Shown here piece by piece: positions 1 to 64,000 of a stretch of DNA of 64,000 bases (position 1 is its first letter; each line of letters begins with the position of its first letter). The notes below the pieces were generated by a model. It had not been told where the DNA came from, did not search any database, and worked only from the letters and a program-made list of their open reading frames with translations. Position numbers and translations under genes: made by a program. The DNA is from Fundidesulfovibrio magnetotacticus (GTDB taxonomy: Bacteria; Desulfobacterota; Desulfovibrionia; Desulfovibrionales; Desulfovibrionaceae), in NCBI RefSeq assembly GCF_013019105.1, contig NZ_BLTE01000002.1, forward strand, positions 62,001 through 126,000. The letters are read 5' to 3'.

Positions 1-3
1 TGT

Positions 4-63
4 TTGCCTTGAAAATCCGTAGGGACTGATTTTGAGGACGCAACACCAGCCCCAAGATCGTGC
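4..63. repeat. Interspersed repeat, copy A (left part cut by window)
   Basis: About 60 bp that align with 55183-55240: both contain TTGCCT, then CCGTAGGGAC, GGATTTTGAG or TGATTTTGAG, CGCAAC and a closing AGATCG or GGATCG. Most positions match with a few substitutions and short gaps. The other copy is preceded by strong inverted repeats, which here would lie left of position 1. It sits just before a terminator, so it probably follows a gene outside the window. Confidence 0.7.
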
Positions 64-73
64 GGACAAGACG

Positions 74-111
74 AGCCGGGGAAGGCGCAGGCCTTCCCCG
101 GCTTCGTTTTT
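74..111 (+). terminator. Rho-independent terminator of a gene left of the window
   Basis: A perfect 13-bp stem (74-86 AGCCGGGGAAGGC, 91-103 its reverse complement) with a 4-nt loop, followed by TCGTTTTT. The T tract on the right side makes it a plus-strand terminator for an unseen upstream gene, so the efflux operon that follows starts with its own promoter. Confidence 0.85.
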
Positions 112-204
112 GCGCCTGGACGCGCGCAATCCTCCCCGCCGCGACCGCATCCCGCCGCGCCGCCCGCCCCATCGCCCACCTTGGCGGTCGGCATTGCACG
201 TTTC

Positions 205-233
205 TTGACACACACCGCCCTCTTGCGCATGAC
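205..233 (+). promoter_or_regulatory. Possible promoter of the RND efflux operon
   Basis: A perfect -35 box TTGACA at 205-210, about 97 bp before the start of the membrane fusion protein. The hexamer 17 bp downstream (CATGAC) is a poor -10 box, so only the -35 element is convincing. Confidence 0.3.
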
Positions 234-306
234 ATGCCAAGAGTCCCAATCCGGAACGGCGCATCGCCCCGGGGGGATTCTCCAGTCCCGCGCAGGAGGA
301 ACCGCA

Positions 307-1569
307 ATGTCCACCGACCACGCCGGAGCGCACGCGCTTCCCGCGCCGACGCGCCGTCGGGGGGGCGCTCCAGCGCTCTCCCTCCCGCGCCCCTCCCGCC
401 TGACGGCCGCCCTGGCCCTGCTGGCCGCCTGCCTCCTCTCCGCCTGCGGCAAAGAGGAGCCCGTCCGCCCCGCGCCCCGCTCCGTGCAGGCCCCCGTGGC
501 CGTGGTCCGGGCCGTGGAGGCCGTGGAGTGCCGCTCCTTCCCGGCCCAGGTGGAGTCGCTGGGCTCCGTGACCCTGGCGGGCAAGTCCCCGGGCGCGGTG
601 GTGGAGGTGTTCGCCCAGGAGGGCCAGGCCCTCAAGGCCGGGGACCCCATCCTGCGCCTGGACGACCAGGAGCTCAAAAGCCGCGAGCAGTCCCTGACGG
701 CCTCCATGGCCCAGGCCGCCTCGGAGCGCCAGGCCGTGGCCGCCAAGGCCGCCCACGCACGGGCCAACCTGGAGCGCCTGGCCAAACTGCTGACCCAGAA
801 GGTCATCAGCCAGGACGACTTCGAGCGCGCCCGCACCGAGGCCCTGGCCCTGGCCCGCGAGGAGGAGGCCATCGCCGCCCGCGAGCGCTCCGTGGCCGCC
901 CAGCGCGACGAGTTGCGCGCCCAGGGCCAGTACCTGCACATCACCGCCCCCTTCGACGGCGTGCTCTCCCGCCGCTTCGTGGACCTGGGGGCCTTCGTCA
1001 CCGCCGGGCAGCCCCTGGCGCTGGTGGACGCCGTGTCCTCGGGCTTCGACCTCACGGCCCAGGTGGACGAGAGCCTGCTCTACACCCTCCACGTGGGCCA
1101 GCCCCTGGTGGGCGCCGTGCCGGCCCTCTCGCCCGCGCCCTTCGCCGCCCGCGTACGCGCCGTGGTGGGCCGCGTGGACCCGGCCACGCGCACCTTCCGG
1201 CTCAAGGCCGAGCTGCCCCCCCTGGGCGCGCAGCCCAGGGCCGGGCTCTACGGCAGGCTCTTCGTGCCCGCGCGCACGGCCAGAAAGATCCTCGTGCCCG
1301 CGGCCTGCCTGGCCCCGCGAGGCGACCTGCCCGCCGTGTTCACCGTGGACGACAAGGGCCTGGCCGCCCTGCGCGTGGTCAAGACGGGCGGGCGCTTCCT
1401 CAAGGTGGAGTTCGACGGCAAGCCCTTCCTCACCGACTCCGAAGCCTTCGACGACCCCTCCCGCGAGGCCTTCGTGGAGATCCTCTCCGGGCTCTCCGAG
1501 GGCGACCGCGTGGCCTGCGCCGGGAGCGTCCCCTTGCGCGACGGCGACCGCGTGGAGGCCGCCCCGTGA
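307..1569 (+). CDS. RND efflux periplasmic adaptor (membrane fusion lipoprotein)
   Basis: A 420-residue periplasmic adaptor of the HlyD/AcrA type, which links an inner-membrane RND pump to an outer-membrane channel. The N-terminus has a hydrophobic stretch ending in the lipobox LSAC (cleavage before Cys near residue 46), so it is probably a lipoprotein; the basic region before it is unusually long (about 31 residues). A lipoyl/biotinyl half-motif, a coiled-coil hairpin rich in Ala, Glu and Arg (about 120-200), and a beta-barrel domain follow. The ATG at 307 has AGGAGG upstream. Its TGA overlaps the GTG of the pump gene (GTGA), so the two are translationally coupled. No local regulator or outer-membrane factor is present. 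Confidence 0.9.
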   Translation: MSTDHAGAHALPAPTRRRGGAPALSLPRPSRLTAALALLAACLLSACGKEEPVRPAPRSVQAPVAVVRAVEAVECRSFPAQVESLGSVTLAGKSPGAVVEVFAQEGQALKAGDPILRLDDQELKSREQSLTASMAQAASERQAVAAKAAHARANLERLAKLLTQKVISQDDFERARTEALALAREEEAIAARERSVAAQRDELRAQGQYLHITAPFDGVLSRRFVDLGAFVTAGQPLALVDAVSSGFDLTAQVDESLLYTLHVGQPLVGAVPALSPAPFAARVRAVVGRVDPATRTFRLKAELPPLGAQPRAGLYGRLFVPARTARKILVPAACLAPRGDLPAVFTVDDKGLAALRVVKTGGRFLKVEFDGKPFLTDSEAFDDPSREAFVEILSGLSEGDRVACAGSVPLRDGDRVEAAP

Positions 1570-4500
1570 GCGCCGAGCCCCCCCGCCACGACCTTCTGGC
1601 GCGCGTCACGGCCGCCTTCGTGGACTCCCGACTCGTGCCGCTCATGGTGCTGGCCTCGCTCTTCCTGGGGGTCTTCGCGGTGGTCAAGACGCCCAGCGAG
1701 GAGGAGCCCCAGATCACGGCCCCCATGATCGACGTGCACGTCTCCATGCCCGGGGCCACGCCCCGGGAGATCGAGCGGCGCGTGGCGGCCCCCATGGAGA
1801 AGATCCTCATGGAGATCCCCGGGGTGGAGTACGTCTACTCCACGGCCGGGCACGGCGAGGCCCTCTGCGTGGTGCGCTTCGAGGTGGGCCAGGACCCCGA
1901 ACGCAGCGCCGTGAAAACCCACGACCGCCTCTTCCAGCACCTGGACTGGATCCCCCCGGGCTGCTCCCAGCCCCTGCTCAAGCCCCGCTCCATCGACGAC
2001 GTCCCCCTGGCCGCCCTCACCTTCCACGGCGGCGGCCTGGACGTGCGCCAGCTGCGCGCCCTGGCCCTGCAGGTGAACGAGGAGGTGCGCCGCATCCCCG
2101 GCGTGGCCGAAACCACGGTGCTGGGCGGCATGCGCCGCGCCGTCTCCGTGGAGCTGGACCCGGTGCGCCTGCGCTCCCACGGCCTGGACGCCGCCGACGT
2201 GCTCTCGCGCCTCACCGACCAGAACCAGGCCGACGTCATGCCCGAAGCCGTGCTGGAGGGACGCGCCGCCGCCGTGCGTCTGGACAGCTTCTTCCGCAGC
2301 TCCAAGGAGCTGGCCCGCGCGGTGCTCGCCGTGCGCGAGGGACGCCCCGTCTACCTGGGCGACGTGGCCCGGGTGCAGGACGCCTTCGACGAACCCGGCC
2401 AGTACGTCTTCCACTTCGACGGCCCGGCCTCCGGCCGCGCGGAACAGGGCGTCATGGCCCCCGCCGTCACACTCGCCGTGTCCAAGCGCGCCGGGGCCAA
2501 CGCCACGGACGTCACCCGCGCCGTGGCCCGCACCGTGGAACAGCTGCGCGGCTACGTGATCCCCCAGGGCGTCGCCGCCGACATCACCCGAGACTACGGC
2601 GGCACGGCCCGGGCCAAGGTGCACGAACTGCTGGAGCACCTGGCGCTGGCGGCCCTGTCGGTGGGGGCCATCGTCTGGTTCTTCCTGGGACGCCGGGCCA
2701 GCCTGGTGGTCATGGTGGCCGTGCCCGTCACCCTGGCGCTCACCCTGGCCACGTACTGGTTCATGGGCTACACGCTCAACCGTGTCACGCTCTTCGCGCT
2801 CATCTTCTGCATCGGCATCCTGGTGGACGACCCCATCGTGGACGTGGAGAACATCGTGCGCCACCTGGAGATGCCGGGCAACGCCCGCAGGCCCCTGGCC
2901 CGGGTGATCGTGGAGGCCGTGGGCGAGGTGCGCGCGCCCCTGGTGCTGGCCACCTTCACCGTGGTGGCGGCCATCATGCCCATGGCCTTCGTGGGCGGGC
3001 TCATGGGCCCCTACATGCGGCCCATGCCCATCGGGGCCTCGGTGGCCATGCTTCTCTCCATGGGCGTGGCCTTCTTCGTGACGCCCTACACGGCCAAGCA
3101 CCTCCTCAAGCCCGAACCCGCGGCCCACGCCCACGCCGAGGGCCGGGCCACGCTGCTCTACCGCCGGGCCATGGAATCCCTCATCCGCTCCCCGAAGCGG
3201 AGGCTGGCCTTCCTGGGCGTGGTGGCGGCGCTGCTCCTGGCGGCCTGCGCCCTGGTTCCGGCCCGGGCCGTGCTGGTGAAGATGCTTCCCTTCGACAACA
3301 AGAGCGAATTTCAGGTGGTGCTGGACATGCCCCTGGGAACCCCCCTGGAGGAGACCGCCCGCGTGGCCGCCGAAATGGCCCGAGCCGTGCTCGAGCGGCC
3401 CGACGTGGCGAGCGTCCAGCTCTACGCCGGGGTCTCCGGGCCGTTCTCCTTCAACGGCCTGGTGCGCCACTACTACCTTCGCCAGGGCCAGAACCAGGCC
3501 GACCTGGCCGTGAACCTGGCCCCAAAGTCCGCCCGGCCGCGGCAGAGCCACGACATCGCCAAGGCCGTGCGCCTGGCCCTTATGCCCATCGCCCTGCGCC
3601 ACGGCGCGCGCCTTAAAGTGGCGGAGGTCCCCCCCGGCCCCCCCGTGCTCCAGACCCTGGTGGCCGAGGTCTACGGGCCGGACCCCGAGGGCAGGCTGGC
3701 CGTGGCCCGGCAGGTGCGCCAGGCCTTCCAGGACTCCCCCGGCGTGACCGACGTGGACTGGCTGGTGGACGACCCGCGCCCCGAGCCCGTGATCCGCATC
3801 GAACGCGACAAGGCCCTGGCCGCCGGGGTGGACCCGCGCCGCGCCCTGGAGGTGGTGGCCGCGAGTCTGCGCGGCGGCAAGGCCGGGCTCCTGCACGACG
3901 AGTCCGCCGGGGAGGACGCCCCCGTGGTGGTGCGCCTGCCACTGCGGGAGCGCGCCCACCTCCCCGACATCCAGGCCCTGGCCGTGCGGGGGCAGGACGG
4001 AACCATGGTCTCCCTGGACCAGATCGCCTCCGTGACGCTTCAGGAGGCCCCCTCGGCCCTCTACCGCAAGAACCTGCGGCCCGTGGTGTTCGTCACGGGC
4101 GACGTGGCCGGGAGCGCGGAGAGCCCCGTGTACGCCATGGGGGCCGTGGAGGAGCGCCTTGCGGCCCTGGAGAAGGCCGGCACGGCCGCGTGGCAGGCCC
4201 TGGGCACGCCCTCCCTGACCCCGCGCTGGCTGGACCGCCCGCCCGCGCCCGGCGCGTACGGCATGGTCTGGGACGGCGAGTGGCGCATCACCCAGGAGGT
4301 GTTCCGGGACATGGGCATCGCCTTCGCGGTGGTCATGGCGCTCATCTACATCCTGGTGGTGGGGTGGTTCGGCTCGTACACCACGCCCATCGCCATCATG
4401 TCTCCCATCCCGCTCTCGCTGGTGGGCATCCTGCCCGCCCACGCCCTGGCCGGGGCCTTCTTCACGGCCACGTCCATGATCGGCTTCATCGCGGGCGCGG

Positions 4501-4817
4501 GCATCGTGGTGCGCAACTCCATCATCCTGGTGGACTTCATCGAGATGCGCCGCGCGCAGGGCGCGCCCCTGGAGGAGGCCGTGGTGGAGGCCGGAGCCGT
4601 GCGCTTCCGGCCCATGCTCCTCACGGCGGCAGCCGTGGTGGCCGGGGCCTTCGTGATCCTTTTCGACCCCATCTTCCAGGGCCTGGCCATCTCGCTCATG
4701 GCCGGAGAGCTGGCGGCCACCTTCCTCTCGCGCATGGTGGTGCCCGTGACGTACTACCTGGACCAGCGCCGGGCCGGGAGCCGCGCGGCGTTGACGCCCA
4801 CGGCCAGGGACGGCTAG
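1566..4817 (+). CDS. RND efflux transporter permease (AcrB/HAE family)
   Basis: A 1083-residue inner-membrane proton-driven efflux pump, a normal length for the AcrB/AcrD/AcrF family. It has a first membrane helix (about residues 17-35), two large periplasmic loops and two membrane-helix bundles. The TM4 proton-relay acidic pair is seen in GILVDDPIVDVENIV, near residue 420. It starts at GTG 1566 inside the adaptor's stop codon. Substrate cannot be read from sequence. With only adaptor and pump present, it probably borrows a TolC-like channel encoded elsewhere. Confidence 0.93.
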   Translation: MSAEPPRHDLLARVTAAFVDSRLVPLMVLASLFLGVFAVVKTPSEEEPQITAPMIDVHVSMPGATPREIERRVAAPMEKILMEIPGVEYVYSTAGHGEALCVVRFEVGQDPERSAVKTHDRLFQHLDWIPPGCSQPLLKPRSIDDVPLAALTFHGGGLDVRQLRALALQVNEEVRRIPGVAETTVLGGMRRAVSVELDPVRLRSHGLDAADVLSRLTDQNQADVMPEAVLEGRAAAVRLDSFFRSSKELARAVLAVREGRPVYLGDVARVQDAFDEPGQYVFHFDGPASGRAEQGVMAPAVTLAVSKRAGANATDVTRAVARTVEQLRGYVIPQGVAADITRDYGGTARAKVHELLEHLALAALSVGAIVWFFLGRRASLVVMVAVPVTLALTLATYWFMGYTLNRVTLFALIFCIGILVDDPIVDVENIVRHLEMPGNARRPLARVIVEAVGEVRAPLVLATFTVVAAIMPMAFVGGLMGPYMRPMPIGASVAMLLSMGVAFFVTPYTAKHLLKPEPAAHAHAEGRATLLYRRAMESLIRSPKRRLAFLGVVAALLLAACALVPARAVLVKMLPFDNKSEFQVVLDMPLGTPLEETARVAAEMARAVLERPDVASVQLYAGVSGPFSFNGLVRHYYLRQGQNQADLAVNLAPKSARPRQSHDIAKAVRLALMPIALRHGARLKVAEVPPGPPVLQTLVAEVYGPDPEGRLAVARQVRQAFQDSPGVTDVDWLVDDPRPEPVIRIERDKALAAGVDPRRALEVVAASLRGGKAGLLHDESAGEDAPVVVRLPLRERAHLPDIQALAVRGQDGTMVSLDQIASVTLQEAPSALYRKNLRPVVFVTGDVAGSAESPVYAMGAVEERLAALEKAGTAAWQALGTPSLTPRWLDRPPAPGAYGMVWDGEWRITQEVFRDMGIAFAVVMALIYILVVGWFGSYTTPIAIMSPIPLSLVGILPAHALAGAFFTATSMIGFIAGAGIVVRNSIILVDFIEMRRAQGAPLEEAVVEAGAVRFRPMLLTAAAVVAGAFVILFDPIFQGLAISLMAGELAATFLSRMVVPVTYYLDQRRAGSRAALTPTARDG

Positions 4818-4949
4818 GCTCGAGGCCTCCGGCCTGCGACCCGGCAGCCCGGGCTCGTGTTTTCCGGCGGAGGCATTGCACCCGCCATGATCGACCGCAA
4901 CCCGGGCGGTACGACCAGGCCCGACCGCCCGGAAGCCCAAGGAGCCCCC

Positions 4950-5552
4950 ATGCGCGCCGCATTCCGCCTCATTCTCGCCCTGGCCCTGTCGTTGTGCGCC
5001 GCCGCCGCCCTGGCCCAGCCCGCCAGCTTCACCGCCGACGTGGTGCACACCGCCAACGGCGCGCCCACCCTCTCGGGCAAGGCCTGGATCGCGCCGGGCA
5101 AGGTGCGCGTGGAGTCCTCCATCCAGGGCGTGCCCCAGGTGCTCATCACCGACACGCCGGGACGCCGCGTGATCATGCTTCAGCCGCAGCTCAAGCTCTA
5201 CATGGAGACCAAGCTCGACCCCGCCCAGGCAGGGGCCGACCCCATGGCCCAGGCCGACGCGGCCCAGTGGCAGACCGTGGGCCGCGAGACCATCGACGGC
5301 TGGGAGTGCGAAAAGCGCGTGCTCAAGCAGGACCCCGCCAAGGGCGAGATGACCGCATGGTTCGCCGACAAGCTGGGGCTGCCCATCCGCTCGGTGGCCA
5401 AAGGCCCCCAGGGCACGGCCACAATGGAGTTCCGCAACATCAAGGTGCAGCCCGTGGAGGCCTCGCGCTTCGCCGTTCCGGCGGGCTACCAGAAGATGGA
5501 CCTGCCCCCGGCCGTGCAGGGCATGATCCCGGGCATGAAGCCCGCACAATAG
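4950..5552 (+). CDS. Secreted DUF4412-like / LolA-fold protein
   Basis: A 200-residue exported protein with a clear signal peptide (hydrophobic residues 6-20, cleavage after ALA before QPAS). The mature part resembles the LolA-like proteins annotated DUF4412 or 'outer membrane lipoprotein-sorting': a lipid-type beta half-barrel with segments such as PGRRVIMLQPQLKLYME and WECEKRVL. The start is the ATG at 4950 with AAGGAG upstream. It follows the efflux pump by about 130 bp on the same strand but has its own terminator, so it may be separate. Role unknown; a periplasmic lipid or envelope function is inferred from the fold only. Confidence 0.7.
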   Translation: MRAAFRLILALALSLCAAAALAQPASFTADVVHTANGAPTLSGKAWIAPGKVRVESSIQGVPQVLITDTPGRRVIMLQPQLKLYMETKLDPAQAGADPMAQADAAQWQTVGRETIDGWECEKRVLKQDPAKGEMTAWFADKLGLPIRSVAKGPQGTATMEFRNIKVQPVEASRFAVPAGYQKMDLPPAVQGMIPGMKPAQ

Positions 5553-5564
5553 CCCCGCAGTCGC

Positions 5565-5599
5565 TCCGGCCCGCTCCCAAGGGGCGGGCCGGACGTTTC
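5565..5599 (+). terminator. Likely terminator after the DUF4412-like gene
   Basis: A 10-bp perfect stem (5565-5574 and 5584-5593) with a 9-nt loop, 12 bp after the stop codon, followed by only a weak T-containing tail (CGTTTCC). Confidence 0.55.
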
Positions 5600-5704
5600 C
5601 TCGGCCGGGTGGGCCGGGATGCCGGGAGGAGCTGCCCGCCGGAGTCCCCGTCCACGCCGCTCCCGGCCTGACGCGCAGGCCTGACGTGCGTGAGCGGTCC
5701 CCGC

Positions 5705-5742
5705 TTGACGGCCACCCTCTCCCCTGATAGTTGCATGTGCAA
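5705..5742 (+). promoter_or_regulatory. marR promoter with overlapping MarR operator
   Basis: Promoter TTGACG (5705-5710), 17-bp spacer, TAGTTG (5728-5733). The inverted repeat TTGCA-TG-TGCAA (5731-5742) overlaps the -10 box and lies 15 bp before the GTG start. A closely related site lies before the flavoredoxin gene at 6337-6348. This is the expected layout for an autorepressing MarR protein; the assignment is inferred. Confidence 0.55.
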
Positions 5743-5756
5743 ACAACGAGGACCGC

Positions 5757-6191
5757 GTGGCCGACTCCAAGACCCTGCTCGAATGCTGCCTCTACTTCAC
5801 CGCCAACGCCCTGGCCCGCACCGTCACGCGCCTGGGCGAGGAGGCCTTCGCGCCCCTGGGGCTGGCCCCCTCCCAGGCCTTCCTGCTCATGCTGGCCCTG
5901 GAGGAGCCAGGCATCGGACCCAAGGAGCTTGCCGCGCGCCTGCGCCTGGCACCCTCCACGGTCACGCGTCTGGTGGACGGCCTGGCCCGCAAGGGCCTCG
6001 TTGAAAAGAAGAGCCTGGGCAAGGCCGTGGAGGTGCGCCCCACGGAGAAGGGCCGCCTGCTGGCCCCGGAGATGGCCGCCTGCTGGAAATCGCTGCACCG
6101 GGCCTATTCCACGGTGCTGGGCGAGGAGGCCGGGCGCGAGCTCACGCGGCTCAACCATGAATCCTGCCGCAAGCTCGACGGCCTGGACTGA
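5757..6191 (+). CDS. MarR family transcriptional regulator
   Basis: A 144-residue dimeric winged-helix regulator of the usual MarR length. The recognition region reads KELAARLRLAPSTVTRLVDGL (about 60-80), followed by the wing KGLVEKK and the PTEKG turn. The GTG at 5757 fits the family N-terminus; an alternative in-frame ATG is not seen. A palindrome overlaps its promoter and is repeated before the flavoredoxin gene downstream, so it probably represses itself and that gene. The ligand is unknown; a redox-active or aromatic compound would fit the flavin-binding neighbour. Confidence 0.9.
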   Translation: MADSKTLLECCLYFTANALARTVTRLGEEAFAPLGLAPSQAFLLMLALEEPGIGPKELAARLRLAPSTVTRLVDGLARKGLVEKKSLGKAVEVRPTEKGRLLAPEMAACWKSLHRAYSTVLGEEAGRELTRLNHESCRKLDGLD

Positions 6192-6317
6192 ACGGCCGGG
6201 CCGGGCGGCCGGACGGAACGCCTGGCCCGTCGGCAGGACTGGGCGGCTGGCCTAAGCAGCTGACCTGAACGGCCGGGTCGGGCGGAACGCCGGGCCTGTC
6301 GGCAGGACTGGGCGGCC
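6189..6317. repeat. Imperfect tandem direct repeat between marR and the flavoredoxin gene
   Basis: Two copies of a GC-rich unit: 6189-6247 and 6266-6317, both starting TGAACGGCCGGG and both ending GTCGGCAGGACTGGGCGGC. Copy 2 lacks about 7 bp. The first copy begins at the marR stop codon. It looks like a recent local duplication; no function is evident. Confidence 0.75.
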
Positions 6318-6336
6318 CAATCCTGCGCCCGTTCAT

Positions 6337-6348
6337 TTGCGTGCACAA
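6337..6348 (+). promoter_or_regulatory. Second MarR-type operator, before the flavoredoxin gene
   Basis: TTGCGTGCACAA matches the marR operator TTGCATGTGCAA at 9 of 12 positions, and both sites are followed by a CAA-containing stretch. It lies 25 bp before the ATG at 6374. This supports regulation of the flavin protein by the neighbouring MarR; inferred, not proven. Confidence 0.5.
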
Positions 6349-6373
6349 CCAAACGTCATAGGAGCATCCCGCC

Positions 6374-6940
6374 ATGAAAGACATCGGACCCGTCAACGCC
6401 CTCTACCCCTCCCTGACCACCATCGTGGGCTGCGTGGCGGACGGCCGCGCCAACTTCCTGGCCGTGGCCCACGTGGGCATCATGAACCACGGCCAGCCCC
6501 AGTACCTGACCTTCGGCATCAACAAGGCGCATCACTCGGGCCGGGGCATCCTGGAGCACGGCGAGTTCAGCGTGAACATCCCCGACCAGGACCTGATGGT
6601 GGAAACCGACTACGTGGGCATCGTCACGGGCAAGAACACGGACAAGTCCGGCGTGTTCGAGCACTTCACAGGCGAGCTGGCCCATGCGCCCCTCATCCGG
6701 GCCTGCCCCGTGGCCATGGAGTGCCGCCTGTACAAGACCCTCGATTTCGAGACACACGACGTGTTCGTGGGCGAGGTGGTGAAGACCTGGGCGCGCGAGG
6801 ACGTGCTCACGGACAAGGGCAAGCCCGACCCGGCCCGGGTGCGCCCCCTGCTCTTCGACATGGCCACCCTGGGCTACTACGCCCTGGGCGCGAAGGTGGG
6901 CGACTGCTGGAACGCGGGCAAGGCCCTCAAGCGCAGATAG
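6374..6940 (+). CDS. Flavin reductase family protein (flavoredoxin-like)
   Basis: A 188-residue FMN-binding split-barrel protein of the flavin-reductase/flavoredoxin family known from Desulfovibrio, where such proteins carry electrons or reduce flavin. Family features are the N-terminal segment with NALYPSLTTIVGC, FLAVAHVGIMN, and the FSVNIPD turn near residue 73. The ATG has GGAGC upstream. It has its own gap and a MarR-type operator, so it is probably the regulatory target of the upstream MarR gene. Electron donor and acceptor are not determined by sequence. Confidence 0.85.
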   Translation: MKDIGPVNALYPSLTTIVGCVADGRANFLAVAHVGIMNHGQPQYLTFGINKAHHSGRGILEHGEFSVNIPDQDLMVETDYVGIVTGKNTDKSGVFEHFTGELAHAPLIRACPVAMECRLYKTLDFETHDVFVGEVVKTWAREDVLTDKGKPDPARVRPLLFDMATLGYYALGAKVGDCWNAGKALKRR

Positions 6941-7094
6941 GGCGAGCCTTCAGGCGGGGCGGGCGGCTCGTCATGGCGGGACCGCCCCTCCCCTCGCCCC
7001 GGCCTCATGCTCCGCAGCAGGGACGCGGTGCGCGCCCGGCCAGGCGCACGGCGCTCCCCGTAAGCCGAACCCCGGGCAGGACTCGCCGCGCCGG

Positions 7095-7517
7095 TCACAC
7101 CGCCGAGCGCAGGCCCGGCACGGGGTTCTCGTAGCCAGGCCCCCGGAAGCGGCCCTCGGCGTCCATGGCCTGCTCGTAGGCCGCGCCCCAGTCGCGCAGC
7201 TCCTCCAGGATGGGCACCAGGCCCCGCCCCAGGTCCGTGAGCGCATATTCCACGCGGGGGGGCACCTCCCGGAACACCGTGCGCGTCACGATGCCGTCGG
7301 CCTCCAGTTCGCGCAGCTGGCGCGCCAGCATGCGCTCCGTCACCCCCGCCATGGATCGGCGCAGCTCCGAGAAGCGCATCACCCCCGCGCGCCCCAGGTG
7401 GTAGATCACGATGGGCTTCCACTTGCCGCCCATCACCAGGAGCGTCAGCTCGAAAAAGCAGCGGTAGCGCTTGTCCCCCAGTTCCTTGACCGCGCAGGGC
7501 GCGATGGCCGTCTTCAT
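7095..7517 (-). CDS. HxlR family transcriptional regulator
   Basis: A 140-residue winged-helix regulator of the HxlR/YodB family. Typical motifs are LLVMGGKWKPIVIYHL (about 27-42), MRFSELRRSMAGVTERMLARQLRELEADG and VEYALTDLG. Cys8 and Cys20 lie in the N-terminal segment; YodB-type proteins sense quinones through an N-terminal Cys, so redox sensing is possible but not shown. The ATG at 7517 was chosen because longer versions run through the operator and into the divergent gene. It is divergent from an FMN-reductase operon, a common target of this family. Confidence 0.88.
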   Translation of the reverse strand: MKTAIAPCAVKELGDKRYRCFFELTLLVMGGKWKPIVIYHLGRAGVMRFSELRRSMAGVTERMLARQLRELEADGIVTRTVFREVPPRVEYALTDLGRGLVPILEELRDWGAAYEQAMDAEGRFRGPGYENPVPGLRSAV

Positions 7518-7520
7518 GCT

Positions 7521-7558
7521 ATACTTCCTGATAGTATGGTACAATCCAGACCGTACTT
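7521..7558. promoter_or_regulatory. HxlR operator region between divergent genes
   Basis: The divergent gap holds TACT-N7-AGTA (7522-7536, within ATACT-N7-AGTAT, 7521-7537) and a further GTACTT half-site at 7553-7558. YodB boxes of Bacillus have the form TACT-N6-AGTA, so this is a credible HxlR-type operator controlling both the regulator and the FMN reductase gene. Confidence 0.55.
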
Positions 7559-7629
7559 GCGCTCGTCGCGCGAACGGACCATAGGAGCCCCATACACCGG
7601 GCGTCAAGCCCGTCCGAGGAGGAGCATCC

Positions 7630-8247
7630 ATGAAAGTCGTCGCCGTGAACGGCAGCCCCCGCAAGGGCGGCAACACCGAGATCCTGTTGCGCAAGGCCCT
7701 TGAATCCCTTGAGGAGGAAGGCTGGGAAACCGAGTACGTGCGGATCGGCGGGCGCAAGATCCGCGGCTGCATGGCCTGCTACAAGTGTTTCGAGAACAAG
7801 AACCTGCGTTGCGCCGTAGACAACGACCGCTTCAACGAGGTGATGGAAAAGCTTCTGGCCGCGGACGCCATCATCCTGGGCTCGCCCACCTACTTCGCCG
7901 ACGTGACCGCCGAGCTCAAGGCCCTGCTCGACCGCGCGGGCCTGGTGGCCCTGGCCAACGGGGGGAAGTTCGGGGGCAAGATCGGCGCGGCCGTGGTTGC
8001 CGTGCGCCGGGGCGGGGCCATCCACGTCTTCGACACCATCAACCACATGTACCTGATGTCGGGCATGATCGTGCCCGGGTCCATCTACTGGAACCGGGGC
8101 AACGGCCTGAACCCCGGCGAGGTGGCCGGGGACGACGAGGCCATGCGCAACATGCGCCACCTGGGCAAGACCATCGCCTGGATGGGCAAGGCCCTGGCCC
8201 CGGTGAAGGACGCCTACCCGCCGCTGCCCTACGCGGCGGGGGCGTAA
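7630..8247 (+). CDS. NADPH-dependent FMN reductase / flavodoxin-like oxidoreductase
   Basis: A 205-residue flavodoxin-fold protein. The FMN phosphate loop is NGSPRKGGNTE (residues 7-17), followed by the iron-sulfur-flavoprotein-like cysteines of RGCMACYKCFENKNLRC (about 48-64) and GSPTYFADVTAELKALLDR. The cysteine pattern resembles archaeal and Desulfovibrio iron-sulfur flavoproteins, though spacing should be checked before claiming a cluster. AGGAGG precedes the ATG. It forms an operon with the YgiN-like gene 10 bp downstream, opposite an HxlR regulator; a role in reducing quinones or other electrophiles is inferred. Confidence 0.87.
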   Translation: MKVVAVNGSPRKGGNTEILLRKALESLEEEGWETEYVRIGGRKIRGCMACYKCFENKNLRCAVDNDRFNEVMEKLLAADAIILGSPTYFADVTAELKALLDRAGLVALANGGKFGGKIGAAVVAVRRGGAIHVFDTINHMYLMSGMIVPGSIYWNRGNGLNPGEVAGDDEAMRNMRHLGKTIAWMGKALAPVKDAYPPLPYAAGA

Positions 8248-8257
8248 GGAGGCGGCC

Positions 8258-8548
8258 GTGAAGCCCGTCGCCGTGGTCGCCACCGTGGTCGCCAGGCCCG
8301 GATGCGAGGCCGCCGTGGAAGCCCGCCTGCGCGCGCTCGTAGCGCCCTCGCGCACCGACAAGGGCTGCATCCGCTACGTGCTGCACAAAAGCCAGGACGA
8401 CCCGCGCGTCTTCGTCTTCATGGAGGCCTGGGAGAGCCGGGCGCTGCTCCAGTCCCACCTGGAGACGGAGCACATCGCCGCCTGGCGCGCCGACGCCCCG
8501 GAACTCATCGAGTCCATGGACGTGAAGGTCCTGGACGATATCGCCTGA
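8258..8548 (+). CDS. Antibiotic biosynthesis monooxygenase domain protein (YgiN-like)
   Basis: A 96-residue dimeric ferredoxin-like barrel (ABM family). Family pattern: VVATVVARPGCEAAVEARLRAL, then DKGCIRYVLHKS, FVFMEAWES and a C-terminal HLETEH segment. E. coli YgiN works on menadiol and quinols, which agrees with its position after an FMN reductase under a YodB-like regulator. The GTG at 8258 has AAGGAGG upstream, 10 bp after the previous stop, so the two genes are cotranscribed. Enzymatic activity is not certain, because many ABM proteins are uncharacterised. Confidence 0.85.
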   Translation: MKPVAVVATVVARPGCEAAVEARLRALVAPSRTDKGCIRYVLHKSQDDPRVFVFMEAWESRALLQSHLETEHIAAWRADAPELIESMDVKVLDDIA

Positions 8549-8556
8549 CGCGCGAA

Positions 8557-8634
8557 TCCCCCGTCCGCCCGCGCTACGCGCAAGCGGACGGGGGACCATC
8601 CGTCAGCCGGGCCGGGGGAGCGATTCCCCGGCCC
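8557..8634. terminator. Two hairpins between convergent genes
   Basis: A 12-bp perfect stem (8557-8568 and 8584-8595) and a second 9-bp stem (8609-8617 and 8626-8634) lie between the ends of the YgiN-like gene and wrbA. Neither has a long T tract, but the place between two converging 3' ends fits bidirectional termination. Confidence 0.55.
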
Positions 8635-8643
8635 TTCGAGCTT

Positions 8644-9255
8644 CTAACCGACCAGTTTCTTGGCGATCTGGGCCACGTGGCGGCCCTGCCAGCGCGCCCC
8701 GGCCAGGTCCGCGTCCGAGGGCAGGCGCGAGCCGTCGCCCCCGGCGATGGTGGTGGCCCCGTAGGGCGAACCGCCCTTCACTTCCTCCACGCCCATCTGG
8801 CCCTGGTAGGCGTAGGGCAGCCCCACAACCACCATGCCCTGGTGCAGGAGCGTCACGTGGAAGGTGAGGATGGTGGACTCCTGCCCGCCGTGCTGCGTGG
8901 CGGAGCTGGCGAACACGGAGCCCGCCTTGCCCACCAGCGCCCCCTGCATCCACAGCTGGCCCGTGGAATCCAGGAACTGGCGCATCTGGCCGCACATGTT
9001 GCCGAAGCGCGTGGGCGTGCCGAAGATGATCGCATCCGCCTTGGCCAGCTCCTCCACGGTGCACACGGGCACGTGGGCCTGGGCCTTCTGGGCCTCCAGA
9101 GCGCCCATCTTGGCCAGCACCTCGTCGGGCAGGGTCTCGGGCACACGGCGGATCAGGGCGCTGGCCCCGTCAACCTCGGCCACGCCCGCGGCCACGGCCT
9201 GGGCCATGGCGTGGATGTGTCCGTACATGGAATAGTAGACGATGAGCACGTTCAT
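8644..9255 (-). CDS. wrbA: NAD(P)H:quinone oxidoreductase, WrbA type
   Basis: A 203-residue flavodoxin-like WrbA, the normal family length. Motifs: the FMN loop [12 protein letters not shown] (7-18), [41 protein letters not shown], and the C-terminal [11 protein letters not shown]. WrbA enzymes reduce quinones by two electrons and avoid semiquinone radicals. The ATG at 9255 has GGAGG upstream. It is transcribed toward the quinone-related operon at 7.6-8.5 kb, making this a small redox-defence cluster. Confidence 0.93.
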
Positions 9256-9324
9256 GGATCGCCTCCGTCGCGATGTTTGAACTCCTCCTACCACGGAAAA
9301 GAAGCCTTGGACACCTCCGTTTCG

Positions 9325-9353
9325 TTGACAGCCGCCCGGCCCGGGCGTAGAGG
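9325..9353 (+). promoter_or_regulatory. kup promoter
   Basis: TTGACA (9325-9330), 17-bp spacer, TAGAGG (9348-9353). The expected start of transcription, near 9360, coincides with the 5' end of the riboswitch aptamer. Confidence 0.6.
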
Positions 9354-9362
9354 CCGGGCCAT

Positions 9363-9515
9363 GCAGCCGAATCCCGCCCGGGGCGGGAGCGGGGGAACCA
9401 CCACGTCGAGCGGGAGCTTCGCCTCCCCCACGGCAGGGGCGCATCGCGGCAACGCGTAGGGCACCTTTCGGCCCGAGCCCGTCAGCTAACCTCGCAGGCT
9501 TCGAAGGGGAGACCT
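9363..9515 (+). ncRNA. c-di-AMP riboswitch (ydaO/yuaA motif)
   Basis: The leader of kup carries the conserved blocks of the ydaO/yuaA class in the right order: GCCGAATCC (9366-9374), GGGGGAACCA (9391-9400), GGGGCGCATC (about 9436-9445), GTAGGGCACCTTTCGGCCCG, and the hallmark GTCAGCTAACCTCGCAGGC (9481-9499), then GGGGAGACC. A short P1 can form between AGCC (9365-9368) and GGCT (9497-9500). This class binds two c-di-AMP molecules and usually switches potassium or cell-wall genes off when c-di-AMP is high. Gene context (potassium uptake) agrees fully. Confidence 0.9.
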
Positions 9516-9524
9516 CCGCCTCGC

Positions 9525-9547
9525 GGGGGCCGCCCTGGCCCCTGTTT
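9525..9547 (+). promoter_or_regulatory. Possible expression-platform hairpin of the kup riboswitch
   Basis: GGGGCC (9526-9531), 5-nt loop, GGCCCC (9537-9542), followed by TGTTT and then the kup Shine-Dalgarno CGGAGG (9549-9554). It could act as a weak terminator that forms when the aptamer is ligand-bound; the short T tract leaves this open. Confidence 0.45.
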
Positions 9548-9559
9548 CCGGAGGTTTCC

Positions 9560-11476
9560 ATGTCTTCCTGTTCCCTGCCGGGGGACGGCCCGGCCCATGG
9601 CCACGGGGCCTGCTCCCCGCGAGAGACCGCATCCCTGGCCCTGGCCGCCCTGGGCATCGTCTACGGCGACATCGGCACCAGCCCCCTCTACACCGTCAAG
9701 GAATGCTTCCACGGCATGCACGCCGTGGCCGTCACGCCGGGCAACGTGCTGGGCGTGCTCTCGCTCATCTTCTGGTCGCTGACCATGGTGGTCAGCTTCA
9801 AGTACGTGGTGTTCATCCTGCGCGCGGACAACAAGGGCGAGGGCGGCATCTTCGCCCTGCTGGCCATGCTGCGCTCCGGCCCCGCCAGCAAGGGGCGGCA
9901 CTGGCCGCACATGATGCTCATGGCCGCCTTCGGCGCTGCGCTGCTTTACGGCGACGGCGTGATCACCCCCGCCATCTCGGTGCTCTCGGCCATCGAGGGC
10001 CTGGAGGTGGCCACGGCGGCGGCCAAGGACTTCGTGGCCCCGCTCACCTGCGTGGTGCTGGTGGGGCTCTTCATGTTCCAGAAGCACGGCACGGCCTCCA
10101 TCGGCCGGGTGTTCGGGCCGGTGATGATCCTTTGGTTCGCCGTGATCGGGGGTCTGGGGGCCGTGGAGATCGCAGGCCACCCGGGCATCCTGGCGGCGCT
10201 GAACCCCCTGTATGCCTGGGATTTCTTCGCCGTGAACCACCTGCACGGCATCGTGGTGCTGGGCTCGGTGGTGCTGTGCATCACCGGCGGCGAGGCCCTC
10301 TACGCCGACATGGGCCACTTCGGGCGCAACCCCATCCGCATCTCCTGGTACGCCGTGGTGCTCCCGGGGCTTCTGCTCAACTACTTCGGCCAGGGCGCTC
10401 TGCTCCTGGACGACCCTGAAAAGGCCTTCAACCCCTTCTACGGTCTGGTGCCCGAGGCCCTGCTCTACCCCATGGTGGCGCTCTCCACGGCGGCCACCAT
10501 CATCGCCTCCCAGGCGCTCATTTCGGGGGTCTATTCGCTCACGCAGCAGGCCATCCAGCTGGGCTTCACCCCGCGCATGCGCATCGTGCACACCTCCGAG
10601 CGCGCGGCGGGCCAGATCTACATGCCCACGGTGAACTGGCTGCTCATGCTGGCCTGCCTGGGGCTGGTGCTGGCCTTCCAGGAATCCAGCCGCCTTGCGG
10701 CGGCCTACGGCATCGCGGTCACGGCCACCATGGCCATCACGTCCATCCTCTATTTCGAAGTGGCCAGGCTCAACTGGAAATGGCCCACCGGCCGGGCGGC
10801 CTGCCTGCTGGTGGTGTTCCTGGCCTTCGACCTGGCCTTCCTTGGGGCCAACCTCCTCAAGTTCGTGGACGGGGGCTGGTTCACCCTGAGCCTGGCCCTG
10901 GGCGTGCTGGCGGTGATGGTCACGTGGCGCGACGGCCGCTCCTTCCTGGCCAGGCACTACGGCCGCATGCGCGTGCCCGTGGACGTGTTCCTGCGCGACG
11001 TGGCGGCGCATCCGCCCGTGCGCACCCCGGGCACGGCGGTGTTCATGTCCATCTCGCCCGAGGGCGTGCCCCACACGCTCCTGCACCACCTCAAGCACGA
11101 GGAGGCGCTGCACGAGCGCGTGGTGCTGCTCTCCATCCTCGCCGCCGAGACCCCCCGCGTGGACGACGCCCACCGCGTGGAGGCCCAGGCCCTGGGACAG
11201 GGCTTCTACCGCCTGACGGCCCGCTACGGTTTCATGGAGACGCCCAACGTCACGGACATCCTGGAACTGGCCGGGGAAAAAGACTTGTACCTGGACGTTT
11301 ACGCCACTTCCTTCTATCTTGGCCGGGAGACGCTGCTCACCTCGGGCGACTCCGGCATGGCCAACTGGCGCAAGACGCTCTTCGCGTTCCTCTCGCGCAA
11401 CGCCTGGAACGCCACATCGTTCTTCGGCATCCCGCCGGGGCGCGTGGTGGAACTGGGCAACCAGGTGGAAATCTAG
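9560..11476 (+). CDS. kup: Low-affinity potassium uptake protein Kup
   Basis: A 638-residue proton-coupled K+ importer of the HAK/KUP/KT family, near E. coli Kup (622). It has about 12 membrane helices in residues 25-440 and a soluble C-terminal third. Motifs: [17 protein letters not shown] (32-48), the [18 protein letters not shown] signature, and [18 protein letters not shown] precedes the ATG. The gene sits behind a c-di-AMP riboswitch, so import is expected to fall when c-di-AMP rises. A YidE/AspT-type carrier follows 158 bp downstream and may be cotranscribed. Confidence 0.95.
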
Positions 11477-11634
11477 GCCGGACGGCCCCCGGCCTGCGGC
11501 CCTCGGGCGAGCGCGATCCCGGCGCGCCGCGGCCGGACGGGCATCGGGTCCGGCCGGACGGCGCGCGGGCGAAGCGCCGGTCCAACGCCCGCACACCACG
11601 CCCGCCCGACCATGGGTCAGGCGGCGGAGACGCC

Positions 11635-13311
11635 ATGAACTGGTTCGCGCAGTTGTTCACGAATCACACCCCCGCCCAGGCCGTGGTGGTCCTGAGCCTG
11701 GCGGTGGTGCTTGGCCTGGCCCTGGGCAGGGTGCGGGTGATGGGCATCAGCCTGGGCGTGGGGGGCGTGCTCTTCAGCGCCCTGGCCCTGGGGCACCTGG
11801 GATTCTCCCTGAACCACGAGGTGATGGAGTTCGCCCGGGAGTTCGGGCTCATCCTCTTCGTCTACACCATCGGCATGCAGGTTGGGCCCGGTTTCGCGGA
11901 CTCACTGCGCCGCCGGGGCTTCCGGCTCAACGCCATGGCCGCGCTCATCGTGGCCCTGGGCGTGGCCATCACGGCGCTTCTGCACGTGTACGGCGGGCTC
12001 CCCGTGCCCGTGGCCGTGGGGCTCTTCAGCGGCGGCACCACCAACACGCCCTCCCTGGCGGCGGCCGCCCAGGCCTTCCAGGAGGTCATGCCCCAGGGCG
12101 CGGCCCAGGCCGTGGGCGAGGCGGGCCTGGGCTACGCGGTGGCCTACCCCTTCGGCATCTTCGGCATCATCCTGGTGATGCTCCTCATCCGCCTGATCTT
12201 CCGCATCGACCCGGCCCGCGAGCTGCGCCAGATGGAGGAGATGGCCCGCGCCCAGTCCCCGCCCCTGGAGACCGTGACCCTCGAGGTGGCCAACCCCGGC
12301 CTGGAGGGCCTGACCCTGGGCCAGGCCCCGGGCCTGACGGAGACCGGCGCGGCCGTTTCGCGCGTGATGCTGGCGGGCCAGGTGAGCGTGGCCGTGCCCT
12401 CCACCGTGCTCCGGCAGGGGATGCTCCTGCACGCGGTGGGACGCCCCGACGTGCTGGAGAAGCTCGCCGTGCTGGTTGGCCGCGTGAGCCGGACCCACCT
12501 GCCCGCCGTGCCCGGCCCCCTGGAGATGCGCCGCTTCGTGATCACGCGCTCCCAGGTGGTGGGCAAGAGCGTGGCGGAGCTCAAGCTGGCCGAGACCTTC
12601 GAGGTGAACCCCACGCGCCTTGGCCGCGCGGGCATGCAGTTCACCCCCGGCCCCGACGTGCACCTGCACCTGGGCGACGTGCTCCAGGTGGTGGGCCAGC
12701 CCGAGCGCCTGGCCCAGGTGGAGCGCCTGCTGGGCAACCAGGCCAAGGACCTGGACCACCCCCACGTGCTGCCCATCTTTCTGGGCATCCTGCTGGGCAC
12801 GGTGGCCGGGGCCATCCCCGTGGCCCTGCCGGGGCTGCCCTCGGGCATCAAGCTCGGCGTGGCGGGGGGGCCGCTCCTGGTGTCCATCCTCCTGTCGCGG
12901 CTGCACCACTTCGGGGGGCTGGTGTGGTACATGCACCCCGGGGCGAATCTCATCCTTCGCGAGGTGGGCATCAGCCTCTTCCTGGGCTGCGTGGGCCTTG
13001 GCGCGGGCGGACGCTTCGTGGCGGCCATCGCCGGGGGCGAGGGGCTCTACTGGCTGGCGGCCGGGGCGGCCATCACCTTCGTGCCGCTCTTCGTGGCCGG
13101 GCTCATCGGGCGCGTGTTCCTCAAGTGCAACTACGCCTCCATGTGCGGCCTGCTGGCCGGGTCCATGACCGATCCGCCCGCCCTGGCCTTCGCCGGGCAG
13201 ATGCTGAAAAGCGACGCCCCGGCCTCGGTGTACGCCACGGTCTACCCTTTGGTGATGATCCTTCGCATCCTGGCCGGGCAGCTCCTGGTGCTGCTCATGG
13301 CCTCCGGCTGA
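11635..13311 (+). CDS. AspT/YidE/YbjL-type transporter with two RCK_C domains
   Basis: A 558-residue inner-membrane protein with the duplicated 'aspartate-alanine antiporter' fold. N-terminal helices cover about residues 15-185 (FSGGTTNTPSLAAAAQAF is the family motif); two TrkA-C/RCK_C regulatory domains lie between about 205 and 370; a second helix block with LGCVGLGAGGRFVAA and AGSMTDPPALAFA follows. RCK_C domains often bind nucleotides, including c-di-AMP in some bacteria, which is suggestive next to the riboswitch-controlled kup. Substrate unknown (anion or amino acid). It starts at ATG 11635 after GGCGGAGA. Confidence 0.88.
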   Translation: MNWFAQLFTNHTPAQAVVVLSLAVVLGLALGRVRVMGISLGVGGVLFSALALGHLGFSLNHEVMEFAREFGLILFVYTIGMQVGPGFADSLRRRGFRLNAMAALIVALGVAITALLHVYGGLPVPVAVGLFSGGTTNTPSLAAAAQAFQEVMPQGAAQAVGEAGLGYAVAYPFGIFGIILVMLLIRLIFRIDPARELRQMEEMARAQSPPLETVTLEVANPGLEGLTLGQAPGLTETGAAVSRVMLAGQVSVAVPSTVLRQGMLLHAVGRPDVLEKLAVLVGRVSRTHLPAVPGPLEMRRFVITRSQVVGKSVAELKLAETFEVNPTRLGRAGMQFTPGPDVHLHLGDVLQVVGQPERLAQVERLLGNQAKDLDHPHVLPIFLGILLGTVAGAIPVALPGLPSGIKLGVAGGPLLVSILLSRLHHFGGLVWYMHPGANLILREVGISLFLGCVGLGAGGRFVAAIAGGEGLYWLAAGAAITFVPLFVAGLIGRVFLKCNYASMCGLLAGSMTDPPALAFAGQMLKSDAPASVYATVYPLVMILRILAGQLLVLLMASG

Positions 13312-13371
13312 GGCGGCGTTTCCCACGAACACCCCGCGCGGCGTCGATCCGCCGCCCAGGCAAGGATTCCC

Positions 13372-14571
13372 ATGACCGACCCCGAAGCCTCCCCGGCGGC
13401 CCCGACCCCGGCCGCGCGCCCCGCCCCCAAGGGCCGCGTGCTCTTCGTGGACGACGAGCAGAAGGTGCTGGACGCCTTGCGCCTGAACCTCAAGCGCCGC
13501 TACGACGTGCATCTGGCCCCGGGACCGCGCGAGGCCCTGGAGAAGATCACCTCGGAAGGCCCCTTCCACGTGGTGGTCTCCGACTTCAAGATGCCCGGCA
13601 TGAACGGCGTGGAGCTGCTCACGCGGGTGAAGGCCGTCTCGCCCAAGAGCGTGCGCGTCATGCTCACGGGCCACGCGGACATGGACGTGGCCATCGACGC
13701 CGTGAACTCCGGCAGCGTCTTCCGCTTCCTCACCAAGCCCTGCTCCATGGATCAGCTCACCACGGCCGTGGACGCGGCCCTGGAGCAGAACAGGCTGCTC
13801 AACCTGGAGAAGGACCTCCTGCGCAACACGCTCCTGGGCAGCGTGAGCGTGATCGTGGAGATCCTTTCCATGGTCAATCCCCAGGCGTTCGGCCGCTCCG
13901 ACCGCATCCGGCGGCTGGTGACGGGGCTGGCCAAGGAGATGAAGCTGCCCGGGGCCAGCAAATACGAGCTGGCGGCGCTGCTCTCCCAGCTCGGCTGCGT
14001 CACCGTGCCGAACGACATCCTCACCAAGCGCTACTCCGGCCTCCAGCTGGACCCCGAGGAGCAGCACGCCTTCGACCTGGGCATCCGCACGGCCTCGACG
14101 CTCATCAAGAAGATTCCCCGCATGGAAGAGGTGGCCGACATCATCCTCTGCCAGCTGGACTCCCCCGAGGCGGGCATCGAGGGCACCCTGGGCGCGCGCC
14201 TGCTGCTCCTGGCCCTGGACTACGACGACCTGCTCCTGGCCGGAAAGACCCAGCAACAGGCCCTGGACGCCCTGAGCGAACGCCCCACGCGCTACGGCGC
14301 GCCGCTCCTGGCCGCGCTGGAAGCCCTGGTGGCCGGGGAGGACTGCCGTCAGATCCGCGACGTGCGCCTGCCGGGCCTGGCCCCGGGCATGATCCTGGCC
14401 GCGGACTTGCGCGCCGTGGACGGCACGCTCATGCTCTCGCGCGGGCTGGCCATCACGGAATTCATCCTGGAGCGCCTGCACTCGCTCTCGGCCATCGTGC
14501 CCATCCACGAGCCCATCCGGGTCTACGAGGGCCAGAGCAAGGCCTGCCCGCCCCCGCCCGGCGCGCGCTGA
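13372..14571 (+). CDS. Response regulator with degenerate HD-GYP-like domain
   Basis: 399 residues: an intact REC domain (acidic D27 D28, phospho-acceptor D71 in VVSDFKMPGMNG, K122 in FLTKP), then an HD-GYP-like helical domain (about 150-330) and a C-terminal all-alpha/beta tail (LPGLAPGMILAADL). Where active HD-GYP proteins have LLHDIGK the sequence reads LLSQLGC (204-210), and the HHE and GYP motifs are absent, so c-di-GMP hydrolysis is not expected. It more likely acts as a phosphorylation-controlled scaffold or c-di-GMP/partner binder. No histidine kinase is adjacent. The ATG has AAGGA upstream. Confidence 0.85.
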   Translation: MTDPEASPAAPTPAARPAPKGRVLFVDDEQKVLDALRLNLKRRYDVHLAPGPREALEKITSEGPFHVVVSDFKMPGMNGVELLTRVKAVSPKSVRVMLTGHADMDVAIDAVNSGSVFRFLTKPCSMDQLTTAVDAALEQNRLLNLEKDLLRNTLLGSVSVIVEILSMVNPQAFGRSDRIRRLVTGLAKEMKLPGASKYELAALLSQLGCVTVPNDILTKRYSGLQLDPEEQHAFDLGIRTASTLIKKIPRMEEVADIILCQLDSPEAGIEGTLGARLLLLALDYDDLLLAGKTQQQALDALSERPTRYGAPLLAALEALVAGEDCRQIRDVRLPGLAPGMILAADLRAVDGTLMLSRGLAITEFILERLHSLSAIVPIHEPIRVYEGQSKACPPPPGAR

Positions 14572-14573
14572 AC

Positions 14574-14610
14574 GAAAAAGCCCGTCCGGGCCGGAAGGCG
14601 CGGACGGGCC
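14574..14610 (-). terminator. Terminator of the garR-hyi unit
   Basis: A 9-bp GC stem (14580-14588 and 14601-14609) with a 12-nt loop; read on the minus strand it is followed by CTTTTTCG. It lies about 70 bp past the garR stop, and only 3-8 bp after the plus-strand gene ends, so it separates the convergent units. Confidence 0.75.
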
Positions 14611-14678
14611 TGAATTGCGTGGAGCGGGCCGCCAGCGCGCGGAGCGCCCCGCCCGCGCCCGGCTGGCCACGCCCGGGA

Positions 14679-15575
14679 CTACTCCTTCGCGCGCCGGGCC
14701 TCCACGCCCGCCAGCTTCTCCCAGTGGCGGATCAGCGCGCCGTGGTCGGCGTCGCCCAGGCCCGAGGCCATGAGCCCCTGCATCACCTCCATGAGCTGCG
14801 CCGTGAGCGGCAGGGGCACGCCCAGGGCGTGGGAGGTCTCCAGCACGTTGCCCAGGTCCTTGGCGTGCAGGCGGATGCGGAAGCCCGGGTCGAACTTGCC
14901 GTCCATCACCAGGGGGGCCTTGGCGTCGAAGGCCGTGCTGCCCGCCAGTCCGGCGCGGATGGCCTTGTGCACCACGTCGGGGCCGACCCCGGCCTTGGCC
15001 GCCAGCACCAACGCCTCGGACATGGCCGCGATGTTGCCCGCCACCATGATCTGGTTGGCCAGCTTGGCCACGTTGCCCGCCCCCGCCTCGCCCACGTGGG
15101 TCACGGTGGCGGCCATGGTCTGGAGCACGGGGAGGCAGCGCTCGAAATCGGCCTGGGCGCCGCCGGCCATCACGGCCAGGGTCCCTTCCACGGCCTTGGG
15201 CTCGCCGCCGCTCACCGGGGCGTCCACCATGCCCACGCCCTTGGCGGCCAATTCGGCGGCGATCTCGCGCACGGCCAGGGGCGCGATGGAGCTCATGTCC
15301 GCCAGCACCAGTCCCGGGGCCGCGCCCTCGGCCACGCCGCCCGGGCCCAGGACCACCTGGCGCACCTCGGGGGAGTTGGGCAGCATGGTGATCACCACGT
15401 CCGAGGCGGCGGCCACCTCGGCGGGCGTGGCGGCGGCCTTGGCCCCGGCCGCCGCGAGTTCGTCCACGGCGGACCGGGTGCGGCTGGTCACGGTGAGGGG
15501 GAAGCCGCCCTTGAGAATGTTCTTGGCCATGGGCTTGCCCATGATCCCCAGGCCGATGAAACCGACGCGCAGCAT
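14679..15575 (-). CDS. garR: 2-hydroxy-3-oxopropionate (tartronate semialdehyde) reductase
   Basis: A 298-residue beta-hydroxyacid dehydrogenase. The Rossmann dinucleotide motif is VGFIGLGIMGKPMAKN (4-19); the family signatures DAPVSGGEPKAVEGTLAVMAGG and KLANQ (catalytic Lys) follow, then HAKDLGNVLETSHALGVPLPLTAQLMEVM, which is closest to GarR/GlxR rather than to 3-hydroxyisobutyrate dehydrogenase. It reduces tartronate semialdehyde to D-glycerate with NAD(P)H. It forms an operon with hydroxypyruvate isomerase upstream, as in glyoxylate operons; a glyoxylate carboligase gene is not in the window. Confidence 0.88.
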   Translation of the reverse strand: MLRVGFIGLGIMGKPMAKNILKGGFPLTVTSRTRSAVDELAAAGAKAAATPAEVAAASDVVITMLPNSPEVRQVVLGPGGVAEGAAPGLVLADMSSIAPLAVREIAAELAAKGVGMVDAPVSGGEPKAVEGTLAVMAGGAQADFERCLPVLQTMAATVTHVGEAGAGNVAKLANQIMVAGNIAAMSEALVLAAKAGVGPDVVHKAIRAGLAGSTAFDAKAPLVMDGKFDPGFRIRLHAKDLGNVLETSHALGVPLPLTAQLMEVMQGLMASGLGDADHGALIRHWEKLAGVEARRAKE

Positions 15576-15650
15576 AGCGTTCTCCTTTGGATGACGATTC
15601 GCCGGTGGCGACCTGCCGTTCGGCGTTCCCGGGAGAGTCCGGGGCAGCCT

Positions 15651-16436
15651 TTACGGCGTGTAGCCGTATTCGGCGATCCAGCCCAGGGAGCCCGCCGTGT
15701 CCGGGGCGGGCACGTACTCCAGGCCCACGTGCCCCGTGTAGCCCATGCGGTCCAGCTCGGCCAACAGGAAGCGGTAGTCGATCTCGCCCGTGCCGGGCTG
15801 GTGGCGGCCGGGGTTGTCGGCGATCTGCACGTGCCCGATGCGCTCAAGATTGGCGCGCAGCGTGGCGGTCAGCTCGCCCTCCTCGCGCTGGGCGTGGTAG
15901 ACGTCGTATTGCAGGAACACGTTGGGACGCCCCACGGCATCGATGAGCCGGAGCACCTGGGCCGTGCCGTGCAGGAAGAACCCGGGGATGTCCTTGCGGT
16001 TGATGAACTCCACCAGCAGCGAGGCCCCCACGGCCGCCAGGGCGTCGGCCGCGTGGGCGGCGTTCTCGGCCAGGGCGTCCCAGGCCGCCTCGCAGGAGAC
16101 GCCGGGGGGCAGCTTGCCCGCCAGGCAGTTCACCCGCGTCACGCCCAGGGCCTGGGCGTATTCCACGGCGCGCTCCACGCCCTGGCGGAACTCGGCCTTG
16201 CGGGCCGGGTCCGCGGCGATGCCCCGGTCCCCGGTGGCCCAGTCCCCGGCGGGCAGGTTGAAGAGCGCCTGGGTCAGGCCGTTGTCGCGCAGGAGCCCGG
16301 CCAGACGCTCGGGCTCGTAGGGGTAGGGGAAAAGGTATTCCACGGCCTTGAACCCGGAACGGGCGGCCAGGGCGAAGCGCTCCTCGAAGGGGGACTCGGT
16401 GTAGAGCATGGTCAGGTTGGCGCTGAAGCGTGGCAC
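15651..16436 (-). CDS. hyi: Hydroxypyruvate isomerase
   Basis: A 261-residue TIM-barrel isomerase aligning end to end with E. coli Hyi: RFSANLTMLY at the start, HNLPAGDWA-like FNLPAGDWATGDRGIAA (about 78-94), VNCLAGK, INRKDIPGFFLHGT, QYDVYHAQREEGELT and GHVQIADNPGRHQPGTGEIDY. It interconverts hydroxypyruvate and tartronate semialdehyde, supplying GarR downstream. Transcribed with garR and, 3 bp upstream, the GntR-type regulator, so the three form one unit. Confidence 0.92.
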   Translation of the reverse strand: MPRFSANLTMLYTESPFEERFALAARSGFKAVEYLFPYPYEPERLAGLLRDNGLTQALFNLPAGDWATGDRGIAADPARKAEFRQGVERAVEYAQALGVTRVNCLAGKLPPGVSCEAAWDALAENAAHAADALAAVGASLLVEFINRKDIPGFFLHGTAQVLRLIDAVGRPNVFLQYDVYHAQREEGELTATLRANLERIGHVQIADNPGRHQPGTGEIDYRFLLAELDRMGYTGHVGLEYVPAPDTAGSLGWIAEYGYTP

Positions 16437-16439
16437 GGG

Positions 16440-17111
16440 TCACCTCCCTGTGAGGGCTGGGGGTTGCGGGAGCGTTTCGCGCAGCGCGTCCAGCGAACGC
16501 TGGATGTGGCGGCGCATGGCCAGGGCCGCGCCCTCGGGGCTCTGCGCCTCCAGGGCCTGGATCACGGCCAGGTGTTCGGGCGCGGTGTCCTCCCAGGGCC
16601 TGGGCGTGCCGTGCAGATAGAGCCCGGCGAGCATGTTCAGGGGCTCCAGGGAGCGCAGCAGGAAGCGGTTGCCGGAGAGCTCGGCCAGCCGCCAGTGGAA
16701 GAGGCGGTCGCTCTCCACGAAGGCGGCGCAGTGCTCCGGGGTGTCGGGGGAGCGGGCCAGCTCCTCCCAGCGCGCGCGCAGGGCGCGGGCCTCGGCGGGC
16801 TCGATGCGCCGCGCGGCCAGTTCGGCGGCCATGGGCTCCAGGCGCAGGCGCACCTCCAGGAGGTCGGCCAGGGAGGCGTCGTCCAGGGCGGCCACGCTGG
16901 CCCCGCAGCGGGGCTTCCACACGGCCAGGCCCTCCAGGGTCAGGCGTTTGAGGGCGGCGATGAGCGGCGTGCGGCTCACACCCAGGCGCAGGGCAAGGTC
17001 CTCCTGGCGCAGGCGCGATCCGGGGGGCAGCGCGCCCGAGGCGATCATGCCGCGCAGGCGCGCAAGCACCTGGTCTTCAAGGTTCTCGTGGCGGATGGGC
17101 GGTGTGTCCAT
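16440..17111 (-). CDS. GntR family regulator, FCD (FadR) subfamily
   Basis: A 223-residue regulator: an N-terminal winged helix (LRLGVSRTPLIAALKRLTLEGL, about 43-64) and a C-terminal all-helical FCD ligand domain with conserved Arg/Glu/His (EVRLRLEPMAAELAARR, DRLFHWRLAELSGN, RHIQRSLDAL). The start is the ATG at 17111; longer frames run into the promoter. It is the first gene before hyi and garR, so it probably controls glyoxylate or hydroxyacid use; FCD proteins usually bind organic acids. Confidence 0.88.
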   Translation of the reverse strand: MDTPPIRHENLEDQVLARLRGMIASGALPPGSRLRQEDLALRLGVSRTPLIAALKRLTLEGLAVWKPRCGASVAALDDASLADLLEVRLRLEPMAAELAARRIEPAEARALRARWEELARSPDTPEHCAAFVESDRLFHWRLAELSGNRFLLRSLEPLNMLAGLYLHGTPRPWEDTAPEHLAVIQALEAQSPEGAALAMRRHIQRSLDALRETLPQPPALTGR

Positions 17112-17148
17112 GGGCCGGGCATAGTGCAGGGGTTTGCAGAGGTCAAGT

Positions 17149-17177
17149 ATTTTGCATTCTGTATTCAATCGTTTCAA
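17149..17177 (-). promoter_or_regulatory. Promoter of the GntR-hyi-garR unit
   Basis: On the minus strand, TTGAAA (17172-17177), 17-bp spacer, CAAAAT (17149-17154), about 38 bp before the GntR start, inside an AT-rich patch that stands out from its surroundings. An overlapping alternative, TTGACC-N17-TATGCC, would place the transcription start almost at the ATG. Confidence 0.5.
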
Positions 17178-17271
17178 AACCCTTCTCGACAGGGCCGCCC
17201 CCGGCGGGCTATCAGGGCAGACCCGACCCCGAGGCCCCGCACACTCACCCAAGCCCCGAGGACTCCCCCCT

Positions 17272-18045
17272 ATGCGCATCCTGGCAGCCCTGTGCCTGAT
17301 CCTCTTCGCGTCGCTTCCCGCGCTGGCCCAACCCCGGCAGCAGCCCGCCCAGAACGCCCAGAACGGCCAGACCCTCACCCGCGACTGGCTGCGCATCCCC
17401 CGCGACGACCGCACCGCCTACATGACCGGGGCCTCCGCCGGAGTGCGCGCCTACGCCGAGAGCCAGCCCGGCACGCCCATGCCCGCCATGGTGGTGGTCT
17501 CGCGCGCCGTCTCCGCCATGGACCGCGCCGCGCGCGACCCCCTCACCTCGGGACAGCCCATGATGCAGATGGCCCTCAAGGCCGTCATGGACTCCCAGGA
17601 CCGGGGCATCCACTTCGTGGAGTCCGGCGGCCACGTGCGCGACCCCCAGTTCGACCAGCGCATCCTTTTTGACTATCCCTGGCTCCAGCCTCTCGACCTG
17701 GAAGGCTTCGTGGCCACCCCCTACACGCCCCACGACACCTTCGCCGACAGCTGGAAAAGTGCCTACCAACACCAGAAGCTCTTCTTCATCCAGGGCTTCG
17801 GCGACATGGCCGCCGCCCGCTGCCTGGACGCCTTCGGCGACACCCCAAAGGGCCGCGACTGCCTGCGCCCCCTGCTCCCCTTGCCCCCCGAGGCAGTGGT
17901 GGCCCAGATGGACCAGATCTACCGCGACCGCCGCTTCGCCAAATCCGGCTACGATCTGGTGATCCGCGCCGCCCTCGTGCGCATGGTGGGGGGCGACTGG
18001 GAAAAAATCCTCCTAAGCCAGCCCACGGAGCGTGGCACCCGTTGA
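17272..18045 (+). CDS. Secreted protein of unknown function
   Basis: 257 residues with a signal peptide (MRILAALCLILFASLPALA, cleavage before QPRQQ) and a Gln/Asn-rich start to the mature protein. No catalytic motif is recognised; two cysteines (in ARCLDAF and RDCLRPL) could form a disulfide. A possible promoter, TCGACA with TATCAG 18 bp downstream (17086-style spacing, boxes at 17186-17191 and 17210-17215), precedes it. It is divergent from the GntR unit and lies before the metal-uptake pair, but its stop is 59 bp before the next start and that pair has its own promoter. Confidence 0.6.
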   Translation: MRILAALCLILFASLPALAQPRQQPAQNAQNGQTLTRDWLRIPRDDRTAYMTGASAGVRAYAESQPGTPMPAMVVVSRAVSAMDRAARDPLTSGQPMMQMALKAVMDSQDRGIHFVESGGHVRDPQFDQRILFDYPWLQPLDLEGFVATPYTPHDTFADSWKSAYQHQKLFFIQGFGDMAAARCLDAFGDTPKGRDCLRPLLPLPPEAVVAQMDQIYRDRRFAKSGYDLVIRAALVRMVGGDWEKILLSQPTERGTR

Positions 18046-18078
18046 AATTTCGTGTGCATTCGGTTACACCTCCTGTAA
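18042..18078 (+). promoter_or_regulatory. Promoter and palindromic operator of the metal-uptake pair
   Basis: TTGAAA (18042-18047), 17-bp spacer, TACACC (18065-18070). The perfect inverted repeat TTACA-N5-TGTAA (18064-18068, 18074-18078) overlaps the -10 box, and an outer pair GTGTGCAT/ATGCAACAC flanks it. This is the layout of a repressor site, possibly metal-responsive given the gene; the regulator is unknown. Confidence 0.45.
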
Positions 18079-18103
18079 ATTCATGCAACACAAGAGGTGC
18101 ACC

Positions 18104-18868
18104 GTGCGCAAGACCGTCCTGACCGCCCTGGCCCTGCTGGCCCTGGCCGCCCCGGCCATGGCCCACTTCGGCATGACCGTGCCGGACAAGAACATCGTCA
18201 CCAAGGAAGGCGCTAAGACCGTCTCCCTGGACATCCGCTTCTGGCACCCCATGGAGAACCAGGGCATGAACCTGGAGAAACCCAAACTGGAGCTGTGGGC
18301 CAAGGGCAGGAAGCAGGATATCTCAGCCTCCCTGGCCCCCGTCACCCTGGACGGCAAGCAGGCCTGGAAGGCCGACTGGGCCGTGAAGACCCCCGGCGTG
18401 CACGTCTTCGCCATGACCCCCCCGCCCTACTGGGAGCCCGCCGAGGACAAGTTCATCGTCCACCTCACCAAGACCGTGGTGGCCGCCCTGGGCGACGACG
18501 AGGGCTGGGACAAGCCCCTGGGCCTCAAGCTGGAAATCGTGCCCCTGGCCAAGCCCTTCGCGCTCTACGCGGGCAACTCCTTCACGGGGAAGGCGCTCTT
18601 CAAGGGCAAGCCCCTGGCCAACGCCGAGGTGGAGGTGGAATTCTTCAACAAGGACGGCGCGCTCAAGGCCCCCGACGACGCCTACGTGACCCAGACCGTG
18701 AAGACCGACCCCAACGGCGTGTTCACCTGGACCGTGCCCTGGGCGGGCTGGTGGGGTTTCGCCGTGCTTGCCGACGACGACGCGAAGTTCAAGAAGGACG
18801 GCAAGGACAAGGCCGTGGAGCTGGGCGGCGTGCTCTGGGTCTACTTCCACCCCGCGCCGGGCAGATAG
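18104..18868 (+). CDS. DUF4198 periplasmic protein (NikK-like metal uptake component)
   Basis: A 254-residue exported protein: signal peptide RKTVLTALALLALAAPAMA cut before HFGMTVPD, leaving an N-terminal His typical of the family, then the DUF4198 two-domain beta fold (FWHPMENQGMNLEKP, PYWEPAEDKFIVHLTK, WAGWWGFAVLADDD). DUF4198 proteins accompany nickel/cobalt ECF transporters as NikK. GTG 18104 is chosen; an ATG at 18083 would give a longer N-terminus. The next gene is a NikL/CbiL homologue, supporting a metal role, but no ECF membrane or ATPase component is nearby. Confidence 0.8.
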   Translation: MRKTVLTALALLALAAPAMAHFGMTVPDKNIVTKEGAKTVSLDIRFWHPMENQGMNLEKPKLELWAKGRKQDISASLAPVTLDGKQAWKADWAVKTPGVHVFAMTPPPYWEPAEDKFIVHLTKTVVAALGDDEGWDKPLGLKLEIVPLAKPFALYAGNSFTGKALFKGKPLANAEVEVEFFNKDGALKAPDDAYVTQTVKTDPNGVFTWTVPWAGWWGFAVLADDDAKFKKDGKDKAVELGGVLWVYFHPAPGR

Positions 18869-18869
18869 C

Positions 18870-19622
18870 GTGGCCGCCCGGACCCCCTTCGCGGCCGCCG
18901 TGCTGACGGCCGCGCTCCTCTTCCGGCCCGGCGCGGCCCTGGCTCACAAGGTGAACGTGTTCGCCGTGGCCGAGGCCGGGGCGCTCACGGGAGAGGGCTA
19001 CTTCGCCAACGGGAGCAAGGCCCAGGCCTGCCCCGTGGAGCTGCGCGACGCCTCGGGACGCGTGGCCGCCACGGCGCGCACCGGCAAGGACGGCAGCTTC
19101 CGACTGGAGCTGCCCCCGGGCCTGACCCCGCCCCTGACCCTGGTGCTCAAGGCCGGTGACGGCCACCAGGCCGACTACACCCTCACGGCGGCGGACCTCG
19201 GCCCGGTCTCGTCTCCCCCCGACGGGCCGGGCCGGGCTCCGGCCGTCGCGCCCGGCGGCGTCGCGGGGCCCCAGGCGGTCGCGCCCCCGGGGGCGGCCGC
19301 ATCCGGCGGGGCCGCCATGTCCGCGGCCGCAGAACCGGGCCGGATGCACACCGCCCCGGCCGCGTCCGCTCAGGCCGCTTCGCCCCCGGGGTCGGCCGCC
19401 GCACCGGCGACCCCGGCCCTCCCTCTGGACGAGGCGCGCCTCCAGGCCTTGGTGGAGCGGGCCGCCGCCAAGGCCGTGGAGGAGAAGCTCGCGCCGCTGC
19501 GCCTGGAGCTGGCCCGCCTGGCCGCCCAGGCCGAGGGCAACCGCGTGCGCGACATCGCCGGGGGCCTGGGCTGGATCGCCGGGCTCGTCGGACTGGCCGC
19601 CTGGTTCAAGCGCAGGCGCTGA
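18870..19622 (+). CDS. NikL/CbiL-like component of a nickel/cobalt uptake system
   Basis: 250 residues: signal peptide ending GAALA before HKVNVFAVAEAGALTGEGYF, which is the conserved N-terminal metal-binding segment of the CbiL/NikL family (mature protein starting at His), a carboxypeptidase-regulatory-like beta domain, a long Ala/Pro/Gly linker (about 108-185), a short coiled coil, and a C-terminal membrane helix (GGLGWIAGLVGLAAWF) with a basic tail. GTG 18870 begins 1 bp after the DUF4198 stop. Together the pair probably captures Co2+ or Ni2+ in the periplasm; cobalt is favoured by the cobalamin genes that follow. Confidence 0.8.
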   Translation: MAARTPFAAAVLTAALLFRPGAALAHKVNVFAVAEAGALTGEGYFANGSKAQACPVELRDASGRVAATARTGKDGSFRLELPPGLTPPLTLVLKAGDGHQADYTLTAADLGPVSSPPDGPGRAPAVAPGGVAGPQAVAPPGAAASGGAAMSAAAEPGRMHTAPAASAQAASPPGSAAAPATPALPLDEARLQALVERAAAKAVEEKLAPLRLELARLAAQAEGNRVRDIAGGLGWIAGLVGLAAWFKRRR

Positions 19623-19633
19623 GCCCGCACGGG

Positions 19634-19903
19634 TCAATCCTTCCAGTTCCACCACTTGAGCCGCTCGGGATCGCGCTCCCCGGGCGGCGTGGCCGCGAAG
19701 TACACCGCGCAGCGGAACACGTAGAGCACGCAGCGGTCCTGGCGCGCGCCCCGCAGGGCGGCGAGCCTGTCGTGGAGTTCCCGGGGGTCGCTGCCCGCCA
19801 GGCCTTGCATGTCGCGCACGCCCAGGTCCCAGAGGTCGCGGGCCATGCTCGGCCCGATGCCGGGGACGGCGCGCAGGAGCTTTTCGGTGGGCTTGTCCAT
19901 CAT
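19634..19903 (-). CDS. Helix-hairpin-helix protein, Cdd1 ('pathogenicity locus') family
   Basis: An 89-residue protein with a helix-hairpin-helix motif (LLRAVPGIGPSMARDLWDLGV, about 8-28) and the conserved tail DRCVLYVFRCAVYFAAT and LKWWNW typical of the Cdd1 family. Function unknown; HhH motifs usually contact DNA non-specifically. Two adjacent ATGs (19903 and 19900) are possible starts. Its 5' end is only 27 bp from the divergent cbiA start, so the two share a very short control region. Confidence 0.82.
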   Translation of the reverse strand: MMDKPTEKLLRAVPGIGPSMARDLWDLGVRDMQGLAGSDPRELHDRLAALRGARQDRCVLYVFRCAVYFAATPPGERDPERLKWWNWKD

Positions 19904-19930
19904 GGGGCCATGCCCTATCATGAGCCCGCC

Positions 19931-21358
19931 ATGACAAGAAGCCTCCTCGTCGCCGGCGTCTCTTCGGGATGCGGCAAGACCTCCGTCACCCTGGGCCTGC
20001 TCGCGGCCCTGACCCGTCGCGGCGTGGCCGTGGCCCCCTTCAAGACCGGGCCGGACTTCATCGACCCCGGCCTGCACCGTCTGGCCTGCGGCCGAACGAG
20101 CCACAACCTGGATTCCTGGATGCTCCCCGACGCGGCCAACCGCGCCCTCCTGGCCCGCCACGCCCGGGGCTCGGGCCTGGCCCTCATCGAGGGGGCCATG
20201 GGCCTCTTCGACGGCACGGGGCCTCCCGGCGGACCGGGCAGCGCCGCCCACATGGCCCGGCTCCTGGGCGCACCCGTGGCCCTGGTGGCCGACGCGCGCG
20301 GCATGGCCCAGAGCGTGGCCGCGCTGGCCACCGGCTACGCGCGCTTCGACCCGCGCCTGAGGGTGGCGGGCCTGATCCTCAACCGCGTGGGCGGCCCGGG
20401 GCATCGCGAGGTGCTTGCCGAGGCCCTGGAGGCGACCGGTGTGCCGCTGCTGGGGATGCTCGCGCGCGACGAATCCCTCGCGCTGCCCTCGCGCCACTTG
20501 GGCCTCGTCACCGCCGAGGACCTGGAGCACCGTCCGGGCTGGTTGGAGCGCCTGGCCGACTGGGTGGAGGCAGGCATCGACCTGGACCGGCTCCTGGCGC
20601 TCCTGCCCGAGCACGCCCAGGAGGCGCACGCGCCCACCACCCTCGCGGCGCGTGTCCCCGCGCCGGACGCTCCCGTTCCGGACATGCCCGAGCCCGACCC
20701 GGCGGCCGCCTCCGGGGCAGAACGGGTGCGCCTGGGCCTGGCCCGGGACCGCGCCTTCTGTTTCGTCTACGAGGAGAACCTGCGCCTGCTCGAAGCCGCC
20801 GGAGCGGAAATCGTGCCGTTTTCTCCCCTGGCCGACGCGCGACTGCCCGAATCCCTGCACGGGCTCTACCTGCCCGGGGGCTATCCCGAACTGCACGCCC
20901 GCACCCTCTCGGAGAACCGGACCATGCTGGAGGCCCTGCGCGCCTTCTGCGCCTCCGGGCGGCCCGTGCTGGCCGAGTGCGGCGGCTTCATGGCCCTCAT
21001 GGACTCCCTGGTGGACGCCGCCGGACGGCGCTGGCCCATGGCCGGGGCGTTCCCCTGCGCGGCGCGCATGGGGCCGCGCTTCGCCGCCCTGGGCTACCGC
21101 GAGGCCCGCTTCGTGCGCGACACGCCCCTCGGCCCGGCCGGGACCACGGCCCGGGGCCACGAATTCCACTATTCCAGCCTGGAATCCGCCCCGAACCTGC
21201 CCGGGGCCTACGACATCTCCGGGCGCAAAGGCCCCCTGCCAGGCCCCGGCGGCTTCCTGGCGGGCAACGCCCTGGGCAGCTACGTGCACCTGCATTTCGC
21301 CTCCAACCCCGGGCTGGCCCCGGCCTTCGCGGACGCCATGCGCCGCGCCGGGGGCTGA
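19931..21358 (+). CDS. cbiA: Cobyrinate a,c-diamide synthase
   Basis: A 475-residue amidotransferase of anaerobic cobalamin synthesis that amidates the a and c side chains of cobyrinate using glutamine and ATP. The N-terminal P-loop-type ATPase domain starts VAGVSSGCGKTSVTLGLLAAL (7-27) with KTGPDFIDPGLH; the C-terminal class I glutaminase domain has the triad region LYLPGGYPELHA, Cys in VLAECGGFMAL and His in HEFHYSS. A Pro/Ala-rich linker joins the domains. cbiD follows 5 bp downstream. Confidence 0.95.
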   Translation: MTRSLLVAGVSSGCGKTSVTLGLLAALTRRGVAVAPFKTGPDFIDPGLHRLACGRTSHNLDSWMLPDAANRALLARHARGSGLALIEGAMGLFDGTGPPGGPGSAAHMARLLGAPVALVADARGMAQSVAALATGYARFDPRLRVAGLILNRVGGPGHREVLAEALEATGVPLLGMLARDESLALPSRHLGLVTAEDLEHRPGWLERLADWVEAGIDLDRLLALLPEHAQEAHAPTTLAARVPAPDAPVPDMPEPDPAAASGAERVRLGLARDRAFCFVYEENLRLLEAAGAEIVPFSPLADARLPESLHGLYLPGGYPELHARTLSENRTMLEALRAFCASGRPVLAECGGFMALMDSLVDAAGRRWPMAGAFPCAARMGPRFAALGYREARFVRDTPLGPAGTTARGHEFHYSSLESAPNLPGAYDISGRKGPLPGPGGFLAGNALGSYVHLHFASNPGLAPAFADAMRRAGG

Positions 21359-21363
21359 GCGCC

Positions 21364-22647
21364 GTGTCCAGGCGGCATCATCAGGGCGCGCCGCGCCAGG
21401 GCTTCACCACGGGCTCGGCCGCCGCCGCCGCCGCTCGGGCCGCCCTCACGCTGCTGCTCACGGGGCGCGCGCTCGAAACGGCGGACATCCCCCTGCCCCC
21501 GGGCGCGGGGGCGGCCATTCCCAAGGGGGCACGCCCGGACGCCCGCCCCGACGACCCCGACGACGCGAGACTCGCCGATACCGGAGCCGGACGCCTCGTG
21601 GTCCCCGTGGACCGCACCGGCCTCGCGGGCCGCACCGCCTGGGCCGAGGTGGTCAAGGACGGCGGGGACGACCCCGACGCCACCCACGGCGCGCGCATCC
21701 GCTGCGTGGCGTCCTTGGAGCCCGGCGCGGAGACTTCCGTGATCGTGGAGGGCGGTTCCGGCGTGGGCCGCGTCACCCTGCCGGGGCTGCCCGTGCCCGT
21801 GGGCCGGGCGGCCATCAACCCCGCGCCCCTGGCCCAGATCGAGGCCGCCGCGCGCGAGGCCCTGGCCGAAGCCGGAGCCGACGCCAAGGGCTTCACCGGC
21901 GAAGGAGCGGACGACGGGCACGGGGCCGTCGCCGGACCGGGAGCGGGGACAGGGCGGACCGGGCTGGTCCGCCTGACGGTGGAGGTGGCGCACGGCGAGG
22001 AGCTGGCCCGGCGCACGCTCAATCCGCGCCTGGGCATCACGGGGGGCATCTCCATCCTGGGCACCCAGGGCGTGGTGAAGCCCTTCAGCCACGCGGCCTG
22101 GCAGGCCACCATCGACTCGGGCCTGGCCGTGGCCCGCGCCAGCGGGGACAAGACGGCGGCCCTCTCCACGGGGCGGCGCAGCGAACGCCTGCTCATGGCG
22201 CGCCGCCCGGAGCTGCCCGAACGGGCCTTCGTCCAGGCTGCGGACTTCTTCGCCCACTCCCTGGGCGAGGCCGCCCGCCTGGGCTTCGAGGAGATCGTCT
22301 GGGGCTGCTTCTTCGGCAAGCTGGCCAAGATGGCCCAGGGGCAGGCATACACCCACGCCCGCTCGGGCGACACGGACTTCGCCCTGCTGGCCCGTCTGGC
22401 CCGCGAGGCCGGGGCGGACCCGGCGTCAGCCCGCGCCGTGGCGGCGGCCAACACGGCCCGCCACGCCCTGGAGATCGTGCCCGGGGAGCTGCGGGGGGCC
22501 TTCGCGGCCCGCGTGCTGGAACGGGCCCTGGAGGCGGCGCGGGGCTTCCTGGAAGCGGGGGCGCGGCGCGCGGGAAACGCGCCGCGCGTGGGCATCGTCT
22601 GTTTCGGGTTCGACGAGGGGCTCCTCGTCGAGGGCTACAGCTCGTAG
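21364..22647 (+). CDS. cbiD: Cobalt-precorrin-5B (C1)-methyltransferase
   Basis: A 427-residue CbiD, which methylates C1 using SAM in the cobalt-early route. Family motifs: QGFTTGSAAAAAARAA (13-28), VKDGGDDPDATHG, GRAAINPAP, LNPRLGITGGISILGTQG and KLAKMAQGQAYTHA. It is a little longer than usual because of a Gly/Ala/Asp-rich insert (about residues 178-200, GEGADDGHGAVAGPGAGTG) that looks like a surface loop. The GTG at 21364 lies 5 bp after cbiA. Its last 13 bp overlap the convergent Dabb gene. Confidence 0.93.
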   Translation: MSRRHHQGAPRQGFTTGSAAAAAARAALTLLLTGRALETADIPLPPGAGAAIPKGARPDARPDDPDDARLADTGAGRLVVPVDRTGLAGRTAWAEVVKDGGDDPDATHGARIRCVASLEPGAETSVIVEGGSGVGRVTLPGLPVPVGRAAINPAPLAQIEAAAREALAEAGADAKGFTGEGADDGHGAVAGPGAGTGRTGLVRLTVEVAHGEELARRTLNPRLGITGGISILGTQGVVKPFSHAAWQATIDSGLAVARASGDKTAALSTGRRSERLLMARRPELPERAFVQAADFFAHSLGEAARLGFEEIVWGCFFGKLAKMAQGQAYTHARSGDTDFALLARLAREAGADPASARAVAAANTARHALEIVPGELRGAFAARVLERALEAARGFLEAGARRAGNAPRVGIVCFGFDEGLLVEGYSS

Positions 22648-22940
22648 TCCAGGACGCGGCGCTCGGCGGCCACGCTCTTGATGAAGGCCACCACGGCCTG
22701 GTGCTCGGGGTGCACGGCGTAGGTCTTGAGGTCTTCCTTGGAGGCGAAGGTGGTGTAGAGGGCGATGTCCGTGGCGGGCACGGCATCGAAGATGCCGCCC
22801 AGGGCCACTTCCAGGTCGATCACTCCCGGAACCTTGCCGGGCAGCGCCTCCAGGAGTTCCTTCATTTTCTTGGCGTTCTCGGCCTTGGTGCGGCCTTCGG
22901 CCTCGTCCTTGAGAGTCCACATGACGATGTGCTTGATCAT
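22635..22940 (-). CDS. Dabb family (stress-responsive A/B barrel) protein
   Basis: A 101-residue dimeric alpha/beta barrel protein: MIKHIVMWTLKDEAEGRT at the start, the NAKKMKELLEALPGKVPGV helix, then DIALYTTFASKEDLKTYAVHPEHQAVVAFI, all typical of the Dabb domain. The function of most members is unknown. It is monocistronic on the strand opposite the cobalamin genes, with its own promoter; its 3' end overlaps cbiD. Confidence 0.9.
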   Translation of the reverse strand: MIKHIVMWTLKDEAEGRTKAENAKKMKELLEALPGKVPGVIDLEVALGGIFDAVPATDIALYTTFASKEDLKTYAVHPEHQAVVAFIKSVAAERRVLDYEL

Positions 22941-22994
22941 GGCGGTTCCTTTGGGGAAAGTCTGGATGGACGCGGCGAGGCGCGCCTGCGCCGG

Positions 22995-23024
22995 TTTCTA
23001 GGACGCCACCCCGGGGCGCGTCAA
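22995..23024 (-). promoter_or_regulatory. Promoter of the Dabb gene
   Basis: On the minus strand, TTGACG (23019-23024), 18-bp spacer, TAGAAA (22995-23000), about 55 bp before the ATG at 22940. Confidence 0.5.
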
Positions 23025-23070
23025 CAGCTCCCCCCTTTACGCCGGGGCCGTCAGGCCCTACAGCCAGGGC

Positions 23071-24321
23071 ATGCACGCTTCGTCGGACCTCCCTCCCCTT
23101 CACGTGATCGGCCTGGGCATGGGCGAGCCCCTGGCCCCGGCGGCCCAGGAAGCCCTGGAGTCGGCCCAGGCGCTGGCCGGTGGCGCGCGCCTGCTGGAAC
23201 GCTTCCCTGGTCCGCCCGGGGAACGCGTGCCCCTCAAGGCCCCCCTCTTCCAGGCCCTGGACCGCCTGGAGGCCTTGCGCGGCAAGGGCCTGCGCGTGGC
23301 CGTGCTGGCCGACGGCGACCCCCTTTTCTACGGCATCGGGGCCACGCTCCTGGAGCGCTTCGGCCCGGACGGCCTGCGCTTCTTCCCGGCCGTGACCAGC
23401 GTTCAGGCGGCCTGCGCCCGCCTGGGCCTGCCCTGGCAGGACCTCCCCGCAGTCTCGCTGCACGGCCGCCACGACACCGGCCCCTTGTTCCACGCCCTGG
23501 CCCGCCAAGGCCGCGCCGCCGTGCTCACCGGCCCCGAGAGCGCCCCCGACGCGCTGGCCCGGCTGCTCCTGGAACGCGGCCTGGACCATGCCGTCCTGGA
23601 CGTCCTGGAAAACCTGGGCTCGCCCGGGGAGCGCGTGCGCCGCCTCACCCCGGCCCAGGCCGCCGGGGAACGCTTCGCGGCGCTCAACGTGGCGGTGGTC
23701 CGCGCCCCGGAGGCCCCCCAGGGGCCGCCGCGCCTGGGAATCCCCGACGAGGACTACGAGAGTCGGGGAGGGCTCATCACCAAGTGGCCCGTGCGCGCCT
23801 GCGCCCTGGCGGCCCTGGGCCTGGCCCCGGGCATGACCGTGTGGGACGTGGGCTCGGGCAGCGGCTCGGTGGCCGTGGAGGCCTCGGCACTGGCCGGCCC
23901 CGGGCAGGTGTGGGCCTTGGAGCGCGACCCGGAACGCCACGCCATGATCCTGCGCAACGTGCGCCGCTTCGGGGCCTGGAGCGTGCGGGCCGTGCTGGGC
24001 GAGGCCCCGGGGGCCTTCGCGGACCTGCCGGACCCGGAGCGTATTTTCCTCGGCGGCTCGCTGGGGGGCGACTCCCTCGAAGGCGCCGCCGTGCTGGACG
24101 AGGCCTGCCGCAGGCTGCGCCCCGGCGGTCGGGTGGTGGCGGCCGTGGTGCTCCTGGGCTCCCTGGCGCTCCTGCGGGAGCGCTTCGCGGCCCTGGGCTG
24201 GCCGACGCGCACGCTCCAGGCGCAGGCCAGCCTGGGCCAGCCCCTGGCCGGGGACGAGCGCCTCGCCGCCCTGAACCCGGTGTTCATCGTCCGGGCGGAC
24301 AAACCCCTTCAAACGTGCTAG
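23071..24321 (+). CDS. cbiET: Bifunctional cobalt-precorrin-7 C5 / precorrin-6B C15 methyltransferase
   Basis: A 416-residue fusion of CbiE and CbiT (equivalent to CobL). The N-terminal tetrapyrrole methylase half has VIGLGMGEPLAP (12-23), VLADGDPLFYGIG and FFPAVTSVQAACARLG; the C-terminal Rossmann methyltransferase half has GLITKWPVRACALAALGL, the SAM loop VWDVGSGSGSVAVEAS and FLGGSLGG. It methylates C5 and C15 and decarboxylates the C12 acetate. It begins the second cobalamin segment, with cobM two genes on. Confidence 0.94.
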   Translation: MHASSDLPPLHVIGLGMGEPLAPAAQEALESAQALAGGARLLERFPGPPGERVPLKAPLFQALDRLEALRGKGLRVAVLADGDPLFYGIGATLLERFGPDGLRFFPAVTSVQAACARLGLPWQDLPAVSLHGRHDTGPLFHALARQGRAAVLTGPESAPDALARLLLERGLDHAVLDVLENLGSPGERVRRLTPAQAAGERFAALNVAVVRAPEAPQGPPRLGIPDEDYESRGGLITKWPVRACALAALGLAPGMTVWDVGSGSGSVAVEASALAGPGQVWALERDPERHAMILRNVRRFGAWSVRAVLGEAPGAFADLPDPERIFLGGSLGGDSLEGAAVLDEACRRLRPGGRVVAAVVLLGSLALLRERFAALGWPTRTLQAQASLGQPLAGDERLAALNPVFIVRADKPLQTC

Positions 24322-24330
24322 GATAAGCCC

Positions 24331-25209
24331 ATGCAATCGCTCTACGAAACAGCCACCAACCTCTTCGAGCCCATGACCCGCTTCTGGGAGAACCCCAGGA
24401 CAGAGCGGGCCATCTCCGGGGCGCTGGTGGTGATCTTCCTGGTTTCCCTGGCGGGCATCGAACTCAAGCGCCAGGGGATGCTGCCCTCGCCCCTCACCAA
24501 CGTCACGCCGGACCATCACTTCAACGCGGTTTCCGTTGCCTTCACGCTGGTGCTCATCATGGAGGTGATCGGGCTCATCTTCGCGCTGCCCTGCTCCTTC
24601 TCCAAGTCCATGGTGAAGCAGTTCGAGATTCTCTCGCTGATCCTTCTGCGCAACGCCTTCAAGGAGCTTGTGAACCTGCCCGAGCCCATCCACGTGACGG
24701 CGGACTGGACGCCCATCCTGCGCATCGTCTCCGACGGCTCCGGGGCGCTGGTGATCTTCGCGCTGCTGGGCGTCTACACCCGGCTCATCTTCTCCCACGA
24801 CCAGGGCCAGCGCACCGAGAAGGCCCGGCCGGGGCAGGCCCGCTACAGCTTCATCGCCTCCAAGAAGATCGTGGCGCTCACGCTCCTGGCGCTCTTCGCC
24901 CTGTTGGGCGGGCGGGCCATCCTCGAGGGCTTCACGGGCAACCACACGTTCGAGTTCTTCGAGACCTTCTACACCGTGCTCGTGTTCTCCGACATCCTCC
25001 TGGTGCTGCTCTCCCAGCGCTACATCCCGGGCTACCTGGCCGTGTTCCGCAACTCCGGCTACGCCCTGGCCACCCTGGGCATCCGCCTGGCGCTGGCCGC
25101 CCCGCCCTTCTACAACGCCCTGCTGGGCATCGGCGCGGCCCTCTACGCCGTGGCCCTCACCTGGGCCTACAACAAGCTCTCCAGCCGCCCCGGGGAGCGC
25201 CACCCGTGA
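24331..25209 (+). CDS. Unknown integral membrane protein within the cobalamin operon
   Basis: A 292-residue protein with about seven hydrophobic segments (near residues 28-47, 68-88, 140-158, 173-192, 205-228 and two from 240 to 282). A charged helix (KSMVKQFEILSLILLRNAFKEL, about 92-113) lies on one side. I do not recognise the family. It starts 9 bp after cbiET and its TGA overlaps the GTG of cobM (GTGA), so its translation is coupled to cobalamin synthesis. A role in moving a metal, corrinoid or related solute is only a guess from position. Confidence 0.75.
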   Translation: MQSLYETATNLFEPMTRFWENPRTERAISGALVVIFLVSLAGIELKRQGMLPSPLTNVTPDHHFNAVSVAFTLVLIMEVIGLIFALPCSFSKSMVKQFEILSLILLRNAFKELVNLPEPIHVTADWTPILRIVSDGSGALVIFALLGVYTRLIFSHDQGQRTEKARPGQARYSFIASKKIVALTLLALFALLGGRAILEGFTGNHTFEFFETFYTVLVFSDILLVLLSQRYIPGYLAVFRNSGYALATLGIRLALAAPPFYNALLGIGAALYAVALTWAYNKLSSRPGERHP

Positions 25210-25991
25210 CCCCCCGCGTCCACTTCGTGGGGGCCGGACCCGGCGACCCGGAGCTCCTGACCCTCAAGGCCGCCCGACTGCTGGCCCGGGCCGATCTGGT
25301 GATCCATCCCGGCTCGCTCACGCCCAAGGCCGTCACGGACATGGCCGCGCCCGGCGCGAGAATCCTGGACAGCGCCTCCATGACCCTGGAGGAGACCCAC
25401 GCCGCCATCCGCGACACCGTGCTTGCGGGCGGCTTCGTGGTGCGCCTCCAGGCCGGGGACCCTGCCCTCTACGGCACCGTGGCCGAACAGGCCCGCCTCC
25501 TGGAGGCCGAGGGCATCGACTACGCCGTGGTGCCGGGCGTCACGGCGGCCTCGGCGGCCTCGGCGGCCCTGCGCATTCCCGCCACGGCCCCGGAGGTGAC
25601 CCAGACCCTGGTGCTCACGCGCCTGGCCGGGCGCACCCCCGTGCCCGAGGCCGAGAACCTGCGCGCCCTGGCCGCCCACAAGAGCGCCCTGGCCGTCTAC
25701 CTCTCGGCCCACATGCCCGAGGCCGTGCGCGAGGAGCTGCTGGCCGCCGGGCACGACCCCGCGACCACCGTGGCCGTGGCCCACCGCGTGGGCTGGCCCG
25801 AGCAGGAGCTGCACCTCTCCACCGTGCGGGACTTCCCCGAGCTGGTGCGCGCGCGCGGCCTCACCAGCCAGACCCTCTTCCTGGTGCTGCCCGGCCACCA
25901 GGCCGGGACGCGCTCGAAGCTCTACGACCCGGCCTTCGCCCACGGCGCGCGCCCGGCCCGCGAAGACAGCGGACGGAATACCCCATGCTGA
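25206..25991 (+). CDS. cobM: Cobalt-precorrin-4 C11-methyltransferase
   Basis: A 261-residue tetrapyrrole methylase (CobM/CbiF). Motifs: VHFVGAGPGDPELLTLKAARLL (5-26), RLQAGDPALYGTVAEQ and VVPGVTAASAASAALRIPAT, all typical. It transfers a methyl from SAM to C11. The GTG at 25206 overlaps the preceding stop. The ASAASAA part of the protein is encoded by a threefold GGCCTCGGC tandem repeat near 25545-25571. yjbQ starts inside its last codons. Confidence 0.94.
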   Translation: MTPRVHFVGAGPGDPELLTLKAARLLARADLVIHPGSLTPKAVTDMAAPGARILDSASMTLEETHAAIRDTVLAGGFVVRLQAGDPALYGTVAEQARLLEAEGIDYAVVPGVTAASAASAALRIPATAPEVTQTLVLTRLAGRTPVPEAENLRALAAHKSALAVYLSAHMPEAVREELLAAGHDPATTVAVAHRVGWPEQELHLSTVRDFPELVRARGLTSQTLFLVLPGHQAGTRSKLYDPAFAHGARPAREDSGRNTPC

Positions 25992-26380
25992 CCCTCACCG
26001 TGACTACCTTGCGCCGCGAGGAGCTCAAGCCCATCACCCGCGACCTCCAGCAACTGGCGACCGCCAACGGCTGGAGCGAGGGCGTGCTCACGCTCTTCTG
26101 CCCCCACACCACGGCCGGGCTCACCGTGAACGAGAACGCCGACCCCGACGTGGCCCGCGACATGCTGGACATCCTGGCGCGCCTCGTGCCCCAGCGCGGC
26201 GGCTATCGCCACGCCGAGGGCAATTCCGACGCCCACGTGAAGGCCAGCCTCATGGGGCCGTCGCTTTCGCTCATCGTCTCAGGCGGCCGCATCCGCCTGG
26301 GCACGTGGCAGGGCGTCTACTTCTGCGAGTTCGACGGCCCCAGGGAGCGCACGCTCTGGGCGCAGTGGACCGGGACCTAG
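25985..26380 (+). CDS. YjbQ family protein (UPF0047, secondary thiamine-phosphate synthase)
   Basis: A 131-residue single-domain trimer-forming protein: VLTLFCPHTTAGLTVNENADPDVARDM (38-64) with the conserved His/Thr, HAEGNSDAHVKASLMGPS, and GTWQGVYFCEFDGPR. E. coli YjbQ has weak thiamine-phosphate-synthase activity; the physiological role is uncertain. It overlaps the cobM stop by 7 bp, so it is the last gene of the cobalamin unit. Confidence 0.9.
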   Translation: MLTLTVTTLRREELKPITRDLQQLATANGWSEGVLTLFCPHTTAGLTVNENADPDVARDMLDILARLVPQRGGYRHAEGNSDAHVKASLMGPSLSLIVSGGRIRLGTWQGVYFCEFDGPRERTLWAQWTGT

Positions 26381-27045
26381 GCGGACCATGCCTGCAGGCC
26401 CGCGCGGGGTCGCTCCTCACCCCGGAAGCGTGAACCGGGCGGGCCTTCTCCAACGCCTGGCCCTTTGCCCGGGAGCTGCCCGGTCCCTGCGGCCCGCGAC
26501 CGCTCCCCCGGAGCGACGGCCCCGACAAGCCGCGTTAACGCCCGCCTCCCCGCTTCAAAAGGACATCGCCGGGGCCTGCGCGGGCGCGGCGGAAAAGCCG
26601 GGCAAACGCATCTTCTGAACCACACTTCGAAGCCGTTGATGCGAGGCATGACGACACACCTCAGCGACCAAAAGGGTCGAGAAGTTTTCCACGATAGTCG
26701 AGTTTGTTTACACCCCCGCCCCTGGACGAATGGCCCGATCTGGATTCTCAACCATCCCAGACAATGGGGGAATCACGAATCATTTCCCCCTCCCTTCTCA
26801 AATCCCACCGCCTCAAGGCATCCTCGAGATGCCCCGGTATGTCGCGACAGACACACGTACTCTGCCGCAAACCGCTAAAATGTCCATTGATCCTAGGCAA
26901 AAGGCAGGCATTCGTCGCGAACTTCAGCCATCGGTTTCACCTTGAGCACATCCGCCCGGCTTCAACAGAGCCAGGTTTTCAGGTCTATTTGCCGATCCTC
27001 CAGGAACAATATTTGCTTAGGACAGAGCCAGTTCGCGTACTACAA
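26381..27045. other. Long gap with base-composition shift, no gene recognised
   Basis: About 665 bp without a convincing gene. The left 240 bp keep the high GC of the genome; from about 26620 the sequence becomes clearly AT-richer and stays so to about 28360. Open frames here show no family resemblance, lack good ribosome binding sites and have host-unlike composition, so I treat them as noise. No tRNA, IS inverted repeats or integrase remains were found. Confidence 0.6.
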
Positions 27046-27046
27046 A

Positions 27047-27072
27047 ACCAGATCAGACTAATCTTGTCTGGT
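27047..27072. promoter_or_regulatory. Nested inverted repeat upstream of the sigma-54 promoter
   Basis: ACCAGA (27047-27052) pairs with TCTGGT (27067-27072), and inside it CAGAC (27054-27058) with GTCTG (27066-27070). The symmetry ends exactly at the -24 element, so it may be a regulator site or a stem; which is unknown. Confidence 0.35.
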
Positions 27073-27087
27073 GGCTTCTCAATTGCA
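27072..27087 (+). promoter_or_regulatory. Candidate sigma-54 promoter of the PEP-CTERM gene
   Basis: TGGC (27072-27075) and TTGCA (27083-27087) keep the strict GG-N10-GC spacing of -24/-12 promoters (consensus TGGCACG-N4-TTGCA). Transcription would start near 27098, 58 bp before the ATG. PEP-CTERM/exopolysaccharide genes are often RpoN-dependent through PrsR-type activators, which supports the call. Confidence 0.6.
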
Positions 27088-27155
27088 TTGCTTTTCATCA
27101 CCACAGACACATACAGAGTACACCCAGGAACAAGCCACGCCCAAGGAGACAACGA

Positions 27156-28367
27156 ATGAAAACAATCCTTTTTCTCGCCATGCTCCTTGTCCCGGTATGC
27201 TCCCATGCCCAGACAAGCAGCACATTTAACTTTACATACAATTTTGACAAGCTGAGCATTCTAGGGGCCACTCCGCAACCTATCCAGGGAAACTTCACTG
27301 GCAATGCAACATTTGAAATAACATTCAGCAACATAGTAACAGGAACATACTCAAGCCAAGCGAACTCTGGCCAGTACTGGAACTCGACAGGAACAAAGAA
27401 CGCGACATCAACAATTGATCCCATCTGGAAGCCCGCAGAGATGGGCAGCATAAAAGAATCTTCTGTCGTTGTAAGCGACCTGATGGACAGTGCAACACAT
27501 TCATACGCAAACACATCAATGGTGTCATTTATAAGCAACTATTTCAAACCTGCGTCCGACAACACATGGAATGCCGCCAGCCTTTCCATCGAAGGCCTGC
27601 TCCAAGGACCAATCGCTGACAAGTTTTCGTATGACTTTGTAGTCGCGACCACAAATTCAATTGGGTCTAACTTCACTGCAAGGGGGGGACTCGTCCCGGT
27701 AACCCTCGTGGGAAGCCAACTCATCCAACAGACAGCATACTACGAATATTCGGGGACCGCCTTTCTGAACAAAGCCATTGCGAATTTCACATCCAGCGGA
27801 TCAGGCGGGAAAGATGACCCGTACCTGCCGACCTCCGTGGACATTACAACATCCCCCGGAGCACCGCTTGTTGAATATGGATTTTCAGTGGAGTCGACAC
27901 CAGGCACGATGACATACATCGACCCTGTAGTGGCCGTCGGATACGACTATAAGACAGACGACGGAGCACTGATACAAGCAATCAACCTGCCGAACATCGG
28001 AGACGGTCTCTACAATATTTACACCTTCGACAGCTCCGGAGACCTGTTTCAGGTTGCAAAGGATTGGTCATGGACGCAGGACTTCAATTTTAGCGGAACA
28101 GGCGTCAACAAATTTCGTGTCGACGGCATAGAAACTGGAGCAGGACTGGATCCAGGCGACTTCAACGCTTTCAATACCGGTCTTTTGTATTCTATCGAGG
28201 GAACGCATCGCGTAACCATGACGGCCTTGACCGTAGACACGGACAATCCACCTTCCGCAACTCCTGAGCCAGGGACCATGCTGCTGATGAGCCTTGGCGC
28301 CGCGGGCGTCGCCTTCATGAAGCGTCGCCGCGGCGCGATGAATTCCAACCCTGGACGTGCGCTCTAG
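27156..28367 (+). CDS. PEP-CTERM sorted exported protein
   Basis: A 403-residue secreted protein: signal peptide MKTILFLAMLLVPVCSHA before QTSSTFNF, a Thr/Ser/Asn-rich beta-type body, and the C-terminal sorting signal TPEPGTMLLMSLGAAGVAFMKRRRG (about 371-395): the PEP motif, a membrane helix and a basic cluster, cut by exosortase (EpsH/XrtA). AAGGAG precedes the ATG. Its roughly half A+T composition contrasts sharply with its neighbours, suggesting acquisition by transfer. No exosortase or polysaccharide gene is in the window. Confidence 0.85.
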   Translation: MKTILFLAMLLVPVCSHAQTSSTFNFTYNFDKLSILGATPQPIQGNFTGNATFEITFSNIVTGTYSSQANSGQYWNSTGTKNATSTIDPIWKPAEMGSIKESSVVVSDLMDSATHSYANTSMVSFISNYFKPASDNTWNAASLSIEGLLQGPIADKFSYDFVVATTNSIGSNFTARGGLVPVTLVGSQLIQQTAYYEYSGTAFLNKAIANFTSSGSGGKDDPYLPTSVDITTSPGAPLVEYGFSVESTPGTMTYIDPVVAVGYDYKTDDGALIQAINLPNIGDGLYNIYTFDSSGDLFQVAKDWSWTQDFNFSGTGVNKFRVDGIETGAGLDPGDFNAFNTGLLYSIEGTHRVTMTALTVDTDNPPSATPEPGTMLLMSLGAAGVAFMKRRRGAMNSNPGRAL

Positions 28368-28396
28368 CCAGGTCGCCATCCGCTTGAAAATTCATA

Positions 28397-28434
28397 AGGC
28401 CCGGCCCCTTCGCGGGGACCGGGCCTCGTTCGTT
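28397..28434. terminator. Bidirectional terminator between the PEP-CTERM gene and valS
   Basis: Stem AGGCCCGG (28397-28404) with CCGGGCCT (28419-28426), extended inside by CCCC/GGGG, followed on the plus strand by CGTTCGTTTC and on the minus strand by TATGAATTTT. It serves both convergent genes. Confidence 0.75.
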
Positions 28435-28475
28435 TCTTCGCGCCGCTGCCGTGCGGCAGCCGCAGCCCTTCGCGC

Positions 28476-31130
28476 CTAGCCCCGGAGGCCCTCGATGCGC
28501 GCGCGCAGCTCTTCGAGCTTGGCAACCTTCTCGCGCAGCATCTCGCCCTTTTCGCGCTCCTTGGCCACCACCTCGGCCGGGGCGCGGGCCGTGAAGTCCT
28601 CATTGGCCAGCTTGCGGCCCACGATCTCGGCCTCCTTGGCGGTCTTGGCCAGCTCCTTGCCCAGGCGCGCCAGCTCCGCGTCGAAGTCCACCGCGCCCGC
28701 CAGGGGCACGAACACCGCGTTGCCGCCCGCGGCCGCGCTGGCCGAGGCCTTGGGCGCGGCCACGCCGGGACCGGCCGTGAACGTGGCCAGGCGCGCCAGG
28801 GACATGATCAGCCGCTCGTTGCCCAGGAGCACGGAGAGGTCCGCCGCGTCGGCGGTGCGCACCAGGCAGTCGAGCTTCAGGCCCGGGCTGATGGAGAGCT
28901 CCGAGCGGATGTTGCGCACGCTCACCACCACCTCGCGCACCAGGTTCATGGCCGCCTCGGCCTCGGGGCGCACGCAGGCGGGACGCGCCGCCGGGTAGGC
29001 CACCTTGGAGAGGTCCTTCTCGGCGTGGCCGGGCAGGTGACTCCAGATCTCCTGGGTGACGAAGGGCATGAAGGGGTGCAGGAGCGTGAGCAGCTCCGAG
29101 AGCACCGTCCACAGGCAGCGCTCGGCCACGGCCTTGGCCTGGGGGTCGTCCCCGGAGAAGTCGGTCTTGATCATCTCCAGGTACCAGTCGCAGAACTCCA
29201 GCCAGAGGAAGGAATAGAGCCCCTGGGCGGCCTCGTTGAAGTGGTAGCCCTCCAGGGCCGGTCCGGTGGCGGCCTTCACGGCCTCCAGGCGGTGCAGGAT
29301 CCAGGCGTGGTGCAGGGGCAGGCCCTCGGCGTCCAGGTCCGCCGCCGGGATCTCGGCGGGCAGGTTCATCAGCGAGAAGCGCGCCGCGTTCCAGAGCTTG
29401 TTCACGAAGTGGCGGTAGCCTTCGATGCGGTCTTCCGAGAGGCGGATGTCGCGCCCCATGGCCGCGAAGGCCGCCAGGGTGAAGCGCAGGGCGTCGGTGC
29501 CGAACTTGTCGATCATCACGAGCGGGTCGATGACGTTGCCCGTGGACTTGGACATCTTCTTGCCCTCGCCGTCGCGCACCAGGGCGTGGATGTACACGTC
29601 GCGGAAGGGCACCTCGCCCATGAAGTGCTGGCCCATCATCATCATGCGGGCCACCCAGAAGAAGAGGATGTCGAAGGCCGTCACCAGCACCGAGGTGGGG
29701 TAGAAGGCCGCGAGCTCCGGGGTCTTGTCCGGCCAGCCCAGGGTGGAGAAGGGCCACAGGGCCGAGGAGAACCAGGTGTCCAGCACGTCCTCGTCCTGGT
29801 TGAGCGCGCCGCCGCAGGCGCAGGCCGCGGGGTCTTCCCGCGAGACGACGAGCTGGCCGCAGGCCTGGCAGGTCCAGGCCGGGATGCGGTGCCCCCACCA
29901 GATCTGGCGGGAGATGCACCAGTCGCGGATGTTGTCCAGCCAGTGGTAGTAGGTGCTGGTCCACTGGTCGGGGACGATGCGGGTGCGCCCGTCCTCCACG
30001 GCCTTGCGCGCCACCTGGGCCAGGGGGCCGGCCTTCACGAACCACTGGGGGGAGACGTGGGGCTCGATGACGGTCTTGCAGCGGTAGCACTCGCCCACGG
30101 AGTGGTCGTGCTCTTCCTTCTTCACCAGGAAGCCCTGCTCCTGGAGGGCCTCCAGCACCTTCTTGCGGCACTCCTCGCGGGTGAGGCCCGCGAAGTCCGG
30201 CCCGGCGGCGGCGTTCATGCGGCCCTGGCCGTCCATCACCTGGAGCAGCTCCAGGGCGTGGCGCCGTCCCAGCTCGAAGTCGTTCATGTCGTGGGCCGGG
30301 GTGACCTTGAGCGCGCCGGTGCCGAACTCGCGGTCCACGTAGGCGTCCGCGATCACGGGAATCAGGCGGTCGGTGAGCGGCAGCCTGACCATCCTGCCCA
30401 CGAAGGCGGCGTAGCGCTCGTCCTCGGGGTGCACGGCCACGGCGGTGTCGCCCAGCATGGTCTCGGGGCGGGTGGTGGCCACCACCAGCTCGCCGGAGCC
30501 GTCGGCCAGGGGGTAGCGGATCTGGTAGAGGCCGCCCTTTTTCGGGGCGTGCTCCACTTCCAGGTCGGCCAGGGCGGTCTGGCAGCGGGGGCACCAGTTG
30601 ATGATGTAGTCGCCCTTGTAGATCAGGCCTTCCTCGTAGAGGCGCACGAACACCTCGCGCACGGCGCGCGAGAGGCCCTCGTCCATGGTGAAGCGTTCGC
30701 GGGTCCAGTCCACGCTGGCGCCCATGCGCCGGATCTGGTTGAGGATGCGCCCGCCGTAGTCCTTGCGCCACTCCCACACCTTCTCCACGAAGGCCTCGCG
30801 GCCCAGCGCCTGGCGCGTGACGCCCTCCTTGCCCAGGGAGCGCTCCACCACGTTCTGGGTGGCGATGCCCGCGTGGTCCGTGCCCGGCACCCAGAGCACC
30901 TTGCGGCCCTTCTGGCGCATGTGGCGGCAGAGGATGTCCTGGATGGTCAGGTTGAGGGCGTGGCCCATGTGCAGGGCCCCGGTGACGTTGGGCGGCGGGA
31001 TGACGATGGAGAAGGGTTCGCCTTGGGCCTGGGGGTCGGCCGTGCCGGCCCCGGATTCGCGCCAGAATTCGAGCCAGCGGGCCTCGACCTCGGCGGGTTC
31101 GTAGCCTTTGGCAAGGGTGGTGTCGGACAT
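28476..31130 (-). CDS. valS: Valyl-tRNA synthetase
   Basis: An 884-residue class I tRNA synthetase. HIGH-type motif HMGH in PPPNVTGALHMGHAL (46-60); KMSKS motif in KKMSKSTGNVIDP (about 521); a CP1 editing domain between; a Cys-rich zinc-like patch (CQACGQL...CACGG); and the C-terminal ValRS coiled coil (ELARLGKELAKTAKEAEIVG...) that contacts tRNA. The ATG at 31130 has AGGAG upstream. Confidence 0.97.
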   Translation of the reverse strand: MSDTTLAKGYEPAEVEARWLEFWRESGAGTADPQAQGEPFSIVIPPPNVTGALHMGHALNLTIQDILCRHMRQKGRKVLWVPGTDHAGIATQNVVERSLGKEGVTRQALGREAFVEKVWEWRKDYGGRILNQIRRMGASVDWTRERFTMDEGLSRAVREVFVRLYEEGLIYKGDYIINWCPRCQTALADLEVEHAPKKGGLYQIRYPLADGSGELVVATTRPETMLGDTAVAVHPEDERYAAFVGRMVRLPLTDRLIPVIADAYVDREFGTGALKVTPAHDMNDFELGRRHALELLQVMDGQGRMNAAAGPDFAGLTREECRKKVLEALQEQGFLVKKEEHDHSVGECYRCKTVIEPHVSPQWFVKAGPLAQVARKAVEDGRTRIVPDQWTSTYYHWLDNIRDWCISRQIWWGHRIPAWTCQACGQLVVSREDPAACACGGALNQDEDVLDTWFSSALWPFSTLGWPDKTPELAAFYPTSVLVTAFDILFFWVARMMMMGQHFMGEVPFRDVYIHALVRDGEGKKMSKSTGNVIDPLVMIDKFGTDALRFTLAAFAAMGRDIRLSEDRIEGYRHFVNKLWNAARFSLMNLPAEIPAADLDAEGLPLHHAWILHRLEAVKAATGPALEGYHFNEAAQGLYSFLWLEFCDWYLEMIKTDFSGDDPQAKAVAERCLWTVLSELLTLLHPFMPFVTQEIWSHLPGHAEKDLSKVAYPAARPACVRPEAEAAMNLVREVVVSVRNIRSELSISPGLKLDCLVRTADAADLSVLLGNERLIMSLARLATFTAGPGVAAPKASASAAAGGNAVFVPLAGAVDFDAELARLGKELAKTAKEAEIVGRKLANEDFTARAPAEVVAKEREKGEMLREKVAKLEELRARIEGLRG

Positions 31131-31194
31131 GTGCTCACTCCTTTGGAACGGCCGCGCAATAGCCTGTTTTGCGCCAGTTGTCACCGTGGTCGGG

Positions 31195-32457
31195 ATGGGG
31201 CACAACGGGGCCATGTTGGCCGTGCTCTGGGACGAAGCCCACCTCTGGGGCGTGCTGCTGGCGCGCTCGCTCGCGGCCATGGGCGCAAACGTGCGCCTGC
31301 TGCGCGCCCACGAGGCCGCCAGGGGCCACCTGGAGGCCCACCCCCCGGCCGCGCTGGTGGTTCCGGGCGGCTTCTCCAGCCGCAAGGCCGCCAGCCTCGG
31401 GGGACGCGGCCTGGAGGCCATCCGGCGCTACGTGGCCGCAGGAGGGGCCTATTTGGGCATCTGCGGCGGCGCGGGCCTGGGCCTCACGGTGCCCGGCGGC
31501 CTGGCGCTCTGCCCCTGGACGCGCGAGCCCTTCCCCAAGCGCATCCAGCACTTCGCCAGCGGCAACGTGGTGCTCCACCCCCAGGAATCGGCCTTCACGC
31601 CCACGGGGCTCTCCGCGCCCCTGGCCCCCGTGTGGTGGCCCGCCACCTTCCGGCCCCACGGCCAGGGGGTGGAGGTGGTGGCGCGCTACGGCGAGCCCGG
31701 CCCCGGCTTCATGATGGCCGACATCCCCCTGGCGCTCATCCCGGAGCAGGTGCTGGAAGACTGGGAGGCGCTCTACGGCGTGCGCCTGGCCCCGGCCTTC
31801 GCCCCGGGCGACCCCTGCGTGGCGGCGGGGAGCTTCGGCCGGGGGCGCTACGTGCTCTCCCACGCGCACCTGGAATCGCCCGGCGCGCCCGAGGCCAACG
31901 CCTGGCTGGCGCACATGCTCTCCGAACTCTCGGGCCTGGAGCTGGCCCCCGCCCCCGCGCCCGCCTGGGCCATCGGGCTTAGGCCGCCCGCCTGGGACGA
32001 CCCGGCCCTGACGCGCGCCCTGGAGCTGATGCTGGGGGTGGTGGAGCTGGGCCGGGCCCACGGGCTCTTCACCTGGCGCGAGAGCTGGCTGCTGGGCTGG
32101 CGGCAGGGGCTGCCCGGCGCGCAGATCTCGGGCGTCCTGGCCATGCTGGACCACGCCCGGAGCCTCTCACCCACCGACGAGGCCCTGTCCTTCCTGGAGC
32201 GCCGTCGCAGGGGCTTCGCGCGCGATTCGGAGCTGCTGGCGCGCGGGCTCTCGGGCTACCTGCTGGCCGAGCGCCTGGCCCTGACGCTCTCCCGGGTGGA
32301 CCCCGAGGCCGTGCCCGAGCGCGGCCTGCGCGAGGCGCGCTTCACGCTCTTCGGCCCCCCCCCCGGGGCGGGCGGCACGGCCGGGGGCCTGTGCGGGCGC
32401 GTGCTGGACGTTCTTGAGGAAGCCATCTGCCTGTGCGGACGGCAGAAATCCGGATAG
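31195..32457 (+). CDS. BPL_N (glutamine-amidotransferase-like) domain protein
   Basis: About 420 residues. The N-terminal half (to about 250) is the class I glutaminase-like fold of the 'biotin-protein ligase N-terminal' domain, with the nucleophile elbow GGAYLGICGGAGLGL (Cys near 88) and VPGGFSSRKA upstream. The C-terminal 160 residues are helical and unassigned. The start is uncertain: ATG 31195 or 31213, neither with a strong ribosome site. Divergent from valS. BPL_N proteins have no settled function; this one lacks any biotin-ligase catalytic domain. Confidence 0.75.
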   Translation: MGHNGAMLAVLWDEAHLWGVLLARSLAAMGANVRLLRAHEAARGHLEAHPPAALVVPGGFSSRKAASLGGRGLEAIRRYVAAGGAYLGICGGAGLGLTVPGGLALCPWTREPFPKRIQHFASGNVVLHPQESAFTPTGLSAPLAPVWWPATFRPHGQGVEVVARYGEPGPGFMMADIPLALIPEQVLEDWEALYGVRLAPAFAPGDPCVAAGSFGRGRYVLSHAHLESPGAPEANAWLAHMLSELSGLELAPAPAPAWAIGLRPPAWDDPALTRALELMLGVVELGRAHGLFTWRESWLLGWRQGLPGAQISGVLAMLDHARSLSPTDEALSFLERRRRGFARDSELLARGLSGYLLAERLALTLSRVDPEAVPERGLREARFTLFGPPPGAGGTAGGLCGRVLDVLEEAICLCGRQKSG

Positions 32458-32462
32458 CCCGG

Positions 32463-32519
32463 TTGACGCGATTCCTTATGCGGTTTAGCGTCCCGGTACA
32501 TCTCTCTAAGACGTACCGG
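32463..32519 (+). promoter_or_regulatory. cstA promoter and leader inverted repeat
   Basis: TTGACG (32463-32468), 17-bp spacer, TAGCGT (32486-32491), then a 7-bp inverted repeat CCGGTAC-N13-GTACCGG (32493-32499, 32513-32519) at the expected transcription start. It could be an operator or a leader hairpin ahead of the AAGGAGG ribosome site. Confidence 0.55.
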
Positions 32520-32545
32520 CCAAACCAGCATGAAGGAGGTTTTTC

Positions 32546-34357
32546 GTGAACGCCTTGACCCTGGTCTTTGCCTCTCTTTGCGTCTTCGCCATCGCCTACC
32601 GCTTCTACGGACTTTTTTTCGTCCGCAAGGTCCTGGGGGTCAAGCCCGAGCGGCCCACCCCCGCCGTCAAGATGGCTGACGGCGTGGACTATGTGAAAAC
32701 CAACAAATTCGTGCTGTTCGGCCACCACTTCGCGGCCATCGCGGCGGCGGGTCCGCTGCTTGGGCCGGTGCTCGCGGCGCAGTTCGGCTACATGCCGGGC
32801 GCATTGTGGATCCTGGTGGGCTGCGTGGTGGCCGGGGCCGTGCACGACTCGGTGGTGCTCTTCGCCTCGGTGCGCCACCGGGGGCAGAGCCTAGCCTACA
32901 TCGCAACCCAGGAGATCGGGAAGGCTACCGGCTCCGTGGCCTCGGTGGCCGTGCTCTTCATCCTCATCCTCACCCTGGCGGGGCTTTCCCTGGCCGTGGT
33001 GAACGCCATGTTCCACAGCCCGTGGGGCACCTTCACGGTGTTCGCCACCATTCCCATCGCGCTCTTGATGGGCGTCTACCTCCACGTCTGGCGCGACGGC
33101 GACGTGAAAGGCGCGTCCATCCTGGGCGTGGCGCTCCTGGTGCTGGCCATCCTGGCCGGACCCCACGTGGTGGAGAACCCCACCCTGGCGGGGATGTTCA
33201 CCATGTCGCGCAACAACATCGCCATCTCGATCCCCATCTACGGCTTCATCGCCTCGGTGCTCCCGGTGTGGCTGCTCCTGTGCCCGCGCGACTATCTTTC
33301 CACCTACCTGAAGATCGGCACCATCGCCATGCTGGCCATAGGCATCTTCTGGGTGCGCCCGGACCTTCTGATGCCCGCCACCACGCAGTTCGTCTCCGGC
33401 GGCGGCCCCATCATCCCCGGGCCGGTGTTCCCCTTCCTGTTCATCACCATCGCCTGCGGGGCCATCTCGGGCTTCCACGCCATCATCGGCTCGGGCACCA
33501 CGCCCAAGATGATCGGCTCCGAGGGCGACATCCTCTTCGTGGGCTACGGGGCCATGCTCACCGAGGGCTTCGTGGCCATCATGGCGCTCATCGCGGCCTG
33601 CGTGATGGTCCCGGCCGACTACTTCGCCATCAACGCTCCGGCAGCCGCCTTCGAGAAGCTGGGCATGGCCGTGGTGAACCTCCCCGAGCTCTCCACCGCC
33701 GTGGGCGAGAAGCTCCAGGGCAGGCCCGGCGGCGCGGTGTCGCTGGCAGTGGGCATGGCCTACATCTTCTCTTCCGTGCCCTTCATGAAGGGCCTCATGG
33801 CCTACTGGTACCACTTCGCCATCATGTTCGAGGCAGTGTTCATCCTTACCGCCGTGGACACCGGCACCCGCGTGGGCCGCTTCTTCCTCCAGGAAATGAT
33901 CGGCCAGTTCGTGCCCAGGTTCGCCGAGAAGCGCTGGTGGCCCGGCATCGTGATCACCAGCGGCATCTTCACCTTCTCCTGGGGCTATCTGGTCTATACC
34001 GGGGACATCGGCACCATCTGGCCGCTCTTCGGCATGTCCAACCAGCTTCTGGCCGCCGTGGGCCTGCTCATCGGCACGACGCTCCTCATCCGCATGAACA
34101 AGGCCCGCTACGCCTGGATGACCGCCGTCCCGGGCCTTTCCCTGGTGTGCATCACCATGTACGCGGGATTCCTGCAGATCACCAACACCTACCTGCCCAA
34201 GAACATGTACCTCCTGGCCACCATGGCCATCATCGTCATGTGCCTGATGACCATCGTCATCGTCAGCGCCTTCCGCCGCTGGATGCAACTGCTCTCCGTG
34301 AAGCAGCCCGTGCCCGACGCCTACGGCGAGCCCGTGCTCGACGTGGTGCCCGAGTAG
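32546..34357 (+). CDS. cstA: CstA family carbon-starvation protein / pyruvate carrier
   Basis: A 603-residue polytopic inner-membrane protein of the CstA family (E. coli CstA and BtsT take up peptides and pyruvate). Signature segments: GHHFAAIAAAGPLLGPVLAAQFGYMPGALWILVG (about 59-92), GAVHDSVVLFASVRHRGQSL, FHAIIGSGTTPKM, and the C-terminal TRVGRFFLQEMIG and FGMSNQLLAAVGLL. It is shorter than the E. coli proteins (about 700) but complete at both ends. GTG start with AAGGAGG. The lactate-use operon just downstream supports pyruvate as substrate. Confidence 0.92.
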   Translation: MNALTLVFASLCVFAIAYRFYGLFFVRKVLGVKPERPTPAVKMADGVDYVKTNKFVLFGHHFAAIAAAGPLLGPVLAAQFGYMPGALWILVGCVVAGAVHDSVVLFASVRHRGQSLAYIATQEIGKATGSVASVAVLFILILTLAGLSLAVVNAMFHSPWGTFTVFATIPIALLMGVYLHVWRDGDVKGASILGVALLVLAILAGPHVVENPTLAGMFTMSRNNIAISIPIYGFIASVLPVWLLLCPRDYLSTYLKIGTIAMLAIGIFWVRPDLLMPATTQFVSGGGPIIPGPVFPFLFITIACGAISGFHAIIGSGTTPKMIGSEGDILFVGYGAMLTEGFVAIMALIAACVMVPADYFAINAPAAAFEKLGMAVVNLPELSTAVGEKLQGRPGGAVSLAVGMAYIFSSVPFMKGLMAYWYHFAIMFEAVFILTAVDTGTRVGRFFLQEMIGQFVPRFAEKRWWPGIVITSGIFTFSWGYLVYTGDIGTIWPLFGMSNQLLAAVGLLIGTTLLIRMNKARYAWMTAVPGLSLVCITMYAGFLQITNTYLPKNMYLLATMAIIVMCLMTIVIVSAFRRWMQLLSVKQPVPDAYGEPVLDVVPE

Positions 34358-34360
34358 ACC

Positions 34361-34397
34361 TTGACTTCCCCCGGACCCTGGCCTAGCAGCCAGGGTC
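34361..34397 (+). promoter_or_regulatory. Promoter and hairpin between cstA and the Cys-rich gene
   Basis: TTGACT (34361-34366), 17-bp spacer, TAGCAG (34384-34389). Overlapping it is a perfect 9-bp stem GACCCTGGC/GCCAGGGTC (34374-34382, 34389-34397) with a 6-nt loop, directly before the GGGAGG ribosome site. It lacks a T tract, so attenuation is less likely than an operator role. Confidence 0.45.
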
Positions 34398-34410
34398 TGG
34401 GAGGATTCGC

Positions 34411-34752
34411 ATGTTCAAGCACCTCGTTCTCGCCCTCGCCCTCGCGGCCTTCCCCGCCAGCGCCATGGCCCAGTCCACCACGGCCGTCGGCCAGACCCAA
34501 ACCCAGAACCAGGTGACCATCCAGAGCCTGCCACCCGCAGCCACCTGCTTCAACTGCGAGTGCAACAACACGGACTTCACCTGCCGCACCGCCTGCATGG
34601 ACTACACCGACCTCATCAAGCGCCAGCAGTGCGAGGCCGCCTGCGGACAGACCCTCTCCACCTGCCTGGCCAACGCCCAGAAGCTCCAGCGCGCCGTGGA
34701 CGAGCAGCGCGCCCTCACCCAGCAGAGTTCCGCCAGCGGCCGCACCAACTGA
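34411..34752 (+). CDS. Small secreted twin-CX3C protein
   Basis: 113 residues: signal peptide MFKHLVLALALAAFPASAMA, a Gln/Thr-rich linker, and eight cysteines in a compact region: C46, C49, C51, C58, C62, C74, C78, C85. C58-X3-C62 and C74-X3-C78 are separated by 11 residues, the twin CX3C layout of disulfide-locked helical hairpins. The cell-surface role is unknown. It lies between cstA and lutA on the same strand, with its own promoter-like sequence; a good ribosome site precedes it. Confidence 0.75.
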   Translation: MFKHLVLALALAAFPASAMAQSTTAVGQTQTQNQVTIQSLPPAATCFNCECNNTDFTCRTACMDYTDLIKRQQCEAACGQTLSTCLANAQKLQRAVDEQRALTQQSSASGRTN

Positions 34753-34826
34753 TCCGCTCCCGCGTAGCCGCCAGGCCTGCCCTGGGCTTTGTTCCACTCG
34801 ACGACAACCGAACCAGCGAGCGCCTC

Positions 34827-35627
34827 ATGAACCGACCTTCACCCGCCGGAAAGGTCCTGCTATTCGGCACCTGCCTGGCCGACGCCGTGTTCCCCGACGC
34901 CGGCATGGCCTCCATCCGCCTGCTCGAAAATTGCGGCTTCCAGGTGGCCTACCCCCTGGAACAGGGCTGCTGCGGCCAGCCCGCCTACAACTCCGGCTTC
35001 CCCGACGAGGCCCGCGCCGTGGCCCTGGCCCAGGTGAAGGCCTTCGCGGGCTCGGACGCGCCCGTGGTGGTCCCTTCCGGCTCCTGCGCCGGGATGCTGC
35101 GCCACCACTACCCCGCTCTCTTCGAGGGACGCCCCGAGCTCTTCGAGGTGCTGGCCTTCAGCGCGCGCGTGCGCGAATTCTGCGAGTTCCTGGCCGAGGC
35201 AGCGCCAACGCTCCCCGACAGCGGCCCGCCCGTGCGCGCCGTGTGGCACTCCTCCTGCCACGCCCTGCGCGAGACGGGCTCCACCCCGGCCGCCAAGGCC
35301 CTGCTGCGCGCCCTGCCCGGCGTGGAACTGGTGGAACTGGCCCGCGAGTGGGAGTGCTGCGGCTTCGGCGGCACCTTCAGCGTGAAGCGCCCCGAGATCT
35401 CCGCCGCCATGGTGCGCGACAAGGTGGAGGACGTGCTGGCCGCCCGCGCCGACGTGCTTCTCACCGCCGACTGCGGCTGCCTGCTCAACATCACCTCGGC
35501 CGCCCAGCGCATGGGACGCCCCGTGCGCGGCATGCACGTGGCCGAATTCCTCTGGGAGCGCGTCTCCGGGACGGCCTCGACGCAACAGCCCGCGACCCGG
35601 GCCGGGGAGGCGAACCATGGCCGCTGA
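34827..35627 (+). CDS. lutA: L-lactate oxidation complex subunit LutA
   Basis: A 266-residue protein with two CCG (heterodisulfide-reductase C-terminal type) domains: QGCCGQPAYNSG (Cys48, Cys49) and WECCGFGGTFSVKRPEIS (Cys177, Cys178), plus GTCLADAVFPDAG and SSCHALRETG. In LutABC complexes this subunit carries iron-sulfur sites for oxidation of L-lactate to pyruvate. The ATG at 34827 is the only start consistent with the family. Its end overlaps lutB by 11 bp. No lactate permease is adjacent; cstA lies two genes upstream. Confidence 0.93.
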   Translation: MNRPSPAGKVLLFGTCLADAVFPDAGMASIRLLENCGFQVAYPLEQGCCGQPAYNSGFPDEARAVALAQVKAFAGSDAPVVVPSGSCAGMLRHHYPALFEGRPELFEVLAFSARVREFCEFLAEAAPTLPDSGPPVRAVWHSSCHALRETGSTPAAKALLRALPGVELVELAREWECCGFGGTFSVKRPEISAAMVRDKVEDVLAARADVLLTADCGCLLNITSAAQRMGRPVRGMHVAEFLWERVSGTASTQQPATRAGEANHGR

Positions 35628-37047
35628 TTCCTTCGATTTCCCCGCCGCCCTGGCCAAGGCCCTGGCCGATCCTCAGATCGCCGGCAACTTCAAGTCCGCC
35701 CTGGGCGGCTTGCGCGGCAAGCGTCTGGCCCTCTTCGCCGACCCGGCCGAGCTGGCCAGGCTGCGCGCCACCGGCAAGGCCCTCAAGGGCCGGACACTCT
35801 CACGCCTGCCTGAGCTTCTTGTCCAGTTGGAGGCCAACTGCACCCGCAACGGCATCCGCGTGCACTGGGCCGAGACCACCGAAGAGGCCAACCGCATCGT
35901 GCTCTCCATCCTGCGCGCCCACGGGGCGGACACGGTGGTCAAGGGCAAGTCCATGGTCTCGGAGGAGATGGGGCTCAACCACTTCCTCGAAGAGCACGGC
36001 GTCACCCCCGTGGAAACGGACCTTGGCGAGTTCATCATCCAGCTGGCCCACCAGCCGCCCTCGCACATCACGGCTCCGGCCCTGCACATGAACCGCAAGC
36101 AGGTGGCGGAACTTTTTTCCAAGTGCATCCCTGACACGCCCTACACCGAGGACGTGCTGGAGCTCAACGCCATCGCCCGGCGTGTCCTGCGCGAGAAGTT
36201 CCGCACGGCAAAGGCCGGGCTCTCGGGCGTGAACTTCGCCGTGGCCGAGACCGGCTCCCTGGTGCTCGTCGAGAACGAGGGCAACGGGCGCATGAGCACC
36301 CACTGCCCCGACGTGCACATCGCCCTCATGGGTCTCGAGAAGGTGGTGGAAAAGCTCGAGCACCTGCCGCCGCTCATGCGCCTGCTTACCGGCTCGGCCA
36401 CCGGACAGCTGCTCTCCACCTACGTGAACGTGGTCAGCGGCCCACGCGGCCCGCACGAACTGGACGGCCCCCGCGAGGTGCACCTGGTCATCCTGGACAA
36501 CGGCCGTTCCAACATGTTCCAGGACGCCGAACTCTCCGGCTCGCTGCGCTGCATCCGCTGCGGCGCGTGCCTGAACAACTGCCCTGTCTATTCGCGCCTG
36601 GGCGGCCACGCGTACGGCTCGGTCTATCCCGGCCCCATCGGGTCGGTGATCACGCCCCAGATGGAAGGGCTCGACGCCAAGGGCGACCTTTCCTTCGCTT
36701 CCAGCCTCTGCGGAGCCTGCGAGGAAGTCTGCCCGGTGATGATCCCTCTTGCCCGGCACCTGCGCCGCATCCGCTCCGAGTGCGAGGCCGCGCCCGGACA
36801 GGGCCTCGTGCGCGGTCGCGGGGCCAAGCGTTGCGCCGTCAAGACTCTGGGCTGGCGTCTCTGGGCCTTCGTGGAGCGCAGGCCCTGGCTGCGCGAACGC
36901 CTGCTCGCCCTGGCCGCGCGCCTCACCGGCCGCTGGACCCCGGCCGTGGGCCCTCTCGCCGCATGGAGCCAGGCCCGCACGCTGCCCAAACTTGCCCGCA
37001 AGAGCCTGCGCCAGCGCGTGCGCGAGGAAGGAGTCCGCCATGGATAG
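35617..37047 (+). CDS. lutB: L-lactate oxidation iron-sulfur protein LutB
   Basis: A 476-residue protein with an N-terminal LUD domain (KGKSMVSEEMGLNHFLEEHGV, VAETGSLVLVENEGNGR), then two 4Fe-4S motifs, CIRCGACLNNCPVY (from about residue 312) and CGACEEVCPV (from about 365), and a basic C-terminal helix region. It passes electrons from lactate within the LutABC complex. It overlaps lutA at the 5' end and lutC by 8 bp at the 3' end, so the three are made together. Confidence 0.95.
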   Translation: MAADSFDFPAALAKALADPQIAGNFKSALGGLRGKRLALFADPAELARLRATGKALKGRTLSRLPELLVQLEANCTRNGIRVHWAETTEEANRIVLSILRAHGADTVVKGKSMVSEEMGLNHFLEEHGVTPVETDLGEFIIQLAHQPPSHITAPALHMNRKQVAELFSKCIPDTPYTEDVLELNAIARRVLREKFRTAKAGLSGVNFAVAETGSLVLVENEGNGRMSTHCPDVHIALMGLEKVVEKLEHLPPLMRLLTGSATGQLLSTYVNVVSGPRGPHELDGPREVHLVILDNGRSNMFQDAELSGSLRCIRCGACLNNCPVYSRLGGHAYGSVYPGPIGSVITPQMEGLDAKGDLSFASSLCGACEEVCPVMIPLARHLRRIRSECEAAPGQGLVRGRGAKRCAVKTLGWRLWAFVERRPWLRERLLALAARLTGRWTPAVGPLAAWSQARTLPKLARKSLRQRVREEGVRHG

Positions 37048-37711
37048 CGCCATCGCCCGCGAGGCCATTCTGGCCCGCCTCTCCCGTAACCGTCCGGCCG
37101 CGCCCGCTCCCGTGGCCCCCGACCGCGCCTGGAGCCCCCCCCGGCCCGGACGCCACGAGGCCGTGGACCTCCTCTGCGCCCGCATGGCCGCCGTGAAGAC
37201 CGAAGTCATCCGCACCAGCGCCGCACAAATGGCCGACGCCCTGGCCGACCTGCTCGCCGCCAAAGCGCCTTCGTCCTTGGCCTACGGCCCCGCCTCCGGC
37301 GTGGCCCCCCTTGTGCGAGAGGTCCTCGCCCGGCCCGGCATGCCCTCACCCCTCCCCGTGGACCGCCCCGTGGAGGAACTGCGCGACGCCCTCTTCGCCG
37401 TGGACGCCTCGGTGACAGGCGTCCGCCTTGCCATCGCGGAAAACGGCTCGCTGCTCCTTACCCCCGACGCCACGGAGTCCCGGCTGCTCTCCCTCGTTCC
37501 GCCCCTGCACATCGCGGTGCTGTTCGAATCCCAGGTGCGGGCCACTTTCGCGGATGCCCTGGCCGAACTGGCCGAAGCCGGGCCGCTGCCCCCCAACGCG
37601 CTGCTCATCTCCGGCCCGTCCAAGACCGCCGACATCGAACTGACGCTCACCTTCGGCGTGCACGGCCCCAAGGAACTGGCCGTGCTCGTGGTGTCCGGCG
37701 TCGCGCCGTAA
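37040..37711 (+). CDS. lutC: L-lactate oxidation protein LutC (LUD domain)
   Basis: A 223-residue LUD-domain protein: a Pro/Ala-rich N-terminal stretch, then SLAYGPASGVAPLVREV, VTGVRLAIAENGSLLLTPDATESRLLSLVPPLHIAVLFESQV and the C-terminal GPSKTADIELTLTFGVHGPKELAVLVV, which is the diagnostic LutC ending. The ATG at 37040 has AAGGAG upstream and overlaps the lutB stop. It completes the lactate-oxidation complex; a diguanylate-cyclase-type regulator follows 22 bp on and may share the transcript. Confidence 0.93.
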   Translation: MDSAIAREAILARLSRNRPAAPAPVAPDRAWSPPRPGRHEAVDLLCARMAAVKTEVIRTSAAQMADALADLLAAKAPSSLAYGPASGVAPLVREVLARPGMPSPLPVDRPVEELRDALFAVDASVTGVRLAIAENGSLLLTPDATESRLLSLVPPLHIAVLFESQVRATFADALAELAEAGPLPPNALLISGPSKTADIELTLTFGVHGPKELAVLVVSGVAP

Positions 37712-37733
37712 TCCGTCCACTGGAGGCCCCGCC

Positions 37734-39011
37734 ATGGAAGAGATCCTGCTCGTCGAAGACAGCCGCACCTTCGGTTCACTCCTGCGCCGCACCGTGGAGC
37801 GCGAGGTGGGACGCACCGTCACCTGGGTCAAATCCCGCGCCGAATGCGAAGCCGCGCTGGCGGAGAATCCCCACGGTTTCGCCGCCGCGCTCCTGGACCT
37901 GAACCTCCCCGACGCCCACGAAGGCGAAGTGGTGGACGTGGTGCTCGCCTACAACGTGCCCGCCGTGGTGTTCACGGGCGAGATGGCCCCGGGACTGCGC
38001 GAGGCCATGTGGGAAAAGGGCATCGTGGACTACGTGTTCAAACAGGGCCTGCACACCCTGGACTACGTGGTGCGCCTGCTGCGCCGCATCCTGCGCAACA
38101 AGGGGCTGCGCGCCGTGGCGGCCCTGGCGGACGACGCCGAACGCGCCCGCCTGACACGTCTCCTGACGGCCCACGGCTACCAGGCCATCCCCTGCGCCGA
38201 CGCGCGCACCGCCCTGGAAACCGCCCGCGCGGACGCCTCCGTGCGGCTGGTCCTCACGGATTCTATCCTCCCGGACGCAACCGGCGCGGAACTCACCCGC
38301 TCCGTGCGCGAAACGCGCGGACTGCGCGACGTGGCCGTGATCGGCATGGCCGCCGAACACGACGGCGAAGCCTCGGCCGCACTGCTCAAAAGCGGCGCAA
38401 ACGACTTCATCACCCGCCCGTTCATGACCGAGGAGTTCTACTGCCGCATCTCCCAGAACGTGGACATGCTGAACCTCCTTGACGACTTCGCGGACCTCGC
38501 CAACCGCGACGTGCTCACGGGCCTGGGCAACCGCACACACCTCTTCGACGCGGGCAACAGACTCTTCACGACCCTGCGCCGGGAAGACCGCGGCCTCGCG
38601 GCGGCCCTCATCGGCGTGGACCGCCTCAAGGAAGTGAACGACACCCACGGCCACGACGCGGGCGATACCGTGCTTCGCCACGTGGCCGTGCTCCTGCGCC
38701 AGCACTTCCGGGGCAGCGACATCCTCGCCCGCCTCGCCGGAGACGAATTCTGCGTGCTCGACGCCGAAATGACCCCGGAGCAGGCCCTCGACGCCTTCGA
38801 CGCATTCCGCGCCGACGTGGCGGCCGGCCCGGCCCAATACGGAGGACTCCAAATCACCGTGAGCGTGAGCATCGGCCTGCAATGCGCCGAAATGGCCAGC
38901 TTCGACGCCCTCATCCGCTCCGCTACGGCCCTCCTCGACAAGGCCGAGGAGACCGGCGGCGATCAGGTTCTGCTCAACACGGACCCCATCGGCCTCCACC
39001 TCTCCGCCTGA
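37734..39011 (+). CDS. REC-REC-GGDEF response regulator
   Basis: A 425-residue PleD-like protein: two receiver domains with phospho-acceptors D55 (LLDLNLPD) and D176 (LTDSILPD), then a GGDEF domain (about 250-415). The active motif is AGDEF (335-339) instead of GGDEF; such variants are active in some enzymes. An RxxD inhibitory site (RGSD, 326-329) lies five residues before it, so product feedback is likely. The second receiver has its acceptor but a degraded acidic pair. It starts 22 bp after lutC, linking c-di-GMP signalling to lactate use by position only. Confidence 0.88.
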   Translation: MEEILLVEDSRTFGSLLRRTVEREVGRTVTWVKSRAECEAALAENPHGFAAALLDLNLPDAHEGEVVDVVLAYNVPAVVFTGEMAPGLREAMWEKGIVDYVFKQGLHTLDYVVRLLRRILRNKGLRAVAALADDAERARLTRLLTAHGYQAIPCADARTALETARADASVRLVLTDSILPDATGAELTRSVRETRGLRDVAVIGMAAEHDGEASAALLKSGANDFITRPFMTEEFYCRISQNVDMLNLLDDFADLANRDVLTGLGNRTHLFDAGNRLFTTLRREDRGLAAALIGVDRLKEVNDTHGHDAGDTVLRHVAVLLRQHFRGSDILARLAGDEFCVLDAEMTPEQALDAFDAFRADVAAGPAQYGGLQITVSVSIGLQCAEMASFDALIRSATALLDKAEETGGDQVLLNTDPIGLHLSA

Positions 39012-39199
39012 TGCGCCCATTCGGCGCACCCAGCGAACGGCTGCGCGGACAGAAAAGATGCCTCCGACCGCGCTTCCCACCCCGCCGCGACCTCACCGAA
39101 CGTCACCGTGAACCGAAGCGGGAGTCCGAAGTGCGGAGCCCTCTCTGCCCGCCGGAGGTTATTCCTCTGACCACCCTCACCAAGCCGACGCAGCCCTCT

Positions 39200-39937
39200 T
39201 CACGCGGCAACCGCCGCCAGCACGACGGTTACTTCCCCCAGCACGATAGCCGCGCCGACGAAGTCGCCGTTGAAACCACCCTGACGCCGAGAAATCCGTG
39301 CGAGGGCCCAGGTTACGGCTGCGCAGGCGGCCAGCCCCAGTGCGGTGTCCCGGAGTCCGGCCAGGGCGAACCCCAGGATCGCGCAGAGCGCGACTCCCAA
39401 CGCGATTAGTCGCGGTGTCGCGCCGCGAGCGAAGAGCGCGCCCAGTCCGGGCCGGGCGCGTGAACGGCAGACGTGGAGCACGGCGAGCCCTGCTGTCCTG
39501 CCTGCCACGAAAGACCAGACCACCACGCCGAGACGGCCCTGGGAGGCCAGTTCGCCGCAGGCCGAGGCCTGGGCCGTGAGAGCCAGTGCCAGGGCCATGA
39601 CGGCGAAGGGACCGGCCCGGCTGTCCTTGAGGATGGCCCAGAAACGGTCACCGGTGGCGGCGCTGCCCACGGCGTCGGCTATGTCGGCCAGGCCGTCGGC
39701 ATGCAGTCCCCGGGTGAGCAGCAATCCAAGAAGAGCCACGGTCCATCCCGCGAGGAATGGCGTGTGCGCGAAGAGTCCCAGCCAGGCCGGGAGCGTGGCC
39801 AGGAGCCCGACAACAAGCCCCGCAACAGGGAACCAGGGCAGGGCGCGCGGGAAGGCGTCGTCTGGTTCCGCACGGGCCGGGGCAAGCACGGTGAGGAAGG
39901 ACAGGGCCAGGCGCAGGCCTTCAAGACAACGGGGCAC
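39200..39937 (-). CDS. cobS: Adenosylcobinamide-GDP ribazoletransferase
   Basis: A 245-residue membrane enzyme with about six helices that joins the lower-ligand nucleoside to GDP-cobinamide, the last assembly step of cobalamin. Motifs: RGLHADGLADIADAVGSAATGDRFWAILKDSRAGPFAV (about 76-113) and GGFNGDFVGA near the end. GTG start at 39937 with AGGAGG upstream. It stands apart from the cbi genes at 20-26 kb; no cobalamin riboswitch is seen before it. Confidence 0.93.
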   Translation of the reverse strand: MPRCLEGLRLALSFLTVLAPARAEPDDAFPRALPWFPVAGLVVGLLATLPAWLGLFAHTPFLAGWTVALLGLLLTRGLHADGLADIADAVGSAATGDRFWAILKDSRAGPFAVMALALALTAQASACGELASQGRLGVVVWSFVAGRTAGLAVLHVCRSRARPGLGALFARGATPRLIALGVALCAILGFALAGLRDTALGLAACAAVTWALARISRRQGGFNGDFVGAAIVLGEVTVVLAAVAA

Positions 39938-40060
39938 GTCTCCTCCTGGGGGGTGTGGTTTGTGACGGCGCGGCGAAGCAGCACCGCCGCGACCGATTCA
40001 TGATTGCACGATGCGTGGCCGTCTCGCGAGGGGGCGCGTATCTGGCCCGGTGGTGGTCCG

Positions 40061-40861
40061 CTACCCGTGACGTTCCAGGCGCAGGCGGACGGTCGCGCCG
40101 GGCGCGAGCCCCAGCACGGAGGCGGCGGATTCCTTGTTCATGGCCAGCTCCAGGTAGCCCTGGCTGCCTTTGAGCACGCCCACTTGTCCCGGCTCCAGCT
40201 TCTCGTAGGTGAAGGCCGGTTGCAGCGGCATCTCCACCGGCGTCGCGAGCACGGGGTCACGGGCCTTGAGGATCATGTTGGCGTAGGCTTCGCATTCCAG
40301 GTTGAGCAGGCAATTGCCGAAGCGGTCCACGTGGAGCACCATGGCGTCCACCACGGCATCGGTGTGCACGGGCTCAAGCCCGGGGAGTCGCACGAGGGTG
40401 TGCGGGTTCACCTCTTCGCCCAGGCGTTCGGGCGGCGCGCCGGTGAGGAGCTTGGCGGCAAGGGGCGCGAAGATGTCGCGGCCGTGGAAGGTGGCGCTGG
40501 CTTCGCGCCGCCAGGCCGGAGTGACGTCGCGCACGCGGCTGCCGCCGCCATGCTGCATCACCAGTGTGAGCAGGCCGTTGTCCGGGGCGAGGAAGAACTG
40601 CCTGTGCTTCTCCAGGAGAACGATGCGGCGGTCGCCTCCGACGCCGGGGTCCACCACGGCCACGAACACAGTCCCTTCGGGGAAATGTTTGCGGCTGGAC
40701 TCCAGGAAGAAGGCGGCCTGGAGGATGTTGAATGGCTCCACCTGATGGCAGAGGTCCAGGACGCGGGCTTCCGGGGCGTGCAGGGCGAACGCGCCCTTCA
40801 TCTGGCCCACGTAGGGGTCCGCGAAGCCGAAATCGGTGAGCAGCACGGCGAAAGCCGCCAT
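40061..40861 (-). CDS. SAM hydrolase (DUF62 / SAM hydroxide adenosyltransferase family)
   Basis: A 266-residue protein of the SAM chlorinase/fluorinase superfamily. Motifs: VLLTDFGFADPYVGQMKG (6-23), VVDPGVGGDRR, FFLAPDNGLLTLV, TFHGRDIFAPLAAKLL and DRFGNCLLNL. It lacks the halogenase-specific insert, so it is expected to cleave SAM with water to adenosine and methionine. GGAGG precedes the ATG. It is 123 bp upstream of cobS and 78 bp downstream of rex, all on the minus strand. Confidence 0.9.
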   Translation of the reverse strand: MAAFAVLLTDFGFADPYVGQMKGAFALHAPEARVLDLCHQVEPFNILQAAFFLESSRKHFPEGTVFVAVVDPGVGGDRRIVLLEKHRQFFLAPDNGLLTLVMQHGGGSRVRDVTPAWRREASATFHGRDIFAPLAAKLLTGAPPERLGEEVNPHTLVRLPGLEPVHTDAVVDAMVLHVDRFGNCLLNLECEAYANMILKARDPVLATPVEMPLQPAFTYEKLEPGQVGVLKGSQGYLELAMNKESAASVLGLAPGATVRLRLERHG

Positions 40862-40939
40862 GGCCTCCTCCTTGCGAGCCGGGTCTGTGGGAACGTCGGT
40901 GCGGCCGCGCCGGGATCGCGGCCCTGGGGATGATAGGGC

Positions 40940-41578
40940 CTAGCGGTCCTGATTGTCCATGTTCAGGTTGAAGGCGACGGCGTAGAGATGGTGGAAGAAA
41001 TCGACGTATTCCACGTAAACGGTCTCGGGGACGTTGATGCGGGCGGGGGCGAAGTTGATGATGCCGCGCACGCCTGCGTCCACGAGGTAGTTGGCGGCGC
41101 GCTGGGCGCGCTCGGGGGGCGTGGTGATGAGGCCGATCTCGATGTCGAGTTCTTCGACTTTTTCCTTGAGGCGGCGCGAACAGATGACTTCGAGGCCGGA
41201 AACTTCCTCGCCGATCTTGAAGGGATCGCAGTCGAAGGCGCCGACGATGTGGAAGCCGCGCCGGGGGAAGTCCTGGTGGCGCAGGAGGGCCTTGCCCAGG
41301 TTGCCCACGCCCACGAGCGCGGCCTTCCAGACGCGGTCGACGCCGAGCGCCTGCTTGATGGAGCTGATGAGGTCCTGGACGAAGTAGCCGACGCCGCGCA
41401 CGCCGAATTCGCCGAAGTATGCGAGATCTTTGCGGATCTGGGAGGGATTGACGTTGCAGGCCTTGGCCAGGACTTCGGAGGAGAGCACTTCGGAGCCCTC
41501 CCTGCGAAACGTCTCAAGCACCTGGACGTAGAGTGCCAGGCGCTGGATGGTGGCGCGGGGGATGTGCTCGCTCTTCAC
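40940..41578 (-). CDS. rex: Redox-sensing transcriptional repressor Rex
   Basis: A 212-residue NADH/NAD+-sensing repressor: N-terminal winged helix (LSSEVLAKACNVNPSQIRKDLAYFGEFG, about 32-59), Rossmann domain with GVGNLG (G90-G95), and a C-terminal domain-swapped helix (DFFHHLYAVAFNLNM). GTG start at 41578 with AGGAGCC upstream. It lies 70 bp after atpE, separated only by a strong terminator, so it depends on readthrough from the atp operon or a promoter inside atpE. Matching operators lie at the atp promoter. Confidence 0.96.
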   Translation of the reverse strand: MKSEHIPRATIQRLALYVQVLETFRREGSEVLSSEVLAKACNVNPSQIRKDLAYFGEFGVRGVGYFVQDLISSIKQALGVDRVWKAALVGVGNLGKALLRHQDFPRRGFHIVGAFDCDPFKIGEEVSGLEVICSRRLKEKVEELDIEIGLITTPPERAQRAANYLVDAGVRGIINFAPARINVPETVYVEYVDFFHHLYAVAFNLNMDNQDR

Positions 41579-41600
41579 GTGTGTGGGGCTCCTGACCCGG

Positions 41601-41634
41601 GAAAAAAGCCGGGAGGCCCGTTGGGGCCTCCCGG
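41601..41634 (-). terminator. Strong terminator between atpE and rex
   Basis: A 12-bp perfect GC stem (41607-41618 and 41623-41634) with a 4-nt loop; on the minus strand it is followed by TTTTTT (41601-41606). It lies between the atpE stop and the rex start. Confidence 0.9.
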
Positions 41635-41648
41635 CGGGAAGGCGTCGT

Positions 41649-42717
<1,069 letters not shown>

Positions 42718-42721
<4 letters not shown>

Positions 42722-43137
42722 GCCTCCTTCGCGCTGTTAGACCCGGCCCTCTTGAGGGCCCCCCACACCAGAATCGTGACCATGACCGTGGACATTCCGC
42801 CCAGGGTGGCCCACACCGGCCATCCCGCTTCCACGATCATCAAATACAGTCCCACGCCCGTTATGCCCAGGCGCACGAAAAACCTGAAAAAGCTGCCGCC
42901 CACCGCCCCCGCCGTGCTGGCCAGGAGCCCTTGGGCGAAGCGCACCATCCACCAGAAGTTCACGGTGATGAGCGCCGCCCCGCACGTCCAGGCCACGCCC
43001 CACGTCCCGCCTTGCGACAGCACCAGGGCGGCCAGGCTGGTCACCAGGGCCATCATGATCTGGTCGCGCAGAAGGGTGCGCCCTTCCGGGTGGTGGAAGC
43101 CGATGCGCGCCAGAAAACGTCCGATCCACTCACGCAT
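42718..43137 (-). CDS. atpI: ATP synthase subunit I (AtpI-like)
   Basis: 139 residues with four hydrophobic segments (DQIMMALVTSLAALVLSQ, VAWTCGAALITVNFWWMV, FFRFFVRLGITGVGLYLMI, WATLGGMSTVMVTILVWG), matching the ATP-synt_I family, an accessory factor for c-ring assembly. It overlaps the upstream gene by 8 bp and atpB by 4 bp. Confidence 0.82.
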
Positions 43138-43441
43138 CGCGCGCGCCTCCGTGTCCGCCGTCTTTGTCCTTGTCCGCCTTGGCGGCGTCTTCGGACTTGG
43201 TGGCAGACTTCAGGGACTGGGTTCCGCTGACCTTCATGGCGTCGTGGTACATGGTCTTGAAACCCGCCACCACGCCCAGAAGCAACCAGCCGAGCAGGCC
43301 CCAGGGCGACGTGCCGAACCATTTGTCGGTGTAGTAGCCCAGAACGAGGCCAACGATGGTGTGGGCCACGAAGTTCGTGCCCATCACCGCCGCTTTCTCG
43401 ATCCCTTCCCAGGTTCCCTTGTCCCTGTTCTTAAAGAACAT
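43130..43441 (-). CDS. atpZ: AtpZ/AtpI family protein
   Basis: 103 residues: two helices with the family pattern VAHTIVGLVLGYYTDKWFGTSPWGLLGWLLLGVVAGFKTMY (about 25-65), then a charged Lys/Asp/Gly tail. AtpZ proteins help ATP-synthase assembly or Mg2+/Ca2+ handling. The ATG at 43441 has GGAGGAG upstream; the longer reading to 43495 would cover the Rex box. It is the first gene of the minus-strand atp unit. Confidence 0.82.
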   Translation of the reverse strand: MFFKNRDKGTWEGIEKAAVMGTNFVAHTIVGLVLGYYTDKWFGTSPWGLLGWLLLGVVAGFKTMYHDAMKVSGTQSLKSATKSEDAAKADKDKDGGHGGARDA

Positions 43442-43479
43442 CCGCTCTCCTCCGGCTCCCTGCCGGGCGACCGCGGCAC

Positions 43480-43497
43480 TCGTGCATTGCTTCACAA
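43480..43497 (-). promoter_or_regulatory. Rex operator at the atp promoter
   Basis: On the minus strand TTGTGAA-GCAA-TGCACGA: a perfect left half and a 5/7 right half of the Rex consensus TTGTGAA-N4-TTCACAA. It lies at the expected transcription start of the atp unit, 39 bp before the ATG, so bound Rex would block the promoter. Confidence 0.75.
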
Positions 43498-43505
43498 GTC
43501 GGGCA

Positions 43506-43535
43506 GGACTAGCACACCGGCAAGCTTTCCGTCAA
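43506..43535 (-). promoter_or_regulatory. Promoter of the atpZ-atpI-atpB-atpE unit
   Basis: On the minus strand TTGACG (43530-43535), 18-bp spacer, TAGTCC (43506-43511); the Rex operator begins 9 bp downstream. Confidence 0.6.
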
Positions 43536-43604
43536 CGAGCCAGCAGCCCGAAGCCGGGATTTTTCCGAGGTTTTTTACTGGCCCCGGCAGGAGCCCGCCG
43601 GAGC

Positions 43605-43622
43605 TTGTGACAACCGCCACAA
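43605..43622 (-). promoter_or_regulatory. Second Rex-like operator upstream of the atp promoter
   Basis: TTGTGA-CAACCGC-CACAA read on the plus strand keeps both outer half-sites of the 18-bp Rex consensus. It lies about 70 bp upstream of the -35 box and just past the end of the neighbouring SBP gene. Two sites could support cooperative repression. Confidence 0.55.
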
Positions 43623-43626
43623 AGTC

Positions 43627-44757
43627 CTAGGGCTGCACCTCGGCCTCGAATACCCTTGCGACGCCGTCGTAGCGTTCGATGGCCACCACCTTGAGCGGCG
43701 GTTCCTGGGGCTCCTCGAAGCCGATGCGCCCCGTCACCCCCACGAAGGCCCTCGTCTGGGCCAGGGCGCGGCGCAACTGCGCCGGCTCGTCCGACCCGGC
43801 CCTGGCCAGGGCGTCGGCCACCAGGGCCACGGCGTCGTGCCCCAGGGCCGCGAAGCCGCTCACGGGACGCGAGCCGTGGGCGCGGGTCCACGCCTCCACG
43901 AAGCGGCGCACCTCCGCGCGGGGGCTGTCGTAGGACACGTGGGTGGAAAAGAAAACCCCCGGCTTGGCCATCTCGCCCACCTGCTCCAGCAGCGGCGTGT
44001 CGAAGCCGTCGCCCGAGAACACCGGCCCCTTGAACCCGGCCTCACGCAGGGCCTTCACCGTGCGCGGGGCGTCCTCGGGCATGCCCGCCACGAATGCGCC
44101 CTGGCACGCGCCGTCCGCGAGGCACGCGGGCACGGGGCTGCCCAGAACGCCCCCCGGGGCGGCCCCGTAGCGCGCCTGGGCCGGAATGTCGCCGCCCAGG
44201 AGCTTGAACGACTTCACGAACGACCCCGCCAGCACCGTAGTGAAGGCGAAATCCCGGTTGGCCGTGAGCATCATGCTCGTGATGCCCTTGCGCCGCACCG
44301 CGAACTTGGCCAGGGCCTTGGCCTGGGCGTCGTCGCCGAAGCAGGCCATGAAGAAATAGGGACCCAGCGTCCGGGGCAGGGTGGGCAGCGTGGCCCCGGC
44401 CGTCACGAAGGGGACCTTGGCGAGCGTGACGGCCTCCCCAGCGGCCAGGGCGAAATCGGAGTCGTTGAGGCCCACCACGGCCGCAACGCCCAGGGCCGCC
44501 AGCTCCCTGGCGGCCTCGCGGCAGCGCTCCACGTCGGTGCCGCAGTCGCGCACTTCCAGCACGAGGGGGCGTCCCTTCACGCCGCCCTTGCTGTTCACGG
44601 CCTCGGCCGCCAGGCGCGCGCCTTCCAGGCCCGGCACGTCCAGTGAGGCCTGACTGCCCGTGAGGTTGTAGAGCACGCCCACCACCACCGGCTTCGCCGC
44701 CAGGGCCGGAGCCGCCCAAAGGGCCGCCGCAAGGATCATCGAGAGCACCGCGCGCAC
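43627..44757 (-). CDS. Orphan ABC amino-acid-type substrate-binding protein (LivK family)
   Basis: A 376-residue periplasmic binding protein of the Peripla_BP_6 class: signal peptide VRAVLSMILAAALWAAPALA, then VVVGVLYNLTGSQASLDVPGLEGARLAAEAVNSKGGVKGRPLVL, the classic LivK opening, and the Cys pair in RDCGTDVERCR. GTG 44757 is chosen because GAGGAGG precedes it and the signal peptide starts there; an upstream start would add a charged tail. No permease or ATPase genes are nearby, so it may serve a distant transporter or a sensor. Its 3' end abuts a Rex-like site. Confidence 0.82.
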   Translation of the reverse strand: MRAVLSMILAAALWAAPALAAKPVVVGVLYNLTGSQASLDVPGLEGARLAAEAVNSKGGVKGRPLVLEVRDCGTDVERCREAARELAALGVAAVVGLNDSDFALAAGEAVTLAKVPFVTAGATLPTLPRTLGPYFFMACFGDDAQAKALAKFAVRRKGITSMMLTANRDFAFTTVLAGSFVKSFKLLGGDIPAQARYGAAPGGVLGSPVPACLADGACQGAFVAGMPEDAPRTVKALREAGFKGPVFSGDGFDTPLLEQVGEMAKPGVFFSTHVSYDSPRAEVRRFVEAWTRAHGSRPVSGFAALGHDAVALVADALARAGSDEPAQLRRALAQTRAFVGVTGRIGFEEPQEPPLKVVAIERYDGVARVFEAEVQP

Positions 44758-44907
44758 CGCGTCCTCCTCGCCCGTGCGTGCCGACCGCCGGGGCAGACTG
44801 TTCTCGCCCTTCTCCATGCCCGTTTCCCCGGGGCGGCGCAACGCCCGCGCTTGCCCTCGCGCCCGTTTCGGGGCAACAAGCAGCGAAACGTCTCACCCGG
44901 AGCCCAC

Positions 44908-46017
44908 ATGCCCCGCCTAGCCGCCTGCGCCGCGCTCTGCCTCCTGCTGGCAGCCTGCTCCTTCGGCCCCGCCAAGCTCCCCGCCACGCGCATGGACTAC
45001 AACCTGGCCGTGGCCCGCTCCTCCAACGAGGAGATGCTGCTCAACCTCGTGCGCATGAAATATTTCGAGCAGCCGCTCTTCCTCCAGGTGGGCTCCATCG
45101 CCTCCAGCTTCAACTACACCGTCACCGCCGGAGCCACCGGCACCTTCCCGGACCAGCGCGACTTCCTGCGCGGCGTCTACTACAATTACGCCCCCACCTT
45201 CACCGGGCAGTACTCCGACTCCCCCACCGTCACCTACACGCCCTACCAGGGCCAGACCTACGCCCAGCAGTTCCTGGCCGAAGTGGACCTGGAGCGCTTC
45301 GTGGTGCTCTACCGCGCGGGCTGGGACATCGAATACCTCCTGCGGCTCCTGGTGAAGCGCATCGGCAGCCTGGACCACGCCTACGACGCCCGAACGGGCT
45401 TCGACCCGGCGGACCACGCCCGCTTCCTGGAGCTCACGCGGCTCATCGCCGCCATGGACGACCGGGGCGACCTGGACATCGTGACCGCCTCGCCGGGCAA
45501 GGACAAGCCCAACATCACCCTGATGACCCTGCGCTTCAAGGACGAGGCCGAGATCGAAACGCTGGCGGGGCTCATCGGCGTGCGGTTGCGGGCCGGGAGG
45601 ACCGGCAAGGGCCACCTCGTGGCCAAGGCGCGCCTCGTGCCCGTGCGGGAGCGCGAGCTGGCCAGGGAGGAACAGGGCGACGGCGGAACGACGGCCCTGG
45701 CCTTCAGCCTGCGCAACTGCCTGCGGGCCATGGACGTGGCCGGGCAGGGCGTGGAGGTGCCCGCCGAACTGGCCGCGCGCAAGGCCGCCTTCGACCTGCG
45801 CCCACAGTTCGCCGACGTGATGGACGTGCGAGCCAGCCGCACGCGGCCCCTGGACGCCTACGTGAGCGTGAACCACGGCGGCTGGTGGTACTCCATCCGC
45901 GCCGAGGACACCCGCTCCAAGGAAGTGCTCCAGCTCATGCTGAACCTCTTCGCGCTGCAATCCGCCGACCCGCCCAAGAACACGCCGGTCTTGACCCTGC
46001 CCGTGGGCGGCAATTAG
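44908..46017 (+). CDS. Lipoprotein of unknown function
   Basis: A 369-residue protein with a short lipoprotein signal (MPRLAACAALCLLLAACSFG, lipobox LAAC). The mature part begins TRMDYNLAVARSSNEEMLLNLVRMKYFEQPLFLQVGSI, has a Tyr/Thr/Pro-rich loop (about 88-125), and ends with HGGWWYSIRAEDTRSKEVLQLMLNLFALQS. I do not recognise a family with confidence. GGAGC precedes the ATG at 44908. It lies 33 bp before hisI and could be the first gene of that operon. Confidence 0.65.
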   Translation: MPRLAACAALCLLLAACSFGPAKLPATRMDYNLAVARSSNEEMLLNLVRMKYFEQPLFLQVGSIASSFNYTVTAGATGTFPDQRDFLRGVYYNYAPTFTGQYSDSPTVTYTPYQGQTYAQQFLAEVDLERFVVLYRAGWDIEYLLRLLVKRIGSLDHAYDARTGFDPADHARFLELTRLIAAMDDRGDLDIVTASPGKDKPNITLMTLRFKDEAEIETLAGLIGVRLRAGRTGKGHLVAKARLVPVRERELAREEQGDGGTTALAFSLRNCLRAMDVAGQGVEVPAELAARKAAFDLRPQFADVMDVRASRTRPLDAYVSVNHGGWWYSIRAEDTRSKEVLQLMLNLFALQSADPPKNTPVLTLPVGGN

Positions 46018-46050
46018 GGTGGCGGGATCGACACCGTGAAAGGACCTACC

Positions 46051-46437
46051 ATGCTGGAACCCGATTTCGACAAAGCAGGCGGGCTCGTGCCCGTCATCGC
46101 CCAGGACGCCGCCTCGGGCGAAGTGCTCATGCTGGCCTACATGAACCGCCAAGCCTGGGAAGAGACCCTGCGCACCGGCGAAGTGCACTACTGGAGCCGC
46201 AGCCGGGGCAAGCTCTGGCACAAGGGCGGCACCTCCGGCCACGTGCAGCGCCTGAAGTCCCTGCGCCTGGACTGCGACCGCGACGCCGTGGTGGCCCTGG
46301 TGGAGCAGGTGGGCGGCGCGGCCTGCCACACGGGCTACCGCTCCTGCTTCTACCGCGAGATAGGCAGGGACGGAGCGGACGCCGAATGCTCGCCCAAGGT
46401 CTTCGACCCCGAGAAGGTCTACGGTCCGGGCGCGTGA
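46051..46437 (+). CDS. hisI: Phosphoribosyl-AMP cyclohydrolase
   Basis: A 128-residue metalloenzyme for the third step of histidine synthesis. Motifs: DAASGEVLMLAYMNRQAWEETLRTGEVHYWSRSRGKLWHKGGTSGH (about 19-64) and LRLDCDRDAVVALVEQVGGAACHTGYRSCFYR, with the zinc and magnesium ligand Cys/Asp residues in DCDRD and CHTGYRSC. ATG 46051 with AAAGGA is preferred to the upstream GTG. Its stop overlaps the cdsA start (TGATG). Confidence 0.95.
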   Translation: MLEPDFDKAGGLVPVIAQDAASGEVLMLAYMNRQAWEETLRTGEVHYWSRSRGKLWHKGGTSGHVQRLKSLRLDCDRDAVVALVEQVGGAACHTGYRSCFYREIGRDGADAECSPKVFDPEKVYGPGA

Positions 46438-47216
46438 TGCTTGGCGCATCGCACCGCACGCGCTGGATCACCTCCGCCGTTGCCCTGCCCCTGCTGGCGG
46501 GCTGCATCTGGGCCGGGGGCGGCTGGATGTTCGCCCTGGCCCTGGCCGCCTCGCTGGCCGGGCTCTGGGAGTTCGCGGGCCTGTTCCCCGGCACGGGGTT
46601 CGCGGCGCGCGCCGCGTCCCTGGCGCTGGGCGCGCTCATGCTCTGGCTGGCCCGCCGCCACGGCCCCGGCGCGGCCCTTGCCGTGCCCCTGGCCGTGTTC
46701 TGGCTGGAGGAGTTCGCCCGGCTCTTCGGGCTCTTCAAGGGCGCTCCCCGCTGGTTTCTGCCCGCCGCTCTGCTCTACGTGCCCGGCAGCCTGCTCTTCC
46801 TCCCGGGCTTCGGCCCCGGCGAGACGGCCCTGGTGATCGCGGCGGTCATGGCCTGCGACACGGGGGCCTACTACGCCGGGTCGCTGATCGGCGGCCCCAA
46901 GATCTGGCCCTCGATCTCGCCCAGGAAGACCTGGGCGGGCAGCGCGGGCGGGCTGGCGGCCTGCATGGCCGTGTGCGCGGCCGCCGGAGCGCTCTGGGGC
47001 GCGGCCCCCGCGGGCGTCTACGCCCTGCTGGGCGCGGCCCTGGCCGTGGCCTCCCAGATGGGCGACTTCATGGAGTCCGCCATGAAGCGCGCGGCCGGTG
47101 TCAAGGACTCCGGCAACCTGCTGCCCGGGCACGGCGGCCTGCTGGACCGCGTGGACGGCCTGATCCCCGCGATCCTGGTCTACGCCCTGGCGCGCAACCT
47201 CACCCAGCTGCCATGA
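46437..47216 (+). CDS. cdsA: Phosphatidate cytidylyltransferase
   Basis: A 259-residue membrane enzyme with about eight helices that makes CDP-diacylglycerol from phosphatidate and CTP. The C-terminal signature SAMKRAAGVKDSGNLLPGHGGLLDRVDGL (about 216-244) is complete, as is CDTGAYYAG. Overlaps hisI upstream and dxr downstream (ATGA), so lipid and isoprenoid genes are coupled here. Confidence 0.95.
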   Translation: MLGASHRTRWITSAVALPLLAGCIWAGGGWMFALALAASLAGLWEFAGLFPGTGFAARAASLALGALMLWLARRHGPGAALAVPLAVFWLEEFARLFGLFKGAPRWFLPAALLYVPGSLLFLPGFGPGETALVIAAVMACDTGAYYAGSLIGGPKIWPSISPRKTWAGSAGGLAACMAVCAAAGALWGAAPAGVYALLGAALAVASQMGDFMESAMKRAAGVKDSGNLLPGHGGLLDRVDGLIPAILVYALARNLTQLP

Positions 47217-48424
47217 TCGACTACATCTCGCCCCTGCCCAAGCCCTCCGACCTGCCGCCCTTCCCGCGCAGCCTCTGCGTGCTGGGCGCGACCGGCTCCA
47301 TCGGCGAATCGGCCCTGGCCGTGGCGCGCGAGCACCCCGCCCAGTTCCGGGTGACGGCCCTGGCCGGGGCGCGCAACGTGGAGCTGCTGGCCCGCCAGGC
47401 CGCCGAGTTCCGCCCGCGCTTCCTGGCCGTGCTGGAGGAGGAGGGCGCGCGGGCGCTCAAGAGGCTCCTGCCCCCGGGCTACGCCCCGGAGATTCTCTGG
47501 GGGCCTGGGGCCTACGTCACCCTGGCGGCCCTGCCCGAGGTGCAGGTGGTGCTGGCGGCCATCGTGGGGGCGGCCGGGCTCGCGCCCACCCTGGCGGCGG
47601 CTCAGTCGGGCAAGATCATCGCCCTGGCCAACAAGGAATCCCTCGTGCTGGCCGGGCACCTCATCCGCCGGGCCTGCCGCGAGACCGGGGCCGTGGTCCT
47701 GCCCGTGGACTCCGAGCACAACGCGCTCTTCCAGTCCCTGGTCGGCCACCCCGGCGACGACGTGGACCACCTGATCCTCACCGCCTCGGGCGGCCCCTTC
47801 CGCGACTGGGCCTCCGAAGAGCTGGCCCGGGCCACCGCCGCCCAGGCCCTCAAGCACCCCAACTGGTCCATGGGAGCCAAGATCAGCATCGACTCGGCCA
47901 CGCTCATGAACAAGGGGCTGGAGGTCATCGAGGCCTGCCGCCTCTACGGCCTGCCCCAGGAGCGCGTGAAGGTGCTGGTGCATCCGCAGTCCATCGTGCA
48001 CTCCCTGGCGGCCTACCGCGACGGCTCCTTCCTGGCCCAGATGGGCCAGCCCGACATGCGCATCGCCATCGCCTACTGCCTGTGCTACCCGGTGCGCCTG
48101 CCCCTGAGCATCCCCCCGCTGGACCTGGCGGCCCTGGGCGCCCTGACCTTCCGCGAGCCCCGCCACGACGACTTCCCCTGCCTGGGCCTGGCCCGGCGCG
48201 CCGTGGACGAAGGCCCCGCGCACTGCACCGCTCTCAACGCCGCCAACGAGGTGGCCGTGGAGCGCTTTCTCCAGGGACGCATCGGCTTCCTGGACATCCC
48301 CCGGGCCGCGGCCTGGGCGCTGGACCGGCTCGCCCCCCTGGACGATCCGGATTTCATGACCATACTGGAGATCGACCGGGCCACCCGCCAGGCCGTGGCC
48401 GACTTCCTCACGGACACCACATGA
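47213..48424 (+). CDS. dxr: 1-deoxy-D-xylulose 5-phosphate reductoisomerase
   Basis: A 403-residue NADPH enzyme of the MEP isoprenoid pathway: VLGATGSIGESALAVAREHP (23-42), ALANKESLVLAG, LPVDSEHNALFQSL (metal-binding Asp/Glu), SGGPFRDW, HPNWSMGAKISIDSATLMNKGLEVIEA and ALNAANEVAV. Start overlaps the cdsA stop; end overlaps the rseP start, the usual cdsA-dxr-rseP order. Confidence 0.97.
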   Translation: MIDYISPLPKPSDLPPFPRSLCVLGATGSIGESALAVAREHPAQFRVTALAGARNVELLARQAAEFRPRFLAVLEEEGARALKRLLPPGYAPEILWGPGAYVTLAALPEVQVVLAAIVGAAGLAPTLAAAQSGKIIALANKESLVLAGHLIRRACRETGAVVLPVDSEHNALFQSLVGHPGDDVDHLILTASGGPFRDWASEELARATAAQALKHPNWSMGAKISIDSATLMNKGLEVIEACRLYGLPQERVKVLVHPQSIVHSLAAYRDGSFLAQMGQPDMRIAIAYCLCYPVRLPLSIPPLDLAALGALTFREPRHDDFPCLGLARRAVDEGPAHCTALNAANEVAVERFLQGRIGFLDIPRAAAWALDRLAPLDDPDFMTILEIDRATRQAVADFLTDTT

Positions 48425-49512
48425 TCGACTTTCTGCTCAAGGCCGTCCATTTCGTCGTCGTCATCGGCGTGCTCATCTTCATCCACGAACTGGGGCATTT
48501 CCTGTTGGCCCGGTTCTTCGGCATGGGCGTGCGCGTGTTCTCCCTGGGCTTCGGCCCGAAGCTCCTGGCCTTCAGAGCCGGGCAGACCGAATACCGCGTC
48601 TGCGCCGTGCCCCTGGGCGGCTACGTCCAGCTGGTGGCCCAGGACTCCGAGGACGACGACACCACCGAAGGCTTCCCTCCGGACACATGGTTCGTGCGCC
48701 GCCCCTCCTGGCAGCGCATGCTCGTGGTGGCCGCCGGGCCGTTGTTCAACCTGGTGCTGGCCTGGGCGCTCTATGCGGGGCTCTACTACGCCAACGGCCG
48801 CTTCGAGACCCCGGCCTCCGTGGGCGAGGTGGTCCAGGCCGGGGCCGCCGAACGCGCGGGCATCAAACAGGGCGACGTGGTCACGGCCGTGGACGGCGCG
48901 CCCATCCTCTATTTCCGCGAGCTGCGCGAAAAGGTGGAGCAAAGCGGCGGCAAGCCCCTGCGCCTGGACGTGAAGCGCGGCCAGGAACAGCTCGCCTTCA
49001 CCGTCACCCCGGACCTGCGCCCCCAGAAGAACCTCTTCGGCGAGGACGTGAGCAAGCCCCTCTTGGGCGTCACCTCCACCAAGGAGAGCGTGAACATCCC
49101 CATGGGCGCGGCGAGCGCCCTGCGCGAGGGCCTGGCCCAGACCTGGGAGATCACCGCCGTGACGGGGCAGATCTTCTGGAAGCTCGTGGCGGGGGTGGTG
49201 CCCGTCTCCACCATCGGCGGCCCCATCATGATCGCCGAACTGGTGGGCAAGCAGTCCGAACAGGGGTTGGCCCATCTGGTGAGCCTCACGGCCATGATCA
49301 GCGTGAACCTGGCCATCCTGAACCTGCTGCCCATCCCCGTGCTCGACGGCGGGCACATCCTCTTCTTCGCCCTGGAGACCGTGCTGCGCCGCCCCGTGCC
49401 GGAGCGCCTGCGCGCCATGACCACCAAGGCGGGCTTCGTGCTGCTCATGGGGCTCATGCTCATGGCCACGGCCAACGACATCCTGCGCCTGATCGGCGGC
49501 GGCTCCAAGTGA
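48421..49512 (+). CDS. rseP: Site-2 intramembrane protease RseP
   Basis: A 363-residue zinc metalloprotease: HELGH (22-26) in VLIFIHELGHFLLARFFGM, one PDZ domain (about 125-205, VVQAGAAERAGIKQGDVVTAVDG) and the third ligand motif NLLPIPVLDGGHI (near residue 302). It cleaves membrane-bound regulators such as anti-sigma factors or signal-peptide remnants. It has one PDZ domain instead of the two in E. coli RseP, as is common outside gammaproteobacteria. It ends in the tsaB start (GTGA). Confidence 0.95.
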   Translation: MIDFLLKAVHFVVVIGVLIFIHELGHFLLARFFGMGVRVFSLGFGPKLLAFRAGQTEYRVCAVPLGGYVQLVAQDSEDDDTTEGFPPDTWFVRRPSWQRMLVVAAGPLFNLVLAWALYAGLYYANGRFETPASVGEVVQAGAAERAGIKQGDVVTAVDGAPILYFRELREKVEQSGGKPLRLDVKRGQEQLAFTVTPDLRPQKNLFGEDVSKPLLGVTSTKESVNIPMGAASALREGLAQTWEITAVTGQIFWKLVAGVVPVSTIGGPIMIAELVGKQSEQGLAHLVSLTAMISVNLAILNLLPIPVLDGGHILFFALETVLRRPVPERLRAMTTKAGFVLLMGLMLMATANDILRLIGGGSK

Positions 49513-50306
49513 TCCTTGTCCTGAACACGGCCGAGGAGACCATGCAGATCCTGCTGGCCGGGCCGGGCGACGCCCCGGCCCGCTTCTCCGGCGGCCTCTT
49601 CGACCCCTCGGGCTTCGATATCCTGGAATTCCACGAGGAGCGCTGCCCGGGCAGGATGAACGAACTCCTGGCTCCGGCCGCCATGGAGCTTCTGGACCGC
49701 CGCTCCGGCGCGACGCTCCAGGGCGTGGCCTGCGTGCGCGGGCCGGGCAGCTTCACGGGGGTCCGCCTGGGCCTGGCCTTCGCCACGGGCCTGTGCCTGG
49801 CCCGCACGCTGCCCATGGCCGGGCTGGACCACCTGCCGCTCCTGGCCCTGCGCGCCCCCAGGGGCTACGGCGAGGTGCACGTGGTCACCCATTCGCGCAC
49901 GGGGCAGGTCTACCATCAGGCCTTCGGCCCCGGCGCGCTGCCCTACTCCACCCCGGAGGACATGGACGCCGCGCGCGCCCGGCACCTGGCCGCCCATGCG
50001 GTCTCGCGCTCGGGCAAGGGCCGCGTGGCCCTGCTGGGCACGGGCCTGGCGCGCAATCCCGAGGCCTTCGCGGACATCGCTGGAACCGTCCTCCTGGAGC
50101 AGCAGGCCCCCACGCCCCAGGCGCTCCTGCGCGCGGCCCTGGCCGCCCGCTACGACGGCCCCCCCGTGGACGCCCTCTACCTGCGCGGCTCCGACGCCGA
50201 GGAGAACCTGGCGACCATCGGGGCGCAGCGCGGGCTCACGCCGCTCCAGGCCCAGTCCAGGCTGGACAAGGCCCAGCGCGACGGCACGCCCGTCTGGAGC
50301 GCCTGA
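49509..50306 (+). CDS. tsaB: tRNA t6A modification protein TsaB
   Basis: A 265-residue ASKHA-fold protein: LVLNTAEETMQILLAG at the start, the CPGRMNELLAPAAMELLDR segment, VRGPGSFTGVRLGLAFATGLCLA (77-99) and the LPLLALRAP loop. TsaB supports TsaD in forming t6A37 on tRNA. GTG 49509 overlaps the rseP stop. The C-terminus extends past the core with a helical tail. Last gene of the hisI-tsaB run. Confidence 0.9.
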   Translation: MILVLNTAEETMQILLAGPGDAPARFSGGLFDPSGFDILEFHEERCPGRMNELLAPAAMELLDRRSGATLQGVACVRGPGSFTGVRLGLAFATGLCLARTLPMAGLDHLPLLALRAPRGYGEVHVVTHSRTGQVYHQAFGPGALPYSTPEDMDAARARHLAAHAVSRSGKGRVALLGTGLARNPEAFADIAGTVLLEQQAPTPQALLRAALAARYDGPPVDALYLRGSDAEENLATIGAQRGLTPLQAQSRLDKAQRDGTPVWSA

Positions 50307-50403
50307 GGCCGGAGCGCGCCCTCCGGCGCCGCAAACGCGACGCCCCCGAATCCGGCGCGGACAAGACGCCCGCGCACCGCTCCCGGACCGGTCCGGCCCC
50401 CGG

Positions 50404-50841
50404 CTAGTACATGGCGCGCGAGCGGGCCCAGCTCTCCAGGTTGTTGGCGTCCAGGGCCCCGGAGATGGAGTCCACGGCCTTGCCGTTCTTGAAGAGGATC
50501 AGCGTGGGCACGCTGCGGATGCCCATTTGGGCGGCCAGGATCTGCTCGGTCTCGGTGTTCACCTTGGCGGCGCGGATCTCCGGCTCCAGGCGGCGGGCCA
50601 CCTCCTCGTAGGCGTTGGCCATGCCCCGGCAGGGGCCGCACCAGGGCGCCCAGAAGTCCACCAGCAGGGGCACGTCGGTCTCCTGCACGTGGCGGGCGAA
50701 GTCGGCCTCGGTGAGGTCCACGGGCTTGCCGGGGAAGAGACTGCCGTGGCACTTGCCGCACTCGGCGGCCAATTCCTTGCCTTTGAGGACGCGGTTGCGG
50801 GTATGGCAGTGGGGACAGGTGACCTTGAGCGTGTCGGACAT
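50404..50841 (-). CDS. trxC: Thioredoxin 2 (zinc-ribbon thioredoxin)
   Basis: 145 residues: an N-terminal zinc ribbon (C9, C12, C28, C31) followed by a thioredoxin domain with active site WCGPC (C68, C71) and the cis-Pro loop SVPTLILFKNG. The TrxC type reduces disulfides and is often linked to oxidative stress. AGGAGG precedes the ATG at 50841. Monocistronic, convergent with tsaB. Confidence 0.95.
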   Translation of the reverse strand: MSDTLKVTCPHCHTRNRVLKGKELAAECGKCHGSLFPGKPVDLTEADFARHVQETDVPLLVDFWAPWCGPCRGMANAYEEVARRLEPEIRAAKVNTETEQILAAQMGIRSVPTLILFKNGKAVDSISGALDANNLESWARSRAMY

Positions 50842-50917
50842 GGGGGGCCTCCTGGGGGGTGTGTTTCGGTCAAGTCTCTCAGATAGTTCGTCTTCGGATT
50901 TTGTCGATGGGGGAACC

Positions 50918-51733
50918 ATGGTTTTCGTGAGCCTGAACCTGCGCGCGGCGGCCGCGGACCCGGCCCGTCTGGAACGCTTCCTGGCCCTGGGCCTGAACCC
51001 AGAACTGGGGCTGGACCCGCTGTGCATGGACACCGTGGCGCCCGCCTGGCACGAGGCGCTGGCCGCGCGGCTCAAGTCCCTGGGGCTTCGCTGCGGCCTG
51101 CACCTGCCCTTCTTCGACCTCCAGCCCGGCAGCGCGGATTCCCTGGTGCGCCGGGCCACCGCGGAGCGCCTGAAGCGCGCCGTGGAGACGGCGCGGGTCT
51201 ACGGAGCCGTCCACCTGGTGGGCCACGCCCGCTACGACCACCTGCTCTACGTGCGCTCCGAGGACGCCTGGCGCGAACGCGCCGTGGAGACCTGGGCCGA
51301 GGCCCTCTCGGCCTGGCCCGGACACCCGCCCCTGTGGCTGGAGAACACCTACGAGCCCCATCCCGGCCCCGTGGCCGCCATGGCCGAGGCCCTGGACGCC
51401 GCCATCCCTGGCCGCGCGGGCCTCTGCCTGGACGCCGGGCACTGGTTCAGCTTCGCCAGGGGCCGCGAGCAGGACGACCTGCAACGCTGGCTGGACGCCT
51501 TCGCCCCCTCCCTGGGCCACCTGCACCTGCACGACAACGACGGCAGCGCGGACCAGCACCTGGGCATGGGCGACGGGTTCATGGACTGGGAGGCCTTCTT
51601 CCAGGCCCTGGAAGCGCGCGGGCTCGCCCCCACGGCCACCTACGAGGCCCACACCGAGGAGACCCTGGCGGTGACGCTGCGGTATCTGCGGGAGCGCGGG
51701 CCGGCCCCCGCCGTGCGGCGCGTCAGCGTTTGA
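50918..51733 (+). CDS. Xylose-isomerase-like TIM-barrel (sugar phosphate isomerase/epimerase) protein
   Basis: A 271-residue AP-endonuclease-2-type TIM barrel. Metal ligands are visible in order: HLPFF (near 61), VHLVGHARYDH, LENTYEP (Glu near 144), CLDAGHWF (Asp/His near 174), HLHLHDNDG (near 207) and YEAHTEE. The fold covers isomerases, epimerases and endonucleases, so the substrate cannot be named. Its 3' end overlaps the convergent TRIC-type gene by 11 bp. Confidence 0.82.
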   Translation: MVFVSLNLRAAAADPARLERFLALGLNPELGLDPLCMDTVAPAWHEALAARLKSLGLRCGLHLPFFDLQPGSADSLVRRATAERLKRAVETARVYGAVHLVGHARYDHLLYVRSEDAWRERAVETWAEALSAWPGHPPLWLENTYEPHPGPVAAMAEALDAAIPGRAGLCLDAGHWFSFARGREQDDLQRWLDAFAPSLGHLHLHDNDGSADQHLGMGDGFMDWEAFFQALEARGLAPTATYEAHTEETLAVTLRYLRERGPAPAVRRVSV

Positions 51734-52382
51734 ACAGGCCGCGCAGGAGCCCTTTCTCCCCCACCGGCGCGGTGCTCCAGTTGCGCCAGATGGCCAGCAC
51801 GCGCAGCCCGAACGTGAGGGCGATGGCCGCCATGGCCAGGAGCAGGGGCGGCAGCTCCGTGTTCTGGCGCAGCGGCGTGTAGAGCAGGCAGCCCATGAGG
51901 GCCGCGAAGGCGTAGAACTGTCCGGGCTTGAACACCATGGCCTGTTCCCCCGTGAAAAGATCGCGCAGCACGCCGCCGCCGCAGGCGTTCACCACGCCCA
52001 CCAGCACCGCCGGGACGATCCCCAGCCCCAGGGAGAGCGAACGCTCCACGCCCACCACGGCGTAGGCCCCCAGCGCCAGCGCGTCCACCAGGGCCATCAG
52101 CTTCCTGGAGCCCTCCGCACGGGCTCCCACCGAGAGGCTCAGCATGGCCGCCACCGCCACGGCCCACAGGTAGCGCTCGTCGCGCAGCACCGCCGAGATG
52201 CCCGTCTGCAGGAAGATGCCGTCGCGGATGAGCGCCCCCCCGAGCCCCGTGGCCACGGAGAGCACGCACAGGCCGATCAGGTCGAAACGGCGGCGGATGG
52301 CCTCCATGGCCCCCGTGATGGCCATGAGGAACACCGCCGCAAGGTCCACCGCCAGCGGCAACTGGAAAGGTTGGGCGTCCAT
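51723..52382 (-). CDS. TRIC family (UPF0126, YicG-like) membrane channel
   Basis: A 219-residue protein with seven hydrophobic segments built from two repeats: VFLMAITGAMEAIRRRFDLIGLCVLSVATGLGGALIRDGIFL (about 16-57) and ALALGAYAVVGVERSLSLG...VNACGGGVLRDLF, the paired glycine-rich motifs of prokaryotic TRIC channels. Members conduct monovalent cations such as K+. ATG 52382 is preferred to the TTG nine bases upstream. Confidence 0.9.
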   Translation of the reverse strand: MDAQPFQLPLAVDLAAVFLMAITGAMEAIRRRFDLIGLCVLSVATGLGGALIRDGIFLQTGISAVLRDERYLWAVAVAAMLSLSVGARAEGSRKLMALVDALALGAYAVVGVERSLSLGLGIVPAVLVGVVNACGGGVLRDLFTGEQAMVFKPGQFYAFAALMGCLLYTPLRQNTELPPLLLAMAAIALTFGLRVLAIWRNWSTAPVGEKGLLRGLFKR

Positions 52383-52435
52383 GTGCGCCAACTAGCCCGA
52401 AAACCCTCCCCTGCAAAGCCCCTGGCAGCGCCTCG

Positions 52436-52464
52436 TTGACGGCTGGAACATGCCAAGCTAGACA
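52436..52464 (+). promoter_or_regulatory. Promoter of the TupA-like gene
   Basis: TTGACG (52436-52441), 17-bp spacer, TAGACA (52459-52464), about 31 bp before the ATG at 52495, with TTGGAGG as ribosome site. Confidence 0.6.
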
Positions 52465-52494
52465 CAGGACAATCTCGACATACTTGGAGGCCCC

Positions 52495-53343
52495 ATGTTC
52501 CCACGCTCCCTTGCCGCCCTCTGCCTGGCGCTGCTCGTGCCCACCCTGGCCCTGTCCCAGCCGAAAGTCACGGAATCCTACGGTTCCGGGCCAAAGACCT
52601 TCCTCCTGGCCACCGGCAGCCCCGGCGAACTGGGCCTGCTCAAGCTCCTGGGCGAGGCCTTCGCCGCCAAGAACGGCGCGACGCTCCAGTGGGTCAAGGC
52701 CGGCACGGGCGAATCCCTCGACCTGCTCAAGGCCAAACAGGTGGACATGGTCATGGTGCACGCCCCGGCCAAGGTGGACCAGGCCGTCAAGGAGGGCTGG
52801 GCCGTGAAGAAGACCCTCATCGGCTCCAACGAATTCTTCATCGTGGGCCCCGCCGCCGACCCGGCGGGCATCGCCAGGCTCGCCTCCGCCGTGGAGGCCT
52901 ACAAGGCCGTCGCCGCGAAGCAGGCCAAGTTCTTCTCGCGCGGGGACAACTCCGGCACCCACCAGAAGGAGACGGCCGTGTGGAAGGCGGCGGGCGTCGA
53001 GCCCTCCGGCCCCTGGTACATCGTCACCAAGGACTTCATGACCGCCACCCTCAAGCGCGCCAACGACGAGGGCGGCTATTTCATGACCGACTCCTCCACC
53101 TGGGTGGCCGAGGGCAAGAACATGCCCAAGCTCGCCATCCTGTTCAAAGGCGACAAGATGCTCGTGAACACCTACCACGCCCTGGCGCAGCCCAAGGGCG
53201 CGACGCCCGGCGCGGAAACCGCCGCCGCCTTCATCGACTTCGTGGCCTCCAAGGAAGGCCAGGACATCATCCGCAGCTACGGCAAGGCCCAGTACGGGGA
53301 ATCGCTCTACAACGACGCGGACTACGCCAAAAAGTACGACTAG
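52495..53343 (+). CDS. Tungstate/molybdate-type substrate-binding protein (TupA-like)
   Basis: A 282-residue periplasmic protein: signal peptide MFPRSLAALCLALLVPTLALS, then LLATGSPGELGLLKLLGEAFAAKNG, GTGESLDLLKAKQVDMVMVHAP, NEFFIVGPAADPAG, FSRGDNSGTHQKE and GYFMTDSSTW, the order found in TupA proteins. Tungstate is a likely ligand (needed for formate dehydrogenases in this group) but the first loop differs from the canonical TTTS motif. No permease or ATPase follows, so it is an orphan here. Confidence 0.78.
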   Translation: MFPRSLAALCLALLVPTLALSQPKVTESYGSGPKTFLLATGSPGELGLLKLLGEAFAAKNGATLQWVKAGTGESLDLLKAKQVDMVMVHAPAKVDQAVKEGWAVKKTLIGSNEFFIVGPAADPAGIARLASAVEAYKAVAAKQAKFFSRGDNSGTHQKETAVWKAAGVEPSGPWYIVTKDFMTATLKRANDEGGYFMTDSSTWVAEGKNMPKLAILFKGDKMLVNTYHALAQPKGATPGAETAAAFIDFVASKEGQDIIRSYGKAQYGESLYNDADYAKKYD

Positions 53344-53531
53344 CCTCGCGACGCCGTTTCCCAATGGCCCCGGCGACAGCCCGGGCGCTGCGCCATGAGT
53401 CCCGCCCGGACGCGCCGCCCGAACGCGGCCGCGAGGACGAGACGGGGAATCGGTCCGGCCGGGCGTCGCCGCCGCGCGACGCCCGGCCTTCCGGGCTTTT
53501 CCTTTGCCCGCGCACGCGCTACACTGCATCC

Positions 53532-54035
53532 ATGCGCCCCAAAAACCCCATCCGCAAACGCTTCGACGTGCAGGAGCCCGGGAAATCCGCCACCTTCTCC
53601 AGCGCGACCGCCCTGGCGGCCATCGGCGGAGCGTCCGGCAACCTCTATTTCGTGGGCCTGGAAGGCAGCGGCAGGCGCTCCCTGGCCCGGGCCGCCGCCC
53701 CGCGCCTGGGCCTGGCCTTCGCGGAGGCCGCCACGCGCGCCCAACTGGACCGGGCCCTGGCCGGGAAGGGGCTCACCGTGGCCGTCACCGGGGACTCCCT
53801 GCTCCTGGAGGAGGGCGTGGCCGAGGCCCTGCGCGCCTCGGGCAAGGTGTTCTATCTCATGAGCGTGGCCCCGATCCTGGCGCGCCGCCTGGGCGACCTC
53901 TCGCGCCTGGAGGAGCTGGCCGCGCGGGTGGAGCGCATGGAGCCGGTGTTTTTCGGCGCGGCCCATTTCATCCTGCCCCTGGCCTCGTCGGAGGAGGAGA
54001 TGCTCGAAGACGTGGCGGAGAAGGCCAGCCTCTGA
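53532..54035 (+). CDS. Pseudo-shikimate-kinase (degenerate P-loop protein)
   Basis: 167 residues resembling shikimate kinase: NLYFVGLEGSGRRSLARAAAPRLGLAF (37-63) aligns with the kinase P-loop region, but the Walker A GAGKST is GSGRRS (45-50), so the ATP-binding Lys and Ser are both replaced by Arg, and the shikimate-binding Asp that should follow is not seen. Catalysis is unlikely. It overlaps the DciA-like gene (TGATG), suggesting joint function. A weak TACACT -10 box lies 6 bp before the ATG. Confidence 0.72.
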   Translation: MRPKNPIRKRFDVQEPGKSATFSSATALAAIGGASGNLYFVGLEGSGRRSLARAAAPRLGLAFAEAATRAQLDRALAGKGLTVAVTGDSLLLEEGVAEALRASGKVFYLMSVAPILARRLGDLSRLEELAARVERMEPVFFGAAHFILPLASSEEEMLEDVAEKASL

Positions 54036-54472
54036 TGCGCCACCTGGGGGAGCTCATCGTGGCCTTCGCCAGCCGCAACGACGCGGCCCTGGGCTTCCGG
54101 CTGGCCATGCTCTGGCCGCGCTGGCGCGAGGTGCTGGGCCACGTGGCCCCCTACGCCCACCCCCTGGGTCACCGGCGCGCCACCCTGCTCGCCGGCGTGG
54201 AGGACGCCCTGGCCATGCAGGAGAGCCACTACGACGCCCCGGCGATCCTGGAGGCGGTCAACGGCTTTCTCGGCCAACAAGTCTTTGACAAGGTGCAATT
54301 CGACCTGCTACAGGGCAAAACCCCTCTGGACGCACTGCCCGGTTCGGCCCCCGCCTTCTGGCGGCTCCCCGCGCCCCGCATCGCCTCCCTTGGGAAACTC
54401 AGCCTGGACCCGAACACCGCCGTGGGGCGCACGTACGCGGCCTACGCCCGCCAGTTTGGCCCCGGCAGGTGA
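54035..54472 (+). CDS. DUF721 / DciA-like protein
   Basis: 145 residues with the DUF721 layout: an N-terminal helix region (AMLWPRWREVLGHVAPYAHPLGHRRATLLAGVEDALAMQESHYDAPAILEAVNGFL, about 24-79) resembling the KH-like DciA fold, then a Phe/Leu-rich tail. DciA proteins load the replicative helicase DnaB in bacteria without DnaC. The ATG overlaps the stop of the pseudo-kinase. Assignment rests on pattern alone. Confidence 0.62.
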   Translation: MRHLGELIVAFASRNDAALGFRLAMLWPRWREVLGHVAPYAHPLGHRRATLLAGVEDALAMQESHYDAPAILEAVNGFLGQQVFDKVQFDLLQGKTPLDALPGSAPAFWRLPAPRIASLGKLSLDPNTAVGRTYAAYARQFGPGR

Positions 54473-54497
54473 CACACATTCCACTTGGAGGCGGACA

Positions 54498-54833
54498 ATG
54501 GCCGACATCACGCTCGATCTCAAGAAACCCCTGGACAAGATGACCGCCAAGGAACTGCGCGACCTGGTGATCAACCAGATCCCCAACATCCAGGGCGCGT
54601 CCGGCATGGACAAGGAAGAACTGATCAAGGCGATCAAGGAAGTTCTGGGCATCACCGATGAAGAGGGCGGCGCAAGCCCCTACAAGGCCCAGATCCTCTC
54701 CATGAAGGCCCAGATGAAGGAAATGCGCGCCAAGAAGGCCGCCGAAGGCGTCTCCCGCAAGGAGAAGGACATCCTGCGCCGCAAGGTGAACAAGCTCAAG
54801 AAGCGCACCCGCAACATGGCCCAGGCCTCCTAG
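54498..54833 (+). CDS. Small Rho_N/SAP-like protein
   Basis: A 111-residue highly charged protein. Residues 9-55 (KPLDKMTAKELRDLVINQIPNI...KEELIKAIKEVLGI) look like the Rho N-terminal/SAP helix-extended-helix fold that contacts nucleic acid; the rest is a Lys-rich helix likely to form a coiled coil. Conserved in Desulfovibrio-type genomes as far as I recall; function unknown. TTGGAGG precedes the ATG. Confidence 0.72.
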   Translation: MADITLDLKKPLDKMTAKELRDLVINQIPNIQGASGMDKEELIKAIKEVLGITDEEGGASPYKAQILSMKAQMKEMRAKKAAEGVSRKEKDILRRKVNKLKKRTRNMAQAS

Positions 54834-54852
54834 GCGCGGCCCGGACGACGTT

Positions 54853-54891
54853 CGAAAGGCCCGGCGGATCGATCCGCCGGGCCTTTCGCTT
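54853..54891. terminator. Perfect 36-bp palindromic terminator
   Basis: 54853-54888 is an uninterrupted inverted repeat (18 + 18 bp, centre GATC-GATC) beginning CGAAAGGCCCGG and ending in TTTCG, then CTTT. It lies 20 bp after the Rho_N-like gene and can end transcription from either side. Confidence 0.8.
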
Positions 54892-55090
54892 TGGCGCGGC
54901 GCGCTGGCGCCCGGGACGCGGCCCCGATGAACGGCTCGCGGTCTTGCGGCAGCCGACCGGCCGGGCCGAAGCCCCTGGACATCCCCCCGGACGGATTGCA
55001 CGGGCGAATGACTCGTGGCGCGTCCTCGGGAGACGGCAACACGTTCCCCGGGGATTCATCCATGTTTCAGGCTTTTTCCTGCCGAAGAGC
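54892..55090. other. Gap before the structured repeat
   Basis: About 200 bp without a recognisable gene, promoter pair or RNA motif. Composition is normal up to about 55060, where the AT-richer repeat begins. Confidence 0.5.
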
Positions 55091-55177
55091 GCTTCCGCGT
55101 CCCTCGCGGAAGCTTCGCCAGTGTCGCGCTTTTGAAAAACAAGAACCTGTTTTTCAAAACTTCAACCAATGGTTTTG
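55091..55177. repeat. Cluster of inverted repeats (structured part of the interspersed repeat)
   Basis: Three stems in 87 bp: GCTTCCGCG/CGCGGAAGC (55091-55099, 55105-55113; loop 5), TTTTGAAAAACA/TGTTTTTCAAAA (55130-55141, 55148-55159; perfect 12 bp, loop 6) and CAAAAC/GTTTTG (55155-55160, 55172-55177), the last competing with the second. The AT-rich stem is very unlike the surrounding genome. No open frame spans it. Confidence 0.8.
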
Positions 55178-55182
55178 GCGAC

Positions 55183-55240
55183 TTGCCTGGACAACCCGTA
55201 GGGACGGATTTTGAGACGCGCAACGCTAGGCAGGATCGCG
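55183..55240. repeat. Interspersed repeat, copy B
   Basis: Matches window positions 4-63 with few changes (TTGCCT, CCCGTAGGGAC, GGATTTTGAG, CGCAAC, AGGATCG). It runs into the end of the diguanylate cyclase gene, whose stop (55226-55228) lies inside the repeat, so insertion may have set that gene's C-terminus. Confidence 0.75.
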
Positions 55241-57004
55241 CCCGGCCACGGGCGGCGGGCAGTCCGCGGCGGCCCCGGCCGGGGCCGCTTCCACCCGGTT
55301 GCGCCCCAGCCGCTTGGCCTCGTAAAGGGCGTCGTCGGCCAGGCGCACCAGGTCTTCGGCGCGCGACTCCCCGCAGGGCGTGAGCGTGGCCATGCCGATG
55401 CTCACCGTCACCCGGGCGTGGGGCGAGCCCTCGTGGGGCAGATTCAAGGCCTCCACGGCCTGGCGCACCTCCTCGGCGTGGGCAAGGGCCTTGGACGACG
55501 GCAGGTCGGGCAGCAACAGCACGTATTCCTCGCCGCCGTAGCGCGCCGCCACGTCTCCGGGACGCCGCGCCAGCCCACGGATGGCCCGTCCCACGTCGAT
55601 GAGGCGTTCGTCGCCGGCCTGATGCCCCAGGGCGTCGTTGTAGCGCTTGAAGTGGTCCACATCGATCATCAGCAGCGTCAGGGGTCTGGCGTCCCGCCGG
55701 GCCCGCGCCCATTCGGCCGCGAGCGCCGCGTTCAGGCGGCGGCGGTTGGCCAGACCCGTGAGTTCGTCGGTTTCGGCCAGTTCGGCCAGCCTGCGGTTGG
55801 CCTCCTGGAGCGCCCTGGCGTCGCGTTCGCGTGCGGCCAGCATGTGGTCCAGAAGGTCCAGGGCGTGGCGCACCGTGGTGAACTCGTCGCGCACCCCGGA
55901 AAGCTGGAGGCTGGCCCCGGGGTCGCGCAGGCGGTCGATGCGCTCCACGATGTCGCGAAGCGGGCGGGTGATGCGCCGCGCGATGACCCGCGCCGACACG
56001 GCCACCAGCACCGCCGCCGCGAGGATGCCGACCAGGCCCCCCGCCGCCGTGCGCCGCGCCGTCGCCAGGTTGTGCCGCACCACGCGGTCCGCGTCCTCGG
56101 AGACCGTGTCGAGAGAGGTGATGATGGAATCCAGGGCCCGCACGGATTCCTTGGTGTAGGCCGCCGGAGGGGGAAGCTCCGTGCCATGCGCCCCGCCCAG
56201 GAGAATGGACTCCTGCAGGGGCCTCAGGCCCTCGAAAAAGGCCCGGCGCGTATTCTCCAGCGCCGTTGAGAAGCCTGCGCCCCCCGAGAGCAGGGCCTCC
56301 TGCCGGATCTGCTCCCACAGTTGCGCGGAACGCCCGCGCAACAGAAGAAGCCGGTTCATGAAGGCCTCGTCCACCTTCTCCACGCCAGCGGTCACGGAGG
56401 CCACCATCATGGACTCCCTGCCCACCACGTTCCGGAACTGCACCACCGCCACCCGCAGGGCGCACACCCTCTCGTAAAGGCCGTCGGCCCCGGGCGCCCG
56501 GCCCAGCTCGGCCAGCAGGAACTCCAGATGGGCCAGCAGGTCGGCGGCGGTGAGCAGCCAGCGCCCGGCCAGGGAGGGATCACGCGCGGAGAACGGCAGG
56601 GCCATGGCCGCGTCAGACTCGGCCCGAAGGACGAGCACGGCATCCCAGGCGCGCAGCGTCTCCGCCCCGGAGACGCCGGATAGCCCGTCCAGGGCCGCCG
56701 ACAGCCGCTCCATCCCCCGTTCCGCACCGGCCCGGCGCTCCCGGATGAATGCAAGGGTCTCCTCGGAGGCCTTGTCCGCCCCGAAGAGCGCCACGGCCGT
56801 GCGGCCCCGTTCGAAGGCGAAATCGTTCACCACCTGCAGGCAGGCGGCGGCGACCTGGTTGCGTTGCTCCATGAGGGCGGCCCCCCGCAGATCCTCCAGG
56901 CTCCGGCGCAGGTCCAGCACGGCCGGAGCAAGGGCGGTGACGCCCAGAAGGACGATGAGGACCATGAGGGTCCCTCGGACGGAACGGCTGCCGGGCAAGT
57001 TCAT
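55226..57004 (-). CDS. Membrane-bound diguanylate cyclase (HAMP-GGDEF)
   Basis: 592 residues: first membrane helix (about 10-32), a large helical periplasmic sensor region (about 33-305), second membrane helix (AGGLVGILAAAVLVAVSARVIA), a HAMP linker (ARRITRPLRDIVERIDRL), a coiled coil, and a GGDEF domain with intact GGEEY (about 490) and an RxxD inhibitory site (RPGD) five residues before it. It should make c-di-GMP on an external cue. ATG 57004 has GGGAGAG upstream. The C-terminal end overlaps a repeat. Confidence 0.92.
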   Translation of the reverse strand: MNLPGSRSVRGTLMVLIVLLGVTALAPAVLDLRRSLEDLRGAALMEQRNQVAAACLQVVNDFAFERGRTAVALFGADKASEETLAFIRERRAGAERGMERLSAALDGLSGVSGAETLRAWDAVLVLRAESDAAMALPFSARDPSLAGRWLLTAADLLAHLEFLLAELGRAPGADGLYERVCALRVAVVQFRNVVGRESMMVASVTAGVEKVDEAFMNRLLLLRGRSAQLWEQIRQEALLSGGAGFSTALENTRRAFFEGLRPLQESILLGGAHGTELPPPAAYTKESVRALDSIITSLDTVSEDADRVVRHNLATARRTAAGGLVGILAAAVLVAVSARVIARRITRPLRDIVERIDRLRDPGASLQLSGVRDEFTTVRHALDLLDHMLAARERDARALQEANRRLAELAETDELTGLANRRRLNAALAAEWARARRDARPLTLLMIDVDHFKRYNDALGHQAGDERLIDVGRAIRGLARRPGDVAARYGGEEYVLLLPDLPSSKALAHAEEVRQAVEALNLPHEGSPHARVTVSIGMATLTPCGESRAEDLVRLADDALYEAKRLGRNRVEAAPAGAAADCPPPVAGRDPA

Positions 57005-57028
57005 GAATCGCTCTCCCACGGTGTCGGC

Positions 57029-57802
57029 CTATGCGGAAGCCGGAACCTCCGTGTTCCAGCCGCGCGTAACCGGGCGACCTCTCTTGTAGCGGAAATCGCA
57101 CACCGGCCCGCCCTGGGCAAGGGTGCTCTCGCGCCGCAGACCCGTACCCTTCAGGCGCGAGCGGGGAAAATCGTTCAGGCAGTAGAAGCGGGCGGCCGGG
57201 GCCGCGTCCACGGCGCGCAGGTACTTCACCACCCCGCATTCGAGCATGTCGTAGCCGTGGTCGTATGCCTCCCCGTCGCCGGGCACATAGCGGGCCACCC
57301 AGTCCCCGGGCCAGGTGCGCAGCGCGGTCCACTCGGCCCAGGCGCGCAGGGCGTCCCGGGCCTGGGGCGTGAACTCCGCGGCCCCCTGGGCCAGCAGGGC
57401 GGCCGGGTCCTGCCTGAGCAGGTCGGCCTCGGCCAGCACGTAGAAGGCGTGGCCCGCGTCGCGCGCGGTGAGCCCCGAGGCCTCCATGCCCCGGCAGAGC
57501 GCCGCCAGCCACGCAGACTGCACCAGATAGACGTGGTTGCGGTTGGAGGGGCCGCCGATGTCGGGCACGGCGTCCAGGAGCGCCGGGAAGGCCCTCCTGG
57601 AATCCTCGGCAACGGCCCTGGCGCGGTCCTCCCGCCCGGTGGCCGCGAGCCAGCGGGCCGCGCCTTCGCTCACGCCCCGGAAGTCCTCCAGGAGCTCGCG
57701 GCGGTGAGCCGTCTCCCAGCTGCCGCAGAGGGCCGCCCGGGGCGCGAGGTCCATGCACGGCAGGAGCGCGCACAGCCCCAGGAAGGAGCGGCGCGACCTC
57801 AC
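57029..57802 (-). CDS. Tat-exported ATC-hydrolase-like protein
   Basis: A 257-residue protein with a twin-arginine signal SRRSFLGLCALLP (3-15) and a body matching the L-2-amino-thiazoline-4-carboxylate hydrolase family: DIGGPSNRNHVYLVQSAWLAAL, CGVVKYLRAV, FYCLNDF and the closing TLAQGGPVCDFRYKRG. The Pseudomonas enzyme opens the thiazoline ring to give S-carbamoyl-cysteine in L-cysteine formation. GTG 57802 overlaps the stop of the beta-lactamase gene (GTGA), so both are made together and both leave the cytoplasm. Ring opening in the periplasm is a striking but unproven idea. Confidence 0.75.
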   Translation of the reverse strand: MRSRRSFLGLCALLPCMDLAPRAALCGSWETAHRRELLEDFRGVSEGAARWLAATGREDRARAVAEDSRRAFPALLDAVPDIGGPSNRNHVYLVQSAWLAALCRGMEASGLTARDAGHAFYVLAEADLLRQDPAALLAQGAAEFTPQARDALRAWAEWTALRTWPGDWVARYVPGDGEAYDHGYDMLECGVVKYLRAVDAAPAARFYCLNDFPRSRLKGTGLRRESTLAQGGPVCDFRYKRGRPVTRGWNTEVPASA

Positions 57803-58605
57803 AAAAGCCCCTCGCCGCGCAGCGCGGCCTTGACGATCTCCTGGCGCGCCGGGGCCTGGGCCATGGCGGACATGTCGATGTTCAGGGCGAAGAACCACGT
57901 CTCTCCTCCCTTCTCCAGCCAGCCCACCCACCAGCCCGTGCCGGGGTCCGTGCCGACGGTCCAGCCGGTCTTGGCGCGCAGGGTCCAGCCAGGTCCCTCT
58001 TCCACGCGCATCACGTCCTTCACCATGTCCATGGAGCGCGCGGAGAAGGGCAGGCGGCCCTCCTTCAGGCGGCGCAGGAAGGCCACCTGCTCCAGGGCGC
58101 TGACTCGCATGCCGCCCTGGAGCCAGAACACGTCCACGCCCGCGCTGATGTCGGCGTTGCCGTAGCCCAGCTCGCGCACCCACCAGCTCATGCGCTCGGA
58201 CCCCACGGCCCGGGCCAGGCCCTGGAAGCAGGGCACGCAGGAGACGGCGAAGGCCTCGCGCAGGGTCAGGTCGCGGTTCCAGGCCTCGGCGGAGCGCTTC
58301 ACGCCGTCCCAGCGCAGCACGGCGTCGGGGCCGGAGACCACGCCCGTCTCCAGGGAGATGAGCGCGTTGGGAATCTTGAAGGTGGAGGCAGGCAGAAAGC
58401 CCCGGGCCGCGCGCGCCGGGTCGAACACCTTGCGCACGCTGCCGTCGGCGTTTTCGAGCACCAGCACGCCCTGGACGCCGCGCTCCTGGAACAGGCTCGC
58501 CCAGTCCGGGCGCTCGGTCACGACGGTCTTCGGGGCGCGTGTCCCTGCGCAGGCGCAAAGAAGGCAGAACACTCCGAAAACGGCAAGGCGGCGGACAACG
58601 GACAT
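57799..58605 (-). CDS. Class D beta-lactamase (OXA-type) lipoprotein
   Basis: A 268-residue serine beta-lactamase. Lipoprotein signal with lipobox LCAC (C19). Active-site elements all present: STFK (S74, K77), SCV (S122), YGN (148-150), KTG (212-214) and WWVGW (225-229). Class D enzymes use a carboxylated Lys77. GGGAGC precedes the ATG at 58605. It is followed by the Tat-exported ATC-hydrolase-like gene and preceded by pbpC, so it may belong to the chromosomal envelope program and not be an acquired cassette: no integron or transposon sequence is near. Confidence 0.9.
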   Translation of the reverse strand: MSVVRRLAVFGVFCLLCACAGTRAPKTVVTERPDWASLFQERGVQGVLVLENADGSVRKVFDPARAARGFLPASTFKIPNALISLETGVVSGPDAVLRWDGVKRSAEAWNRDLTLREAFAVSCVPCFQGLARAVGSERMSWWVRELGYGNADISAGVDVFWLQGGMRVSALEQVAFLRRLKEGRLPFSARSMDMVKDVMRVEEGPGWTLRAKTGWTVGTDPGTGWWVGWLEKGGETWFFALNIDMSAMAQAPARQEIVKAALRGEGLL

Positions 58606-58690
58606 ACTGTGCTCCCTGGGCCGGATGGATGCGTGAGAAGCCGTGGCCGATCCTTCCCGCATTTCGCCGCGCGCCGCAAGACCCGCGCCC

Positions 58691-61000
58691 CTAAGGCTCC
58701 ACCGTGTAGCGCACCCCGTCGGAGCGGCCCCGCGCATCCACCACCACGAGGCGGTGCGCGCCCGGGACGAGCTCCAGGAACAAGGGCTCGCCCTGGACCT
58801 GCCCGGCCACGAGCCGTCCGTCCTGGAACCAGCTGAGGCCCCCCGCGTCGGCCCCGGCCACGGCGGCGAGCCCCACGCGCTGGAAGGCCCCCGGCGCGTC
58901 GGGGCGCAGACGGTAGACCATGCCCTCCCGGGGCGAGACGATGCGCGGCCCCTGCCCCGCCACGGCCTCGGCGCAGGCCGGGTCCGGTCGAGGCCCGTCG
59001 GGCAGCTCCATGCCCGAAGCCGCCCACCACGCGGCGAGATCGGGGGGATAGTCCACCACCACCTCCGCGCGCACCGCGCGCCCTTCCAGGCAGGACCCTG
59101 CCACGCGCAGCCCCGTGGCCGCGTCCACCAGCACGCGCCGGTGGGCCTGGCAGGGGGCTAGGCGCGTCGCGCCCGGGATCACGTCCATCTTCACGGTCTG
59201 GCCGCAGTCCGGGCCGGGCAGCCCGCGCGACACGGCGCAGACCTCCGCCTGCTCCAGGTTCAGGCCCTCGGGCCTGGGCAGCGAGGAGCCCCCGGGCTCC
59301 AGGGCGCGGAACACGTCGAAGAGCAGCGGCGCGGCCTGTCTGGCCCCGGAGATGCCCTTCACCGGGCGGCCCTCCACGTTGCCCGCCCACACCCCCACGG
59401 CGTGGCGCGCCGAGAAGCCCACGGCCCAGGCGTCGCGGTGGCCGAAGGAGGTTCCCGTCTTCCAGGCCACCACGGGCACGCCCCGGGCGCGCTCCACGCC
59501 CCCGGGCAGGTCCGGGCGCTCCAGCCGCGCGAGGATCTCCGCCGTGAGCGCGCAGGCCTCTGCCGAGAGCAGGCGCTCCTCGGGCCGGGTTCGGCCCCCC
59601 ACGGTGATGGCGGCCGGGCCGTGCAGTCCGCCCCGGGCCAGGGTGGCGTAGAGGTTGGTCAGCTCCAGCAGGCTCACCTCGCCGCCGCCCAGCACCAGGG
59701 AAAGGCCGTAGTGATCCGGGGGCCGGGAGAGCCCCGCGAGGCCCCCCCGGCGCAGCAGGTCCAGGAAGGCAGGGACTCCCGTCTCGGCCAGCAGGCGCAC
59801 GGCCGGGGCGTTGTAGGAATGGATGAGGGCCTCGGCCGCCTCCACGCGTCCCCGGTACTGGCCGTCGTAGTTCTTGGGCTCGTAGCCGCCCACTGCCACG
59901 GGCAGGTCCAGGAGCAGGGTCTGGGGCGCGGCCAGACCCTCCTGGAAGGCCAGGGCGTAGAGGAAGGGCTTGAGCGCCGACCCCGGCGAGCGCCGGGCCG
60001 TGGCCGCGTTGAGCGCCCCGTGGCGCGCGGCGTCCAGGTAGTCGGCGGAGCCCGCCAGGGCCAGCACGCCGCGCGTGGCCACATCGATGACCACCACGGC
60101 CGCGTTCTCCACGCCCTGGGCGCGCAGCTCCGCCAGGCGCGTGCGCAGGGCCTGGCGCGTAAGTTCCTGCGTGCGCGAATCAAGGGTGGTGTCGATGCGC
60201 GCGGCGCGGCCCATGCGCGCCAGGGCCATCTGGGCCAGGTGCGGCCCCACCAGGGGCGGCCGGGCCACGCGCGCGGGCACGGGGGCCGTGACAGCCAGGG
60301 CGGCCTGCTCCGGCCGTGCCGCGCCCTGGCGGACCATGGTCTTGAGCACGCTCTCGCGAACGCGCCGGGCCGCCTCGGGGTGCTTCACCGGGTTGTAGGC
60401 GTTGGGCGAACGGGGGATGCCCGCCAGGAGCGCCGCCTCGCCCAGGGAAACCAGCCCCGGGGCCTTGCCGAAAAGGAAGCGGCTCCCCGCGCCCACGCCC
60501 ACCAGGTTGCCCCCGAAGGGGGCCAGGTTCACGTAGAAGCCCAGGATTTCCCGCTTGGACCAGTGCAACTCCAGCTGGAGCGCCCGGAAGCACTCCACGA
60601 GCTTGGCCCACACCGTGCGGCGCTTGGGCTCGGCCAGGCGGGCCACCTGCATGGTGATGGTGGAGCCGCCGCGCACCACGCGCCCGGCCGCCACGTTGGC
60701 CGCCAGGGCCTTGGCCAGGGAGAGCGGGTTCACGCCGGGGTGGCGGTAGAAGTGTCGGTCCTCGCTGGCCAGCACGGCGGCCAGGTAGTCGGGGGCGAGT
60801 TCCTCCAGGGTGACGGGAAAGCGCCAGGCGTGGTCCGGGGCCAAAAAGAGGCGGACGGGCTCGCCGTGGCGGTCGCGCACTTCCACGGATGGGGACGGCG
60901 CGAGGCGATCCGCCGGAAAGGGGAAGGCCAGGTCCAGGATCAGGAAGCCCAGGGCGGCCAGGAGCAACGCGAGCGCCCCAAGCCGCCCGATGCGGGCCAT
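58691..61000 (-). CDS. pbpC: Penicillin-binding protein 1C
   Basis: A 769-residue bifunctional murein synthase: N-terminal membrane helix (8-22), glycosyltransferase domain with EDRHFYRHPG (80-89) and GGSTITMQVARL, transpeptidase domain with SALK (S341, K344), SYN (395-397) and KTG (514-516), and the PBP1C-specific C-terminal BiPBP-type beta domain. The ATG at 61000 has a weak ribosome site; an in-frame TTG overlapping the preceding stop (61084-61086) would add a short cytoplasmic tail. It follows the alpha-2-macroglobulin gene, its standard partner. Confidence 0.93.
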   Translation of the reverse strand: MARIGRLGALALLLAALGFLILDLAFPFPADRLAPSPSVEVRDRHGEPVRLFLAPDHAWRFPVTLEELAPDYLAAVLASEDRHFYRHPGVNPLSLAKALAANVAAGRVVRGGSTITMQVARLAEPKRRTVWAKLVECFRALQLELHWSKREILGFYVNLAPFGGNLVGVGAGSRFLFGKAPGLVSLGEAALLAGIPRSPNAYNPVKHPEAARRVRESVLKTMVRQGAARPEQAALAVTAPVPARVARPPLVGPHLAQMALARMGRAARIDTTLDSRTQELTRQALRTRLAELRAQGVENAAVVVIDVATRGVLALAGSADYLDAARHGALNAATARRSPGSALKPFLYALAFQEGLAAPQTLLLDLPVAVGGYEPKNYDGQYRGRVEAAEALIHSYNAPAVRLLAETGVPAFLDLLRRGGLAGLSRPPDHYGLSLVLGGGEVSLLELTNLYATLARGGLHGPAAITVGGRTRPEERLLSAEACALTAEILARLERPDLPGGVERARGVPVVAWKTGTSFGHRDAWAVGFSARHAVGVWAGNVEGRPVKGISGARQAAPLLFDVFRALEPGGSSLPRPEGLNLEQAEVCAVSRGLPGPDCGQTVKMDVIPGATRLAPCQAHRRVLVDAATGLRVAGSCLEGRAVRAEVVVDYPPDLAAWWAASGMELPDGPRPDPACAEAVAGQGPRIVSPREGMVYRLRPDAPGAFQRVGLAAVAGADAGGLSWFQDGRLVAGQVQGEPLFLELVPGAHRLVVVDARGRSDGVRYTVEP

Positions 61001-61080
61001 GCGGGCCGGACGCGTCCGGCGGGGCGGCCCTGCCCCGCCGGACGACGGCTCGTGCGATGCTTCGCCGGAGACCTCCCCGC

Positions 61081-64000
61081 TCAACGGCCGCCCTCCACGG
61101 TCAGCGCGCCAAGCTCCGTCTGGGCGGCGATCTCGGGGAAGTACATGGCCTCGGCGCGCACGGGCGGCAGGGTGTAGCTTCCGGGGATCACGGCCCGGCA
61201 GAGGGTGTAGGTGTCGGCCCATTCGCCGCCCTCCAGGTCCAGGAAGACGTTCACGCGGTCGGCGCGGTAGTCCGAGTAGCCCACGGGGGCGATCTTCTCC
61301 ATCCAGGGCAGGCGGTCGGCCGTGTCGATGCGCGGGTTCTGCACGTCGAGCCCCGGGGGCAGGAGCTGCGACACGGCCACGTGGCGCAGCGGCCCCGAGG
61401 TGGAGCGCACCGACACCTTCACCGCCACCAGCGTTCCCGAGGGCAGGCGCGCCATGTCCAGGGGCTTGCCGTCGCGGTCCAGGAACTCGCGTTTCAGCTC
61501 CAGCCCGGCGGCCAGCGCCTTGTGGGAGGCCGTGGCGGGGATGCCCCGGTCGTCCAGGCTGTAGAAGGCCGACCCCGGCGCGCACCCGGGCAGGGCAAGG
61601 GTCAGGGGTCCCGCGGGCAGGTCGCGCAGGAGGCTCGTCCGGGCGGTGTCGATGCGGGCCACGCCGGTTCCCGAGGCCTTCAGCTCGCCCTGGCAGGCGG
61701 GCAGGGCCGCCTGGCGGGCGTAGAGCTTGCCCAGGGCCATGAAGGCCATGCCCGCCTCCTGGGTGGAGAGCGCCGGGCGGGCCTCCAGCCCCCGCGTGAG
61801 GTCGCGGGCGGCCTGGGCCGTGGCCTGGGACGAGGGGTTCACGTCCGTCAGGGCGGCCAGGGTCAGGGCCTGGGCGCGCAGGGGGGAGTCGAAGAGGTCG
61901 TCCGCCGGGGGCGCGGCCTCGGGCGCGCCGAGCCCCGCCAGCTGACCCTCGGCGGCCTTGGCGTTGCCCGTGGCCGCGTAAGCCGCCGCCAGCAGGGCCT
62001 TGGCGTCGGCGGGCAGGGCCGGGCCGTCCTTGGGCTTGGCGGCCAGGGAGTCCATCACGCCCCGGTCGGGTTTTCCGGCCAGGGCCAGCACGTAGAGGGC
62101 GTAGGCCTGGGTCTTGAGCTGGCCGCCCTGGTGGCGGCGCTTCACCTGGGAGCCCAGGTTGCCCAGGGCCAGGGAGAGGGCCTTTTCCGGCACCTGATGG
62201 CCAGCCCGGGAGGCCTCCACCAGGAAGTGCGTGGCCCACACGCCCGCCCAGGGCTGCTCCTTCTCGGCCCCGGGCCACATCCCGAAGCCGCCCGAGGGCA
62301 GCTGCATGGCCAGGGCGCGGCTCACGCCCTGCTGCACCATGGCCTCCGGCGAGCCCTTCTCCAGGGCGCGCGGCTCCAGCTCCCGGGCCAGGGCCGAGAG
62401 GTAGACGAGGGGGAACGCCCGGGACACTGTCTGCTCCAGGCAGCCGTAGGGATAGCCCAGCAGGCTCTCCAGCTTGCCCGCGAAGCGCACCAGGGGGAAA
62501 CGCCCCACGCGCAGCGTGCGCTGGACCGTGCCGACCAGGAAGCCCTGGTCCTCGGCGGCCGGGAACTCCGTTGCCGACCCCTCCGTGACCCCCTGCCGGA
62601 TGCGGCTCACGGCGGGCAGGGGCGAACGCACCAGGAGTTCCGTGCGCGCCTCGGCCTTGAACCCGCCGCCCTCGGCCAGGAAGGCCAGGGAGGCCAGGCC
62701 TTCGGCGTCGGAGGCCTTCACGCCGAAGAAGACCGTTTTGTCCTTGCCCGCCGCGATGGCCTCGCGCCGGGGCTGGTCGACGCTTCGCAGAGCGCCCGTG
62801 GCCTGCAGGGACACCTGGAATTCGCCGTCCTGGCCGGTGTCGTTGCGCACTGTGACGGGCAGGCGCATGGACTCGCCCAGCTGGGCGAAGCGGGGGAACG
62901 TGGGCAACAGCGCCAGGGGGCTTCGCACGCGCACGAAGTGCTGGGCGCTGCCGAAGCGCGCCCCGCCGGCGGCCACGGCCATCACGCGCAGCGCGCCCTG
63001 GAAGGCGGGCACGTCCACCGTGAAGCGCACGATGCCGCGCGCGTCGGCCTTGAGCGGGCCGGACCAGAAGGCCACGGAGCGCTCGCCCTGGGGCGATTCG
63101 GTGCGCAGGAAGCGGGAGGCGTCGTCGCCGCCCGCCGGGGCCTTGCGGGCCAGGGCCTTCACCTCGGGCAGGAGCAGGGCGAAGGTGTCGAAGCTTCGCA
63201 CCTCCAGGGCGCGGCGGGCGTAGAAGACGGCCCACGGGTCCGGGGTCTTCTGGGCCACCAGCTGGAGGATGCCCTCGTCCACCACGGCCAGGGTGACCAT
63301 GGCCCCGGGGTCGGCCTTGGCCGTCACCGTGAGGGGCTTGTGGGGCTCCATGCGCGCGGGGGCCTCGAGGGAGACCTCCATGCGCCCTGCCTCACGCGCC
63401 ACGCCCAGCGACACGGCCCCGAAGGCGCGCCCGGCCTGGCCGGGCAGCACGTCCGCGCCTTTGCGGGCCAGCATGCCCGTGACGTAGACGTTGGGGGCGT
63501 AGCCCGCCTTGATGGGGATGCTCACCTCGCCGGTGTTCTCGGGCAGGTCCACCACGTAGTGGTCCAGGACCTCGGTGGACTCCACCGTGACCAGCAGCCT
63601 GCCCGGGAAGGGCGCGCGCACCTGGAGCCTGGCCGTCTCGCCCACGGCGTGGTCGGTCTTGGCGGGGACCAGCTCCAGCCGGGCGGGGTTCTCCATGGCC
63701 CAGGGGTTGTAGCCGTCGCCCGCGGCCCAGAAAGTGATCTGGCAGGCCGCGCCGGTGTCGGGGTCGGTGAGGCTCAGGCGGTAGCTGCCGTACTTGGGCG
63801 GGGTGAAGGTCACCTCGCCCTTTGCGCCGGGGTTCTCCAGGCGGCGGCGCTCAACGAGGCGCGAGTCGCGCTTGGTCTCGTACTTGTAGCCCGTGCCCTC
63901 CTCGGCGCGGCGCAGCACGGTCTGCCATCTGTCCTCATAGAGTTCGGCCACCAGGGCCTTGGGCTGGGCCTCTTTGCCCTGGGGGTCCACCACCACGTAC
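61081..64000 (-). CDS. Bacterial alpha-2-macroglobulin (YfhM-type), 5' end outside the window
   Basis: About 970 visible C-terminal residues of a very large periplasmic protease-trapping lipoprotein family. Visible parts: several MG/FN3-like beta domains, the bait/A2M region (VVDEGILQLVAQKTPDPWAVFYARRALEVRSFDTFA), the thioester motif YGCLEQTVSR (the Cys-Gln pair is intact), the alpha-toroid TED helices and the C-terminal receptor-like domain ending LTVEGGR. It is expected to trap foreign proteases near PBP1C, encoded next. The N-terminus and lipobox lie beyond position 64000. Confidence 0.93.
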   Translation of the reverse strand, partial: YVVVDPQGKEAQPKALVAELYEDRWQTVLRRAEEGTGYKYETKRDSRLVERRRLENPGAKGEVTFTPPKYGSYRLSLTDPDTGAACQITFWAAGDGYNPWAMENPARLELVPAKTDHAVGETARLQVRAPFPGRLLVTVESTEVLDHYVVDLPENTGEVSIPIKAGYAPNVYVTGMLARKGADVLPGQAGRAFGAVSLGVAREAGRMEVSLEAPARMEPHKPLTVTAKADPGAMVTLAVVDEGILQLVAQKTPDPWAVFYARRALEVRSFDTFALLLPEVKALARKAPAGGDDASRFLRTESPQGERSVAFWSGPLKADARGIVRFTVDVPAFQGALRVMAVAAGGARFGSAQHFVRVRSPLALLPTFPRFAQLGESMRLPVTVRNDTGQDGEFQVSLQATGALRSVDQPRREAIAAGKDKTVFFGVKASDAEGLASLAFLAEGGGFKAEARTELLVRSPLPAVSRIRQGVTEGSATEFPAAEDQGFLVGTVQRTLRVGRFPLVRFAGKLESLLGYPYGCLEQTVSRAFPLVYLSALARELEPRALEKGSPEAMVQQGVSRALAMQLPSGGFGMWPGAEKEQPWAGVWATHFLVEASRAGHQVPEKALSLALGNLGSQVKRRHQGGQLKTQAYALYVLALAGKPDRGVMDSLAAKPKDGPALPADAKALLAAAYAATGNAKAAEGQLAGLGAPEAAPPADDLFDSPLRAQALTLAALTDVNPSSQATAQAARDLTRGLEARPALSTQEAGMAFMALGKLYARQAALPACQGELKASGTGVARIDTARTSLLRDLPAGPLTLALPGCAPGSAFYSLDDRGIPATASHKALAAGLELKREFLDRDGKPLDMARLPSGTLVAVKVSVRSTSGPLRHVAVSQLLPPGLDVQNPRIDTADRLPWMEKIAPVGYSDYRADRVNVFLDLEGGEWADTYTLCRAVIPGSYTLPPVRAEAMYFPEIAAQTELGALTVEGGR

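Follow-up and report, generated by a model that had tools for sequence, protein, structure and literature searches.

The window, the stretch of 64,000 nucleotides of Fundidesulfovibrio magnetotacticus DNA analyzed here, carries the gene of the K+ importer Kup on the forward strand. The kup product matches PF02705 (E 3e-189), PF22776 (E 6e-48) and, above the cut-off, TIGR00794. Its nearest named relatives belong to the Desulfobacterota, in a comparison from which records near the window were possibly left out. A gene for an AspT/YidE-like transporter starts 158 nt downstream of kup. The kup leader contains a promoter, a c-di-AMP riboswitch aptamer and, directly behind the aptamer, a helix that encloses the Shine-Dalgarno (SD) sequence of kup. 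The individual features are as follows.

9325-9353, forward strand: promoter TTGACA-N17-TAGAGG (letters checked; TTGAC conserved at matching distance from P1)
9355-9515, forward strand: c-di-AMP riboswitch aptamer, RF00379 (cmscan 74.3 bits, E 2.1e-15)
9365-9368, forward strand: 5' strand of P1, partner 9497-9500 (cmscan alignment)
9389-9395, forward strand: 5' strand of P2, GCGGGGG, of which 9389-9394 pair with 9490-9495 (cmscan alignment, letters checked)
9401-9429, forward strand: insertion in the optional stem, bounds approximate, about 28 insert letters (cmscan alignment)
9464-9470, forward strand: hairpin loop CCTTTCG, docks with the tail 9502-9508 (duplex -10.7 kcal/mol; covariation)
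9490-9499, forward strand: 3' strand of P2 and most of the 3' strand of P1; proposed 5' arm of an anti-sequestor (cmscan alignment; duplex; fold)
9502-9508, forward strand: aptamer tail CGAAGGG, docks with the loop 9464-9470 (loop-tail covariation)
9508-9518, forward strand: 5' arm of the sequestering helix with the anti-SD CCTCC at 9513-9517 (fold of 9504-9562)
9518-9528, forward strand: proposed 3' arm of the anti-sequestor; GCGGGGG at 9523-9529 repeats the 5' strand of P2 (duplex, letters, fold)
9549-9559, forward strand: 3' arm pairing with 9508-9518 in the sequestering helix; includes GGAGG (9550-9554), the Shine-Dalgarno of kup (fold)
9560-11476, forward strand: kup, K+ importer of the K_trans family (PF02705, PF22776, TIGR00794)
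11635-13311, forward strand: AspT/YidE-like transporter with one TrkA_C stretch, the neighbor of kup (PF06826, PF02080)

A preliminary description of this DNA had placed a c-di-AMP riboswitch ahead of kup and named a score against RF00379 (ydaO/yuaA) as the check. This check was clearly positive: the match lies far above the gathering score of 38 bits and covers the complete model from position 1 to 134, with two non-standard pairs flagged in the alignment. It is the sole gathering-level match to Rfam within the 64-kb window, and within the whole genome of 4.46 Mb RF00379 was reported only once, at the kup leader. The leader letters GTCAGCTAACCTCGCAGGC are located at 9481-9499. The aptamer match ends 44 nt before the start of kup, and the leader of a K+ or osmotic gene is the setting of this class. 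Among eight RF00379 matches in the genus of the window the score is the lowest (the other seven range from 77.8 to 102.2), probably because of the insert letters in the optional stem, an insertion that is shorter in most relatives among the matches listed. The window aptamer is confirmed as a real and well-preserved member of a known riboswitch class.

Pairing of a hairpin loop with the tail 3' of P1 is a feature of the RF00379 class. In the kup leader the corresponding loop and tail form a helix of 7 bp including one G-U pair. The covariation of these two elements was analyzed with 31 unique leader pairs, after one of 63 leaders had been dropped since its loop was not recognizable. Loops combined with their own tails gave a mean of -10.2 versus -7.9 +/- 0.3 for exchanged partners (p 1e-4; this and all other Fisher and permutation values given here overstate the significance because the leaders share ancestry).

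The promoter of the preliminary description is present with TTGACA at 9325-9330, a 17 nt spacer and TAGAGG at 9348-9353, upstream of the aptamer. A consensus scan of 9200-11700 called no promoter-like site and missed this one because TAGAGG is far from TATAAT. The motif TTGAC is located 35-45 nt 5' of the first P1 bases at 49 of the 53 riboswitch places in the order, and only 144 of 14540 twenty-base stretches from the same loci contain it (about 1%), which demonstrates that the promoter is conserved. At one further place (G202:C1) TTGAC lies slightly beyond this range.

The genome encodes two proteins with a DAC domain. The first, a CdaA-type protein of 259 aa with CdaA_N and DAC domains, adjoins a YbbR protein and reaches 188.6 bits against TIGR00159, just below the cut-off of 188.8. 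The second has the architecture DACND-DACNH-DAC with a much weaker DAC domain (37 bits). Candidate phosphodiesterases are a PgpH-type protein (7TMR-HDED, 7TM, HD) and a DHH-DHHA1 protein. As judged from their domains, the CdaA-type and the DACND-DACNH-DAC genes support that the organism can produce c-di-AMP. The preliminary description had counted a missing diadenylate cyclase, together with missing ligand binding, against its riboswitch reading, and with the CdaA-type gene such a cyclase is present. Of the 297 genomes of the order, 281 have DAC; among the 40 with the riboswitch it is present in 39, the exception being G222, a genome in 820 contigs; given this base rate, the presence of a cyclase fits the reading and discriminates little. 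Apart from this question, the second DAC protein (locus L002, 1414-2850, reverse strand) carries the sensor domains DACND and DACNH, and its score against an anti-phage family was 58.5 bits, far under the cut-off of 630.

Of the sampled genomes, 40 of 297 in the order, distributed over 7 of 55 genera, and 52 of 395 in the phylum contain RF00379, 51 of the latter above the cut-off. The 53 places in the order precede kup (27), kimA-like genes (21) or nuoA (5). For this assignment Pfam was applied to the Kup protein of the window as well as to two kimA-like proteins and a NuoA (L008, L126, L014), and the other targets were assigned by sequence likeness; one kimA-like protein matches the solved KimA structure 6s3k (9e-58). 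A riboswitch is located upstream of kup in at least 13 of 80 named kup relatives, a lower bound because some loci include little upstream DNA and the match at L044 ends at a contig edge. In these 13 relatives, which come from Desulfoprunum, Desulfobulbus, Desulfobulbaceae, Desulfocapsaceae, Desulfopila aestuarii, Desulfobacca, Syntrophales and unplaced Deltaproteobacteria, the riboswitch is separated from the kup match by about 65-500 nt. RF00379 was not found at the two Solidesulfovibrio kup loci (L056, L057). Two of the kup riboswitches (L131 at 1501-1738 and its counterpart in L132, from G135 and G136) have an AT-rich insertion of about 100 nt in an aptamer hairpin, and their RF00379 matches span 238 nt. 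A 2019 paper (PMC6488665) already mentions in its introduction that links of c-di-AMP riboswitches with kup had been predicted for several phyla, Proteobacteria among them. The view of the preliminary description that the class is unusual in this group did therefore not hold in the light of these frequencies and predictions: the kup-linked RF00379 element of the window adds one more member to a known class, and the linkage is not exceptional.

Directly after the aptamer, GGAGACCUCCG (9508-9518) pairs with CGGAGGUUUCC (9549-9559) to form a helix of 11 bp with one G-U pair. This helix encloses the kup SD and reaches the start codon, and its interior is filled by a GC-rich hairpin. Folding of 9504-9562 yielded -39.7 compared to a shuffle mean of -25.5 (z -4.2, p 0.005), a value that beats all 200 shuffles, and the paired probability of the SD was 1.00. 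The leader has thus the form of an SD-sequestering platform, with the SD in the helix and the other arm adjoining the aptamer. Tested as a duplex only, SD pairing in the window had p 0.067, higher than the p value of the whole segment because the SD stretch used here left out the last 3 nt ahead of the start codon, truncating the helix; over 39 leaders this duplex test reached a Fisher value of 3e-13.

The 39 representative leaders comprise kup, kimA and nuo leaders and were chosen from 63 usable of 66 (G135:C2, G250:C75:9219 and L064 had no usable start or contained N). Start codons were assigned by rule and in seven leaders by hand. Platform folds of this set range from z 0.7 to -4.5, with the window among the lowest, and the combined Fisher value was 4e-17 with 20 of 39 below 0.05; in one of the leaders (G125) the low p value originates from a hairpin without the SD. 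The SD is paired with a probability of at least 0.9 in 26 of the 39 leaders, whereas shuffling of the sequence upstream of the SD leads to an expectation of 9.4. In addition, covariation was detected between the arms adjacent to the SD (46 unique, p 1e-4). For this test the 63 leaders were combined with 12 of 13 hand-picked phylum leaders; 9 of these 75 lack a contiguous anti-SD and 2 lack an SD motif. Of 30 phylum loci with RF00379, 28 were examined, the other two being already covered by the order leaders; a sequence anchor was lacking in 7 of these 28. The sequestering helix is therefore conserved beyond the window.

The sequestering hairpin, or a Rho-dependent step, could instead end the RNA before kup, so that the riboswitch would act on transcription as in Bacillus leaders. 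We consider this unlikely, since a scan of 9200-11700 for intrinsic terminators listed no terminator-like site (1.0 expected in shuffles), GGAGG is followed by TTT only, within the helix, and this helix contains the SD and extends to the start codon. Termination has been demonstrated for the kdp leader of Bacillus thuringiensis according to the part of PMC6488665 available, and it would also suit the T run after the SD helix in G111 and the phylum leaders L161 and L177, in which a stem precedes T5 or T6 by eye. For the window a terminator-type ydaO platform was rejected, with no terminator-like site between aptamer and kup. As a separate observation made by eye, the riboswitch is followed by a stem and a T-run in L161, L177 and L153, and judging from these sequences terminator and SD-sequestering platforms may coexist in the phylum.

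For the ligand-free state of the proposed translational switch we identified a candidate pairing of CCUCGCAGGC (9490-9499) with GCCUCGCGGGG (9518-9528). This duplex of 10 bp with one bulged C has an energy of -18.7 kcal/mol (shuffle p 0.014 for the window), and the platform stretch GCGGGGG at 9523-9529 is an exact copy of the 5' strand of P2 at 9389-9395. The pairing would occupy the 3' strand of P2, three of the four 3' bases of P1 and also, within the sequestering helix, the 5' arm of the inner hairpin. Transcripts ending at 9530 and 9532 are predicted to adopt this pairing. At the ends 9536 and 9540 it is gone and CCTCC (9513-9517) pairs with 9525-9529, which would likewise keep CCTCC off the SD. 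Other pairs are predicted for the ends 9545 and 9550, and at 9556 the SD helix is formed. A P2 mimic of the type [CT]GGGG is present in the platform of 23 of 28 order leaders versus 7.1 +/- 1.8 in shuffles, and these letters double as part of the inner hairpin. The energy of the anti-sequestor is weak over the family, with Fisher p values of 0.045 for the 39 leaders and 0.006 for the 28 order leaders. A different pairing of tail and mid segments (type GGGAAAGC:GCTTTTCCC) was rejected for the window (p 0.77). It gave p values of 0.005 for L034, 0.020 for L113, 0.022 for L065, 0.035 for L063 and 0.09 for G125, with a Fisher p of 0.004 over 39 leaders; the anti-sequestor may differ between the window and other lineages.

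The predicted full-length fold of the ligand-free leader is already sequestered, with a paired probability of 1.00 for the SD. Switching is therefore taken to be kinetic or to depend on interactions that the folding program lacks. This fold, the lowest score within the genus and the insertion in the optional stem would also agree with an aptamer that is kept while the switch has become constitutive or decayed in this strain and kup is always weakly translated. Such a loss of function appears quite improbable to us: the match covers the whole model with only two non-standard pairs, the platform z value is among the lowest of the 39 leaders, and the insertion is located in a stem that is variable in the family.

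Taken together, we regard it as probable that the riboswitch represses the translation of kup. In other bacteria, plentiful K+ raises the level of c-di-AMP. Accordingly wired, the kup leader would respond as follows, where we infer the binding of the ligand, the OFF sign and the anti-sequestor step. Plentiful K+ would increase c-di-AMP, which would bind to the aptamer. In the bound state P1, P2 and the loop-tail helix 9464-9470:9502-9508 would form, and the adjoining helix 9508-9518:9549-9559 would bury the kup SD and switch translation off. Without ligand, the nascent RNA would pair the 3' strand of P2 and P1 (9490-9499) with the copy of the 5' strand of P2 (9518-9528); this anti-sequestor would break the aptamer and delay the sequestering helix, and kup would be translated.

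The preliminary description had further proposed a second level of control through the AspT/YidE carrier and its RCK_C domains. Pfam detected a single TrkA_C (RCK_C) stretch in this protein (E 1.3e-15). That the carrier is a c-di-AMP receptor which acts in addition to the riboswitch on kup would be in line with this stretch and with the RCK_C domains of KtrA and KhtT, which bind c-di-AMP (PMC10284832, as far as the text is accessible). We nevertheless think it very unlikely. TrkA_C is widespread (13 of 14 control genomes), AspT is unmentioned in the c-di-AMP/RCK_C literature among the matches listed, and no aspT relative was found next to kup at any of 86 other loci, which comprise 6 related riboswitch-kup loci with about 5 kb or more of downstream DNA and 80 named kup loci with at most 3 kb and in some cases almost none. 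With this lack of linkage and the distance of 158 nt between the two genes, the second control level was not upheld, and the AspT-like gene is probably not part of the riboswitch system.

In relatives, the riboswitch occurs in two further arrangements. All nine kimA-like genes of genus g2 (L126 at 1501-1787, G250, G269, G257, G211, G191, G053, G084 and G287) have a leader ORF of 29-37 codons between riboswitch and kimA. The start of this ORF is at the sequestered SD, its end lies 9-14 nt upstream of kimA, and its stop abuts the kimA Shine-Dalgarno or lies within two bases of it. From its position the arrangement looks like translational coupling. Seven leaders of g7 and g30 contain ORFs of 29-40 codons, but here the gaps amount to 55-147 nt, and in the kimA leaders G202:C2, G148, G082 and G267 no leader ORF was found by the rule; G135:C2 was left out of this count. 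In G005, G211 and G084 of g2 the first residues of the leader ORF resemble the start of kup from the same genome, and this resemblance suggests a module that may have been copied.

The second arrangement was found in genus g51 of family f4, where the riboswitch is located before nuoA in 5 of 16 genomes (L007, L010, L014, L015 and L025). NuoA was assigned by PF00507 in L014, and the next genes in L141 belong to complex I (49-kDa, NADHdh, chain 4L and Proton_antipo_M families). The gap between riboswitch and nuoA contains an ORF, for which the start was chosen by hand, of 49 codons in four cases and of 63 codons in the fifth. A reading of the T7-T9 runs in the nuo leaders as terminators was not upheld by the terminator scan: at the sites listed for L007, L010 and L014, CCTC pairs with a G-run beyond the T-run, which lies inside the hairpin, and in L015 and L025 the scanner detected no terminator-like site by T-run. 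Respiration genes are a possible c-di-AMP target in g51, and among the matches listed no title or abstract start connects a c-di-AMP riboswitch with NADH or a nuo operon. More tentatively, and with somewhat less than even confidence, we propose that the riboswitch of this group became a translational module consisting of SD burial and P2 decoy, which would have been copied together with the start region to the kimA leader ORF, with coupling, and to the nuo operon. If true, respiration would be tied to the K+ signal by the nuo placement. The c-di-AMP regulon would be widened by the two arrangements, kimA leader ORF and nuo, if these are confirmed.

The kup leader is a well-formed and testable c-di-AMP riboswitch, and among the matches listed in CC-licensed PMC papers (titles and abstract starts) there was no study of such a riboswitch in Desulfovibrio or relatives. 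From this leader, c-di-AMP appears to follow its usual K+ logic in this group. With the ydaO/yuaA leaders of Bacillus (kimA, ktrAB, kdp) the window shares the aptamer family, the expected ligand, K+ import as target and the expected OFF sign. The B. thuringiensis kdp leader differs in ending in an intrinsic terminator, as described in the available sections of PMC6488665, whereas in the window the SD is buried, no terminator-like site was found and the platform predicts translational control of kup. The kup-linked riboswitches predicted earlier and cited there have the same aptamer family and target gene. The accessible part of a 2024 review (PMC10907184) places ydaO among the 'interdomain docking' riboswitches with translational control, with the bound aptamer docked to the platform and the ribosome-binding site occluded. 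The same is proposed here for the window, and the docking of its loop with the tail agrees with this grouping. In contrast to that group, the window platform also has an exact copy of the 5' strand of P2, a possible decoy. The new detail is thus the likely mechanism, an SD within an 11-bp helix combined with this exact repeat.
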